Shown piece by piece: positions 1-44,296 of a stretch of 44,296 nucleotides of DNA. Source of the stretch: Parabacteroides acidifaciens (lineage in GTDB: Bacteria; Bacteroidota; Bacteroidia; Bacteroidales; Tannerellaceae); the NCBI RefSeq assembly GCF_003363715.1, contig NZ_QREV01000043.1, positions 1 through 44,296 of the forward strand, written 5' to 3'. A program made the position numbers and the translations under genes. The notes below the pieces were generated by a model that was not told where the DNA came from, did not search any database, and was given only the letters and a program-made list of their open reading frames with translations. Position 1 is the first letter of the stretch. Each line of letters opens with the position of its first letter.

Positions 1-108
1 CTCAAAAAAGGCGAAAAAGTCCCTTTTTGAGGTCAAAAAAGCGGATTAACATTTGTTTTGTTTCGGATGTCTTTTGAGGCTGAAAAATGCGTTTTATACA
101 ATAAGCCT
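1..108 (-). repeat. Composite repeat, copy 1 (part A only, cut by window start)
   Basis: The first ~108 bases are a near-identical inverted copy of 11857-11966. Shared blocks include GCGGATTAACATTTGTTT and CGTTTTATACAATAAG. The element runs off the left edge of the window. Relative to the copy at 11.9 kb it is inverted, so the two copies face each other across about 11.8 kb. No coding function is visible. Confidence 0.85.
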
Positions 109-150
109 CCCCTGTTTGGATAGTTTTATATTATATCGAGGCTTTTTGAT

Positions 151-158
151 TATATTTG
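151..158 (+). promoter_or_regulatory. Bacteroidetes -7 element (TATATTTG)
   Basis: TATATTTG matches the Bacteroidetes TAnnTTTG -7 consensus and sits about 40 bases before the chosen start of the aldo/keto reductase. No TTTG lies at the expected -33 spacing. This site supports starting the gene at 200 and not at the upstream ATG at 53, which precedes the promoter. Confidence 0.5.
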
Positions 159-199
159 TATCTCCTTATAATAGATTCATTGTAACAATATATCATATT

Positions 200-1192
200 A
201 TGGAAATGTATAAAGCAAAAGAAAGCCGGTATGCCGATATGGTTTACAGGCGTTGTGGAAAGAGTGGATTACTGTTGCCCGCCGTTTCTTTGGGATTGTG
301 GCATAACTTTGGCAGTGTGGACGTGTTCAGCAATTTTATACAGATTGCACATGCTGCTTTCGACAATGGAATCACGCACTTTGATCTTGCCAATAACTAC
401 GGCCCTGCTTACGGATCGGCGGAAGAGAACTTCGGCCGTATATTAAAGAAAGGTTTAGGACACTACCGCGACGAGCTTATCATTTCCACAAAAGCCGGAT
501 ATGATATGTGGCCCGGCCCGTACGGGAACTGGGGAAGCCGTAAGTATTTGATGGCGAGCCTGGACCAGAGCCTGAAACGGATGGGGCTGGATTATGTGGA
601 CATCTTCTATTCGCACCGCCCGGACCCTCAGACGCCTGTCGAGGAAACGATGGGTGCACTTGTGGATATCGTGCGCCAGGGAAAAGCGCTCTACGTAGGT
701 ATCTCGAATTATAATGCCGAGCAAACGGAAAAGGCGCTTGCCGTATTGAAGGAACACCGGGTGCCCTGCCTGATTCACCAATCACGTTATTCCATGTTGG
801 ACCGTTGGACGGAGCCCGACCTGCTGCCTCTGCTGAAACAGGAGGGAGTCGGGATGATCGCTTTCTCTCCGCTGGCACAAGGAATGTTGACGGACAAATA
901 CCTGAACGGTATTCCTGAAAACTCCAGAGCTGCTAAATCCACGGGACATTTGCAACGGGAACAGGTGACGGACGAGGTGGTTGCCAAAATCCGTCAACTG
1001 AACGAACTTGCCGGAAAACGTGGTCAGACGTTGGCCGAGATGGCACTTGCCTGGTTGCTGAAGGATGAGCGGGTGACAAGCGTCCTGATCGGCGCCAGCT
1101 CCGTAGCCCAGTTGATGGACAACCTGAAAGCATTGGGGAATATCACTTTCTCAGAAGAAGAATTGCAAACGATAGAAAATATATTAGCTTAA
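200..1192 (+). CDS. yghZ: Aldo/keto reductase, YghZ (L-glyceraldehyde 3-phosphate reductase) type
   Basis: Cytoplasmic NADPH-dependent aldo/keto reductase of the Kv-beta-like branch. In E. coli YghZ/Gpr this enzyme reduces L-glyceraldehyde 3-phosphate and detoxifies small aldehydes. The match to the E. coli protein is strong along the whole length: an N-terminal CGKSG followed by SLGLWHNFG, the catalytic-region block THFDLANNYGP with its Asp and Tyr, STKAGYDMWPGPYG, LIHQSRYSMLDRW, and SVLIGAS near the C-terminal cofactor site. With the start at 200 the protein has 330 residues, normal for the family; an in-frame ATG at 206 is an alternative. The open frame back to 53 adds a hydrophobic stretch that lies upstream of the promoter and is not believed. 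The AddB-like gene follows after 11 bases, so the two may be cotranscribed. Confidence 0.9.
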   Translation: MEMYKAKESRYADMVYRRCGKSGLLLPAVSLGLWHNFGSVDVFSNFIQIAHAAFDNGITHFDLANNYGPAYGSAEENFGRILKKGLGHYRDELIISTKAGYDMWPGPYGNWGSRKYLMASLDQSLKRMGLDYVDIFYSHRPDPQTPVEETMGALVDIVRQGKALYVGISNYNAEQTEKALAVLKEHRVPCLIHQSRYSMLDRWTEPDLLPLLKQEGVGMIAFSPLAQGMLTDKYLNGIPENSRAAKSTGHLQREQVTDEVVAKIRQLNELAGKRGQTLAEMALAWLLKDERVTSVLIGASSVAQLMDNLKALGNITFSEEELQTIENILA

Positions 1193-1203
1193 TACTCAGC
1201 TTA

Positions 1204-4131
1204 ATGAAACCATTCTTATACCAGGTCGCCTCCCTGTTTTACTCTCAATACGGGGCGGAGATCAGCCGGTTGGCCTTTGTTTTCCCGAACCGCCGTACAG
1301 GACTTTTCTTCCAGAAATACCTGTCGGAGGTAGCCGGGAAGCCGCTTTTCTCACCGACTATCCTGACGATTAACGACCTTTTCGTGCAACTTAGCGGCAA
1401 GCAGACTGCCGACCGGATCAGTATGCTGTTCAAATTGTATGGCATTTATCTGGAGCACAGCGGTTCGTCCGAAACGTTCGACGAATTCCTTTATTGGGGC
1501 GAAATGTTGTTGAACGACTTCGATGACATCGACAAATATATGGCGGATGCCCGTATGCTGTTCACGAACGTGACGGACCTGCGCGAGATTGAGAATGATT
1601 TCAGTTTTTTGAGTCCGGAACAGATTGCTGCTATCCGGACGTTCTGGTCGTCCTTCTATCCGAAGGGAGATACCCCGAATCAGGAAGAGTTCCTGGCTGT
1701 CTGGCAAATCCTGTATGCTCTGTATGCAGACCTGCGGGAAGCATTGTCTGCTGAAAATAAAGGCTATGAGGGGATGATTTTCCGGGAAGTGGTCGAGCGG
1801 ATGGAGAAGGAGGAATGTTGTGACCTGCCTTATACAAAGATTGTATTTGTCGGTCTGAACGCCCTGTCTGTGGCTGAAGAACGTTTCCTCTCCCTGCTGC
1901 AAAAACAGGGTATCGCAGATTTCTATTGGGATTATGCCTCTCCGAAGGTGACTGATCCGGATAATAAGGCTTCCTATTTTGTGGAACGCAATTTAAAGCA
2001 ATTCCCCTCGCAATTGACAATTGACAATGAAGAGAGCGACGACAAATTGTCAATTGTCAATTCTCCATTGTCAATTGAAGTGATCGGTATCCCTTCCGGT
2101 ATCGGGCAGGCCAAACAGGTGTATAGCATCCTGAGCGATCTTTGCAAGGAGGATGAGATGAGTGCCGAAGAGGCCTTGAAGACTGCTGTAATCCTGCCGG
2201 ATGAACACCTTTTGATCCCGGTCTTGAATGCAATCCCTGAACAGATCAAGCGGATTAATGTGACGATGGGATATCCGTTGGCAGGTACGCCGGTGGCTTC
2301 CCTGATGGAATATATTCTGGCTTTGCAAAAGAATGTGCGTTATGTGGACAGACAACCGGTGTTTTATTTCCGGGATGTTTTGCCGATCCTGAACCACCGT
2401 TACATAATGACGACTTCCCCGGATGTTATTTCCAGGCTTGTGAAAGATATTTCAGAGAATAACAAGATATACATTTCGTATGCGGATTTGAATAAAACCG
2501 CTTTGCTATCCATCCTTTTTACTCCGGTAACGGCTGTAGATATGTTCTCTGATTACCTGATTAATGTTTTGCAGGAGTTGAACAAAGCGATTGACAATGG
2601 ACAATTGACAATTGACAATGAAGAGAGCGACGACAAATTGTCCATTGTCAATTGTCCATTGTCAATTAAAGACGTGGAGCAAGAGTTTATCTTCCACTAC
2701 TTTACGACAGTCAACCGAATGAAGGAAGTCATGCAGGAGGCCAACGTCGAAATGAAGATCGACACCTATTTCCGTCTGCTGAAACGGGTGACGGATACGA
2801 TTACGATTCCTTTCCACGGTGAACCTCTTTCAGGATTGCAGATCATGGGTGTGTTGGAAACGCGTGCGCTTGACTTCGACCGCCTGATCATCCTTTCCAT
2901 GAATGAAGGAATCTTCCCGTTGAAGAAAGCGGCCAATTCGTTTATTCCTTACAACCTGCGCCGCGGTTTCGGTCTGCCGACCTATGAGCATCAGGACAGT
3001 GTCTGGGCCTACCATTTCTATCGTCTTATCTACCGTGCCAGCCATGTCAGCCTGCTCTATGACACGCGGAGCAACGGATTACAGACAGGAGAGGTGAGCC
3101 GTTTTGTCCACCAGTTGCATTATCATTACGAGGAACCGATACAAAATAAGTTAGTTGTCTATAATGTCTCTTCCTCCAAGACCCCGGCCCTGCAGGTCGC
3201 CAAGACGGAAGAGGTCATGAACCGCCTGGCCGTCTTCCGTAAAGACGGGCCGCGTGCGATTTCAGCCAGTGCGATCAATACGTATCTGGATTGTCCGTTG
3301 AAATTCTATTTCTCGGTTGTCGAAGGCATCCAGGAAGAAGAAGAGGTGAGCGAGACGATCGAAAGCAATGTCTTCGGGAGTATCCTGCATAAAGTGATGG
3401 AGGAATTGTACAAGCCTTTCTGCGGAAAGATGGTAACAGCCGATTTGCTGAAAGCGATCCGGAAAGATACGCCTGCCCTGACGGGTGCCGTTGCCCGCGC
3501 CTTCGCCGAAGTGTTCTTCAAGACAGATGTTGTCCGTCCGCTTACCGGACAGAATTTCCTGATTGGCGAGATGATTCGCAAGTATGTGGAGAAGGTACTG
3601 GAGCGTGACGGTAAACTGACGCCTTTCCGGTATATCGAATCGGAAAAGAGGATTAACAGACTGTTCACGCTTACGGATAAGAGCGAGATACAACTCAAAG
3701 GCTTTATCGACCGTATAGACGAGGTGCGTGATGCCGTCCGTATCATCGATTATAAAAGTGGGAGCGGCACACCTCAGTTTACATCTGTCGACGCCCTTTT
3801 CGATAAAGAAGAAACGGACCGCTCCAAAGCTGTCATGCAGGTCTTTATGTATGCCTGGATGTACGGCATGGCTCCTGCCGGAAAGGTGATACAGCCAGGC
3901 ATATATTATATGCGGACGCTCTTTTCTCCATCCTTCGATGCCGGCGTCTACCAACGCATCGACCGGAGCAAGACGGAGCTGGTTGTTGATTTCGCCAATT
4001 ACTATACGGACTTCGAGAATGGCCTCCGGAAGTGCCTGGATGAGATATTCGGAACAGAAACACCGTTCGTGCAGACACCTAACGGAAAGGCATGTACGTA
4101 TTGCCCGTTTAAAGATATTTGCGGGAAATAA
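1204..4131 (+). CDS. AddB-like PD-(D/E)XK nuclease/inactive-helicase subunit with two palindromic inserts
   Basis: Probable AddB/RecB-family subunit of an AddAB-type double-strand-break repair nuclease (975 residues). The C-terminal nuclease domain has the motif around DYKSG near residue 847. The four cysteines expected for the iron-sulfur staple are present: one in YLDCPLKFYF (about 698) and three in the C-terminal CTYCPFKDIC. The N-terminal part has helicase-like folds such as FVFPNRRTGLFFQKYL. Within this large N-terminal half are two inserts, residues about 270-292 and 463-489, that translate to nearly the same peptide (core TIDNEESDDKLSIVN). They come from palindromic DNA elements in frame. 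No AddA-type helicase gene is adjacent in the window, which is unusual for a two-subunit system. It converges with the esterase gene, leaving 7 bases. The AddB role is inferred from motifs. Confidence 0.82.
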   Translation: MKPFLYQVASLFYSQYGAEISRLAFVFPNRRTGLFFQKYLSEVAGKPLFSPTILTINDLFVQLSGKQTADRISMLFKLYGIYLEHSGSSETFDEFLYWGEMLLNDFDDIDKYMADARMLFTNVTDLREIENDFSFLSPEQIAAIRTFWSSFYPKGDTPNQEEFLAVWQILYALYADLREALSAENKGYEGMIFREVVERMEKEECCDLPYTKIVFVGLNALSVAEERFLSLLQKQGIADFYWDYASPKVTDPDNKASYFVERNLKQFPSQLTIDNEESDDKLSIVNSPLSIEVIGIPSGIGQAKQVYSILSDLCKEDEMSAEEALKTAVILPDEHLLIPVLNAIPEQIKRINVTMGYPLAGTPVASLMEYILALQKNVRYVDRQPVFYFRDVLPILNHRYIMTTSPDVISRLVKDISENNKIYISYADLNKTALLSILFTPVTAVDMFSDYLINVLQELNKAIDNGQLTIDNEESDDKLSIVNCPLSIKDVEQEFIFHYFTTVNRMKEVMQEANVEMKIDTYFRLLKRVTDTITIPFHGEPLSGLQIMGVLETRALDFDRLIILSMNEGIFPLKKAANSFIPYNLRRGFGLPTYEHQDSVWAYHFYRLIYRASHVSLLYDTRSNGLQTGEVSRFVHQLHYHYEEPIQNKLVVYNVSSSKTPALQVAKTEEVMNRLAVFRKDGPRAISASAINTYLDCPLKFYFSVVEGIQEEEEVSETIESNVFGSILHKVMEELYKPFCGKMVTADLLKAIRKDTPALTGAVARAFAEVFFKTDVVRPLTGQNFLIGEMIRKYVEKVLERDGKLTPFRYIESEKRINRLFTLTDKSEIQLKGFIDRIDEVRDAVRIIDYKSGSGTPQFTSVDALFDKEETDRSKAVMQVFMYAWMYGMAPAGKVIQPGIYYMRTLFSPSFDAGVYQRIDRSKTELVVDFANYYTDFENGLRKCLDEIFGTETPFVQTPNGKACTYCPFKDICGK
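2011..2077. repeat. Intragenic palindromic element, copy 1
   Basis: The left arm 2011-2028 (CAATTGACAATTGACAAT) pairs with 2046-2063 at 17 of 18 positions around a 17-base loop, GAAGAGAGCGACGACAA. A further CCATTGTCAATTG follows on the right side. It lies in frame inside the AddB-like gene. The loop is identical to that of the second copy 0.57 kb downstream. Confidence 0.9.
2590..2666. repeat. Intragenic palindromic element, copy 2
   Basis: The arms 2590-2619 and 2637-2666 are 30 bases each and complementary with a single mismatch. They enclose the same 17-base loop as copy 1. Each arm is built from repeated ATTGACAATG/CAATTG words. Like copy 1 it is read through in frame, giving residues about 463-488 of the AddB-like protein. 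Confidence 0.92.
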
Positions 4132-4138
4132 GACCAGG

Positions 4139-4999
4139 TTAGCTTCTGCTGAATGTCTGGCTGACAAACTTCAGGACTTCCGGCAGAGCTGTCCGCCAGT
4201 ACGTCCAGGAGTGCCCGCCGCCGTGTACGCGAAATTCGTGTTTGATGTTCTTCTGCCGCATGATCTGGTGAACTTGGAAATTTCCTTCCAGCAACCCGTC
4301 TTTGTCACCGCAATCGATATAGTAACGGATGTTGGGCAGTTTGTTTTCGTCCCAGTCGGAAAGTATCTTTTCGACGCTGTTCTTATGCCAATGTTCGTCG
4401 CCCGGCCCGAACAGGCGGTTGAATAGATCCTTGTGTGATTTGGCTTTCCGCGTATCCATGACCGAATCATCGAAGACTGCGGCGCTTAGCGGGGCGCATG
4501 CGCAAAACATATCCGGATGGTGCAGGCTGTAGAGGAATGATCCGTATCCGCCCATCGACAGGCCGGCAATGGCACGGCTTTCCTGGTTGCTGCGAACGCG
4601 ATAGGTCTTTTCCATATAAGGGATCAGTTCTTCAAAAAACATATCTTCGTAAGGAACCTTTCCGTCATACTGGTTCACATACCAGGTGTCCCATGCGTCC
4701 GGCATGACGATGATCATTGGGACTGCCTCTTCATTGGCTATTGCACGGTCGGTAATCGTTTTCATCTGACCCATATGTATCCAGTTTGTTTCATTGTCTG
4801 TGTAGCCATGCAGAAGGTAAAGGACCGGATAATTCCTCTTTGAGGTGTTGTAGTCGGAAGGCAGGTAAATGGAGTAAGAAACTTTCCTTCCTAATTTCTG
4901 ACTGTCGAATGAGAGCGATTCGAATACGGCACTTTGTGAATATCCTGCAAGATTGACTAACAAGCACAGGATAAGAGATAAGCATACTTTGTTTTTCAT
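4139..4999 (-). CDS. Secreted alpha/beta-hydrolase esterase (CE1/esterase D-like)
   Basis: Predicted exported serine esterase of 286 residues. A signal peptide spans about residues 1-22 (ends GYSQ). The nucleophile elbow is GLSMGGYG with Ser148, preceded by the HGYTDNETNW oxyanion-hole region. Candidate acid Asp232 or Asp234 lies in CGDKDGLL, and His263 in GGGHSW completes the triad. The layout matches esterase D/feruloyl-esterase-like family 1 carbohydrate esterases. Likely substrates are acyl or aryl esters on polysaccharides or small acyl esters; the sequence does not say which. The gene converges on the AddB-like gene. Downstream terminator space is almost absent, so the two transcripts probably overlap. 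Confidence 0.85.
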   Translation of the reverse strand: MKNKVCLSLILCLLVNLAGYSQSAVFESLSFDSQKLGRKVSYSIYLPSDYNTSKRNYPVLYLLHGYTDNETNWIHMGQMKTITDRAIANEEAVPMIIVMPDAWDTWYVNQYDGKVPYEDMFFEELIPYMEKTYRVRSNQESRAIAGLSMGGYGSFLYSLHHPDMFCACAPLSAAVFDDSVMDTRKAKSHKDLFNRLFGPGDEHWHKNSVEKILSDWDENKLPNIRYYIDCGDKDGLLEGNFQVHQIMRQKNIKHEFRVHGGGHSWTYWRTALPEVLKFVSQTFSRS

Positions 5000-5035
5000 A
5001 TAATATTGATAATTAGATTTGCCAGTTGTTCACGT

Positions 5036-5195
5036 AGAGGGGGTGCCAAAAGTCCCATTTATAGCGTCTGTGTCCTGGCGGGCTTGATCCGCCATCTTAT
5101 CCTAATCATTGTAAATCAATTTAGTATGAGATTGCGGGGCAAGCCCGCAATGACATGCTAAAGCGTTAGAACTTACATTTGACGCACCCTCACGG
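5036..5195. repeat. REP-like inverted doublet in an intergenic space
   Basis: The space between the esterase and the PanE-like gene holds two short GC-rich hairpins in opposite orientation: GGCGG/CCGCC at 5077-5093 and ATTGCGGG/CCCGCAAT at 5131-5151. They share the word CGGGCTTG on opposite strands. Outer flanks GAGGGGGTGC (5036) and GCACCCTC near 5187 form a loose inverted pair. This resembles the paired palindromes of REP/BIME elements. It lies downstream of the PanE-like gene and upstream of the esterase. Confidence 0.6.
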
Positions 5196-5202
5196 ATTAA
5201 AA

Positions 5203-6141
5203 TTAATCGACAGGATAAGGGAACTGTGTCAGTCCTTTATACATGAACTGGTAAGTCGGCACTTCAACCCCCAATTCTTCAGCGGTCCGGACAACATAGC
5301 CCGTCAGTGTCTCCACCTCCGTACGGCTACCCCGTTTGAAATCACTATGCATGGAAGTGGTGGAATTGTTCGGCATGATCTTCTGTGCTTCAATAGAAGA
5401 AAACACAGGATTATCTTTAAACCGGATGCCTTTTGCCTCTGCCACGCTTTTCAGTTCATAGCTTAATGTAATATACAGGTCGATATGACGGTCGAGCACT
5501 TCACTTATCGTTTCATTAAAATAAGATGTGGCGGTTGCGGCTGTCGAAATCATAAAGAACTTTTTCCATATCTCCAGATCGATGTCGTCCGGCACAGTTG
5601 TCAGGATACGGGCGTTTGCCAATATCTCCTGCAATTCCTTCAACCGTGTTTTGTCTTTTTTGTTGTTACCTAAAAAGACACGGTCTTTGATTGTGAATTT
5701 CTCGATTCTTCCCGGTCTGACTAAGCGGGAACCTATATACACGCATCCTTTCCAGACTTCGTTGTCCGGTAATAATTTCTGTATGCGCTCTGTTATGTCC
5801 GCCCCGTTCAGGAGAGGGATGATAACCGTATCAGGTCCGATTATCGGAGCCAGTTGGGCTATATTCTCGTCCAGGTCGTAACTCTTGGTACAACAGAACA
5901 GATAATCGACCGGACCGCCTATCTCGGCTGGCTTGTCAGTCGCAAGGGTAGGCTTGGCTTTGATCGTCAGGAATGTATTTTTGACTTCGATGCCGTTTTC
6001 CCGGATTGCTTTCAGGTTTTCACCTCGGGAAATGAAATAAACATCTACATTGTCTGAATCTTTGTAACGGGCGGCCAATAATCCTCCGTAGTAACCGCCT
6101 ACGGCTCCTATGCCGGAAATTGCTATTTTAGTTTTACTCAT
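5203..6141 (-). CDS. 2-dehydropantoate 2-reductase family protein (PanE/ApbA-like)
   Basis: NAD(P)H-dependent reductase of the ketopantoate reductase family (312 residues, normal length). The Rossmann motif ISGIGAVGGYYGG starts at residue 8. The family blocks CCTKSYD (substrate Lys region), PLLNGAD, and KKFFMISTAATATSY (second catalytic Lys region) are present, followed by a helical C-terminal domain with PTYQFMYKGL. If it is true PanE it makes pantoate for coenzyme A, but many paralogs act on other 2-keto acids and the sequence alone does not separate them. It follows the pyridoxamine kinase gene by 46 bases on the same strand, so they may form a two-gene operon. A near-consensus CATCTTTG just upstream could give it its own promoter. 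Confidence 0.82.
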   Translation of the reverse strand: MSKTKIAISGIGAVGGYYGGLLAARYKDSDNVDVYFISRGENLKAIRENGIEVKNTFLTIKAKPTLATDKPAEIGGPVDYLFCCTKSYDLDENIAQLAPIIGPDTVIIPLLNGADITERIQKLLPDNEVWKGCVYIGSRLVRPGRIEKFTIKDRVFLGNNKKDKTRLKELQEILANARILTTVPDDIDLEIWKKFFMISTAATATSYFNETISEVLDRHIDLYITLSYELKSVAEAKGIRFKDNPVFSSIEAQKIMPNNSTTSMHSDFKRGSRTEVETLTGYVVRTAEELGVEVPTYQFMYKGLTQFPYPVD

Positions 6142-6187
6142 GTTTTATACTATTATTCTGCAAAGATGAAAAATAAAATTGGAATAA

Positions 6188-7069
6188 CTATATCAGTTTG
6201 AGTTCTTTTAGAAAGTCAGGGATACATTGTTCAAAATTAACACCGAAACGATAATCCGTTTTCGCTTTATAGGTCCGCCGTATGCTGTCTGCCGTGAAGT
6301 TTACGGCTATCTGTGCCGATTCGTTTAAGCTGAAATTGTTCAGTAACCCGGATAGCAGGGCGCTCGCGAAAATATCGCCTGTCCCATGATATGCCCCCGG
6401 TATCCTTTGGGTGAACAGGAAGCCGACTGCATCTTCTTTTCTGTCGTAGGTCGCGGCTCCTAACTCTTCTTCTTTGAAATAGACACCTGTCAGTACGACT
6501 TTTTCCGGTCCGAGCTTGCTTAATTTCTTTAAGATATTTTCGATATAGGCCTGGGTGTAAGGGCCAGAATGGTAACTTTCTTCCAGCAATAAGGCGGCTT
6601 CAGTCAGGTTGGGGACGATGATGTCGGCTTTCTTGCACAGCGAACGCATACCTGCGGCAAACTCCGGTTGGAATATGCGGTATAGTTCGCCGTTGTCAGC
6701 CATGACCGGGTCTACCAGGATCAGATTGTCTTTGGACTTGAACAGGGTGAAGAACTCTTTGACAAGCTCCAGTTGGTCGAATGATCCTAAAAAGCCGCTG
6801 TATGTGGCATCGAATCTGATGTTCAAGGATTTCCAGTGCTGCATAAATGCCCGCATATCGCTTGTCAGGTCACGATAGGTATATCCGTTGATACCGCCCG
6901 TATGGGTGGATAAGATGGCTGTCGGCATGGCGCATGCTTCTATACCGGCTGCTGAAAGAATGGGTAAAGCGACTGTCAGCGAGCATTTCCCGAAACCGGA
7001 CAGGTCATGGATGGCTGCTATACGTTTTTGATGTTCTTTATTTTTCATATCTGATACTGATTTATCCAT
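6188..7069 (-). CDS. Pyridoxamine/pyridoxal kinase (PdxY/PdxK type)
   Basis: ATP-dependent B6-vitamer kinase of the ribokinase superfamily, part of pyridoxal 5'-phosphate salvage in the cytoplasm. The N-terminal block AAIHDLSGFGKCSLTVALP and the segment MPTAILSTHTGG match the substrate pocket region of PdxY-type kinases. DPVMADNGELY is the ATP/Mg region, and GTGDIFASALLSG holds the catalytic Asp232. The length of 293 residues is normal. An alternative start at Met8 (7048) would remove a short unconserved lead; neither start has a clear Shine-Dalgarno. It is divergent from msrA. Confidence 0.87.
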   Translation of the reverse strand: MDKSVSDMKNKEHQKRIAAIHDLSGFGKCSLTVALPILSAAGIEACAMPTAILSTHTGGINGYTYRDLTSDMRAFMQHWKSLNIRFDATYSGFLGSFDQLELVKEFFTLFKSKDNLILVDPVMADNGELYRIFQPEFAAGMRSLCKKADIIVPNLTEAALLLEESYHSGPYTQAYIENILKKLSKLGPEKVVLTGVYFKEEELGAATYDRKEDAVGFLFTQRIPGAYHGTGDIFASALLSGLLNNFSLNESAQIAVNFTADSIRRTYKAKTDYRFGVNFEQCIPDFLKELKLI

Positions 7070-7145
7070 ATAACAGCCAATCGGGGAGAATCGTTCTCTG
7101 GTGGCAGGGGAAATGCCTGACTGTATGTCGAATAGTTATTTTTAT

Positions 7146-7153
7146 TACTTTTG
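7146..7153 (+). promoter_or_regulatory. Bacteroidetes -7 element (TACTTTTG) for msrA
   Basis: TACTTTTG fits TAnnTTTG and lies 48 bases before the msrA start. No clear -33 element is visible. Confidence 0.5.
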
Positions 7154-7201
7154 TGGCAGGCTTATGATTACTAATATGACTCATTAATAATAAAAGAGAA
7201 T

Positions 7202-7720
7202 ATGGAAAGAAAAGAAAATGCTGAAATATATCTGGCTGGCGGATGCTTCTGGGGAACGGAACATTTCCTGAAACAGATCAGAGGTGTGGAGAGTACGGAA
7301 GTTGGCTATGCGAACAGCCATGTTGCAAATCCGACCTATAAGGAAGTCTGTACCGGAAATACCGGGGCAGCCGAGACCGTTAAAGTTGTTTATAACCCGC
7401 AAATTGTAAAATTGCAGTTGCTGCTGGAGCTTTATTTCCAGACCATCGATCCGACCAGTGTCAACCGGCAGGGTGGTGACAGTGGCTTGCAATATCGTAC
7501 AGGCATTTATTATACGGATAAAGAATATCTCCCGGTTATTGAAGCAGCCATACATGAATTGGCAAAAGCATATGCCGATCCGATTGCGATTGAAATAGAA
7601 CCGCTCGTTAATTTCTATGCGGCGGAAGATTACCACCAGGATTATTTAGATAAGAACGTAAACGGCTATTGCCATATCAACCCGAAACTGTTCGAGTTGG
7701 CACGCAAAGCGAATATGTAG
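7202..7720 (+). CDS. msrA: Peptide-methionine (S)-S-oxide reductase MsrA
   Basis: Repairs the S-epimer of methionine sulfoxide in proteins. The catalytic motif GGCFWGTE places the nucleophile at Cys15. The conserved blocks VGYANSHVANPTY, ETVKVVYNP, YRTGIYY and YHQDYLDKN follow. A C-terminal Cys in GYCHINP is the likely resolving residue. At 172 residues it is a stand-alone MsrA without an MsrB fusion, and with no signal peptide, so it should act in the cytoplasm. It is transcribed from the promoter at 7146 and ends at a large hairpin shared with the convergent GH31 gene. Confidence 0.95.
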   Translation: MERKENAEIYLAGGCFWGTEHFLKQIRGVESTEVGYANSHVANPTYKEVCTGNTGAAETVKVVYNPQIVKLQLLLELYFQTIDPTSVNRQGGDSGLQYRTGIYYTDKEYLPVIEAAIHELAKAYADPIAIEIEPLVNFYAAEDYHQDYLDKNVNGYCHINPKLFELARKANM

Positions 7721-7734
7721 TTCGTATTTTAGGG

Positions 7735-7821
7735 GACGCAGACTACGCAGACGAGCGCAGAATAACGCAGAAATATAATTTAAATCTGCGTTAATCTGCG
7801 CTCGTCTGTGTTATCTGCGTC
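7735..7821. terminator. Large intergenic hairpin between convergent genes
   Basis: Arms 7735-7770 and 7786-7821 are 36 bases each, complementary with about five mismatches, around a 15-base AT-rich loop. Each arm is itself built from repeats of a CTGCG/CGCAG word about 10-13 bases apart. It lies between the stop codons of msrA (+) and the GH31 gene (-). It could act as a bidirectional terminator, though it lacks a U-tract; a dispersed palindromic repeat is the alternative. Confidence 0.6.
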
Positions 7822-7828
7822 CGGTAAA

Positions 7829-10800
7829 TCAGAACTTCTGCATATTCAGGTTCTTGTCCACCAGGATACCGTCGATCGCTTTCAGGTTGAATTTAACCTT
7901 GCGTTTCGCTTTCAGCTTGATGGTGAAGAGATCCGTTGAGCCTTCAAGCGTCGCCTTGTCGCCCAGATTGACGAAAGTAGGATAGAGCGCTTTCTGGCCG
8001 CTTGTGTGCAGGCGGTCGTACGTCAGGTTCTCCATTGCACCCAGACCGGCAGGTTCGATACCTGCGAAGTCATAGTCTTGCTGATCGTACGGAAGGGCGA
8101 AGCTCAGTGCATTGACAGCTTTGAGATCCTTACCTTTCACGAGGATTTCTATTGTCTCGCCTGCGTTGTAAGTCTGCTTCGGAGTGCTCAACTCGATTGT
8201 TCCGGCTACGCGATCCGTGCCCGGATCTTCAATGCCGTCTTCCAATTGGGTGGCAACAACCGAGATGTCATATGCATCGATCAGTCCGTTGCGGTTGATG
8301 TCGCCGGCGCTGACGTAGTCGAAATCGCTGTCGCCACGGCGCAGCCCCGTGTAGTTCATATACGAAGTCAGGTCGTTTGCATCGATCTTCTTATCGTTGT
8401 TGATGTCGCCCGGCAGATAGCTTTCAGTTCCCGGAACCTTAAATACATACAGTTCGCGGCCGGCACCGTAGTTGCCAACGCCTTCCGTGATGTGCAGCTT
8501 GATGTAACGGGCCTTCGGCTGTTCCTTGAATGTGAATGTCTTCACGTCGCCGGTGCGTTCCCAGCGGAAGGAGTCGACAGCTGTCCAGTCTTCTTTGTCC
8601 ATACTGTAGGACACAGAGCCGGCGAGGATCGTACCGTTGCCACCATCCTGGCGAGGCAGGTAGTCGAACTTATCCAACTGGTTGATCGTGCGCAGGTCGA
8701 TAATCATGTCGAACGGCATTGCGTTCTTGCGGTATTTCGTATGGAACATATCGCCCAACTCAGCAAAGTCGAACAGACGGAAGATTTCGAAGCCTTCCTG
8801 TTCTTCGGCTGTTACTTCGCCGCGAATGCCCTTGATCGCAAATTCCAGCGGGTTGGACTTAGTCTTGACAGAGACGGTAGACCAGTCGGACTGGCCATCT
8901 TTGTTGACTGCACGGACTTTGAATGTATAATCTGTTTCGGCACTCAGATCGTCGAACAGCAGTTCGGTGTTCTTGATCTGCGTGTACAGCATACCGTTGA
9001 ACTCGATTTCGTAGAAGTCGGCGCCGGAGACCTTGTTCCAAGTCGGTTTCAGCGTGTAGGCTTCGATGTTTTCATCCGCCACCTGTACTGTCGGTGCAGT
9101 CAGTGAACCGGTAGAAATGCGGTGGCTGTCGCCCATTTCGAACTTGTAACCGTCGATGTTGACAATGGTTTCGTTTTCGGTGATGTCCGTAGCGGCCAGC
9201 TTCACTAACAGCTGCGGGTTCTTGGTGATCGTAACCTTTTCAAATTCGCTTCCTTTGGTGGCGAACTTGTTCAGGTTTGGAGTTGCGTCGTAGAAGTAAA
9301 CGTCTGTGCCGTTCAGGTATTCGGCCATCGAACGGGCTGCGGTCAGTTTCACTTTGGAAGAACCTACTTTAGCTGTGATCTTCTTCGGCATTTCCGAAAG
9401 GTTGATGCGTAGTTCGGTTGCCTTTTCCTTCACGAAGCCGTCGAAGTTCCCTTTTGCCGGGTGTATCGTGATGGTAACTTTATCCGGATTATTTTTACCG
9501 TTTGAATCGATGATGGTCTTATTACCGATCACTACTTTCACTGCCGGATCATTGTTGTTACCGATCTCTATTAGTGTCGTAACACCTTCACCTTTCTGGT
9601 AAGCTTGTGTAATACCATCGTCGTCATATTCCGTGAACGAGCTGTAGCCCGACGGATAGAGTTCGTAGATACGCAGGTTCTTGTCGATTTCCTTTACATT
9701 ATTATTCGGGTTCGTCATCGGGATGATCGCACCGGCTTTCACGAATACCGGAAGTTTCCAAAGCGGAGAGGCGAAGTTGTTGACAACGCAGCCGCCTGTA
9801 TATTGTTCACCGGTGAAATAGTCGAACCATTCACCTTTCGGCAGATAGATACCGTCGCGGATGTCGTTACCTTTCTCGTCTGCCTGTGTTTCCTGGTAGA
9901 TCGGGGCAACGAGGAAATACGGGCCATACATAAATTGGTATTGCGTAGCCTTACCGTATGTATAAGGATTCGGATCTTCGAGGAACATGGCGCGGATCAT
10001 CGGCTTGCCGTCTACCGCTTCGCGGGCGATACTGTAGGCATACGGCATCAGTTCTGATTTCATCTTCAGATACCAGCGGTTGATGGAAGTTGCCGGTTCG
10101 CCTAAGGCATGCGGGTATTTCTCATTCGATCCCCAGCCGTCCATATTCAGTTCCATCGGCGTCCAGGTCTTCCACTGGAAGTCGCGGGTGTTCATTGCCA
10201 GGTTCTTGCCTCCGAAGATACCGTCCATGTCGGACGTGATGTTCGGCTGTCCGGAAAGTCCGGAACCGATATAAGTCGGGATGTGGAAACGGATGTATTC
10301 CCATTGTCCGCCTGTCTGGTCACCCGACCAGACACCGGCATAACGCTGTGTACCGGCCCAACCGTCGAGGGAGATGATAAACGGACGCGCATCGTTTCCG
10401 TAATACGGCATGATATGTCCGACGTCGGACACACCGTTCAATCCGAACGAGTAGCCCCAGCCAACCCAAGCCACGTCTGTTTTCAGGACGCGTACACCTG
10501 CGTCGCGCACCTCTTTCACGATGTCGCGTTGCAGCAGGGCGCTGATACTGTCTTTCGGATGCAGGTCCGATTGAGTCCAGAGACCGATTTCGACACCGTT
10601 CTGATGTGCGTAATCTGTCAGGCTCTTCAGGTTCTGGATATTGCCGTCCAGCGTTTCGGTCTGTCCATAGCCGGCTCCGTAGCCGTCGTTAGGCAGCAGC
10701 CAGCCGAGCGGCATATCATGATTCTTATAGCGGTCGATCACGGCACGTGCGGAGAACTGGTAGTTGTTCTTTTCGCCGTTCAGCGATTCTTTGATACCGC

Positions 10801-11755
10801 CGTTGTCTTTCTGGCTTTCCTTGTAGCGTTTGCCGTCTTCAAAAAGGATACCCTTTTCGTCTTCCACCCAGTAGTCGCGGTTGTAGGCATTCAGGTGTCC
10901 CTGGTAGAAACCGAACTTAGGCAACAGCACCGGGTTACCGGTCAGCTGGTAGAAGTCGTTCAGCAGGGCGACAGCGCCGTCGTTAACCATATAAAAGGCA
11001 TCCAGATAGTCCGTGTCGTGTGACAGTTTCACCGTACCTTTCTCGGCTGCGCCGAAATCATATTTCCCTTGTTTGAAGGTGTACCACATGAAGCCGTAAC
11101 CGTTCGTTGACCAGTAATAGGGAGTAGGAGAGGCCACGCCTCCGTCTGTCCAACTGTTCTGGTTTTCGATGGCGATTGCTTTTCCCTTATGTGAGAAGCG
11201 TCCGTTTTGCACGCCGCCACCGTAGAAGTATTCGTCGGGATTTTCTTTCAATGTCAGGATTGTCTTTCCTTTTTCGTAAGCCACCGGTTTCACCTCTTCG
11301 AAGGCCACTGTGTTTGTGGCAAGGTTGGTGACTTTCAGCAGGGCGGTCGATTTGTCCAGTTGCAACCGGACTTTTCCGGTCGTGATGGTTACTTGTCCGT
11401 TCTCGTCCTTGATATCCAGTGCTGACACCGGTCGGCGGGGATTGTTGACCAGGATTTGTGCTTCCGGTTTGGCTTCCGGATCGCGGATAATGCCGCCATT
11501 GTTGTCCTGGAACACGCGGAAGATGTTATCTCCGTAGAAGTCGAATGTCATTCGCTGGTTGTTGGAGAAGATTACGTCGACCGTTGTCGGGTTGATTCGC
11601 TGCACGCCGGTTATTGCTTGTCCCTGTTGGGTGATAGCCATCCCGTTTCCCGGGGTAACCATTGCCATTACTGGCGCAGAGGACAGCATGAACGGCACAG
11701 CTAAAGCGATCAGGATCGCCTTTTTCTGTTTACGATTAGCCATTAAGCGTTTCAT
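7829..11755 (-). CDS. Secreted GH31 glycoside hydrolase with FN3, F5/8-C, dockerin and cohesin-like modules
   Basis: Large exported glycosidase of 1308 residues. The start at 11755 (MKRLMANRK) gives a signal peptide ending near AMA; the open frame upstream crosses the promoter. Modules in order: N-terminal GH31 beta domain (about 30-270), catalytic barrel (about 275-590) with nucleophile candidate Asp427 in KTDVAWVG and acid/base candidate Asp479 in WSGDQTGG, C-terminal beta domains including a DUF5110-like region (about 700-790), a fibronectin type III domain (about 886-966), an F5/8 type C carbohydrate-binding domain (about 976-1108), a dockerin with two calcium loops (DINNDKKIDANDL and DINRNGLIDAYDI), and a cohesin-like beta domain (about 1182-1308). 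The SFGLNGVSDVG stretch and the module order recall GH31 alpha-N-acetylgalactosaminidases acting on mucin-type glycans; this is inference, and alpha-glucosidase or xylosidase activity remains possible. Confidence 0.88.
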   Translation of the reverse strand: MKRLMANRKQKKAILIALAVPFMLSSAPVMAMVTPGNGMAITQQGQAITGVQRINPTTVDVIFSNNQRMTFDFYGDNIFRVFQDNNGGIIRDPEAKPEAQILVNNPRRPVSALDIKDENGQVTITTGKVRLQLDKSTALLKVTNLATNTVAFEEVKPVAYEKGKTILTLKENPDEYFYGGGVQNGRFSHKGKAIAIENQNSWTDGGVASPTPYYWSTNGYGFMWYTFKQGKYDFGAAEKGTVKLSHDTDYLDAFYMVNDGAVALLNDFYQLTGNPVLLPKFGFYQGHLNAYNRDYWVEDEKGILFEDGKRYKESQKDNGGIKESLNGEKNNYQFSARAVIDRYKNHDMPLGWLLPNDGYGAGYGQTETLDGNIQNLKSLTDYAHQNGVEIGLWTQSDLHPKDSISALLQRDIVKEVRDAGVRVLKTDVAWVGWGYSFGLNGVSDVGHIMPYYGNDARPFIISLDGWAGTQRYAGVWSGDQTGGQWEYIRFHIPTYIGSGLSGQPNITSDMDGIFGGKNLAMNTRDFQWKTWTPMELNMDGWGSNEKYPHALGEPATSINRWYLKMKSELMPYAYSIAREAVDGKPMIRAMFLEDPNPYTYGKATQYQFMYGPYFLVAPIYQETQADEKGNDIRDGIYLPKGEWFDYFTGEQYTGGCVVNNFASPLWKLPVFVKAGAIIPMTNPNNNVKEIDKNLRIYELYPSGYSSFTEYDDDGITQAYQKGEGVTTLIEIGNNNDPAVKVVIGNKTIIDSNGKNNPDKVTITIHPAKGNFDGFVKEKATELRINLSEMPKKITAKVGSSKVKLTAARSMAEYLNGTDVYFYDATPNLNKFATKGSEFEKVTITKNPQLLVKLAATDITENETIVNIDGYKFEMGDSHRISTGSLTAPTVQVADENIEAYTLKPTWNKVSGADFYEIEFNGMLYTQIKNTELLFDDLSAETDYTFKVRAVNKDGQSDWSTVSVKTKSNPLEFAIKGIRGEVTAEEQEGFEIFRLFDFAELGDMFHTKYRKNAMPFDMIIDLRTINQLDKFDYLPRQDGGNGTILAGSVSYSMDKEDWTAVDSFRWERTGDVKTFTFKEQPKARYIKLHITEGVGNYGAGRELYVFKVPGTESYLPGDINNDKKIDANDLTSYMNYTGLRRGDSDFDYVSAGDINRNGLIDAYDISVVATQLEDGIEDPGTDRVAGTIELSTPKQTYNAGETIEILVKGKDLKAVNALSFALPYDQQDYDFAGIEPAGLGAMENLTYDRLHTSGQKALYPTFVNLGDKATLEGSTDLFTIKLKAKRKVKFNLKAIDGILVDKNLNMQKF

Positions 11756-11796
11756 GTTTAAATTAATTGATTTATTCAGGTTTTTATATCTGAAGA

Positions 11797-11827
11797 CAAA
11801 AGTACGTAAAAATAATTTTACTTTCAA
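11797..11827 (-). promoter_or_regulatory. Promoter for the GH31 gene (TTG-N20-TACTTTTG)
   Basis: On the minus strand TACTTTTG (11797-11804) matches TAnnTTTG, and TTG (11825-11827) lies 20 bases upstream, as in Bacteroidetes promoters. The start codon at 11755 is 41 bases downstream. Confidence 0.6.
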
Positions 11828-11856
11828 TTTTCAACTCTTAACTCTCAACTATATTA

Positions 11857-12382
11857 GGGGACTTATTGTATAAAACGTATTTTTCCGACTTGAAAGACAT
11901 CCGAAACTAAACAAATGTTAATCCGCTTTTCGGCCATCAAAAAGGGACTTTTTCCTCTTTTTTGAGCATTCTCCGCCACAAAGATGACCTTTATTTCATT
12001 TTTCTGGTACTTTATCGCCCTGAAGACGGTCGTTGTACCCTATGAAGACGGTCGCCATCCAGATGAAGACGGTCGCGAGGGCGATGAAGACGGTCGTCGT
12101 GGCGACAAGCTCCTTGAACTTCTTTTGGAATATTTGGAACGCCATCCGTTTTGTTTTGAAATATTCGATTCTCCGGGAGTTAAGGTTTATCACTTTGACG
12201 GTGTTTCCGGTTTTCAGTAATCAAATTGCACGCTTTTTGGAGTGGACTTAGCACCTCATTTTATCTATTGTTATCCGATCAGGTTAAAATCATGAAAAGA
12301 GTCAATCCAAAATCGATCAAGATTTCGGACGAAATAGAAAAACGGTTGAAATGGGGGTTATTGTATATTATTCAAGTTTGCT
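11857..12382 (+). repeat. Composite repeat, copy 2 (complete: parts A, minisatellite, B)
   Basis: Part A (11857-11966) recurs inverted at 1-108. Part B (12165-12382) recurs inverted at 44079-44296. Between them lies a 21-base minisatellite. Copy 1 is cut at the A side and copy 3 at the B side by the window ends, in the orders expected if all three are the same element. The word TTATTGTATA, preceded by a G-run, occurs at both edges (11863-11872 and 12358-12367). Part B contains a block of about 46 bases (12300-12346) with one mismatch between copies, better conserved than its surroundings. I see no transposase gene. Confidence 0.8.
12022..12106. repeat. 21-base minisatellite (four GAAGACGGTCG units)
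   Basis: GAAGACGGTCG starts at 12022, 12044, 12065 and 12086, so the period is 22, 21 and 21 bases with variable 10-11-base linkers. Because 21 is a multiple of three, all frames stay open and short spurious reading frames with 7-residue repeats appear on both strands. It sits in the middle of the composite repeat. Confidence 0.9.
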
Positions 12383-12622
12383 TTTTCTTTTCATTGGTAT
12401 ATTGACATATTATCTAAATGATATTTAACATCTAAAAGAACGGAAACTGTGACGGAGGATAATGAAGCATTTGAATTTTAAATATTCAATCCTAAAAGCC
12501 TGGCAGATTGAGGAACGGGATATGCCTGTTTATTCATAATAATGTATAAGGACACCTTTTTTGAGGCTCACTTTTAATCCCTAACTTCACCCGCTATTAA
12601 TGTTGAATTAAAAAAGATTTTT
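12383..12622 (+). other. Intergenic remainder upstream of the phosphatase gene
   Basis: About 240 AT-rich bases with no confident gene or consensus TAnnTTTG promoter. A 25-codon frame at 12462-12539 is preceded by GGAGG only three bases from its ATG; nothing else supports it. The phosphatase start at 12623 is preceded by AAAAAAGA, a weak ribosome-binding context common in Bacteroidetes. Confidence 0.4.
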
Positions 12623-13720
12623 ATGAAAAAAGGTGTATTTTGTTATGCTATGGCATCACTTTGTATTGTATCTGTTATGTCGTCCTGCGATGATGATGAC
12701 GATAATAAACTGGCGCCCGGTTATTCCGGCAAGGATATAAGCGGACAGGTGGAGCTTGTGCGTGATGCTGAAACCAAGAAAGCGGTTTTGAATGTTTCTA
12801 CCGATAATGCCTGGCAATTGTATGCGGGAACGACTGAGGATGATATCGATTTGAGTGCACCTTATCTGGATGGAAGCGGGAAAGGAACTTTCGACGTGGA
12901 CGCAGATACGAAGGCGAGGTCCCTTTTCCTGTTTAAGACCTCGGAAGGGCAGGGATTCGTGGCCGAAAAACATTTGCCGATGGAGGGCGGATATAACTTC
13001 CGTGATTTGGGAGGTATCAAGAACAGCGAAGGACGGTTTGTGAAGTGGGGAAAAATCTTCCGGACCGATGAAATGAATAAGTTGACCGATGAGGACTTGG
13101 CCTATTTAGCCAGCACCGGCCTGAAAACGGTTGTCGATTTCCGTACGGAAGCCGAAAAGAAAGGCGGTATGGGAGGTATGATACCGGAAGCATACGACAA
13201 GAATCCTTCGACTGTCGAAGAGACATATGAGTTGCCGATCAATGCCGGTAATATCTTTTCGGACGAAGTCATCGGCTATATAAGCGGCGGAGCTACAGCC
13301 GAACAACTGGAACCGATCATGGTCAGGACGTACGAGGAAATCGTGAGCGTGGATGAATATGTCGCCATGCTGAAACAATTCTTTACGTATGTACAGAATG
13401 AAAACTGCCTGCCGTTGAGCTACCATTGTTCCGCCGGAAAAGACCGTACGGGAGTGGCAACGATGCTTATCCTCTCGGCTCTTGGTGTGGACAAGGCGAC
13501 GATTATGAATGACTATATGTTCAGCAAAGAATGTATTGCCGGGAAATATGACCGATATGTTGCCATGCTTCCCGCTATCGCCCCGTTGGTAACCGTAAAG
13601 GAAAACTACCTGAATGCTGCTTATGATAAGATTACGGAGAAATATGGCTCGGTGGATAAGTTTCTGACCGAAACCTTGCAGGTCGATATCCAAAAAATGA
13701 AAGATTTATATCTGTATTGA
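12623..13720 (+). CDS. Lipoprotein tyrosine-protein phosphatase
   Basis: Predicted lipid-anchored phosphatase of 365 residues. The signal peptide ends in the lipobox-like VMSSC (Cys22) followed by an acidic DDDDDN run, a Bacteroidetes surface-export-like feature. A small beta domain (about 40-110) precedes the phosphatase fold of the Y_phosphatase3 type. NFRDLGGIKN opens the domain, and the signature HCSAGKDRTG gives catalytic Cys269 and phosphate-binding Arg275. VVDFRTEAE around 171 may hold the general acid. All key residues are present, so it should be active on phosphotyrosine, phosphoserine or phosphoinositides outside the cytoplasm. Its upstream neighbour is the composite repeat; downstream, 149 bases separate it from the carboxylase operon. 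The physiological substrate is not evident. Confidence 0.87.
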   Translation: MKKGVFCYAMASLCIVSVMSSCDDDDDNKLAPGYSGKDISGQVELVRDAETKKAVLNVSTDNAWQLYAGTTEDDIDLSAPYLDGSGKGTFDVDADTKARSLFLFKTSEGQGFVAEKHLPMEGGYNFRDLGGIKNSEGRFVKWGKIFRTDEMNKLTDEDLAYLASTGLKTVVDFRTEAEKKGGMGGMIPEAYDKNPSTVEETYELPINAGNIFSDEVIGYISGGATAEQLEPIMVRTYEEIVSVDEYVAMLKQFFTYVQNENCLPLSYHCSAGKDRTGVATMLILSALGVDKATIMNDYMFSKECIAGKYDRYVAMLPAIAPLVTVKENYLNAAYDKITEKYGSVDKFLTETLQVDIQKMKDLYLY

Positions 13721-13770
13721 TATAGGCATTTGCTCTTCTCTTTCCTGGGAAAAGGCGTGTTGTAATAAAT

Positions 13771-13823
13771 ATTACTTATCAGGTGATAGATAAATCCTAT
13801 CCTTGCATCTGATAATAAGTAAT
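13771..13823. promoter_or_regulatory. Imperfect dyad around a -7-like site upstream of the carboxylase operon
   Basis: ATTACTTATCAG (13771-13782) and CTGATAATAAGTAAT (13809-13823) are inverted copies differing by a 3-base gap. Between them lies TATCCTTG (13798-13805), one base off TAnnTTTG. The layout fits an operator overlapping the promoter; it could also be a simple stem in the 5' leader. Confidence 0.4.
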
Positions 13824-13869
13824 ATATAAATGATTACATTGCACAAAACACAATTAAACCGGAAATCCC

Positions 13870-15414
13870 ATGAAAGAGAAAATTGATCAGTTAGAGGCTC
13901 TCAACCATCAGGCGGAATTAGGTGGCGGAGAAGACCGGATCGCGAAGCAACATGCGGCAGGAAAGCTGACTGCACGTGAACGTATTGAACTGCTCCTTGA
14001 AAAAGGCAGTTTCGTCGAAGTAGACAAGTTTGTCACCCATCGGTGCACCGAGTTCGGACTCGAGAAACAGCGTCCGCTGGGCGATGGGGTCGTGACAGGC
14101 TACGGGATGATAGGTAAGCGTACCGTCTTTGTCTTTGCCCAGGACTTCACGGTCTTTGGTGGTGCATTGTCGGAAACATATGCGCGTAAGATTTGCAAGA
14201 TTATGGATATGGCCATGCAGTTGGGAGCTCCGGTGATCGGGCTGAACGACTCCGGCGGGGCGCGTATCCAGGAAGGTGTCCGTTCGTTGGCGGGGTATGC
14301 GGAGATATTCCTGCGCAACTCCCTTGCTTCGGGCGTGATCCCGCAGATCAGCGCTATCATGGGCCCGTGTGCCGGGGGAGCGGTCTATTCGCCCGCGCTG
14401 ACTGATTTTATCTTTATGGTGAAAGATTCCAGCTATATGTTCATCACAGGCCCGGAAGTGGTGAAGAGCGTGACGCAGGAAGAGGTGACAATGAATGATT
14501 TGGGCGGTTCGGAAGTGCATAGCACAAAATCCGGCGTGGCCCATTTTACGGCGGATAACGACATGGAGTGCGTCATGAAGATACGCGAACTGATGTCGTT
14601 CCTGCCGAACAACAATATGGAAGAACCTCCCTTCGTCCCGACGACCGACAGCGCCAACCGCATCGACGAACAGTTGAACAACCTGGTCCCTATCAACCCG
14701 AACCAGCCCTACGACATGAAAGACCTGATCGTGTCGGTGGCAGACGATAATAACTTTTTTGAAGTACAGGAAGAGTACGCCCGTAATATCCTGGTCGGCT
14801 ATATCCGCCTGAACGGGAAAACAATCGGGGTGGTGGCGAACCAGCCGGCTGCCCTGGCCGGGACGCTCGATATCAATGCGTCGGTAAAGGCGGCCCGTTT
14901 TGTCCGTTTCTGCGATGCGTTCAACATCCCGCTACTGACGTTCGTGGATGTACCTGGATTCCTGCCGGGCGTGAATCAGGAGTACGAGGGGATTATCCGT
15001 CATGGTGCCAAACTGCTGTATGCCTATTGCGAGGCGACTGTCCCGAAAGTGACCGTTATCACACGCAAAGCCTACGGAGGCGCCTACGATGTGATGAGTT
15101 CCAAACATATCCGGGGCGATATCAATTTTGCTTATCCGACAGCCGAGATCGCCGTGATGGGTCCTGACGGCGCCGTCAATATCCTGTTCCGCAAAGAACT
15201 GAAAAAGGCGGAAGACGTAGAGAAGAAACGTAAAGAATTGCAGGACGATTACCGCGAGAAATTCGCCAATCCTTACCGGGCGGCCGAGTTGGGATATGTG
15301 GACGAGATTATCGAACCTTCGGTGACCCGCCCGCGCCTGATCCGCAGCTTCGAGCTGTTGGCTAACAAACGGCAGTCCAATCCGCCGAAGAAACATTCCA
15401 ATCTTCCACTTTAA
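13870..15414 (+). CDS. Acyl-CoA carboxylase, carboxyltransferase (beta) subunit, PccB/MmdA family
   Basis: Transfers the carboxyl group between carboxybiotin and an acyl-CoA, most likely propionyl-CoA/methylmalonyl-CoA. It has 514 residues, the normal length. Landmarks are the N-terminal [34 protein letters not shown] and [13 protein letters not shown] (first crotonase-like half), then [13 protein letters not shown] and [14 protein letters not shown] (second half, oxyanion glycines). First gene of a tight three-gene operon with biotin carboxylase (13-base gap) and carrier protein (12-base gap). Having a biotin carboxylase in the operon points to an ATP-dependent carboxylase, although sequence relatives also serve in sodium-pumping methylmalonyl-CoA decarboxylase. 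Both fit the succinate-propionate pathway of Bacteroidales. Confidence 0.92.
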
Positions 15415-15427
15415 AACGCAGTCAGTT

Positions 15428-16939
15428 ATGATTAAGAAAGTATTAGTAGCCAACCGCGGCGAGATCGCCATGCGTATCTTTCGTACCTGCCGCGTGATGA
15501 ATATCCCCACCGTCGCCATTTATACACACGTCGACCGGGGCGCCCTGCATGTCCGCTATGCAGAAGAAGCCTACTGTATTTCCGAGGATGCAGCCGACAC
15601 TTCTTACCTGAAGCCGGAACTGATCCTCTCGATAGCCAAAAAGACCGGCGCCGCTATCCATCCGGGTTACGGTTTCCTGTCGGAGAATGCCGATTTTGCC
15701 CGCCGTTGCGAGGAGGAAGGTGTCATTTTTATCGGGCCGAGCGCCGACGTGATCGCCCGTATGGGTGTCAAGACGGAAGCCCGTAAGATTATGGCCGCGG
15801 CCGGTGTCCCGATTGTTCCGGGGACGGAGGAACCTGTTGCCGGTCTGGAAGAAGCCCGCCGTGTGGCGCTTGAAGTCGGTTACCCGATCATGCTCAAGGC
15901 GCTTGCCGGAGGGGGTGGAAAGGGAATGCGCCTGGTCCGCGATGAAACGGGGTTAGATGAAGCCTTCCGGCTTTCCCGTTCGGAAGCCGCCAACTCGTTC
16001 GGCAATGACGCGATTTATATAGAGAAATACATCGAGCATCCGCATCACATCGAGGTGCAGGTGTTGGGTGACAAATATGGGAACGTGATCCACCTCTACG
16101 ACCGCGAGTGCTCGATTCAGCGCCGTAACCAGAAGGTGATCGAAGAAGCTCCTTCGCCTTTCGTGAAAGACGAGACGCGGCAGAAAATGCTGGCCGTGGC
16201 TGTCGAAGCCTGCCGCAAGATCGGTTATTACAGTGCCGGGACGCTCGAGTTTATGATGGATAAGGACCAGAATTTCTATTTCTTAGAAATGAACACCCGC
16301 CTGCAGGTGGAACACTCCGTGACGGAAGAGTGTACCGGCGTTGACTTGGTGCGCGACATGATCTTAGTGGCATCCGGCAGCCCGCTTCCCTATAAGCAGG
16401 AAGACATCGAGTTTCGCGGGGCGGCCATCGAATGCCGTATCTATGCCGAAGACCCGGAGAACAATTTCATGCCTTCGCCCGGCATCATCAAGGTGCGCGA
16501 GGCTCCTGAAGGACGTAATGTCCGCCTGGACAGCGCTGCCTACGCCGGCTTCGAGGTATCCCTGCACTACGACCCGATGATCGCCAAGCTATGCGCCTGG
16601 GGGCGTAACCGCGAGTCGGCGATCTCCAACATGGTGCGTGCCCTGCGTGAGTATAAGATTTTGGGAATCAAGACGACCATTCCGTTCCACCAGCGTGTGC
16701 TGCATAACGAGACATTCCTTTCTGGCAACTACGACACGACCTTCATCGACACCAAGTTCGACAAGGAAGACCTGAAACGCCGCCAGAACAATGACCCGCT
16801 TGTAGCCGTGATCGCTGCCGCTATCAAGCATTTCGAGCAGGAGAAAGAGGCTGCCGCACGGGCAACAACTGTTCCTCTCGTAGGCGAATCTCTGTGGAAG
16901 TATTACGGCAAGTTACAGATGACTGCCAATAATTATTAA
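15428..16939 (+). CDS. accC: Biotin carboxylase subunit of acyl-CoA carboxylase
   Basis: ATP-grasp enzyme that carboxylates the biotin on the carrier protein using bicarbonate and ATP. It has 503 residues, slightly longer than E. coli AccC. Visible landmarks are KVLVANRGEIAMRI at the start, AIHPGYGFLSENADFA, the glycine-rich ATP lid AGGGGKGMR near residue 160, HHIEVQVLGDKYGNV, RECSIQRRNQKVIEEAPSP, and EMNTRLQVEHSVTE with the metal-binding Glu and catalytic Arg. The C-terminal extension after about 450 is low complexity and Lys/Glu/Ala-rich. It lacks its own biotinyl domain, which is supplied by the next gene. Middle gene of the operon. Confidence 0.94.
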   Translation: MIKKVLVANRGEIAMRIFRTCRVMNIPTVAIYTHVDRGALHVRYAEEAYCISEDAADTSYLKPELILSIAKKTGAAIHPGYGFLSENADFARRCEEEGVIFIGPSADVIARMGVKTEARKIMAAAGVPIVPGTEEPVAGLEEARRVALEVGYPIMLKALAGGGGKGMRLVRDETGLDEAFRLSRSEAANSFGNDAIYIEKYIEHPHHIEVQVLGDKYGNVIHLYDRECSIQRRNQKVIEEAPSPFVKDETRQKMLAVAVEACRKIGYYSAGTLEFMMDKDQNFYFLEMNTRLQVEHSVTEECTGVDLVRDMILVASGSPLPYKQEDIEFRGAAIECRIYAEDPENNFMPSPGIIKVREAPEGRNVRLDSAAYAGFEVSLHYDPMIAKLCAWGRNRESAISNMVRALREYKILGIKTTIPFHQRVLHNETFLSGNYDTTFIDTKFDKEDLKRRQNNDPLVAVIAAAIKHFEQEKEAAARATTVPLVGESLWKYYGKLQMTANNY

Positions 16940-16951
16940 GGAGGATTTATT

Positions 16952-17479
16952 ATGTCAGCAAAAGCATTAGCGACTTATTTCGCAACAGTAAACGATATAC
17001 CCGATACCGAGTTTAAGGTGGAAATCCTGGAAGACGGTCCGGTTAAGAAAGTCTCCGTCAATGGAAAGATATACGAAGTGGATTACAATATGGGAGGCGA
17101 CACGATCCATTCTATCATCCTGAACCATAAATCGCATGGCGTGCAGATCTCGAACATCGGCGTCGACACGTATGAAGTGAAGAATAAAGGCGACCTGTTC
17201 CAGGTCCAGGTGATCGACGAATTGAAGAAGATGCGCCAGTCCCGCATCCGCTCGCAGGCTGCCGGACGCCAGGTGATCACAGCCCAGATGCCGGGTGTTA
17301 TCCTCAAAGTCCATGTCAAACCGGGCGAGGAGGTGACGGCAGGCACTCCGCTCTGTGTCCTCGTCGCCATGAAGATGGAGAATGAGATTCGCAGCCCGAT
17401 CGACGGTGTCGTAAAAGAAGTCTACATCGCCGATGGCGACAAGGTTGCCGTAAACGATAAGATGTTGGTAGTAGAATAG
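16952..17479 (+). CDS. Biotin carboxyl carrier protein of acyl-CoA carboxylase
   Basis: Carries biotin between the biotin carboxylase and carboxyltransferase subunits encoded just upstream. It has 175 residues. The C-terminal biotinyl domain (about 103-175) has the AMKMENE motif with the biotinylated Lys141, flanked by the usual PGVILKVHVKPGEEV and GDKVAVNDKMLVVE strands. The N-terminal ~95 residues form a separate beta-rich domain of the kind seen in propionyl-CoA carboxylase alpha chains between the carboxylase and biotinyl domains, which suggests this operon is a split form of that chain. A strong AAGGAGG ribosome-binding site precedes the ATG. A terminator follows at 17513. Confidence 0.93.
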   Translation: MSAKALATYFATVNDIPDTEFKVEILEDGPVKKVSVNGKIYEVDYNMGGDTIHSIILNHKSHGVQISNIGVDTYEVKNKGDLFQVQVIDELKKMRQSRIRSQAAGRQVITAQMPGVILKVHVKPGEEVTAGTPLCVLVAMKMENEIRSPIDGVVKEVYIADGDKVAVNDKMLVVE

Positions 17480-17512
17480 TTTTTTGTTCATTTTGCAATT
17501 TTTCATGGTGGT

Positions 17513-17546
17513 AAAAGGGAGTTTCTGCGAAGATTCTCCCTTTTTT
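17513..17546 (+). terminator. Rho-independent terminator of the carboxylase operon
   Basis: GGGAG (17517-17521) pairs with CTCCC (17536-17540), extended by A/T pairs, and is followed by TTTTTT. It lies 34 bases after the carrier protein stop. Confidence 0.8.
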
Positions 17547-17662
17547 GAATTTAAGGGGCAGTAGCGCTTGATTACTAATGAAATATTGTTTGGATAGAGT
17601 TGTCTATTTTTAAGATTGTACAGGCTGTTTTTGCGGAAATATTAAGATTAACTTTTTTATCG

Positions 17663-17693
17663 TTGCTTAAGTTGTAAGTATTCTTTAGTTTTG
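17663..17693 (+). promoter_or_regulatory. Promoter TTG-N20-TAGTTTTG
   Basis: TTG (17663-17665) and TAGTTTTG (17686-17693) are 20 bases apart, matching the Bacteroidetes consensus. The start of the next gene is 56 bases downstream. Confidence 0.65.
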
Positions 17694-17749
17694 TCACCAA
17701 TCCGAACCTTGAACACAAGGTTCTATGTTTAATTAAAAAAGATGACTTT

Positions 17750-19417
17750 ATGAAGAAAATTTTTACTTCGATTAGTATGGCGCTATGCCTTGCTGCGTCT
17801 TCCTTTACTACCTCTGCGCAGACAGTGCAGTTGAGCGAAGCTCAGAAAAAACAGATACAGAAAGAAGTTCTGCCTGTCGTATTCGAACAGATCAAAGAAC
17901 AAGCAGGTCTTGACATCTTAGGATTGGCACAGCCACAGTTGACATCCGATTTTATCGGAAGTTTGCCTATTTTTAATGCACAAAGCGGTTTACGGGCAGA
18001 TGCGACTGATCCGTTCAAGTTGCAAGTGGACAGTATTATAATTAGTACTGCTGCTATTCCTGGCATTCCCGCCTTCATCGCTCCTATACTTGGGGAGAAA
18101 CTGAAAGTGGAATTTTCGGACTTCAAGACCACCACGATTCCAATGGTAAGTATGTTCATAGGACGTGACTTAAAGATCGAGCTGCCGGGTACTATCAAAG
18201 CTGGGGCATTGGCAGAGATTAATATCACAACCACTGGTAAAGATGGCGATTTGGCTCCGTTTACAATGACTATGACAATGTCTTTGTTAGGAGGTGCTGC
18301 TACGCCGTTGTTGGAATACTCCATGATCCAGAATCCGACGACTTCTTTGCTTGAGGCATCGTTGGATATCCAGGAAGGAATGAGAGCCCTTATGGGAATG
18401 TTGTCACCGGCCGAGCCTGGACAGCCTGAGACGCCGGCTATGGATTTCCTGGTAACGATGAATCCTGCCGGCTTCTTTACCGGTGCAATCCCTATGTCGC
18501 TCTACGGTGTTCCCGAAGCTGCTCCTACACAGAGAATCCCGATGGGAGATGCTGCCCTTGCTCTTGATTTCAGCAACCAGCAGATGCCGATTAAATCCAT
18601 CGGACTTACTTCTTATGAGATGGCACAAGCTAAAGGATGGCGTGATCTCATGTTCAAGATGGAACAGAAAGACAAGGATCTGGTGCTGACGATCGACAAT
18701 ATGGTATATAGCTCCGCTGATAGGAATGATGCTAAGTTGGCCAATTCGACAATCGTTACGATGACCGATAATACGAAGGATATGACCTTGAAAGATACGA
18801 AGTCTGTCGTACGTTCTGTCATTAACCGTGTTGTTACCGAACTGGCGACAGAAGGCAAGGTTGCTCCCTACAGAATGCTTGTAGAGACTGCAATTGATGC
18901 AGATGGTGACGGCGTGATTGACGCTAACGACACAAAAATGCCGGTTATGGACGTCGAAGTGACCCCGAGCATCGTCGGAACAAACGCTGTTGCCGAAATG
19001 AATATCAAATCGTATGCATATGATGAAACAACACATGCTCAGACCGTCACGAATATGACTGTTAATGCAACAGCCGACATGACAAGCGAAATCATTAAAG
19101 TCGACGTGATTCCGGAAGGCTCACCAGTTTCGATTGCCAGTGCTTATTTCAAATCGAATGCTTTAGGAATCATTGCTACAAGCAACGATAACATCACTGT
19201 AAGCGACCTGAAAGTAACACCTGTAGACGGTGGCTTGTATATCGCCAACAACGGAAAAGCAACCTATCGCATTATCAATATGACGGGTGCAACTCTTGTT
19301 AACGGAACTGTTTCCGGTGATAACGCTTACATCTCTACCTCTTCTTTGGCAAAAGGTATTTATGTAATCGTCGTAACTGAAAATGGCGTTAGCCAGTCTG
19401 TGAAGTTTGTTCGTTGA
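17750..19417 (+). CDS. Secreted protein of unknown function with sorting-type C-terminal domain
   Basis: I do not recognise the family of the main body. It is 555 residues with a clear signal peptide (cleavage near TSAQ, residue 24). The middle contains beta-rich sequence with repeated TMTMT and NMTV strands. A calcium-loop-like DADGDGVIDAND sits near residue 382. The last ~65 residues (from GGLYIANNGKATYRIIN to QSVKFVR) look like a type A C-terminal sorting domain of the type IX secretion system: alternating strands, a GxxL turn, SLAKGIYVIVV and a terminal basic KFVR. If the host has that system the protein would be exported to the surface; otherwise this may be a simple beta-sandwich. It has its own promoter and terminator and so is monocistronic. 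Confidence 0.8.
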   Translation: MKKIFTSISMALCLAASSFTTSAQTVQLSEAQKKQIQKEVLPVVFEQIKEQAGLDILGLAQPQLTSDFIGSLPIFNAQSGLRADATDPFKLQVDSIIISTAAIPGIPAFIAPILGEKLKVEFSDFKTTTIPMVSMFIGRDLKIELPGTIKAGALAEINITTTGKDGDLAPFTMTMTMSLLGGAATPLLEYSMIQNPTTSLLEASLDIQEGMRALMGMLSPAEPGQPETPAMDFLVTMNPAGFFTGAIPMSLYGVPEAAPTQRIPMGDAALALDFSNQQMPIKSIGLTSYEMAQAKGWRDLMFKMEQKDKDLVLTIDNMVYSSADRNDAKLANSTIVTMTDNTKDMTLKDTKSVVRSVINRVVTELATEGKVAPYRMLVETAIDADGDGVIDANDTKMPVMDVEVTPSIVGTNAVAEMNIKSYAYDETTHAQTVTNMTVNATADMTSEIIKVDVIPEGSPVSIASAYFKSNALGIIATSNDNITVSDLKVTPVDGGLYIANNGKATYRIINMTGATLVNGTVSGDNAYISTSSLAKGIYVIVVTENGVSQSVKFVR

Positions 19418-19450
19418 TCAGTATTTTGATCTGAAATATTTATTTTAATG

Positions 19451-19492
19451 ACGCCGGCTGTCTCTTCGGATTCAGCCGGCGTTACTTTTTTT
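19451..19492 (+). terminator. Rho-independent terminator
   Basis: ACGCCGGCTG (19451-19460) pairs perfectly with CAGCCGGCGT (19473-19482) and is followed by a T-rich run. It ends the transcript of the secreted protein gene. Confidence 0.88.
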
Positions 19493-19530
19493 GCCTCACC
19501 CTTTGGGGAGAAATTAGAATCAGTAAAGGT

Positions 19531-19559
19531 TTTGTGTGTCAAAATAATCCATATATTTG
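19531..19559 (+). promoter_or_regulatory. Promoter for the toxin-antitoxin pair
   Basis: TTTG at 19531-19534 and TATATTTG at 19552-19559. The 17-base gap is two bases short of the usual 19, but the -7 element is a perfect match. It lies 29 bases before the start of the nucleotidyltransferase gene. Confidence 0.55.
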
Positions 19560-19588
19560 TAATGTAGTATAGTAAAAATATATCGTAT

Positions 19589-19882
19589 ATGAAAACAACG
19601 CAAGAAATCATACAAATATTAAAGGACTTCAAAATACGCCATGCCAGCCAGTATGGTATTTTGAGGATGGGAATATTTGGGTCTGCCGCGAGAGAAGAGC
19701 AGGTAGAAGGTAGCGATGTTGATATATACTATGAAGGGGAATTATCCGGATTGTTTGCATTATCGCATCTGAAAAATGAATTGGAAGAACTATTAGGTTG
19801 TAAGGTGGATATTGTACGCTTGAGAGACCGCATGAATCATTTGCTTCGTAAAAGAATAGAACAAGATGGCGTATACATTTGA
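19589..19882 (+). CDS. mntA: MntA-type nucleotidyltransferase antitoxin
   Basis: Minimal nucleotidyltransferase of 97 residues. The motif GIFGSAAREEQVEGSDVDI provides the GS of the nucleotide-binding turn (Gly31-Ser32) and metal-binding Asp43 and Asp45. In characterised HepT/MntA systems, MntA neutralises HepT by attaching AMP to its active-site tyrosine. The toxin gene follows with a 17-base overlap, the usual arrangement of this pair. The overlap implies translational coupling. Confidence 0.88.
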   Translation: MKTTQEIIQILKDFKIRHASQYGILRMGIFGSAAREEQVEGSDVDIYYEGELSGLFALSHLKNELEELLGCKVDIVRLRDRMNHLLRKRIEQDGVYI

Positions 19883-20246
19883 TAAAGATTTAGCTGTTGA
19901 TACTCTCGAATTAATAAAGGAAACTTTATTAACTGTTATGAGGCGAACATCCCATATCAATACAGTCGATGACTTTTATGCAAGTGAAGTAGGGATGATT
20001 CTTTTAGATAGTGTTTGCATGAAGCTGGTTGCTGTTGGGGAAAGTGTTAAAAACTTGGATAAGATAACAAATAAGAGTTTATTAGAAAACTATCCTGAAA
20101 TCAATTGGAAAGATATCATGGGCATGAGGGATATTATTGTGCATCATTATTTTGATATTGATGCGACAATTGTAGTTGCAACTCTCCGAAATGAAATACC
20201 TCAGCTCTATAGAGTAATAGAGCTTATTATTGAGGATTTAATTTGA
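19866..20246 (+). CDS. hepT: HepT-type HEPN ribonuclease toxin
   Basis: DUF86/HEPN-domain protein of 126 residues. The diagnostic RX4HXY motif is seen as RDIIVHHY with Arg88, His93 and Tyr95; the Arg and His are the RNase residues and the Tyr is the residue AMPylated by MntA in known systems. The helices before it (KLVAVGESVKNLDKIT) fit the family. It starts inside the mntA gene. All key residues are intact, so an active toxin is expected. Confidence 0.9.
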   Translation: MAYTFDKDLAVDTLELIKETLLTVMRRTSHINTVDDFYASEVGMILLDSVCMKLVAVGESVKNLDKITNKSLLENYPEINWKDIMGMRDIIVHHYFDIDATIVVATLRNEIPQLYRVIELIIEDLI

Positions 20247-20286
20247 ACTTCACCCAACAAGCATTCCTTTTTCTCTCCTGCTATCT

Positions 20287-21372
20287 TTACCTCGGCGCCT
20301 TCTGATATAAATAAATGGCGATGAACGTGTACAATATATTTGGAATCCAGGCTGCCATGGCAGGGCTGAGGCTGCCGTTGATGGCAAAGGTCGAGGTGAC
20401 AGTGGTAAAGAGGATATAGGAGAAGCTTAACGCCAGTCCGATACCGATATTCAACCCCATGCCGCCTTTGATCTTGCGTGAGGAAAGAGAGGCTCCTATG
20501 GAGGTCAGGATGAAAGCCGCCATAATCGCAGCATATCGTTTGTGATATTCGATCTGGAACGTCTGGATGTTTCCAATACCCCGCTTCTTTTGGCGGTCGA
20601 TATAGGTCGATAGTTCGGGTGAAGTCATTGTCTCGCAGTCATTCACGGAGATCAGGAAGTCGGAAGGGACGATCGTCAGTGTCGTATCCATACGGCTACC
20701 CTGGGTGATGTGTTCGCGCATGCCGTCAAAATCGCGGATCATGTAGTCGATCACTGTCCAGTTGTAAAGCGAGTCGTATTTGATGGACTTTGCTGTCAAA
20801 CGGGAAATCATCTTCTTATCCTCAAAATGCTCTAAGGAAAAACGGTAGCCCATACCCGATTTCGCATCATAGCGGTCGAAATAGGCAATTACACCCGGCT
20901 CTATCTCCAACTGGGCGGAACGGACATAATCTACTTTTTTGTTTTTGATGTATGTGTTCTGGAAATCGATACGCGTTTCATTAGCCGGAGGGATGATATA
21001 TGCATTCAGGACGAAGGTACTGAGCGCGATGATCCCTGCTGAAATCGCATACGGCAACATCAACCGCCGGAAACTCATCCCGCTTGCCAGCATGGCGATG
21101 ACTTCCGAGTTGTCCGCCAGTTTCGACGTGAAAAAGATTACCGCGATGAAGGTGAACAGCGGACTGAACAGATTCGCAAAGTAGGGAATGAAGTTCATGT
21201 AATAGTCGAAGACGATCGCTTTCAGCGGCACGTCCGGACTCAGGAACTTGTCGATCTTCTCATTTATGTCGAACACAACCGAGATAGCGATAATCAGGGC
21301 AATAGCAAAGATGTATGTGCCCAGAAACTGCTTGATGATGTACCAGTCTATCCGTTTCAGTTTGAATTTCAT
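20287..21372 (-). CDS. LptF/LptG family lipopolysaccharide export permease (YjgP/YjgQ)
   Basis: Inner-membrane permease of the Lpt machine that extracts lipopolysaccharide from the inner membrane. It has 361 residues. There are three N-terminal membrane segments (about 16-36, 60-85, 97-120), then a periplasmic beta-jellyroll-like domain (about 130-265), then three C-terminal membrane segments (about 270-355). The opening RIDWYIIKQFLGTYIF and FTSKLADNSEVIAMLASGMSF match the family's conserved coupling-helix region. It follows tgt by 12 bases on the same strand, a gene order that is frequent in Bacteroidetes. A single gene cannot be assigned to LptF or LptG; the G-type is somewhat more likely by gene order. 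Confidence 0.87.
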   Translation of the reverse strand: MKFKLKRIDWYIIKQFLGTYIFAIALIIAISVVFDINEKIDKFLSPDVPLKAIVFDYYMNFIPYFANLFSPLFTFIAVIFFTSKLADNSEVIAMLASGMSFRRLMLPYAISAGIIALSTFVLNAYIIPPANETRIDFQNTYIKNKKVDYVRSAQLEIEPGVIAYFDRYDAKSGMGYRFSLEHFEDKKMISRLTAKSIKYDSLYNWTVIDYMIRDFDGMREHITQGSRMDTTLTIVPSDFLISVNDCETMTSPELSTYIDRQKKRGIGNIQTFQIEYHKRYAAIMAAFILTSIGASLSSRKIKGGMGLNIGIGLALSFSYILFTTVTSTFAINGSLSPAMAAWIPNILYTFIAIYLYQKAPR

Positions 21373-21384
21373 GTGACAGCTTTC

Positions 21385-22515
21385 TTATAACCGGTTTGAT
21401 AATTGGCGGACCATTTCACTCTTCCAAGTGGTGAAATCGCCGGCAATAATATGTTTACGCGCCTCTTTGACGAGCCACAGGTAAAACGCAAGATTATGGA
21501 TGGAAGCCAGTTGCAGCCCCAACATCTCGTTCACCTTGATCAGGTGATGCAGGTAAGCCTTGCTGTAGCGTGTGTCGATTGCCGAATGTGCATCCGGGTC
21601 GATAGGAGAGAAGTCGTTCTCCCATTTCTTATTACGCATGTTGATCGTGCCGAAGCGGGTAAACAACTGCCCGTTGCGTCCGTTGCGTGTCGGCATGATA
21701 CAGTCGAACATATCGATACCCCGTTCGATCGATTCGAGGATGTTGATCGGTGTACCGACACCCATCAGGTAGCGGGGTTTGTCTTTCGGCAGGATTTCGT
21801 TGACAACCTCGATCATCTCATACATCTTTTCAGTCGGTTCACCCACTGCCAGTCCGCCGATTGCATTGCCGTCGGCTTCTTTGCGAGCAACGTTTTCGGC
21901 TGCTTCCCGGCGCAAATCCGGATAGACACAGCCCTGTACGATCGGGAAGAGGCTCTGCCGGTAACCGTATTTCGGCTCTGTCGAGTTGAAACGATCAAAA
22001 CAGCGATCCAGCCAGCGTTCCGTCAGGCCGAGGGATTTCTTTGCATAATCATAGTCTGCATCGCCGGGGCAACACTCGTCAAAAGCCATAATGATATCCG
22101 CTCCGATAATCCGTTGGATATCCATTACTTTCTCGGGTGTAAACATATGTTTGGAGCCGTCGATATGCGAACGGAACATGGCGCCTTCTTCGTGCAGCTT
22201 ACGGTTTTCGGATAGTGAGAACACCTGAAAACCTCCGCTGTCGGTCAGGATCGGGCGGCTCCATGTATTGAACTTATGCAAGCCGCCGGCTTGTTCCAGT
22301 ATTTCCAACCCGGGACGGAGATACAGATGGTATGTATTTCCTAAAATAATTTGTGCGTTGATATCTTCTTCCAACTCGGTCATATGCACCCCTTTAACAG
22401 TGCCTTGTGTCCCGACCGGCATAAAAATAGGCGTTTCAATTACTCCATGATCAGTGGTAATCAGACCCGCCCTTGCATTTGATTTTGTGTCGTTATGTTG
22501 TAATTCGAATTTCAT
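21385..22515 (-). CDS. tgt: Queuine tRNA-ribosyltransferase, lacking the zinc cysteines
   Basis: Exchanges guanine for preQ1 at position 34 of GUN-anticodon tRNAs. It has 376 residues, the normal length. Catalytic Asp92 (TDSGGFQVFSL) and nucleophile Asp271 (MFDCIMPTRNGRNG) are present, as are the substrate-loop segments GGLAVGEP and YLMGVGTP. The zinc site is atypical: in E. coli the sequence after PLDPE has Cys302, Cys304 and Cys307. Here the aligned residues after PIDPD are Ala309, Ser311 and Asp314; only the histidine (His340 in IHNLAF) remains. The surrounding sequence (YSKAYLHHL) is well kept, so this looks like loss of metal, not decay. It is followed by the Lpt permease gene. Confidence 0.93.
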   Translation of the reverse strand: MKFELQHNDTKSNARAGLITTDHGVIETPIFMPVGTQGTVKGVHMTELEEDINAQIILGNTYHLYLRPGLEILEQAGGLHKFNTWSRPILTDSGGFQVFSLSENRKLHEEGAMFRSHIDGSKHMFTPEKVMDIQRIIGADIIMAFDECCPGDADYDYAKKSLGLTERWLDRCFDRFNSTEPKYGYRQSLFPIVQGCVYPDLRREAAENVARKEADGNAIGGLAVGEPTEKMYEMIEVVNEILPKDKPRYLMGVGTPINILESIERGIDMFDCIMPTRNGRNGQLFTRFGTINMRNKKWENDFSPIDPDAHSAIDTRYSKAYLHHLIKVNEMLGLQLASIHNLAFYLWLVKEARKHIIAGDFTTWKSEMVRQLSNRL

Positions 22516-22574
22516 ACTGCAAAGAAACTCATAATTCTTCTAAGAAAAAAGAGTTTGCGGGAAAGATAATCCGA

Positions 22575-23426
22575 TCATATATTCAGCGGGCCCGAATTGG
22601 AGACAGGTAGGGGGAAAGATGCTTCGATTGTGGGGTCCTGCTCCTGCGAGAATGTTTGATAGAGGTAGATTTCTTCTTTTCCTTCAAAAATCTGGTTTCG
22701 GATCGTATAGTACATTTCGAAATTCGTATTCTTCCCCAGATAGAAAGGACCGGCAGCAATGATATGGAGGTTATAGTGCCCCGGTTTATCCGTACTCTTC
22801 GCTTCGAACCGGTGTGAACGGACCTGCTCCCCTTTGGAATCATGGACGAGTCCGCTATTGACATAAGCGACATATCTCAATCTTTTCATATCCGAATATT
22901 CCCAATCCTTTTCCTTTCCGTTAACTGTACGCTTGCATTGGCACGTAAAAGGAATGAAAAATTCACCTCCTTCTTTGGGGATTATGAACGGGTTCTGTTC
23001 GGATTCGATTTTGTATGCATATGAGATTTCGGAGGCGGATTGTTTTAGCGCTATTTCTTCTGTTTTTGTCACAGCTCCGTCAAGGACGGAAACAAGAAGA
23101 GAGGCCTGCACCAGAGTGTCTGCCTGGTTTTCTTCTACACTGATGTCGAATAATGCGGCAGAAGAGGAGGTGAGTTTGAATTCATCCGACTTAATTGTAA
23201 CGGATATTCCGGATTCCGAAACCGGGACCCACTGGTCGGTGGCAATCCCATCCGCATATTTCTGCTTTAATGCAGAGATGGTGAAGGTGCGTTTTTCTCC
23301 GATATTCTTGAAAGTCGTTGTGTCGCCTTCAAAGACAATTTTACAATCTGCATACGTGATTTCTTCATTGTCACAAGAGATACAGAAAAACAATAAGACA
23401 AATAAGGCAAAACTACATACTTTCAT
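22575..23426 (-). CDS. Lipoprotein of unknown function
   Basis: It has 283 residues with a short lipoprotein signal peptide ending LLFFCISC (Cys18). The rest is predicted to be mostly beta strands: an N-terminal domain (about 30-135) with EEIALKQSAS, reminiscent of BACON-type beta-sandwich repeats, then a second domain (about 140-283) beginning FIIPKEGGEFFIPFTC. That second opening resembles the GG-containing first strand of BACON-like domains. No catalytic motif is visible. A surface adhesin or substrate-binding role would be a guess. It lies 59 bases upstream of tgt on the same strand. Confidence 0.75.
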   Translation of the reverse strand: MKVCSFALFVLLFFCISCDNEEITYADCKIVFEGDTTTFKNIGEKRTFTISALKQKYADGIATDQWVPVSESGISVTIKSDEFKLTSSSAALFDISVEENQADTLVQASLLVSVLDGAVTKTEEIALKQSASEISYAYKIESEQNPFIIPKEGGEFFIPFTCQCKRTVNGKEKDWEYSDMKRLRYVAYVNSGLVHDSKGEQVRSHRFEAKSTDKPGHYNLHIIAAGPFYLGKNTNFEMYYTIRNQIFEGKEEIYLYQTFSQEQDPTIEASFPLPVSNSGPLNI

Positions 23427-23474
23427 GACGGATGGAATTTATGGTTTACTATTCAATGTGTGGCAAACATAATG

Positions 23475-23502
23475 AAAAAGCCTCACTTTCGCAAGCGAGG
23501 CT
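23475..23502 (-). terminator. Terminator of the NapHG-like/DUF362 operon
   Basis: On the minus strand AGCCTCGCTT pairs with AAGTGAGGCT (one mismatch) around a short loop and is followed by TTTTTC. It lies 35 bases after the stop of the polyferredoxin gene. Confidence 0.78.
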
Positions 23503-23537
23503 TCGTAGTATACTGGTTTATGAAAAATATTCCATCG

Positions 23538-25133
23538 TCAGAACCCGAAATCGTCAATTTCGACCTCTTTTACCTCTTCTTCTTTCGGTTTTTCGACATA
23601 TTTATGTTCCACATTCGACTTGACGATAATCGCACGCATCGGACGGACCGGACAAATCGATTCGCATCCGCCACATCCGATACAAAGATCCGGATTGATC
23701 TGCGGAATCGTCAACGTCCCTTTGTAGGGAACCATATGCACGGCCTGAGTCGGACAGTGTTCTGCACAGGCGCCACAGTCTTTTTCTTCCGTATTCACGA
23801 CGCAACGGCCTTTGAAGAAGGTGGCGATGCCGACCTGTGTCGTGACTTTCTCTTCAATGGTCAGCGGCTTGATTGCACCTGTCGGGCATACATCGGAGCA
23901 TACCGTACATTCGTAGTTGCAATAACTGCTGATGTAGGCGAGGCGTGGTTTCAGCATATAATCCAAACCATATTCCAATCCTGTAGGACGGAGCACCTGG
24001 CTCGGACAGCGGACTACACATATTTGGCATCCCGTACATTTGTCTTTGAAACGTTCCAGGCTGATAGAACCCGGCGGGGTGAGGGGCGGCCATTTCTTTC
24101 CGCCTTTTCTGTGTTTTTTACCTTTTCCCGCTTCTTCGGCAATAGCCGATACGATAGGCAGGGAAGCGGCTATTGTCGCACCTGTCGCCAGGAATGTACG
24201 GCGGCTGTTGGCTGCCGAAGGCTGTTCGATAGGTGACGATTGTGCAGCCAAGACGTCAGCGGTTGCTCCTTCCTGTTTCTTTTCCGGAAGTTGCAGGCGA
24301 TATTGCAACCCGCCTTTTGCGCAGGATGATACGCAGTTGAAACAGTCCACGCAGCGGGATGTGTCGACCGTTAGGCTTTTGCTGTCGATCGCTTCCGCCT
24401 TGCAGGTATGTTCGCAGTTTCCGCAATGTGTACAGCTTCCTTTATCGAAAGAGATACGGAAAAGCGAGTAGCGCGAGAAGATGCTCAACAGTGCTCCCAC
24501 AGGACAGATCGTGTTGCAGAACAGCCGTCCGCGAAAGACTGTCATCACAATAAATACGATTAGTGCGATACTTGCCGCTATCAGACCGGATACCGTAACA
24601 GTGCTGATCGTCACATGGAACAAAGAATAGTTGTCCATTTTCATCAGCAGGTTGGCTGCAATATTGTTGCTCCACATCACGACGGGACGGAACAGGCTGG
24701 CTGCTATACGTCCGAAATTGCTATACGGATCCAGTAACAGGCATAGCCCGCTGAAACCGAGTACCGCCATAATAGCTGTAATTGCTAACAGGATGTATCG
24801 AAGCCAGTTCATCGGTTTATGGTAGGCGAAACGGCGCTGGCCTTTCTTCTTCTTTTTCCCGATGCAGAACAGACGGTTGATGATGTCCTGCAATACTCCT
24901 GCCGGACATATCACAGAGCAATAAATACGTCCGAATACCAGCGCCAGCAGGAAATGGAATACGATGAGCCCGATCATTCCGCCCAACAGCGCCGGCATCA
25001 GTTGCAGATGCAGTAACTTGTGTATGTCGCCCGGTAAAACTCCAGAGAAATCGACAAAGAACAGAAGTATGGGTACGAAAAACAGGATTGCGAGCAGTAC
25101 CCTCAATCCTTTTAGATAATTCGGTTTCTTCAT
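23538..25133 (-). CDS. Membrane polyferredoxin, NapH-NapG-like fusion
   Basis: It has 531 residues. The first part (1-280) resembles NapH: membrane segments at about 12-30, 44-68, 110-135, 175-200, with CxxxCP motifs YCSVICPAG (71-78) and FCNTICPVG (205-212), then two [4Fe-4S] motifs, CTHCGNCEHTC and CVDCFNCVSSC (234-271). A second Tat-type signal, SRRTFLATGAT, begins at residue 310, followed by four more ferredoxin-like motifs (366-376, 405-416, 453-460, 484-494). That second half matches NapG, which in other bacteria is a separate Tat-exported protein. The protein is therefore a likely quinol-oxidising or electron-delivering module spanning the membrane with a periplasmic wire. It overlaps the upstream DUF362 gene by one base (ATGA), so translation is coupled. 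The electron acceptor is not evident. Confidence 0.86.
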   Translation of the reverse strand: MKKPNYLKGLRVLLAILFFVPILLFFVDFSGVLPGDIHKLLHLQLMPALLGGMIGLIVFHFLLALVFGRIYCSVICPAGVLQDIINRLFCIGKKKKKGQRRFAYHKPMNWLRYILLAITAIMAVLGFSGLCLLLDPYSNFGRIAASLFRPVVMWSNNIAANLLMKMDNYSLFHVTISTVTVSGLIAASIALIVFIVMTVFRGRLFCNTICPVGALLSIFSRYSLFRISFDKGSCTHCGNCEHTCKAEAIDSKSLTVDTSRCVDCFNCVSSCAKGGLQYRLQLPEKKQEGATADVLAAQSSPIEQPSAANSRRTFLATGATIAASLPIVSAIAEEAGKGKKHRKGGKKWPPLTPPGSISLERFKDKCTGCQICVVRCPSQVLRPTGLEYGLDYMLKPRLAYISSYCNYECTVCSDVCPTGAIKPLTIEEKVTTQVGIATFFKGRCVVNTEEKDCGACAEHCPTQAVHMVPYKGTLTIPQINPDLCIGCGGCESICPVRPMRAIIVKSNVEHKYVEKPKEEEVKEVEIDDFGF

Positions 25134-26074
25134 CAGATCTTAATACGTTTGATGTTTATTTTTTTCAGATCGGTAGAACCTAATTTCAACTCTTCACCTT
25201 TGCCCAAGTGCCCAACTGCATCCATATCTAACTTTTTCACCTGGTTGAACAACGCGAGGGCAGCCGTATCAGCAGCAACAATGTTAGGAGATACGATCAT
25301 TGATTTCAGGGTAGCCACGTCGGCTGCGCTTTTTCCTTGCGGACCGTTCTGGTGCATCATGCGGTAAGCGTCTACGATGTGCAGAACCGGTTTTTTCTGC
25401 CAGGTACAGATATCGGCGATACATTGCTGCAAATCGTTCTGGTGGAAGAAACGACGGTCCCATACGATACCCATCATGTTTTTCATCGCGCATGAGAGTT
25501 TGGCCCCTCCGTGATTTTTCAAGATAGGAACGTTGATCCAAGCGTCTGCTTCGATCAGTGATTCATGTATCTTGGCATTTTTCAGTGTTACACCGCCGGG
25601 GATGGCCACTTCTTTGAAGTACTTTTCGTCGTTACCCGGCATGATGATACCGCCGGCTTCTTTTACGGCTGCGGCGATACCGCTTGTTTCGTAGCATTTC
25701 TGCCAGTTGTCGCAGGTATGATCGAATACGGTTACCTTTTCCGCTCCCGCTTCGAAGCATTTCTTTACGAGCGCTTTTATCAGTTTCGGATTTGTATTTC
25801 CTGCCAATTCAGGTGTACGGTCCCATCCGATATTTGGTTTGATAACTACTTTTTGTCCTTTTTTGATATATTTATTAATGCCACCAAGAGCTTCTAATGC
25901 TTTGTCGAGCATTACTTCTGGCTCTCCACCCATCACTGCGACCAAGTCCGGGGCCTGTTCTACTGCAACAGTATTAGACGAAAGGGCAGCCTGTAGTCCT
26001 TCAAAATTCAAAGATAAAGCAGCACCTGCTACAACACTGGTCTTTAAGAAATCACGACGTTTCATTTTGTTCAA
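25133..26074 (-). CDS. Tat-exported DUF362 protein
   Basis: It has 313 residues. The N-terminus carries a Tat signal, KRRDFLKTSVVAGAA, with cleavage near LQAAL. The mature part is a DUF362 domain: VVIKPNIGWDRTPE, VFDHTCDNW, INVPILKNHGGAKLSCAMKNMMG and HIVDAYRMM are typical family blocks. The biochemical role of DUF362 is not established; the family often accompanies ferredoxin-like proteins. Here the gene starts the operon and runs directly into the NapHG-like gene, so the two likely act together in the periplasm. The promoter is probably the TATCTTTG at 26105-26112 (minus strand). Confidence 0.88.
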   Translation of the reverse strand: MNKMKRRDFLKTSVVAGAALSLNFEGLQAALSSNTVAVEQAPDLVAVMGGEPEVMLDKALEALGGINKYIKKGQKVVIKPNIGWDRTPELAGNTNPKLIKALVKKCFEAGAEKVTVFDHTCDNWQKCYETSGIAAAVKEAGGIIMPGNDEKYFKEVAIPGGVTLKNAKIHESLIEADAWINVPILKNHGGAKLSCAMKNMMGIVWDRRFFHQNDLQQCIADICTWQKKPVLHIVDAYRMMHQNGPQGKSAADVATLKSMIVSPNIVAADTAALALFNQVKKLDMDAVGHLGKGEELKLGSTDLKKINIKRIKI

Positions 26075-26104
26075 TTGGTATTATGTAGTTTATAAATGTT
26101 TAAA

Positions 26105-26112
26105 CAAAGATA
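26105..26112 (-). promoter_or_regulatory. -7 element (TATCTTTG) for the DUF362 operon
   Basis: Perfect TAnnTTTG on the minus strand, 30 bases before the DUF362 start. No clear -33 element. Confidence 0.5.
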
Positions 26113-26133
26113 GATAATCTCTTATATAATCCG

Positions 26134-26141
26134 TATATTTG
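26134..26141 (+). promoter_or_regulatory. -7 element (TATATTTG) for the DUF2971-like gene
   Basis: Perfect TAnnTTTG on the plus strand, 22 bases before the start codon at 26164. It is back to back with the opposing -7 element at 26105. Confidence 0.5.
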
Positions 26142-26163
26142 ACCTCGAAAAAAAATATAAAAG

Positions 26164-26958
26164 ATGGATTTATATTCCTATGTTTCAGTAGAATCCTTTG
26201 TCCGGGGATGCCAGCTTTCCCAGACACCCTGTTCTTTCAGCCTTCGGGTTCCTAATTTGATGTATCGTTTGCCGGAGCAGGAAATAGGCTATGGCCTGTC
26301 TCTTCTTCGTCGTGCAATCGTTTTGTATGAAGAGCAAAAAGGAATCGGCGCGGAGCATAGTAAGCGTGAAATTCCTTTTTTCAGGACAAACCGCCGGATG
26401 CTGATCGGGCCGGAAATGGAAATGTATGCCCTTCCTGTATATCAGAGTCCGGAAATACCTTCAGGGTTGAAACAGGGAAAGAGTCCGTATCTGCGGTTGA
26501 CTTTCGATTATGGAGCGATAGGAGAATATAGTTTGTCTGACGACAAATATTTGCTTCAGTGTAAATATAATGAGGAAGAGAATTTGAAGACTTTTGTCTC
26601 GCAGATGGAACGGGAGTACGATAAATTCTTCTACGATGAAGAACATACCGGGTTTACGCGGGATTCCCGCCTCTTTTCGATGCTTTGTAATGCCTGTCTC
26701 GAAGTACGGGAACCTTGTTTTGCTTCCGAACAGGAGTGGCGGATCGTGCAGTTTTGCGATCCGGTTAATGCCGGATATGATTTTACGGATGGCGATCTGG
26801 TCCCTTATGTCGACTATACGATACCATTCGATTGTCTCCGTCAGATTGCTTTGCAGAACCGGGCGGAGAACAATTTGACATACAGTGCCCTGGCTGGTTT
26901 TCTCCAGCGCATGGGGCTGGCTCCCGAGCGTTATCTGGAAGGGATGCAGGAGGAGTAA
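26164..26958 (+). CDS. DUF2971-like protein
   Basis: It has 264 residues, no signal peptide and no membrane segment. Features recalling DUF2971 are an aromatic N-terminal YSYVSVESF, internal SMLCNACLEV, and the C-terminal acidic/aromatic SEQEWRIVQF, where an E-x-W-R pattern is characteristic. DUF2971 proteins have no firmly known function and are often accessory or phage-associated. The match here is divergent, so the family call is tentative. The gene converges with the ferredoxin gene, leaving three bases. Confidence 0.65.
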   Translation: MDLYSYVSVESFVRGCQLSQTPCSFSLRVPNLMYRLPEQEIGYGLSLLRRAIVLYEEQKGIGAEHSKREIPFFRTNRRMLIGPEMEMYALPVYQSPEIPSGLKQGKSPYLRLTFDYGAIGEYSLSDDKYLLQCKYNEEENLKTFVSQMEREYDKFFYDEEHTGFTRDSRLFSMLCNACLEVREPCFASEQEWRIVQFCDPVNAGYDFTDGDLVPYVDYTIPFDCLRQIALQNRAENNLTYSALAGFLQRMGLAPERYLEGMQEE

Positions 26959-26961
26959 TTG

Positions 26962-27186
26962 CTACTCCTCTTTTTTATCCAGCTTGTAGCTTAATGCGCC
27001 CGAAGGACATTTCCCGATCTGGTTGATCAGTTCTTCGGTTGTCGCATTTTCAATTTTGATCCAGGGACGTTCTTTGGGGTTATACACCTTCGGTAACATC
27101 TTAACGCAGATCCCGGCGTGCTGGCAAAGGTCAGGTTGCCAGACAATGGTGAGTTCACCATTTGAATACTCATGAATTTTTCCCAT
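26962..27186 (-). CDS. yjdI: YjdI-type (4Fe-4S) mono-cluster protein
   Basis: Small ferredoxin-like protein of 74 residues with the divergent Fer4_19 domain. The cysteines are CQHAGIC and, near the C-terminus, GKCPSGAL. The block VYNPKERPWIKIENA is typical of the family. The GNAT gene lies 13 bases upstream on the same strand, reproducing the E. coli yjdI-yjdJ pairing in reverse order. Its partner and reaction are unknown. Confidence 0.85.
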   Translation of the reverse strand: MGKIHEYSNGELTIVWQPDLCQHAGICVKMLPKVYNPKERPWIKIENATTEELINQIGKCPSGALSYKLDKKEE

Positions 27187-27199
27187 ACTCTTTTTCTTA

Positions 27200-27502
27200 T
27201 TACCCTATATTAATACCTCTCATAATTAAACTTTTCCATTCCGGGTGCTTTTGTATGTACCCGGCTACAAAAGGACACATCGGAACCAGACGGAGTTTCC
27301 GTTTCTCTATTTCCGTGAGTACTTTTTTTACCAATTGGCTACCGACACCTTTCCCTTCCAGTTCTACCGGAACTTCCGTGTGGGTCAAGTAGATCTCGCC
27401 GTTTTTCGATATGATATATTCGATCAGCGGTTTGTACTTGCCGATATGAAACTCGAATTGTTTCTCTTCGGTGTTGTCTATAAGTTCATAATCTTCCATC
27501 AT
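27200..27502 (-). CDS. yjdJ: YjdJ-type GNAT family acyltransferase
   Basis: It has 100 residues, a minimal N-acetyltransferase of the YjdJ/GCN5-related group. The acetyl-CoA binding turn is EGKGVGSQLVKKVL. Strand TEVPVELEG precedes it and LVPMCPFVAGYIQKHPEW follows; the latter matches the conserved C-terminal CPF...YI...HPE of this small family. It is cotranscribed with the yjdI-like gene. The substrate is unknown. Confidence 0.87.
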   Translation of the reverse strand: MMEDYELIDNTEEKQFEFHIGKYKPLIEYIISKNGEIYLTHTEVPVELEGKGVGSQLVKKVLTEIEKRKLRLVPMCPFVAGYIQKHPEWKSLIMRGINIG

Positions 27503-27732
27503 GTATTTGTTTTAATTGATGTTTGGTTTTATTTAGAACAACAGATACAAAGATTTTGTTTTATGGAGACGAAGATTTGTAAGGCGTTAATCCTTTTTTC
27601 TTCATTTTAATGTTGATTTACACAGTTTTATAGAACTATTTTGGGTGTAGAATTGTTCAATTTTTAAAGCGAAAAGTATTTGGCTTTCTTAAGAAATGGT
27701 GAGGAATAATTTACATTTAAAAGCAAAGTATT

Positions 27733-27957
27733 ATGAACAAGAACGATGTTGTTTCAGAGGCCGGTCAGATCTGGTCTTTGTTATCGGAAAGAAAGACTCT
27801 CTCTGTTGAAAAGATAGGTGAGATGACTCATCGTCAAGAGTCTTTGGTTTGTTTGGCTTTAGGATGGTTAGTCAAGGAAAAGAAAGTGCGCTTGGTAGAA
27901 AAAAGCGGTGTGCTGCATGCTGAATTGAATATTTCGATTCCTGAAATGTATTACTAA
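27733..27957 (+). CDS. Winged-helix protein (DUF2582-like)
   Basis: It has 74 residues. The composition and pattern (VSEAGQIWSLLSERKTLSVEKIG, then CLALGWLVKEKKVRLVEKSG) describe a single winged helix-turn-helix domain as in the wHTH_8/DUF2582 family common in Bacteroidetes. It may bind DNA as a dimer; targets are unknown. It is preceded by 230 bases without another gene and followed by a terminator that marks the edge of the AT-rich island. Confidence 0.82.
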   Translation: MNKNDVVSEAGQIWSLLSERKTLSVEKIGEMTHRQESLVCLALGWLVKEKKVRLVEKSGVLHAELNISIPEMYY

Positions 27958-28000
27958 AATTGAACAGCAGTCTTTTTGATAAGATTCCTGAAAAATAGAA

Positions 28001-28042
28001 AAGCCTGCAAACGATTAATCTGCAGGCCTTCCGATTTTTATT
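28001..28042 (+). terminator. Rho-independent terminator after the winged-helix gene
   Basis: GCCTGCA (28003-28009) pairs with TGCAGGC (28021-28027), with an A-run before and a T-rich tract after, so it can serve both directions. It lies between the winged-helix gene and the first isomerase gene. Confidence 0.8.
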
Positions 28043-28044
28043 TT

Positions 28045-28055
28045 GCGGAGAAAGA
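28045..28055. repeat. 11-base copy of the tRNA-Ser 3' end (candidate att site)
   Basis: GCGGAGAAAGA is an exact direct repeat of 40071-40081, which is the 3' end of the tRNA-Ser gene plus one base. The two copies bracket the AT-rich carbohydrate-utilisation block precisely. Confidence 0.5.
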
Positions 28056-28073
28056 AAAGCGTATTTTGAAAAT

Positions 28074-28964
28074 TTATGGAGCTTTCACTTCCTTTTTCAG
28101 CTCGATAAATAAAGTCTTCACACGTTCTTTTTCATTCCCTTTTCCTAACGTCTCAATAGGTAGGTAACCACAGTAATTTTTCTGCTGAATGAGCTTCATC
28201 AATTTTTTTACATCGGTTTTAGTCTCCACTCCATTGATGAACACACTTTCTTTTATCTGCCATGTAATAGCATGGTGGATCACTTCTTCTATTTCTGCAT
28301 ATGGATCACTCGTACGGAAACAACCGATATCAAGCATCAGTCCTACATTGTCCGATTTACACATGGACAAAAACTTATTCACTTCATCCGCCGTTTTCAA
28401 AAAGTCATTATGATTCTGTATGGCAACCATAACTCCGTATTGCTTACCAAACTCAGCACATTCGTCTGTCGCTTCTGCAATCCATTTAGCGGCTTCATCC
28501 CATGTATAGCCTTTTGGGATAGCTGGCCCGGAAAAAACACGTATTGTGCTTGCCCCCAGTTTTGCCCCTACGACAATCCAATCTTTGACTAATTGTATCT
28601 CTTTTTGACGTTCTGCCAAATCCGGTTTGGTAAAATCGTTTCGGACGCCAGTTCCTGATATATCGATCGCGTTACGAAACGCACAACGTTTTACATCATA
28701 AATATACTCATCGCTGGGGACCTGCGGATAAGTTGGGAAATAATAACCCGTAATATCTACACATTCCATATCTATGGAAGCTGCATACTTAATTACATCA
28801 AAAATATCGAGTTCATTATTTTTGATCGGATTATCAAAAGAGAAAAAATTCAGTCCGATCTTCACTCGGCTTTTCTCACCAATACTACCTCTATTGGCTG
28901 GTTGTGAAAAGCCGTTTGTTGCAAATAGAGCAACTAAAATTGTAGTAAAAATAATTGATTTCAT
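28074..28964 (-). CDS. Exported sugar phosphate isomerase/epimerase-like TIM barrel
   Basis: It has 296 residues when started at 28964; this start gives a clean signal peptide (MKSIIFTTILVALFATNGFSQ, here longer than a motif: hydrophobic core about residues 3-18, cleavage near residue 21). The mature part is an AP-endonuclease-2-like xylose-isomerase TIM barrel. Candidate metal ligands are the Asn/His in VAIQNHNDF, Asp in GLMLDIGCF, and Glu in YLPIETLGKG. Family members include 2-keto-inositol dehydratases, hydroxypyruvate and psicose epimerases, and lyases that cleave 3-keto-glycosides. Periplasmic location is uncommon for a phosphate-sugar enzyme, so the substrate is probably unphosphorylated. 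It is last in the minus-strand locus. Confidence 0.83.
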   Translation of the reverse strand: MKSIIFTTILVALFATNGFSQPANRGSIGEKSRVKIGLNFFSFDNPIKNNELDIFDVIKYAASIDMECVDITGYYFPTYPQVPSDEYIYDVKRCAFRNAIDISGTGVRNDFTKPDLAERQKEIQLVKDWIVVGAKLGASTIRVFSGPAIPKGYTWDEAAKWIAEATDECAEFGKQYGVMVAIQNHNDFLKTADEVNKFLSMCKSDNVGLMLDIGCFRTSDPYAEIEEVIHHAITWQIKESVFINGVETKTDVKKLMKLIQQKNYCGYLPIETLGKGNEKERVKTLFIELKKEVKAP

Positions 28965-29063
28965 GTTTGTAATTTTAAAAGGTTTAAAAATGTTAGTTGT
29001 TGAAATATAATTAAAAGTATTACATTCGGTGATAAAATGCAAGTATATTGATCCTACCAAGGT

Positions 29064-29891
29064 TTAGAGCTCATACAGGTCACAAAGAGTTTTTACAAGA
29101 GCAAGTGCTTTCTCAAACTGATCTACTGTAGTTATTCCGCCATACTGACTTCCACTACTTAAATGCGGTTCTAATGTCAGAAAGCCTTTATAATTCATTC
29201 TTTTCAGCTCCCAGATTAATGATGCAATTTGTGCGTCACCTTCTCCAGGGAAAGCACCGACATCTTTGCTTCCTAATATCCAATCCTTGATATGGACATG
29301 TACAATATAATTTTTCAGTATAGAAAAACATTGTTCTATATTATTTACGATAGATTCTCCCCATACGAAATTTGCCGGATCATATGCCTGTCTTAAAGAA
29401 GGTGAGTCTATCGTTTCCATAAGATCCAGACAGTTCGATGCCGAATGTCCATAGATACCCGATTCATTTTCATGTACCATTATAATATCTGTTCCTTCCA
29501 GATAAGACGTTTGAATATGAAATCGTTGTAGCACCTCATTTCTGAAATCTTCAATCTTACTCCCTAAAGGTGGATAGTAACTAAAAACTCTGATGAACTG
29601 AGTTTCAAAGATACTCGCAATCTCAACAGTTCGTTTAAAACGAATAAATTCATCTTCGAAAGGACTGGTTATGCAACTTTTTCCTATGGGAGAGGCAATT
29701 GCACTCACCTGAATATGATAGTCGTCCATCATCTGTTTCAAATATACCCATTTATTCCGGTCGACGTCTATAATATTCATTCCGTCAATAAAACGGAGCT
29801 CCAAATAGCCGACTCCATTTGTTGAAAGAAGCTCCAATTGCTTTTTAAATGCAGTAGAAACCTCATCTGCAAAGGCACTAATTCTAATCAT
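29064..29891 (-). CDS. Cytoplasmic sugar isomerase/epimerase-like TIM barrel
   Basis: It has 275 residues without a signal peptide. The fold is the same as its neighbour, but the metal site is the full canonical set: Glu in MVHENESG, Asp in YDPANFVWG, His in HVHIKDW, and Glu in TLEPHLS. This arrangement is typical of epimerases and dehydratases acting on ketoses or keto-inositols (IolE/IolI, hydroxypyruvate isomerase, tagatose epimerase-like). It starts only six bases after the transporter stop, so the two are cotranscribed. Together with the Gfo/Idh/MocA enzyme upstream it suggests an oxidise-then-rearrange pathway. The exact substrate cannot be read from the sequence. Confidence 0.86.
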   Translation of the reverse strand: MIRISAFADEVSTAFKKQLELLSTNGVGYLELRFIDGMNIIDVDRNKWVYLKQMMDDYHIQVSAIASPIGKSCITSPFEDEFIRFKRTVEIASIFETQFIRVFSYYPPLGSKIEDFRNEVLQRFHIQTSYLEGTDIIMVHENESGIYGHSASNCLDLMETIDSPSLRQAYDPANFVWGESIVNNIEQCFSILKNYIVHVHIKDWILGSKDVGAFPGEGDAQIASLIWELKRMNYKGFLTLEPHLSSGSQYGGITTVDQFEKALALVKTLCDLYEL

Positions 29892-29897
29892 TATATA

Positions 29898-31304
29898 TTA
29901 AAAATAAGTAGGTAAAACTTTTATTATATAAAACGCTACGCATATTAAGGTTATTGCAATAGCAACAATCATTGCTGTGTTCCATATAAACCTTTTTCTG
30001 CCTCGCGGCATGTCCTCCTTTAGATAAGCAGCACTATTATTGAGCAGGAAAAAGCCGATATAGGCTATAGGTAGCATAATAAGGGCTATTGCTGATGTTG
30101 GAATCGCAATCCATGTACCCATTTTACTCCAAAAGATTGCTCCGAATATTCCGGGTGCCGGTATAAGAGTGGCCATCCTGTATTTCCATCCTGTGGGTTC
30201 GATTTTAAAGATTTCACAAACAGCGAACCCGGATACTACCATATGCAAAATAATAGCATTTATCGCCATTGCAATGATACCCAAGCCAAAAATCACACGT
30301 GAGATAATAGGAGGTAATCCTGTTGCTTCCAACATACTGGCGGCTGCTATGGGAGAAATGTTGGTAACATTCGAATCCAGAAAATCTTGTGTATGTAAAG
30401 TTGAACCAGCTGCAATAATCATTAACGATGTGGCAAGTGTGTAAGGTATTAACATACCGGTAATTAAATCAAAATTGGCCAATCCTGTATATTCTTTTGT
30501 CCATCCTTTTTTTAAAAAGCTATAACCAAATAAAAATGTCATATTCAAGCCTACTGCCGCACTTAATGATGCAATAAAAATTGAAATTCCGGTAGTATCA
30601 GATGGTATGTTCCAATGAAATCCGTTTTTAAACGAAAAAGGAATAAAACCGGATAAAACTTCACCCCAGTCTATACCCTCATTTGTTAAACCTTCTGCCA
30701 TTACAACGCCGGCAAACGAGATAATAATAAACCATACGATACTTTTAATCGTATTTTCGAAAAAGGTCACACCTTTACTGCCTTTTCCATAATTCCATAC
30801 AATCGTTGCTGCAACACAAAAAATTATAAACGCAATCACCAGAAGGATAAAGGTCTGTTGTATAGATGAAGGGGCAAGTTTAAACGAAAAAATTTCTTCT
30901 AATAAGTCTAATGACATTCCAGAAGCTATTGCATATTGTGGAAAATGCCAGATCATCGTGGTTATAAGCGTGAAAATGACCCATATCCATGCTACGGCCG
31001 GACTTACATATTTCTTCATTGCATAAAACGGCCTTTCACCTCGTGTCAAGGTCTGGAAAGAAAGAGCCGATAACATTGTAATCCCAATAAGCATTGCTAC
31101 GGGTTGTACCCAAAGCAACTGATATTTTAAAAATGCTCCGGAAAACAAGGCAGCCATAGCGCTTCCTCCTCCTAAAGTCATCGCACTTTGCATCCAGCCT
31201 GGACCTGATTTGGAAAAATACCACTTCAGGCGAGTTGGTAGACTTTTATTTTTCAACGAAAGTAACTCTTGCCGTTCTTTCTCTATATTTGTTTCGTTCT
31301 TCAT
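29898..31304 (-). CDS. Nramp-like transporter lacking the metal-binding motifs
   Basis: It has 468 residues with about 11-12 hydrophobic segments. It aligns with the Nramp/SLC11 fold from GPGWMQSAM onward. In canonical Nramp, transmembrane helix 1 has DPGN and helix 6 has MPH, which bind the metal. Here helix 1 reads TLGGGSAMAA (residues 43-52) and helix 6 reads AAVGLNMTFLFGYSFL (249-264); the Asp-Asn and Met-His residues are absent. The protein therefore should not carry divalent metal in the usual way. Placed between an oxidoreductase and an isomerase in a Sus-type locus, it is the only inner-membrane transporter of the cluster and is likely to import the locus substrate. This role is inferred from context. 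Confidence 0.82.
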   Translation of the reverse strand: MKNETNIEKERQELLSLKNKSLPTRLKWYFSKSGPGWMQSAMTLGGGSAMAALFSGAFLKYQLLWVQPVAMLIGITMLSALSFQTLTRGERPFYAMKKYVSPAVAWIWVIFTLITTMIWHFPQYAIASGMSLDLLEEIFSFKLAPSSIQQTFILLVIAFIIFCVAATIVWNYGKGSKGVTFFENTIKSIVWFIIISFAGVVMAEGLTNEGIDWGEVLSGFIPFSFKNGFHWNIPSDTTGISIFIASLSAAVGLNMTFLFGYSFLKKGWTKEYTGLANFDLITGMLIPYTLATSLMIIAAGSTLHTQDFLDSNVTNISPIAAASMLEATGLPPIISRVIFGLGIIAMAINAIILHMVVSGFAVCEIFKIEPTGWKYRMATLIPAPGIFGAIFWSKMGTWIAIPTSAIALIMLPIAYIGFFLLNNSAAYLKEDMPRGRKRFIWNTAMIVAIAITLICVAFYIIKVLPTYF

Positions 31305-31327
31305 TATGCATAATCTTTTATATGAAT

Positions 31328-32518
31328 TTAATCAGATACCAAACAAATCTCAAGTTCAGCCCCTTTTTTTTCAGCAGACAAGTATGCCGTATATATTGTA
31401 ATAATCGTATCGGCAGCTAACTGACTATTGCTTTCAATTCTACCATTTTCAATATGAGCATTATAAAATGCATTCATTTCGTGCTGATACCCAAGAAACC
31501 AACCTTCGTCAGGAGAAACTTGGCTCCATCCTTGTTTTGTTTCAGTTTTTTCCACGATATATACATCTTCAAAGTTTTTCTCTTCCGGCGTATAAGTTTG
31601 CATTGAATTATTATGGCTCATATTACATTCCGTACGATGATTATTCGCGTAAATTTTCAACCAGTTGTTTGTTCCTCCCAAACTTAACTCGTTGGCAAAA
31701 ATGTCGGCGACTGTTCCATCTTCGAAGACCAGATGCAACGTTGCAAAATCTTCAATATCAGAATAGTGTGTTTTTAAATAGCCTTTATTATCGTAACTAT
31801 CCATTCTCGTTAGCGCATGAACACGAGCTGAGACTGTTTTTGGACGAATAGGCCTGCCCAATCGGGCATAACCTTCCACTGCTTTTAGATAAAATACAGC
31901 CGTTAGCGGATGACATCCTTTTCCGATCAAAGATCCACCTCCTGATAATTTCCACTTTCCGTATGACAAAGAATGTGATCCTGAATGTGACTGTTCTCCG
32001 CTTATCCACAAAATTTGTGACTTGCTTTTTTCAATAATTTCACGTTCCTTTTGGACAGCAGGTGCATATATCCAGTTTTCGGCGTACATAATACGTCCTT
32101 TACTTTTGGCTTCCGCTTGTAACATGCGCTTTACACTGTCAATGGCGTAAACCAACGCTTGCTCACGAGGAAAGGTGTCTCCGTTAAATCTATCATCTTG
32201 ATTTCCAAAATACCCGGTAAAAGGTTTTTCAACAATGACATCTTTATCGGCTTTTAATGCAGACAGGACTATCTCTTCATGATAGGCAGGCGGTACGCAA
32301 ACATGAATTATATCGACATCTGCCATAATTTCCTGTAAAGTCGCATATCTCTTTATTCCACGGCTCGTTGCAAAATCTTCCGCTTCGTCCATTGCGATAG
32401 AATATACGCCTACTACTTCAACCGCTGCACTAAATACACGCTGTAACGCTGCATAATGAAAAGAAGCCGCAAATCCGGAGCCAATAATCCCGGCTTTTAT
32501 AGTTTTTTTATTTTGCAT
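31328..32518 (-). CDS. Gfo/Idh/MocA family oxidoreductase
   Basis: NAD(P)-dependent sugar or cyclitol dehydrogenase of 396 residues. The Rossmann fold begins AGIIGSGFAASFHYAAL; CVPPAYHEE and VIVEKPFTGYFG contain the conserved EKP triplet with the catalytic-region Lys. KLSGGGSLIGKGCHPL carries the family's GG..D/G..H substrate block. No signal peptide is present, so it should act in the cytoplasm. Members of this family oxidise myo- and scyllo-inositol, glucose at C3 (first step of keto-glycoside cleavage) or sugar acids. It heads the downstream sub-operon (oxidoreductase, transporter, isomerases); 237 bases without a gene separate it from SusD. Confidence 0.88.
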   Translation of the reverse strand: MQNKKTIKAGIIGSGFAASFHYAALQRVFSAAVEVVGVYSIAMDEAEDFATSRGIKRYATLQEIMADVDIIHVCVPPAYHEEIVLSALKADKDVIVEKPFTGYFGNQDDRFNGDTFPREQALVYAIDSVKRMLQAEAKSKGRIMYAENWIYAPAVQKEREIIEKSKSQILWISGEQSHSGSHSLSYGKWKLSGGGSLIGKGCHPLTAVFYLKAVEGYARLGRPIRPKTVSARVHALTRMDSYDNKGYLKTHYSDIEDFATLHLVFEDGTVADIFANELSLGGTNNWLKIYANNHRTECNMSHNNSMQTYTPEEKNFEDVYIVEKTETKQGWSQVSPDEGWFLGYQHEMNAFYNAHIENGRIESNSQLAADTIITIYTAYLSAEKKGAELEICLVSD

Positions 32519-32755
32519 AATCAGTTGTTTATTTAAGTCCCTATCTTATTTGAGACAATAAAACCTTCTCCAACTCAAAAGAGCGGATTCTAAAAAGAAT
32601 TAAATGATAAAAAAATGAATTGTGAAAAGATGACTACAAGCTATGTAAATCAGGAGTAAAAGAAAAAGTCACATCCAAAAGCTAAAATTGCTTTTTAGGG
32701 TGGGTGAGAGGGGACTATTCTTATTCCTTCACTCCTGGTTCACATATGTGTGCCA

Positions 32756-34513
32756 TTAATTCCCGGAATAGATCGCATCGTTAGAATCCCAACCTGCGTT
32801 CTGTTTCAAAACACCATTACTTAAATTAATCTGATTTAAAGGTATTGGAAGAAGACCTTTAGTTTCAGGACGATATTTAATCGTGATAACTTCCGGAATG
32901 CCAAATCTGTACACTGGTACATCTGTTTTATATTTTGTGATTTGTTGCTCTTCAATCCCCCATCTTCTGATATCCCAGGCACGGATTCCTTCAAAAGCAA
33001 ACTCATGCCTTCTTTCTTCTTGGATATTTTCCTGGCTAACCGCTTTATAATAAGGAGTATTTTCCAATGGCGTATCTCCATGATTCGCAAAATATCCGCG
33101 CGACCTTACCCGGTTATAATAGCTCTGAGCATTAGGACTACCTAATTCAGCTGCCATTAAAAGAACGTCTGAGAAACGTATAATATAGATACCGACAAAA
33201 GAATCGGATTGTCCGTTCTTTGTTGCAATTCCATTTACAATGGTATTTGCAGCAACTCGCGCTCCATCAACTTTTACATAAATATGACTGTATTTTTTCT
33301 GATGGAAACCGGTTTCTTCCATATTACTTTGACTGTTAAAATAAAACTTTCCCGAGTTTGGAGCCGGAGTTTCACTAAACTCAATGCCTTCTGTTTCAAA
33401 ATCTCGTACATTCCATATCGAACCGGCTTTTCTTAAGTCATCGTTATCCCATTCATTATAAACTTTAGGATTAACGGCACTCATTCCACCGCCATTGCCA
33501 AAAGGAAATAATCCTCCTACCGTACAACTTACACTATGAGCAAATCGATTGAAGTTCATATTTTCGCCTAAGGCAGAAAAAGATATTGAATAGATGGCTT
33601 CCGTATTATCTCCTTTTTCTCCAATCCAAGATAGGTTATTATCTCTTGCAAACTTGTAATCATCAGCATTCCCACGATTAGCAAGCGCATATAACCATAA
33701 ATTTCTAAAATCATTTATTAGGCGATATCCACTATTGTCAATCACATCATGGAGCCAATCTAAAACTTGACTTTTATTTATAGCGCCGCCTTCAAAAAGA
33801 GGTAATTCTGATTTATTATAGTAACCAGTATAGAATAAAAACACACGACCCGCCATCGCTTCTGCAGCCCATTTGTTCGCATTAAACAAATCTGTCGCCT
33901 TATTAATTCCCTGAAAAGAAGTGGAAGGCAATATTTCAATAGCCCGTTTTAAATCACTTGCAATAAGCGCAAAACAGCTGTCTGTACTCACTCTGGGAGG
34001 ATTATTTGATTCGGTCGATAACTTAAGCGGAACTTCTCCGAATAGTCTGGTAAGATCGAAATATAAAGATGCTCTTAAATAGCGGGTTTGCCCTTCAATA
34101 TTATTCTTGGCAGCATCAGAAAGTGTATTTCCGTTTTTCTCCAGGCTCTCAAGTACAAAATTCGCTCTGAATATCCCGGTATAGTAGTTCGACCAAGGTG
34201 TACTATATGCATCCAAGTTCCGAACCTGATATCGCTCTGTTGCTCGGATCGCAGGATCATCAAATAAAGCTCGTCCACCGGCAATATGATCGTCATCCAG
34301 ATAGTTGGACAGACCTACAAAACTATTTATCTGATCATAGTAGCAACTTTTTTGTGCAGCATATACTGCCGCGATTGCTTGTTTGTAATCATCCTCCGTA
34401 ATTGGAAAAGTCGAATTGGTTTTTTCCGTCAGGTCATCTGTTGATAAAAAATCAGAACAAGACACTGAAGCAAGAACTGATAATATTAATAATAAGATTA
34501 TATACTTTTTCAT
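32756..34513 (-). CDS. SusD/RagB family outer-membrane substrate-binding lipoprotein
   Basis: It has 585 residues with a lipoprotein signal ending SVSC (Cys19), so it is lipid-anchored at the cell surface and acts as the lid of the SusC channel. Family landmarks: the N-terminal tetratricopeptide-like helices with QTRYLRASLYFDLTRLFGEVPL, WAAEAMAGRVFLFYTGYY, and the C-terminal RRHEFAFEGIRAWDIRRWG and LLPIPLNQINLSNGVLKQN, all strongly typical. The length is in the normal range. It starts 18 bases after the SusC stop. The ligand is not evident from the sequence. Confidence 0.95.
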   Translation of the reverse strand: MKKYIILLLILSVLASVSCSDFLSTDDLTEKTNSTFPITEDDYKQAIAAVYAAQKSCYYDQINSFVGLSNYLDDDHIAGGRALFDDPAIRATERYQVRNLDAYSTPWSNYYTGIFRANFVLESLEKNGNTLSDAAKNNIEGQTRYLRASLYFDLTRLFGEVPLKLSTESNNPPRVSTDSCFALIASDLKRAIEILPSTSFQGINKATDLFNANKWAAEAMAGRVFLFYTGYYNKSELPLFEGGAINKSQVLDWLHDVIDNSGYRLINDFRNLWLYALANRGNADDYKFARDNNLSWIGEKGDNTEAIYSISFSALGENMNFNRFAHSVSCTVGGLFPFGNGGGMSAVNPKVYNEWDNDDLRKAGSIWNVRDFETEGIEFSETPAPNSGKFYFNSQSNMEETGFHQKKYSHIYVKVDGARVAANTIVNGIATKNGQSDSFVGIYIIRFSDVLLMAAELGSPNAQSYYNRVRSRGYFANHGDTPLENTPYYKAVSQENIQEERRHEFAFEGIRAWDIRRWGIEEQQITKYKTDVPVYRFGIPEVITIKYRPETKGLLPIPLNQINLSNGVLKQNAGWDSNDAIYSGN

Positions 34514-34531
34514 GATCTGAAATTTTAATGA

Positions 34532-37500
34532 TTAATGTTTTATCGTTATGCCAAACATGACTGTACGGGCAAGCGGGTAAGGAGATGTGTCCACTCCACC
34601 AGCCCAGTTTCCACTATTCGGACCACTATTCCCAACTTCCGGATTAAAGCCTTTGTAAGAAGTTATGGTAAAAAGATTTTGAACAGACACGTAAAAACGG
34701 AGCTGTTTCAAAGGCATTTTCTTCCATAGTTGACAAAAATCATAACCAAGTGTCAGATTTGTTAATCTTATATAGTCCGCATTAGCAACAAATCGGTCAG
34801 ACATTCGTACGTCCTGGGTAGATCCGGTGTTAATTCTTGGATAAGAATTAGAGGTGCCTTCTCCATGCCATCTGTTTAAAGCGATATCCATCCAATTATA
34901 AACTCCATGATTGTTGTTATTGAAATAATTCCACATGATTTGATTTCCGGCCATACCGTTGGCTATGGCGTTAAAATCAAACCCCTTGTACGATAGATCA
35001 AGGGAAATGCCAAATATACAATTCGGATTTGGATCTCCTAAGTTTACATTGTCTTCCTGATCAATGACGCCATCTCCATTCTGATCCACGAATCGCATAT
35101 CTCCTGGTTTAGCATTCGGCTGAATGACCGCTCCTTCGGCATTCTTATAATTATCTATCTCACTTTGGTTTTGGAATAAGCCATTACTCTTTAAACCCCA
35201 GAAATATCCGATCGGGTATCCTACTTGGGCACGGTATGCTTCTGTTTGGTCAGCATGTAATGTACCATTGGGACCATGGATAATACCTTCGGGGTTGTTT
35301 ATTTTAGTTACCTTGTTTTTCTGAAATGTAACATTGGGAGTTATTGAATAGCTAAAACCTTTAATATTATCTCTCCAGCTTAAAGCAATTTCATATCCTT
35401 TATTTTGTACATTTCCACCATTTACATAAGGAGCACCCGTACCATCCGAAGCTAAAATCGGGGCGCGGATTAACCAATCTCTCGTTGTTTTCTTATACCA
35501 GTCAAACGTAACTCCTAATTTGCTATCTAATAAGTAACTGTCAAAGCCTATATCTACTTGCTCGGAAGTTTCCCAAGTTACATCTTTGTTTGCAATAATA
35601 TTGGGATATCCTCCACTCGTGTACTTCGATTTATCTGAATAGTTATAAAAATTCGCGTCGGAAAATGAAATAGTGGATAAATATTGGAAAGGAGATATGG
35701 ATTGATTTCCATTCTGCCCCCAGCTTGCCCTTAGCTTAAATTGGTTGATCCATTTTCTGGCAAACTCCATAAAGTCTTCATTGATAATTGACCAGCCCAC
35801 TGAAACGGATGGGAAATATCCCCATTGGCTTCCTTTGGCAAAGTTGGAAGATCCGTCTGCACGTAACACAACCGTTGCCATATAAGTCTGATTATAATCA
35901 TAGCTCACGCGCCCAAAGAATGATAATAATCGACCAGGGGTAAGCGGACTACCGGTTAAGGTTGTCATAGATGGGTCAATTGTTTTATTATTCACTAAGT
36001 ACGCATAATCAAAATCATTGAATAACGAATTTCCATTACTTCCAGAGATATTTTCCCCGATACCGGATTTTTCAGCAGACGTACCCAATAAAAAGTCAAA
36101 ATGGTTCTTTTTTACATCTAAACTGTATGATAAAGTATTCTCAAACATCCAGGTTAACCCGGTACTCATTGTTTGAGTTGTCCGGTCTATACTATTGATA
36201 TAATAACTGGAAGTAGTGGTCGCTGTTAGAAAATATTTGGGAACATATTGGCGGTACGACTCCGAATAATGATTGATCCCGAAAGAAGACCTGAAAATTA
36301 GATTCTTAATAGGTTGAAATGAAAGATAGACATTTCCGTTAAGACTATTTGCCCGGCTACGATTTCCAGACCGTGCATATTCTAAGTAAGCTAACGGATT
36401 TGGTGCTGTCGGAGCTATTCCTGTTGGTCCTCCATATTTGTCATAAGGAAAATATGCTGGATATAAGCCCGGGCTTGTCGGGTCTGGGTTATATACCTGA
36501 ATAACTGGTACACCGCTCATTATGCTTGCAAAACTGTTTTGATTGGCGGAATTCGGACTAACAGATACCCTTCTGGATCTATTGTTATAATTCAAATTTT
36601 CACCGATTTTTAATATGTCAAAGTTGCTATTCTTCAATAGGGTAGTTTCCGTATTTACCTGGAATGTATATCTGTCAAAAGTAGGTGTTGCCGGTTTTCC
36701 GACTATTCCTTCCTGAGAATATAAAGACAGCCCCAGTGAGTATATAGATTGTTCAGTACCCCCCGAAACATTTATACTGTGACTATGAATTGGTGCATTT
36801 TTGTTTGTTGTCTCATGCAGCCAATTCGAACCATTCCATTTTCCACTGACAATATCATCATAGCCGGATATCATGGAAGCATAATCTGGAATTGGGGCAT
36901 CATTATTCGTATAAAACTCAGACATGAGCATTAAATAATCTTGTGCATTCAGATAATTGAGTTTTTTGGCAATATTTTGTATGCCAAAATAGCCATCATA
37001 AGTCACAGTCGGTTTACCTATGACACCTTTTTTCGTCCCGATCAGTACAACGCCATTCGATGCCCGAGCACCATAAATTGCAGCTGAAGAGGCATCTTTA
37101 AGTACATCTATCGTCTCAATATCAGATGGATTCAGATTATCAATATCCGGTACGGTTACACCATCCACAATGAATAAAGGAGATGAATTACCTGTTGTGC
37201 CTAAGCCTCGGATACTAACTTTAAAGCCGTCTCCTGGTTGCGCCGAAAGTCTCTGAATACTAACACCCGGTGTCTGACCTTTCAGTGCGTCTAATACAGT
37301 GGATGTGTTTTTTTTAGTAATCTCGCCACCTTTAATTTGGGTGGTGGCACCTGTTACCAGCTTTTTTTTCATCACGCCATAACCAACGACAACAACTTCG
37401 TCGATTGCTTGCATATCTTCATGTAGAATGATATTGAATGTTGTTTGGTTAGCCGTATTAATGGTCTGCGTCAGATAACCGATATAGGAAACAAGTAATA

Positions 37501-38044
37501 CTGCGTTATCAGAAACATTCAGTGTAAACTTACCGTCTATATCTGAAATAGTTCCGTTATTCGTGCCTTTCTCCATGATACTGGCTCCAATCACAGATTC
37601 GCCTTTTTCATCTACAATTACGCCTTGTATGCTTTTATTGTTTTGAAGGCGTTCATTTATGACAAACTCGTTTTTACTTAATATTATTTGCCGGTCTTCA
37701 ACTTTGTAGATCACATCAGTAGTTGCAAATAGTTGTTCCAGAACCGAATCGATAGATTTTGATTCTACATGTAGATTAACCTTACGGTCTACATTGATCA
37801 ATTTACTGTTATACAAAAAATAAAACTCGGTTTCTTGTTCTATCGCATTTAAAACTTCTTCTATTGTTGCATTTTTCATGTTTAACGATATGCTGGCAGA
37901 TTGTGAATAAAGGCTGGTTGTAATAGCCCCTGCTTGTAAAATCGTTATAAATAATAGAATTATGGTTATTCTCATAAAAATAGGGATTTTACGTATTAGT
38001 ATAAAATAACACTTTGAATTTTTGAATTGTTGTGTATTCTTCAT
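34532..38044 (-). CDS. SusC/RagA TonB-dependent transporter with STN signalling domain
   Basis: It has 1170 residues. After a signal peptide (hydrophobic about 24-42, cleavage near LYSQ) come an STN domain (about 50-122), which in such proteins contacts FecR, a carboxypeptidase-regulatory-like domain (about 138-208, GVIVDEKGESVIGASI), the plug with EVVVVGYGVMKKK and the SusC motif LKDASSAAIYGARASNGV, and a 22-strand barrel ending PLARTVMFGITIKH. The STN domain makes it a transducing TonB transporter paired with the FecR/sigma genes upstream. It imports the nutrient captured by SusD across the outer membrane using TonB energy. The longer N-terminus before Met24 is typical of STN-type SusC proteins, so I kept the start at 38044. 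Confidence 0.96.
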   Translation of the reverse strand: MKNTQQFKNSKCYFILIRKIPIFMRITIILLFITILQAGAITTSLYSQSASISLNMKNATIEEVLNAIEQETEFYFLYNSKLINVDRKVNLHVESKSIDSVLEQLFATTDVIYKVEDRQIILSKNEFVINERLQNNKSIQGVIVDEKGESVIGASIMEKGTNNGTISDIDGKFTLNVSDNAVLLVSYIGYLTQTINTANQTTFNIILHEDMQAIDEVVVVGYGVMKKKLVTGATTQIKGGEITKKNTSTVLDALKGQTPGVSIQRLSAQPGDGFKVSIRGLGTTGNSSPLFIVDGVTVPDIDNLNPSDIETIDVLKDASSAAIYGARASNGVVLIGTKKGVIGKPTVTYDGYFGIQNIAKKLNYLNAQDYLMLMSEFYTNNDAPIPDYASMISGYDDIVSGKWNGSNWLHETTNKNAPIHSHSINVSGGTEQSIYSLGLSLYSQEGIVGKPATPTFDRYTFQVNTETTLLKNSNFDILKIGENLNYNNRSRRVSVSPNSANQNSFASIMSGVPVIQVYNPDPTSPGLYPAYFPYDKYGGPTGIAPTAPNPLAYLEYARSGNRSRANSLNGNVYLSFQPIKNLIFRSSFGINHYSESYRQYVPKYFLTATTTSSYYINSIDRTTQTMSTGLTWMFENTLSYSLDVKKNHFDFLLGTSAEKSGIGENISGSNGNSLFNDFDYAYLVNNKTIDPSMTTLTGSPLTPGRLLSFFGRVSYDYNQTYMATVVLRADGSSNFAKGSQWGYFPSVSVGWSIINEDFMEFARKWINQFKLRASWGQNGNQSISPFQYLSTISFSDANFYNYSDKSKYTSGGYPNIIANKDVTWETSEQVDIGFDSYLLDSKLGVTFDWYKKTTRDWLIRAPILASDGTGAPYVNGGNVQNKGYEIALSWRDNIKGFSYSITPNVTFQKNKVTKINNPEGIIHGPNGTLHADQTEAYRAQVGYPIGYFWGLKSNGLFQNQSEIDNYKNAEGAVIQPNAKPGDMRFVDQNGDGVIDQEDNVNLGDPNPNCIFGISLDLSYKGFDFNAIANGMAGNQIMWNYFNNNNHGVYNWMDIALNRWHGEGTSNSYPRINTGSTQDVRMSDRFVANADYIRLTNLTLGYDFCQLWKKMPLKQLRFYVSVQNLFTITSYKGFNPEVGNSGPNSGNWAGGVDTSPYPLARTVMFGITIKH

Positions 38045-38140
38045 AATTTTGCATTGTCAAATTAATTATGTTGTAAACTACTTAATTGATTGAATTACCG
38101 CTCCTAAGATGAGATTCTCGGATTGGTAGTTTTTTGATAG

Positions 38141-38169
38141 GCGGGAAAATACTGGTACTATTTTCCCGC
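38141..38169. terminator. Hairpin between fecR and susC
   Basis: GCGGGAAAATA (38141-38151) and TATTTTCCCGC (38159-38169) are perfectly complementary with a 7-base loop. On the plus strand it is followed by a T-rich tract, on the minus strand (the coding direction) it is not. It may attenuate read-through from fecR into susC, or protect a processed end. As a terminator on the minus strand it would be weak. Confidence 0.5.
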
Positions 38170-38218
38170 TTTGTTTTTTATGATCTTTTCTCCATAGGCA
38201 ATTTAATTTTTAGGTGAT

Positions 38219-39241
38219 TTATTCTCTTAAATGAATTAAAACAGTTCGTTTTGAATACGTGTAATCGTCCGATTGCGATGGCTCTATGATCTTGCACTTT
38301 ATCGGTGCCGATTTTTCCAAAAAATACAATATTTCATTTAATGTTTCGGTAGTAAATGTTGCCGAATATTCATAGTCATATAATTCACTTCCTTCAAGAT
38401 ATATATCAACATTGAAGTGACGTGATAACCGCTTGACTATTTCTGTCATCTTTGTTCGACGGAATATCATTTTACCGTCTTTCCATGATGTTTTTACAGC
38501 CAGATTACCGTCTTTTATTTCAAGACGGTTACTTTTTTTGTCAAAGATGGCTTGCTGTCCTTTTGATAAGATTTCCGAACCTGATGATTCAGGTAATGAA
38601 ACTTCGATATTCCCAGATGCAAGTGTTGCTTCAATTGTAGAATCTTCGTCATAGGCGGATACATTAAATTCCGTACCATAAGCGCTTACTACGATTCCAT
38701 TCTCAGTTAATACCTCGAAACGATTTGAAGGATCAGCCTTTACCTTAAAATAGGCCTCACCACTTAATAATACTTTGCGTGTTTCCGTTGAAAAGGATTG
38801 TGGATACGAAATTGTCGATCCCGAGTTTAGCCATACATCTGAACCATCAGGCAATGTGACCTTCGAAACTAAACCATATGCAGATGTTAACTCAAGTTGT
38901 CCAGACAAAATACTTTCCCGATCTTTCAATATGCTGTACATTATGAAAGTCGTTATCATAACCGGCAAAAGCAATATGGCTGCTGTATTACGGATGAATC
39001 GCCATAAATTATTTTTATATTTATATAAGGTAATCCGACGGGATATTTCCTCCCAGTTCCGTGATACATTAATTTGTTTGTGTAATGCCAGTTCAGATGT
39101 TTTTTCCCAGACAAAACGAATCTCTGATACTTCTTTTCGTAGCGTCGCAGAATTATTCAACATCTGTTCGAAATGTTTCTTTTCCTCTGCAGATAGTCTC
39201 CCTTCAAGGTAATCAATGATGAGTCTTGTTTGTGCTTTCAT
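38219..39241 (-). CDS. FecR family anti-sigma factor
   Basis: Inner-membrane regulator of 340 residues. The cytoplasmic N-terminal part (about 1-80) should hold the ECF sigma factor. One membrane helix lies at about 84-107 (AAILLLPVMITTFIMYS). The periplasmic FecR domain (about 125-225) shows TLPDGSDVWLNSGSTISYP and LLSGEAYFKVKAD. The C-terminal DUF4974-like/STN-like domain (about 250-335) includes KDGKMIFRRTKMTEIVKRLS and VDIYLEG. When SusC is loaded, its STN domain contacts FecR and the sigma is released. The gene lies between sigma (53-base gap) and susC (174 bases). Confidence 0.93.
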   Translation of the reverse strand: MKAQTRLIIDYLEGRLSAEEKKHFEQMLNNSATLRKEVSEIRFVWEKTSELALHKQINVSRNWEEISRRITLYKYKNNLWRFIRNTAAILLLPVMITTFIMYSILKDRESILSGQLELTSAYGLVSKVTLPDGSDVWLNSGSTISYPQSFSTETRKVLLSGEAYFKVKADPSNRFEVLTENGIVVSAYGTEFNVSAYDEDSTIEATLASGNIEVSLPESSGSEILSKGQQAIFDKKSNRLEIKDGNLAVKTSWKDGKMIFRRTKMTEIVKRLSRHFNVDIYLEGSELYDYEYSATFTTETLNEILYFLEKSAPIKCKIIEPSQSDDYTYSKRTVLIHLRE

Positions 39242-39294
39242 ATAAATTAGACGTACATCAAAGAAAATACCCTATAGGAAAAAGATACTTTTTA

Positions 39295-39870
39295 TCAAAA
39301 TAAAAGTAAAGCGAGTGGCAAATAATCTTTTAACTCTATGCGAAGTTGCTTCAAAGCCTTTGTTATATAAGCTTCAACGGTTTTAATGGAAATACGCTGT
39401 TGTGTTGCAATTTCTGTATATGTCAGGCCTTCAAAACGACTCATCTCAAAAACTTGACGGATATTTTCCGGCAAATTCGATAATGCAGCATTCAACATAT
39501 TTTCTAATTCTACAGTCGCGTATAAGTCATCAGTGGAATATTCTGTTTTATGAAGTGATTTTTTTTGTATCCATGAAGTTTCAATTTCCTGCTTACGCAA
39601 ATAATCTACGCAACTATTCCGTACGCTGGTCAGCAAGAGATTTCTACCGGAAGTATTAATGATCATTTTTTTTCGGTTTTTCCATATCTTAAAGAATGTA
39701 TCCTGCACAATATCTTCGCAGGTTTCCCACTGTTCTATATATCTATGAGCAAATACACAAAGGGAAGAGAAAAATTTAAAAAATAAAGAACGAAAAGCAT
39801 CTTCGTCGTCCAATTGTGCGATCTTCCAGAATAACAGATCAATCTCATTTGTATGTGTGCAATCATCCAT
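39295..39870 (-). CDS. ECF sigma-70 factor of the SusC/FecR type
   Basis: It has 191 residues. Region 2 appears as FRSLFFKFFSSLCVFAHRYI followed by CEDIVQDTFFKIWKNR, and region 4 as LPENIRQVFEMSRFEGLTYTEIATQQRISIKTVEAYI, the Bacteroidetes ECF form. It should activate the SusC/SusD genes when freed from FecR. The first gene of the locus: its start lies next to a near-consensus TATCTTCG. It is 201 bases from the tRNA-Ser gene, across the putative island edge. Confidence 0.93.
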   Translation of the reverse strand: MDDCTHTNEIDLLFWKIAQLDDEDAFRSLFFKFFSSLCVFAHRYIEQWETCEDIVQDTFFKIWKNRKKMIINTSGRNLLLTSVRNSCVDYLRKQEIETSWIQKKSLHKTEYSTDDLYATVELENMLNAALSNLPENIRQVFEMSRFEGLTYTEIATQQRISIKTVEAYITKALKQLRIELKDYLPLALLLF

Positions 39871-40070
39871 GTAACGAAGATACGACTATTTTTCGTTATT
39901 AAAAGTTGTTGTTATATTGAATATTCGTAAAGTGTACGGTTTCTTATATACCAAGATTGTGTGGACAAATGAGCAAATCGGGGAAAAGAATCTTTTTTTG
40001 TAGCGTTTGTCATTGTCAGCAATGAAATATAAATAAGATAGAACTCTTAAGTATGTGCCTTATCTTATTA

Positions 40071-40081
40071 GCGGAGAAAGA
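40071..40081. repeat. tRNA-Ser 3'-end copy of the 11-base direct repeat
   Basis: GCGGAGAAAGA covers the 3' end of the tRNA-Ser gene (on the minus strand) and recurs exactly at 28045-28055. A 9-base stem, AATAAGATA/TATCTTATT at 40032-40069, lies just outside the 3' end and may act as the tRNA terminator. Confidence 0.5.
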
Positions 40082-40156
40082 GGGATTCGAACCCCCGGAA
40101 CCTCTCGGTTCAACGGTTTTCAAGACCGCCGCAATCGACCACTCTGCCATCTCTCC
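40072..40156 (-). tRNA. tRNA-Ser (anticodon UGA)
   Basis: Read on the minus strand the 85-base gene starts GGAGAGATGGCAGAGTGG and ends in GGTTCGAATCC, TTTCTCC and discriminator G. The acceptor arms GGAGAGA/TTTCTCC pair with one G-T. The anticodon loop is CTTGAAA with TGA. A long variable arm places it in class II, as for serine. CCA is not encoded. TACCTTTG, a matching -7 element, lies upstream at 40198-40205 (minus strand). Confidence 0.97.
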
Positions 40157-40309
40157 AATTATATTTTGCAACAGTATTTTTTTTCTCTATTGCGGTGCAA
40201 AGGTAGTGATTATTTTGGAATATCCTATTTTTTGCGCTGATATTTTTTATTTATGAGCTCATACTTTTCTTTTAACCACAGGGATTGAACGTTTGTGGTT
40301 TTTTATTGT

Positions 40310-40317
40310 TATTTTTG
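40310..40317 (+). promoter_or_regulatory. -7 element (TATTTTTG) for the thioredoxin gene
   Basis: Matches TAnnTTTG, 33 bases before the thioredoxin start. A TTG at 40285-40287 lies 22 bases upstream, two more than usual. Confidence 0.5.
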
Positions 40318-40350
40318 TAGGTAGTAATAATTAATAGTAACGAGGTTTAT

Positions 40351-40821
40351 ATGAGAAATTTGAAAAGTCTATTGATGGTGGCTATGGCGCTGATTTTGGT
40401 TAGTTGTTCCATGTCTGCAAAACCTGAAAAGAATGAAACAGAAAAGGCGGCTGCATCGGGGGAAGTGGTTGTCTTAAATAAGGCGGACTTTCTGACGAAA
40501 GTATATAATTACGAAAAGAATCAGACGCAATGGGTGTATGAGGGAAACAAACCTGCAATTATAGATTTCTATGCAGATTGGTGCGGACCTTGCAAGCGTG
40601 TGTCTCCGATCCTGAAAGAACTGGCAGCGCAGTATAAGGACGACATTATTATCTATAAGATTAATGTGGATAATGAAAAAGAATTGGCGGCTGCATTCGG
40701 CATCCAGAGTATACCGACTTTGCTGTTTATCCCCAAGAATGGTAAGCCGCAGCTTGCTCAGGGAGCTTTGTCGAAAGAGCAGTTTGTGGAACAAATCGAC
40801 AATTTCTTGTTGAAGAAGTAA
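40351..40821 (+). CDS. Lipoprotein thioredoxin
   Basis: It has 156 residues. A lipoprotein signal ends LVSC (Cys19), so the protein is anchored on the periplasmic side of the membrane. The thioredoxin fold starts near residue 65. The active site DWCGPCK has Cys78 and Cys81 and is followed by the conserved cis-proline region GIQSIPTLLFIPKNG. It probably reduces or exchanges disulfides in the envelope. It has its own promoter and terminator; the neighbours do not indicate a specific partner. Confidence 0.93.
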   Translation: MRNLKSLLMVAMALILVSCSMSAKPEKNETEKAAASGEVVVLNKADFLTKVYNYEKNQTQWVYEGNKPAIIDFYADWCGPCKRVSPILKELAAQYKDDIIIYKINVDNEKELAAAFGIQSIPTLLFIPKNGKPQLAQGALSKEQFVEQIDNFLLKK

Positions 40822-40850
40822 AGTATATCTCTTTGAAGATAATTGCATAG

Positions 40851-40885
40851 CGCCTGGTTCTCTTTGTAGGGCCAGGCGTTTTTTT
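40851..40885 (+). terminator. Terminator of the thioredoxin gene
   Basis: CGCCTGG (40851-40857) pairs with CCAGGCG (40872-40878) and is followed by a T-run. Confidence 0.85.
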
Positions 40886-40910
40886 GTGTAGGAGAGAGGC
40901 GGCGGGCAAT

Positions 40911-40947
40911 AAAAAAGAGGGCACCTTGGGGGTGTCCTCTTTTTATT
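40911..40947 (-). terminator. Terminator of rpsP
   Basis: On the minus strand GAGGACACC pairs with GGTGCCCTC around a short C-rich loop and is followed by TTTTTT. It lies about 16 bases after the rpsP stop. Confidence 0.82.
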
Positions 40948-40962
40948 TTGGCTCGGCACGAA

Positions 40963-41514
40963 TTATTCAGCGCTTTCTGCTGCTGCAGGAGCTTCTTCTG
41001 CCGGAGCGGCAGCAGCTGCTTCTTCAGCTTGCTTAGCAGCTTCAGCGGCTGCCAATTCTGCTTTCTTTTTAGCAACGATTTCTGCTTTTGCCTTGTTTGC
41101 TTCTTTTTCGGCTTCCAGACGAGCTTTTTCTGCAGCTTTTGCAGCTTCGCTGTCTTTCTCTTTTATAGCCTGAGTAGAAGCTTGTTTGTTCTTCAACCAA
41201 GCCTGAAACTTAGTTTCAGCTGTTGCTTCGTCGAATGCACCTTTCTTAACGCCTTCCAGTAAGTGCTTTTTCATGCAAACGCCTTCACGGGAAAGGATAT
41301 TACGAGTGGTGTCTGTAGGTTGTGCACCTACCTGTAACCAATACAAAGCTCTTTCGAAGTTCAAATCTACTGTAGCAGGATTAGTGTTCGGATTATAAGA
41401 ACCTATCCTTTCAATAAACTTTCCATCACGTGGAGCCCTGCTGTCTGCGACTACGATCTGATAAAAAGCGTAGCTTTTACGACCGTGTCTCTGCAATCTA
41501 ATTTTTGTTGCCAT
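40963..41514 (-). CDS. rpsP: 30S ribosomal protein S16 with long charged C-terminal tail
   Basis: The first ~80 residues are canonical S16: [33 protein letters not shown] and [19 protein letters not shown]. The remaining ~100 residues are an Ala/Glu/Lys-rich, probably helical tail with an extended [14 protein letters not shown] end. Tails of this sort are usual in Bacteroidetes S16, so the length of 183 is not an error. Highly expressed: a full consensus promoter lies upstream. Its usual partners in other phyla (rimM, trmD) are not adjacent. Confidence 0.96.
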
Positions 41515-41554
41515 GTTTGAAATAATTAATTTAAGCTGTTTGTATTAGCGGGTG

Positions 41555-41585
41555 CAAAGATATGAATTCCCGGATAGAAAACAAA
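41555..41585 (-). promoter_or_regulatory. Consensus promoter for rpsP (TTTG-N19-TATCTTTG)
   Basis: On the minus strand TTTG (41582-41585) and TATCTTTG (41555-41562) are 19 bases apart, an exact match to the Bacteroidetes consensus. The start codon is 40 bases downstream. Confidence 0.82.
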
Positions 41586-41610
41586 TAGATCGGGAAAGAA
41601 AATAATTGCG

Positions 41611-41618
41611 TATTTTTG
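41611..41618 (+). promoter_or_regulatory. -7 element (TATTTTTG) for the GH43 gene
   Basis: TAnnTTTG match 47 bases before the chosen GH43 start at 41666; divergent from the rpsP promoter. The in-frame ATG at 41606 lies before this element, so that start is not used. Confidence 0.5.
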
Positions 41619-41665
41619 TAGCGGATGCAAAAATACACAATTGCCTAATAATAAACGAATACATT

Positions 41666-42607
41666 ATGAATACAAATATACTGAAAAAGATAATCTTTAC
41701 ATTGCTGTGGACTCTGTATGTGAGTGTTTCCGCCTTAGGGGAAGAAACGGTTTCTACAGTCCTGCCGATTGCCGATCCTTATATCTTGTGTTATAAAGAT
41801 ATGTATTATGCCTACGGAACTTCAAGGGGAGACGGTTTCGAGGTCTATTGTTCGAACGATCTGAAATCATGGAAGCGGTCTGCAAACCTGGCTTTGAGCA
41901 AGGATGATTCGTATGGAGACAAGTGGTTCTGGGCGCCGGAGGTTTACTATGTCGAGAAATACAAGAAATTTTATATGTATTACTCGGTGGAAGAACATGT
42001 TTGTGTCGCGACGTCCGATTCCCCTTTAGGTCCCTTCGTGCAGGACGAAAAACGACCTATCCGTGAAGAGAAGGGGATCGATACTTCTGTCTTGTTCGAT
42101 GAAGACGGGAAGGCTTACCTTTATTTCGTCCGTTTTACGAATGGCAATGTGATCTGGTGCGCGGAGCTGAAAGACAACCTGAAAGAAATAAAGGAAGAGA
42201 CACTGACGCAATGCATCGAGGCGACCGAGCCATGGGAAACAGTGTTCGGAAAGGTTGCAGAAGGACCTTCATCACTTAAACTAAACGGTGTTTATTACTT
42301 GCTCTATTCAGCCAATGATTTCAGAAGCCTGGATTATGCGGTCGGTTATGCCACTTCCGCATCGCCCTTCGGCCCGTGGAAGAAATACACGGGAAATCCC
42401 TTGTTGCACAAAGTGGAAAACCTTGTCGGCACAGGGCACGGCGCTCCGTTTGTGGACGGAAATGGGAAATATCGTTATGTCTTTCACGCGCATAAAAGCC
42501 AGACGGAGGTCAATCAGCGGAATACATATATTATCGATATGTCTTTTTCTGACAAAAACGGAGTCTCGATCGGCGGCAATCTGATTCGACCGGTAGTCGT
42601 GGAATAA
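41666..42607 (+). CDS. Exported GH43-family glycoside hydrolase
   Basis: Five-bladed beta-propeller glycosidase of 313 residues with a signal peptide (about 1-24). The three carboxylates expected for GH43 can be placed: base Asp37 in IADPYIL, pKa-modulating Asp139 in GIDTSVLFDEDG, and acid Glu199 in AEGPSSLK. Further blocks FWAPEVYY and GHGAPFVDGNG fit the family. There is no accessory binding module. GH43 enzymes release L-arabinofuranose, xylose or galactose from plant glycans; the specificity is not evident here. It is not within the SusC/SusD locus and has no CAZyme neighbour. Confidence 0.9.
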   Translation: MNTNILKKIIFTLLWTLYVSVSALGEETVSTVLPIADPYILCYKDMYYAYGTSRGDGFEVYCSNDLKSWKRSANLALSKDDSYGDKWFWAPEVYYVEKYKKFYMYYSVEEHVCVATSDSPLGPFVQDEKRPIREEKGIDTSVLFDEDGKAYLYFVRFTNGNVIWCAELKDNLKEIKEETLTQCIEATEPWETVFGKVAEGPSSLKLNGVYYLLYSANDFRSLDYAVGYATSASPFGPWKKYTGNPLLHKVENLVGTGHGAPFVDGNGKYRYVFHAHKSQTEVNQRNTYIIDMSFSDKNGVSIGGNLIRPVVVE

Positions 42608-42616
42608 GCTTCCGCC

Positions 42617-43876
42617 TTATAGTTTATTGACTAACTCATCTGCAATAAAACCGAGCTCTACATCTCCGATTTCTCCTATTCGTACGACTACAACTTTTTT
42701 GTCAGGATCTACGTATAAGACTTGCTTCATATATCCCATGGCATAAAAGGCATTTGTATATGCGAGGACGCACCATTTCCCATTTCTCTGCTTTTTTATG
42801 TCGTAATAGTCGTATTTTGTTTGCTGCATAGCTTTTGCAGCACTGATTGAATCCGGAAAATAGGGCCCGTCTTTGGTGTAATACCATTCATCCATGCTAT
42901 ACCATTGATATTGATAGCCTTCATTGTTGACATTAGGCGTGGTGGATTTCTTTATCCAATCGGGATTAATAATTTGTTTTCCGTTCCATTTCCCCTTGTT
43001 CAGGTAAAGTTGTCCGATCTTGGCCAGGTCGATAGCCGTCAGGTTTAGTCCTTGATAGGCTTTGGCCGAACGATGTTTCTCGTCGTCGAGGCTCCAGGTG
43101 GCATCATGCTCCATGCCTAATGGAATCCATATTTTCTCTTCCAGGTATTTACCCAATTCTTTACCTGTTGCCTTTTCCAGGACGATACCTAATAGAGCGG
43201 TGGTTACGCTTTGATACTCATATACGCTGCCCGGTTCGTGGGCGAACTTCATTTTCTTTATTTGTCCCAATTGGTTTTTACCGTAATATAGCTTGGCCAT
43301 TTTGGAAAAACGGCTGCCATAATTTTCATTGAACTTCAGTCCGGAACGCATATTCAGCAAGTCTTCAATCGTCAGTCTCTGAAATTTAGCATCACCACTC
43401 AACAGTTCGGGTACATACTTCGTGACAGGGTCCGTAACGCTTTGTATATAACCGTCTTCAATGGCTAATCCGGTCAATAGGGATGTTACTGATTTTGAGA
43501 TGGAGAAAACGTTTATCAGCTGGTTGCGGTTGTAACCGTTATAGTATTTTTCAAATAAGACGGAGTCGTTTCTTATAACGACAAAAGCGGCTGTCCGGGT
43601 CGATTGCAAGTAGGTGTCTAAAGGTAAATCGACTGTATCTCTGTCCCTGCCTTGACCTCTTACTAATAGCTGGCTAATGTCGTTATTGCCGCGTGGTTTA
43701 AAATGATAAACGGAATCTCCATGATGGATTGCGGTATAAGGGAATTGGGTATAATCGTTGATAGTCGGATATTTATAGAATATCCCGCATGATGAAAGCA
43801 GGGCAACGGCAAGGCCGATAGAGCCAAGAGCGCAGATTGTCCTTTGTTTGGATTTAATGTAACTGTTGAATTTCAT
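42617..43876 (-). CDS. Lipoprotein serine hydrolase (beta-lactamase/DD-peptidase fold)
   Basis: It has 419 residues with the start at 43876, which gives a signal region and a lipobox-like LLSSC around residue 30. The fold is the class C beta-lactamase type: the SxxK nucleophile motif appears in FSISKSVTSLLTG, and the YxN-like motif is probably YEYQSV with a Ser/Gln in place of Asn. NMRSGLKFNENYGS and LGMEHDATWS are typical of esterase/6-aminohexanoate-hydrolase relatives. It is therefore more likely an esterase or amidase than a resistance enzyme. Its longer open frame back to 43951 is not supported. It is convergent with the GH43 gene, nine bases apart. Confidence 0.84.
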   Translation of the reverse strand: MKFNSYIKSKQRTICALGSIGLAVALLSSCGIFYKYPTINDYTQFPYTAIHHGDSVYHFKPRGNNDISQLLVRGQGRDRDTVDLPLDTYLQSTRTAAFVVIRNDSVLFEKYYNGYNRNQLINVFSISKSVTSLLTGLAIEDGYIQSVTDPVTKYVPELLSGDAKFQRLTIEDLLNMRSGLKFNENYGSRFSKMAKLYYGKNQLGQIKKMKFAHEPGSVYEYQSVTTALLGIVLEKATGKELGKYLEEKIWIPLGMEHDATWSLDDEKHRSAKAYQGLNLTAIDLAKIGQLYLNKGKWNGKQIINPDWIKKSTTPNVNNEGYQYQWYSMDEWYYTKDGPYFPDSISAAKAMQQTKYDYYDIKKQRNGKWCVLAYTNAFYAMGYMKQVLYVDPDKKVVVVRIGEIGDVELGFIADELVNKL

Positions 43877-43982
43877 GTTGTCGTGTTTAGTAGTTCTTTG
43901 TTTATATAAATGCAAAAAATGTGCCAATGTGTTTAAGACGTTGGTTATCAATTGGAATAGGTCTGTCGGTGTGGTGGCTAAC

Positions 43983-44020
43983 TGTCAAATTTTTAGACAA
44001 CGGTGTCTAAAAATTTGACA
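43983..44020. promoter_or_regulatory. Perfect 17-base dyad upstream of the serine hydrolase gene
   Basis: TGTCAAATTTTTAGACA and its exact inverse TGTCTAAAAATTTGACA are separated by ACGG. Each half also contains a loose inner palindrome (TGTCaaa...agACA). There is no T-run, so it is not a standard terminator. It lies about 107-144 bases upstream of the serine hydrolase start, where a regulator could bind. Confidence 0.6.
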
Positions 44021-44078
44021 TATTTGAAGCAAGAAATAATGATTTACTGTTTTATTTTTGGCCTGTTTTGAACCTCCT

Positions 44079-44296
44079 GCAAATCTGAAAAATATACATT
44101 ACCCCCCCTTTTCGACCGTTTTTCTATTTCGTCCGAAATCTTGATCCATTTTGGATTGACTTTTTTTGCAGTTTAAGCTCCCCTTTATGACAATAGGAAA
44201 AACGAGGTGCGCAGTCCGTTCTGAAAAGTATTCTTTTTGATTGCCGGAAGGCATAAACGCCGACAAAGTGATAAAGCTTAACTCCCGGAGAATCGA
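44079..44296 (-). repeat. Composite repeat, copy 3 (part B only, cut by window end)
   Basis: Inverted copy of 12165-12382. The best-conserved stretch, 44113-44159, differs by about one base from 12300-12346; the rest is more divergent but alignable, including CTTAACTCCCGGAGAATCGA at the very end. The element runs off the right edge of the window. Confidence 0.85.

Follow-up and report, generated by a model that had tools for sequence, protein, structure and literature searches.

Heptamer-armed palindromes within an AddB-like gene of Parabacteroides probably belong to a dispersed, non-coding repeat family

Two palindromes within the reading frame of an AddB-like nuclease

How does the gene of a nuclease subunit come to carry two palindromes that are translated in frame? 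The question is raised by a contig of Parabacteroides acidifaciens, analysed here as a single window of 44,296 nucleotides. The initial annotation described two hairpin-forming segments about 0.57 kb apart in an AddB-like gene, and likened them to Rickettsia palindromic elements (RPEs), reportedly described by Ogata in 2000.

The encoded protein contains the Pfam domain PDDEXK_1 (E 1.9e-39), and its match to the NCBIfam model addB_alphas (E 1.9e-22) falls short of the cut-off of that model. In a fold search, its AlphaFold model matched 4cej_B, the AddB of B. subtilis AddAB (E 4.5e-26, TM 0.64 by query length); a sequence search of solved structures with the AddB alignment gave nothing at E 0.01. 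The gene and the parts of the two elements are as follows.

1204..4131, plus strand: AddB-like nuclease subunit, 975 aa, host of both elements (ORF, Pfam, NCBIfam, AlphaFold)
2011..2028, no strand: element 1, left arm, about two heptads, ATTGACA ATTGACA AT (repeat search)
2029..2045, plus strand: element 1, 17-nt loop, coding for an EESDD(K) turn (repeat search, loop match)
2046..2077, no strand: element 1, right arm, four inverted heptads, TGTCAAT TGTCAAT TCTCCAT TGTCAAT (repeat search)
2590..2619, no strand: element 2, left arm, four heptads, ATTGACA ATGGACA ATTGACA ATTGACA AT (repeat search)
2620..2636, plus strand: element 2, 17-nt loop, same as that of element 1 (repeat search, loop match)
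2637..2666, no strand: element 2, right arm, four inverted heptads (repeat search)

The segments form a direct repeat of 70 nt with 96% identity (2011-2080 versus 2602-2671), whose starts lie 591 nt apart. Judged by this identity, one AddB copy was probably derived from the other. The 17-base loop GAAGAGAGCGACGACAA occurs unchanged in both. In copy 2 the arms of 30 nt are 97% complementary, with one mismatch, around the 17-nt spacer. Copy 1, in which about two heptads on the left face about four on the right, is consequently a weaker palindrome, with perfect pairing over 17 bp only (2012-2028 / 2046-2062). RNA folding gave -42.1 kcal/mol (z -9.8) for copy 2 and -21.9 kcal/mol (z -4.0) for copy 1. 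The reading frame passes through both elements without a stop, at residues ~270-292 and ~462-489 as calculated from the coordinates, and a phase count showed that the G in heptad 2 of the left arm of element 2 keeps a TGA out of the frame. AlphaFold modelled both segments as loops of low confidence (pLDDT <50 at residues 277-285 and 471-484). The initial annotation was borne out as to the two palindromes, their identical loop and the frame without a stop. The words that it described in the arms are tandem heptamers, ATTGACA and ATGGACA, rather than CAATTG-type words. A search of the window for ATTGACAATKGACAAT with up to two mismatches gave 13 matches against 0.07 expected, every one inside the two AddB segments.

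Segments of these kinds were present in five of 30 aligned AddB sequences, namely that of the window and its four nearest relatives; distant orthologs lack both. In outgroup AddBs, too, the alignment showed acidic linkers at the two positions, with differing lengths, and site 1 is only 24 nt longer than in an outgroup while the element measures 63 nt. The earlier view of the segments as insertions stands as far as lineage specificity goes, but they seem to have taken the place of native linker and not just to have lengthened it.

A dispersed family of heptamer palindromes

In the window's genome we found 59 exact 16-mers of the repeat, and none with a reversed control. Twenty-nine family sites were examined, comprising the two in AddB and 27 further ones, five of which lie in frame in other core genes. 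The arms consist of tandem heptamers, ATTGACA or ATGGACA on the left and their reverse complements on the right. Arm length has a mode of 32 nt, or four heptads, and 86 of 165 arrays measure 31-33 nt. In 20 stretches from three other congeners (G007, G009 and G044), which were picked for likeness to the arrays and so inform on arm length and not on frequency, 38 of 46 arms are 31-34 nt long. The median loop is 27 nt between 28-nt cores. Only convergent pairs occur in the window's genome, with reverse (divergent) pairs in 0 of 29 clusters, and 23 viral stretches likewise contained 13 convergent and no divergent pairs. Within the family to which the window belongs, 31 of 118 genomes contained the repeats, and a looser pattern detected them in 32 of 38 genomes of the genus, with 0 to 368 matches per genome over the 38 congeners.

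By context, 15 of the 29 sites lie in gaps between codirectional genes, five between convergent and none between divergent genes, seven are intragenic and two are without class; these assignments rest on simple ORF calls, and some flanking ORFs, at L082 1986, L083 and L101, could be artefacts. Of the 20 sites measured, 19 (19 of 29 in all) lie no further than 21 nt from the 3′ end of the upstream gene. The intragenic sites, all in frame, are the two in AddB and one each in MetH, CarB, TrpF, MurC and CysN, those in MurC and CysN being one-armed. In MetH and CarB the native linker is gone, replaced by the element and not just interrupted. Heptads in the phase that would produce a stop carry the G variant in 19 of 19 cases, compared with 15 of 56 in other phases and 47 of 345 in intergenic arrays. 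Across the five species compared below, the frame is open at the MetH, CarB, TrpF, MurC and CysN slots. The CysN segment has equal length in all five, and could be partly native.

Loops recur at some loci and differ at most

The initial annotation had suggested a search of the genome for the 17-base loop with flanking arms. The loop is not the mark of the family, since loops differ at most loci and the heptamer arms are the common part. Without mismatches, the loop was found in the window's genome in the two AddB copies and at one place (L268) outside any array. A degenerate form with up to two mismatches gave 49 matches in the same genome versus 36 with a reversed control, so most matches are due to chance and the loop was rejected as a family signature.

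Some loops are nevertheless common to several loci. In G014 one motif occurs at both AddB sites, in a gene gap and at two further loci. In G007 a loop is common to five of seven loci, with p<0.003 for 8 of their 10 pairs, and over the set of G009, G007 and G044, 8 of 190 loop pairs passed. G009 has two elements 1.8 kb apart, each within an open frame, that by eye have a common loop. Recurrence at unlinked loci indicates, if indirectly, copying between loci, although the unrelatedness of most loops counts against pure copying of the whole unit. Loops were also found beneath different arms. At sites 5 and 9 the loop is still recognisable under changed arms; the score at site 9 (26) is above the 99% line for pairs from different sites (22), although the highest of those pairs scores more (32). 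By eye, the motif GACGCGAAGC is found with GTTGAAA arms and again with GTTGACA arms (in CarB of G049), and a similar one with ATTGACA arms.

Slots often stay filled while their contents change

Slots were compared in five species, one genome each, giving 127 states from 29 sites. More than one heptamer dialect was found among the five species at 12 of the 29 slots, of which 26 could be compared between species (sites 17, 18 and 25 lacked a usable ortholog pair, so that only their state in the window's genome, G000, is counted); a dialect was called at no more than two differences from the unit heptad. Other dialects in the sister species include GTTGAAA and TTATGAT. One-armed states made up 46 of the 127 and states with no array 20, and as slots were selected by ATTGACA arrays in the window's genome, occupancy in the sisters is biased upward. 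Site 21 in that genome was counted as two-armed despite a weak right array. Mixed dialects were seen in none of 61 two-armed elements, and in none of a second collection of 85, which overlaps the first and contains a small number of overlapping duplicates. By eye, arms of two dialects in AddB stand in register. Lone heptads, either remnants or seeds, are present at site 1 in G002 and site 10 in G013. One clean empty site, at site 10 in G021, fits a 2-bp AT overlap but, as a target-site duplication, is ambiguous owing to the palindromic ends. The sister species show that slots often stay filled while their contents are exchanged.

Origin and maintenance of the elements

We consider it probable that the AddB segments represent a dispersed palindrome found in Parabacteroides and its relatives, one that is short, non-coding and either selfish or neutral. 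Such an element would have two arms in inverted orientation, each about 32 nt long and composed of four 7-nt repeats, on either side of a loop, and would be copied from locus to locus by a putative machinery, as the loops common to unlinked loci and the identical AddB loops suggest. Copies would persist where they are harmless, in short gene gaps right after stop codons and in protein surface linkers. Within genes they would be retained if the length change preserves the frame and if heptads that would give an in-frame TGA carry the T-to-G variant (ATGGACA). The translated palindrome would then appear as LTIDNGQLTIDN-like and LSIVNCPLSI-like stretches flanking a polar turn; as loose loops are predicted for the linkers, the host proteins presumably remain functional. 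Slot contents would turn over when an element of another dialect takes the place of the old one, its arms always matching. Besides the many unrelated loops, this reading has against it the one-armed and empty slot states, the ambiguity of the one clean empty site, the replaced linkers of MetH and CarB, and arm pairing that is no better within elements than between them.

Alternatively, the arms may be written and not just copied, with a putative enzyme placing four heptads, all in a single dialect, to either side of the loop. We regard this as speculative and unlikely, although it would fit the loops kept under different arms at sites 5 and 9, the registered AddB arms, the lack of mixed two-armed elements and the recurrence of the GACGCGAAGC loop under arms of different dialects. 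It would be equally speculative to suppose, as part of the same reading, that an occupied slot is recast in another dialect with loop, boundaries and frame retained. If arms are written, the four-unit convergent design of Xanthomonas would be a second case of a general heptad-writing class.

Apart from copying of a dispersed palindrome or writing of its arms, the arrays might be simple sequence repeats without mobility, in which a seed heptad and a nearby inverted seed expand locally by polymerase slippage. Slippage is discussed as a cause of like arrays in Xanthomonas and Nostoc (PMC4692102, in the portion available), and the lone heptads, the scatter of arm lengths around the mode and the many unrelated loops are compatible with it. 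We nevertheless think it unlikely, because four-heptad arms are uniform across species with 63-90% AddB identity, orientation is convergent only, each element has a single dialect drawn from the same few heptamers genus-wide, and loops common to unlinked loci are not expected from independent local growth. Selected regulatory hairpins behind genes (terminators, mRNA 3′-end protectors or binding sites of a heptad-reading protein) would explain why sites lie directly past stop codons and never between divergent genes, why both window copies fold strongly and why slots are retained despite sequence turnover. This role is distinctly improbable given the seven intragenic sites, the frequent one-armed and empty slot states, and an Rfam scan of window positions 1-8000 that gave no match. 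Furthermore, arms of the same element pair no better than arms of different elements, with 4.58 mismatches per 28 bp within elements versus 4.46 after swapping for ATTGACA (30 sites), and 4.38 versus 4.03 for GTTGAAA (18 sites). Pairing is therefore not visibly maintained, and arm pairing under selection or continuous correction was dropped as a candidate.

It is very improbable that the elements are REP/BIME sequences spread by a RAYT transposase. Like REPs, they are short palindromic units in inverted dimers near gene 3′ ends, in unidirectional and convergent gaps, and REPs too can be intragenic, including in recBCD (PMC3733652, as far as its text is available). PF01797 was found in the window's genome (one match), in G021 and in G044. 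However, the GTAG/CGTC tag of REPs is absent: of 85 elements, none has GTAG in the 8 nt beyond an arm and two have CGTC there on one side. The arms are built of heptads, and there is no RAYT link, since only 8 of 38 genomes have PF01797 and, among the five richest in arrays, four gave no match (G002, G007, G009 and G014, of which G007 is 81% complete). As its presence does not track array number, RAYT/Y1 transposase was rejected as the mobiliser, and no other mobilising enzyme was found. Finally, the segments could be native, fast-evolving acidic linkers of AddB, as the outgroup linkers might suggest, with the repeat a coincidence of codon usage. This can hardly be so: identical DNA of this type lies between genes and in unrelated proteins, and the genome-wide matches, absent from the control, already contradict it.

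Comparison with known repeat systems

Like RPEs, the elements are palindromes found in gaps and fused in frame to several unrelated, conserved protein genes, where they are apparently tolerated (PMC2229807, available part), and to this extent the comparison made in the initial annotation was apt. They are not of Rickettsia type. The same review portion gives RPEs as 105-146 bp with paired ends of 12 bp, whereas the Parabacteroides arms are about 32 nt of four tandem heptamers in several dialects, with variable, mostly unrelated loops in place of one family sequence, and the host is a member of the Bacteroidota and not Rickettsia or a relative. They extend protein-coding palindromes to this phylum and to the gut-bacterial core enzymes AddB, MetH, CarB, TrpF, MurC, CysN and Gnd, and the sister species add that such slots are often retained while contents are swapped. 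Precedent exists outside the phylum: according to the accessible text of PMC3733652, some REPs are intragenic, many in repair genes including recBCD, at times two per ORF, and REPs are reported within recB of Xanthomonas, which makes it harder to call two palindromes in one repair gene unprecedented.

In design, the elements correspond to the heptamer repeats of Xanthomonas, which likewise have four units and face each other. The available sections of PMC4692102 describe heptamer repeats in Xanthomonas (GGGAATC) and Nostoc (GGGGA(T/C)T), with 70 close convergent pairs among 186 repeats in one Xanthomonas genome. A 7-nt unit, mostly four copies, convergent pairing, a position near the 3′ end of the upstream gene, and variation of length and sequence at shared places are common to these and the Parabacteroides elements. 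The former are G-rich, form quadruplexes in vitro and are 89-93% intergenic; the latter have A+T-rich units (ATTGACA, GTTGAAA and TTATGAT contain no G-run), in-frame copies in core enzymes and dialect switching. Two separate literatures, on palindromic REP/RPE elements and on heptamer repeats, are thereby joined in one searchable system of four 7-nt units per arm and unmixed dialects, whose putative spreading machinery could be sought through comparison of Parabacteroides genomes rich in arrays with those that have none.

Other systems are more distant. TAACTGA repeats, reported from Beggiatoaceae, Cyanobacteria and five Bacteroidetes, are also dispersed heptamer arrays, some within ORFs, but are direct repeats, with one inverted case reported for the main genome; most lie ahead of start codons, and ORF copies are chiefly at protein ends (PMC4679880, part available). 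The in-frame tandem repeats of Borgs similarly evolve fast and yield disordered protein segments, but are direct repeats that translate into perfect amino-acid repeats and belong to extrachromosomal elements of archaea (PMC9879509, likewise in part). The BrickBuilt MITE of Porphyromonas gingivalis is a small dispersed repeat-bearing element of the Bacteroidales, but in the text available it is always intergenic and far longer, with an internal minisatellite and no heptamer mentioned (PMC4596501). Two MITE papers on Bacteroidota, in the parts accessible, describe other elements. A literature search, with subscription journals mostly outside it, found no description of a Parabacteroides heptamer palindrome. 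Matches in plasmids comprised two cyanobacterial records, from Annamia and Nostoc, at 76-80%, and those in phages one faecal record without annotation.

Two palindromes in an AddB-like gene

Repeat search located two palindromes within the AddB-like gene:

1204-4131, open reading frame of the AddB-like protein, 975 aa (Pfam PDDEXK_1, E 1.9e-39)
2011-2077, palindrome copy 1
2588-2668, palindrome copy 2

NCBIfam AddB matches to the frame were weak and under cut-off. The best solved-structure match to the AlphaFold model of the protein (mean pLDDT 85.4) was AddB of B. subtilis AddAB (4cej_B; E 4.5e-26, TM 0.64 by query length). The palindromes are 96% identical across 70 nt, and both fold well, copy 2 strongly. 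The initial annotation was right about the two palindromes and their identical 17-nt loop; their arms, which it described as CAATTG-type words, are not arbitrary but tandem heptamers, ATTGACA or ATGGACA (the G variant) on the left and the reverse complements on the right. It had also proposed that the segments, if they are insertions, form extra surface loops. Two of the three model stretches with pLDDT <50 coincide with them, namely residues 277-285, between helix 260-266 and strand 290-296, and 471-484, between helices 445-464 and 488-513. This agrees with a loose loop in the model, although a poorly aligned insert would give the same signal.

A family of elements near gene ends

Searching the window's genome (G000) with ATTGACAATKGACAAT gave 59 matches, and none with the reversed control. 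Within the stretches retrieved, clustering gave 29 sites, both AddB copies included, so the further copies that the annotation's reading called for do exist. The AddB loop is not a family-wide feature, since the loops of palindrome-type pairs differ at nearly every locus. Fifteen sites lie in codirectional gaps, five in convergent gaps, none in divergent gaps and seven within genes; two could not be judged. The intragenic hosts are AddB (twice), MetH, CarB, TrpF, MurC and CysN, the MurC and CysN arrays being one-armed. Another genome, G014, has GTTGAAA-type elements within the open frames of Gnd and an RbbA-like ABC transporter.

The distance from the end of the upstream gene to the element is at most 21 nt in 19 of the 20 cases where it could be measured, and in five of these 19 (loci L081, L084, L085, L099, L102) the element's first A is the final base of the stop codon TAA. 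By eye, TAnnTTTG, the Bacteroides promoter motif, occurs inside the loop or just after the array at L099 (4748-4868) and in the flanks of L098, L104 and L105; some elements would thus follow a stop codon and precede the promoter of the next gene.

The 165 arrays measured at the 29 slots in five species (G000, G002, G013, G014, G021) have a modal length of 32 nt, or four heptads plus about four bases, and 86 are 31-33 nt long. In 20 stretches of G009, G007 and G044, picked for their resemblance to arrays, 38 of 46 arms were 31-34 nt, solitary arrays being excluded from the recount. Loops between 28-nt cores have a median of 27 nt (at most 35 nt in 55 of 85; maximum 128). All pairs observed were convergent, and 23 repeat-bearing stretches of viral contigs gave 13 convergent pairs and no divergent ones. 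Arm complementarity was no higher within elements than between swapped arms, which gives no visible sign that the hairpin is maintained once inserted. At L393 of G009 (contig C23), a right arm and a 13-nt spacer are repeated in tandem, in four copies.

Reading frame

An open frame is retained in all five species at the MetH, CarB, TrpF, MurC and CysN slots, and likewise in AddB. Three consecutive heptamers of an array are read in the three different frames, and every third heptamer would therefore contain an in-frame TGA. The G variant occupies all 19 sense-strand coding heptads in the stop phase, which is unavoidable given an open frame, compared with 15 of 56 in other coding phases and 47 of 345 between genes. 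The encoded peptides are similar: LTIDNGQLTIDN, a polar turn and LSIVNCPLSI. The elements are presumably neutral for their host proteins.

History of the AddB, MetH and CarB slots

Of 41 genomes, 38 gave an AddB match, and the best 30, including the window's, were aligned. In line with the annotation, the AddB segments are restricted to one lineage: arrays at either position were confined to five genomes, that of the window and those of its four closest relatives (88-90% protein identity), and all five carry them at both, some one-armed. In the remaining 25 the linkers are short, variable and mostly acidic; these states were scored by eye, with a script test of arrays on nine of the 30. A codon tree of AddB without the insert columns placed G000 first, then G002, G021, and G013 with G014. 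At AddB site 1 an element of 63 nt adds only 24 nt to the length seen in an outgroup (L056), which suggests that native sequence was largely replaced.

The MetH slot holds a native linker in G013 and G014, an array in G000 and G002 and a decayed array in G021. All 38 genomes searched gave a CarB match; of the 30 loci examined, that of G046 did not fit the pattern expression. Arrays were present in six of the 29 scorable loci (G000, G001, G002, G013, G021, G049), a native linker in 21 and a longer unrelated linker in two (G018, G051). G001 carries an ATTGACA element in CarB (L355), resembling that of G002, and none in AddB (L062), which suggests CarB exchange between species or independent gain.

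Dialect turnover between species

Orthologous slots were located with 27 joined gene flanks, of which 26 matched in G013, 26 in G014, 24 in G021 and 24 in G002. The 127 slot states comprised 61 two-armed, 46 one-armed and 20 without an array. More than one heptamer spelling, or dialect, was found at 12 of the 29 slots (26 compared across species). GTTGAAA occurs at sites 2, 5, 8, 9, 15, 20 and 22 and both AddB sites, and TTATGAT at sites 13, 22, 24 and 26, only between genes, where stop codons are harmless. None of the 61 two-armed elements mixed dialects, nor did any of the 85 elements of another collection that overlaps with the first. By eye, CarB of G049 has a fourth kind of unit, GTTGACA, one step from each main dialect.

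The loop was recognisable across a dialect switch in four of 27 same-site pairs, at site 5 (scores 40.5 for G014 against G000, inverted, and 30 for G002 against G014) and site 9 (26, twice); among different-site pairs the 99% line was 22 and the maximum 32. It was unrecognisable in the other 23, some loops being very short. At site 5 (L084; orthologs L187, L191, L193) the loop of G014 is inverted relative to G000, as recombination between the inverted arms would leave it; by eye, that of G013 is inverted likewise and that of G021 is oriented like G000.

Probable copying, and known repeats

The unrelated loops at most loci are evidence against simple copying. Some loops do recur. In G014 the motif AATAGCGACGCGAAGC, with small changes, is found in both AddB elements, the gene gap of site 22, L301 and L305; listed pairs among these five loci scored 27-32, against a shuffled maximum of 27 (8000 comparisons; 2787 real pairs). 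Other listed G014 pairs, including the top one, were not counted because of leftover heptads within the mis-set L301 loop. Five of seven G007 loci have a common loop (p<0.003 for 8 of their 10 pairs), and these supplied all 8 of the 190 pairs that passed in the G009, G007 and G044 set. Two G009 elements 1.8 kb apart also share a loop by eye. We infer that copying gave rise to the family, and a spreading machinery would lie behind its elements.

The suspected likeness to Rickettsia palindromic elements holds for the way of working, which is also that of intragenic REPs, but not for the features defining those repeats (tags, RAYT, length, host range). Xanthomonas heptamer repeats (PMC4692102) match in having four units, convergent pairs and a position near gene ends; they are G-rich, unlike the elements here. 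Intragenic REPs in recBCD genes, also two per ORF, are on record (PMC3733652), which gives the AddB case a precedent. The literature searched yielded no account of the element in Bacteroidota, of multi-dialect slots or of in-frame heptamer palindromes in core enzymes.

Spread beyond the window's genome

RTKGAMARTKGAMART matched in 32 of 38 congeneric genomes (0 to 368 per genome); its reversed control also matched, up to 80 times (G014; 41 in G000), partly through its own fit to the GTTGAAA array. A longer ATTGACA 23-mer, whose control gave 0 matches, was present in 31 of the 118 family genomes, and ATKGACAATKGACAAT at least once in 40 of 395 genomes of the phylum, with at most ten matches each outside the window's genome. 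Viral contigs L331, L335, L337, L342 and L350 (56-58% G+C) contain convergent ATTGACA pairs, with at least one four-heptad arm per contig, and the design may therefore extend beyond Parabacteroides.

The AddB element has 76-80% matches of about 75 nt in cyanobacterial plasmids of Annamia dubia (AP025634.1, 1512-1588) and Nostoc (NZ_CP026696.1); the Annamia dubia match begins where two annotated ORFs join.

Elsewhere in the window, the long ORF at 7829-11827 (minus strand) has, by eye, the look of a glycoside hydrolase; dockerin-like repeats (GDINNDKKIDANDL, GDINRNGLIDAYDI) lie close to its end.
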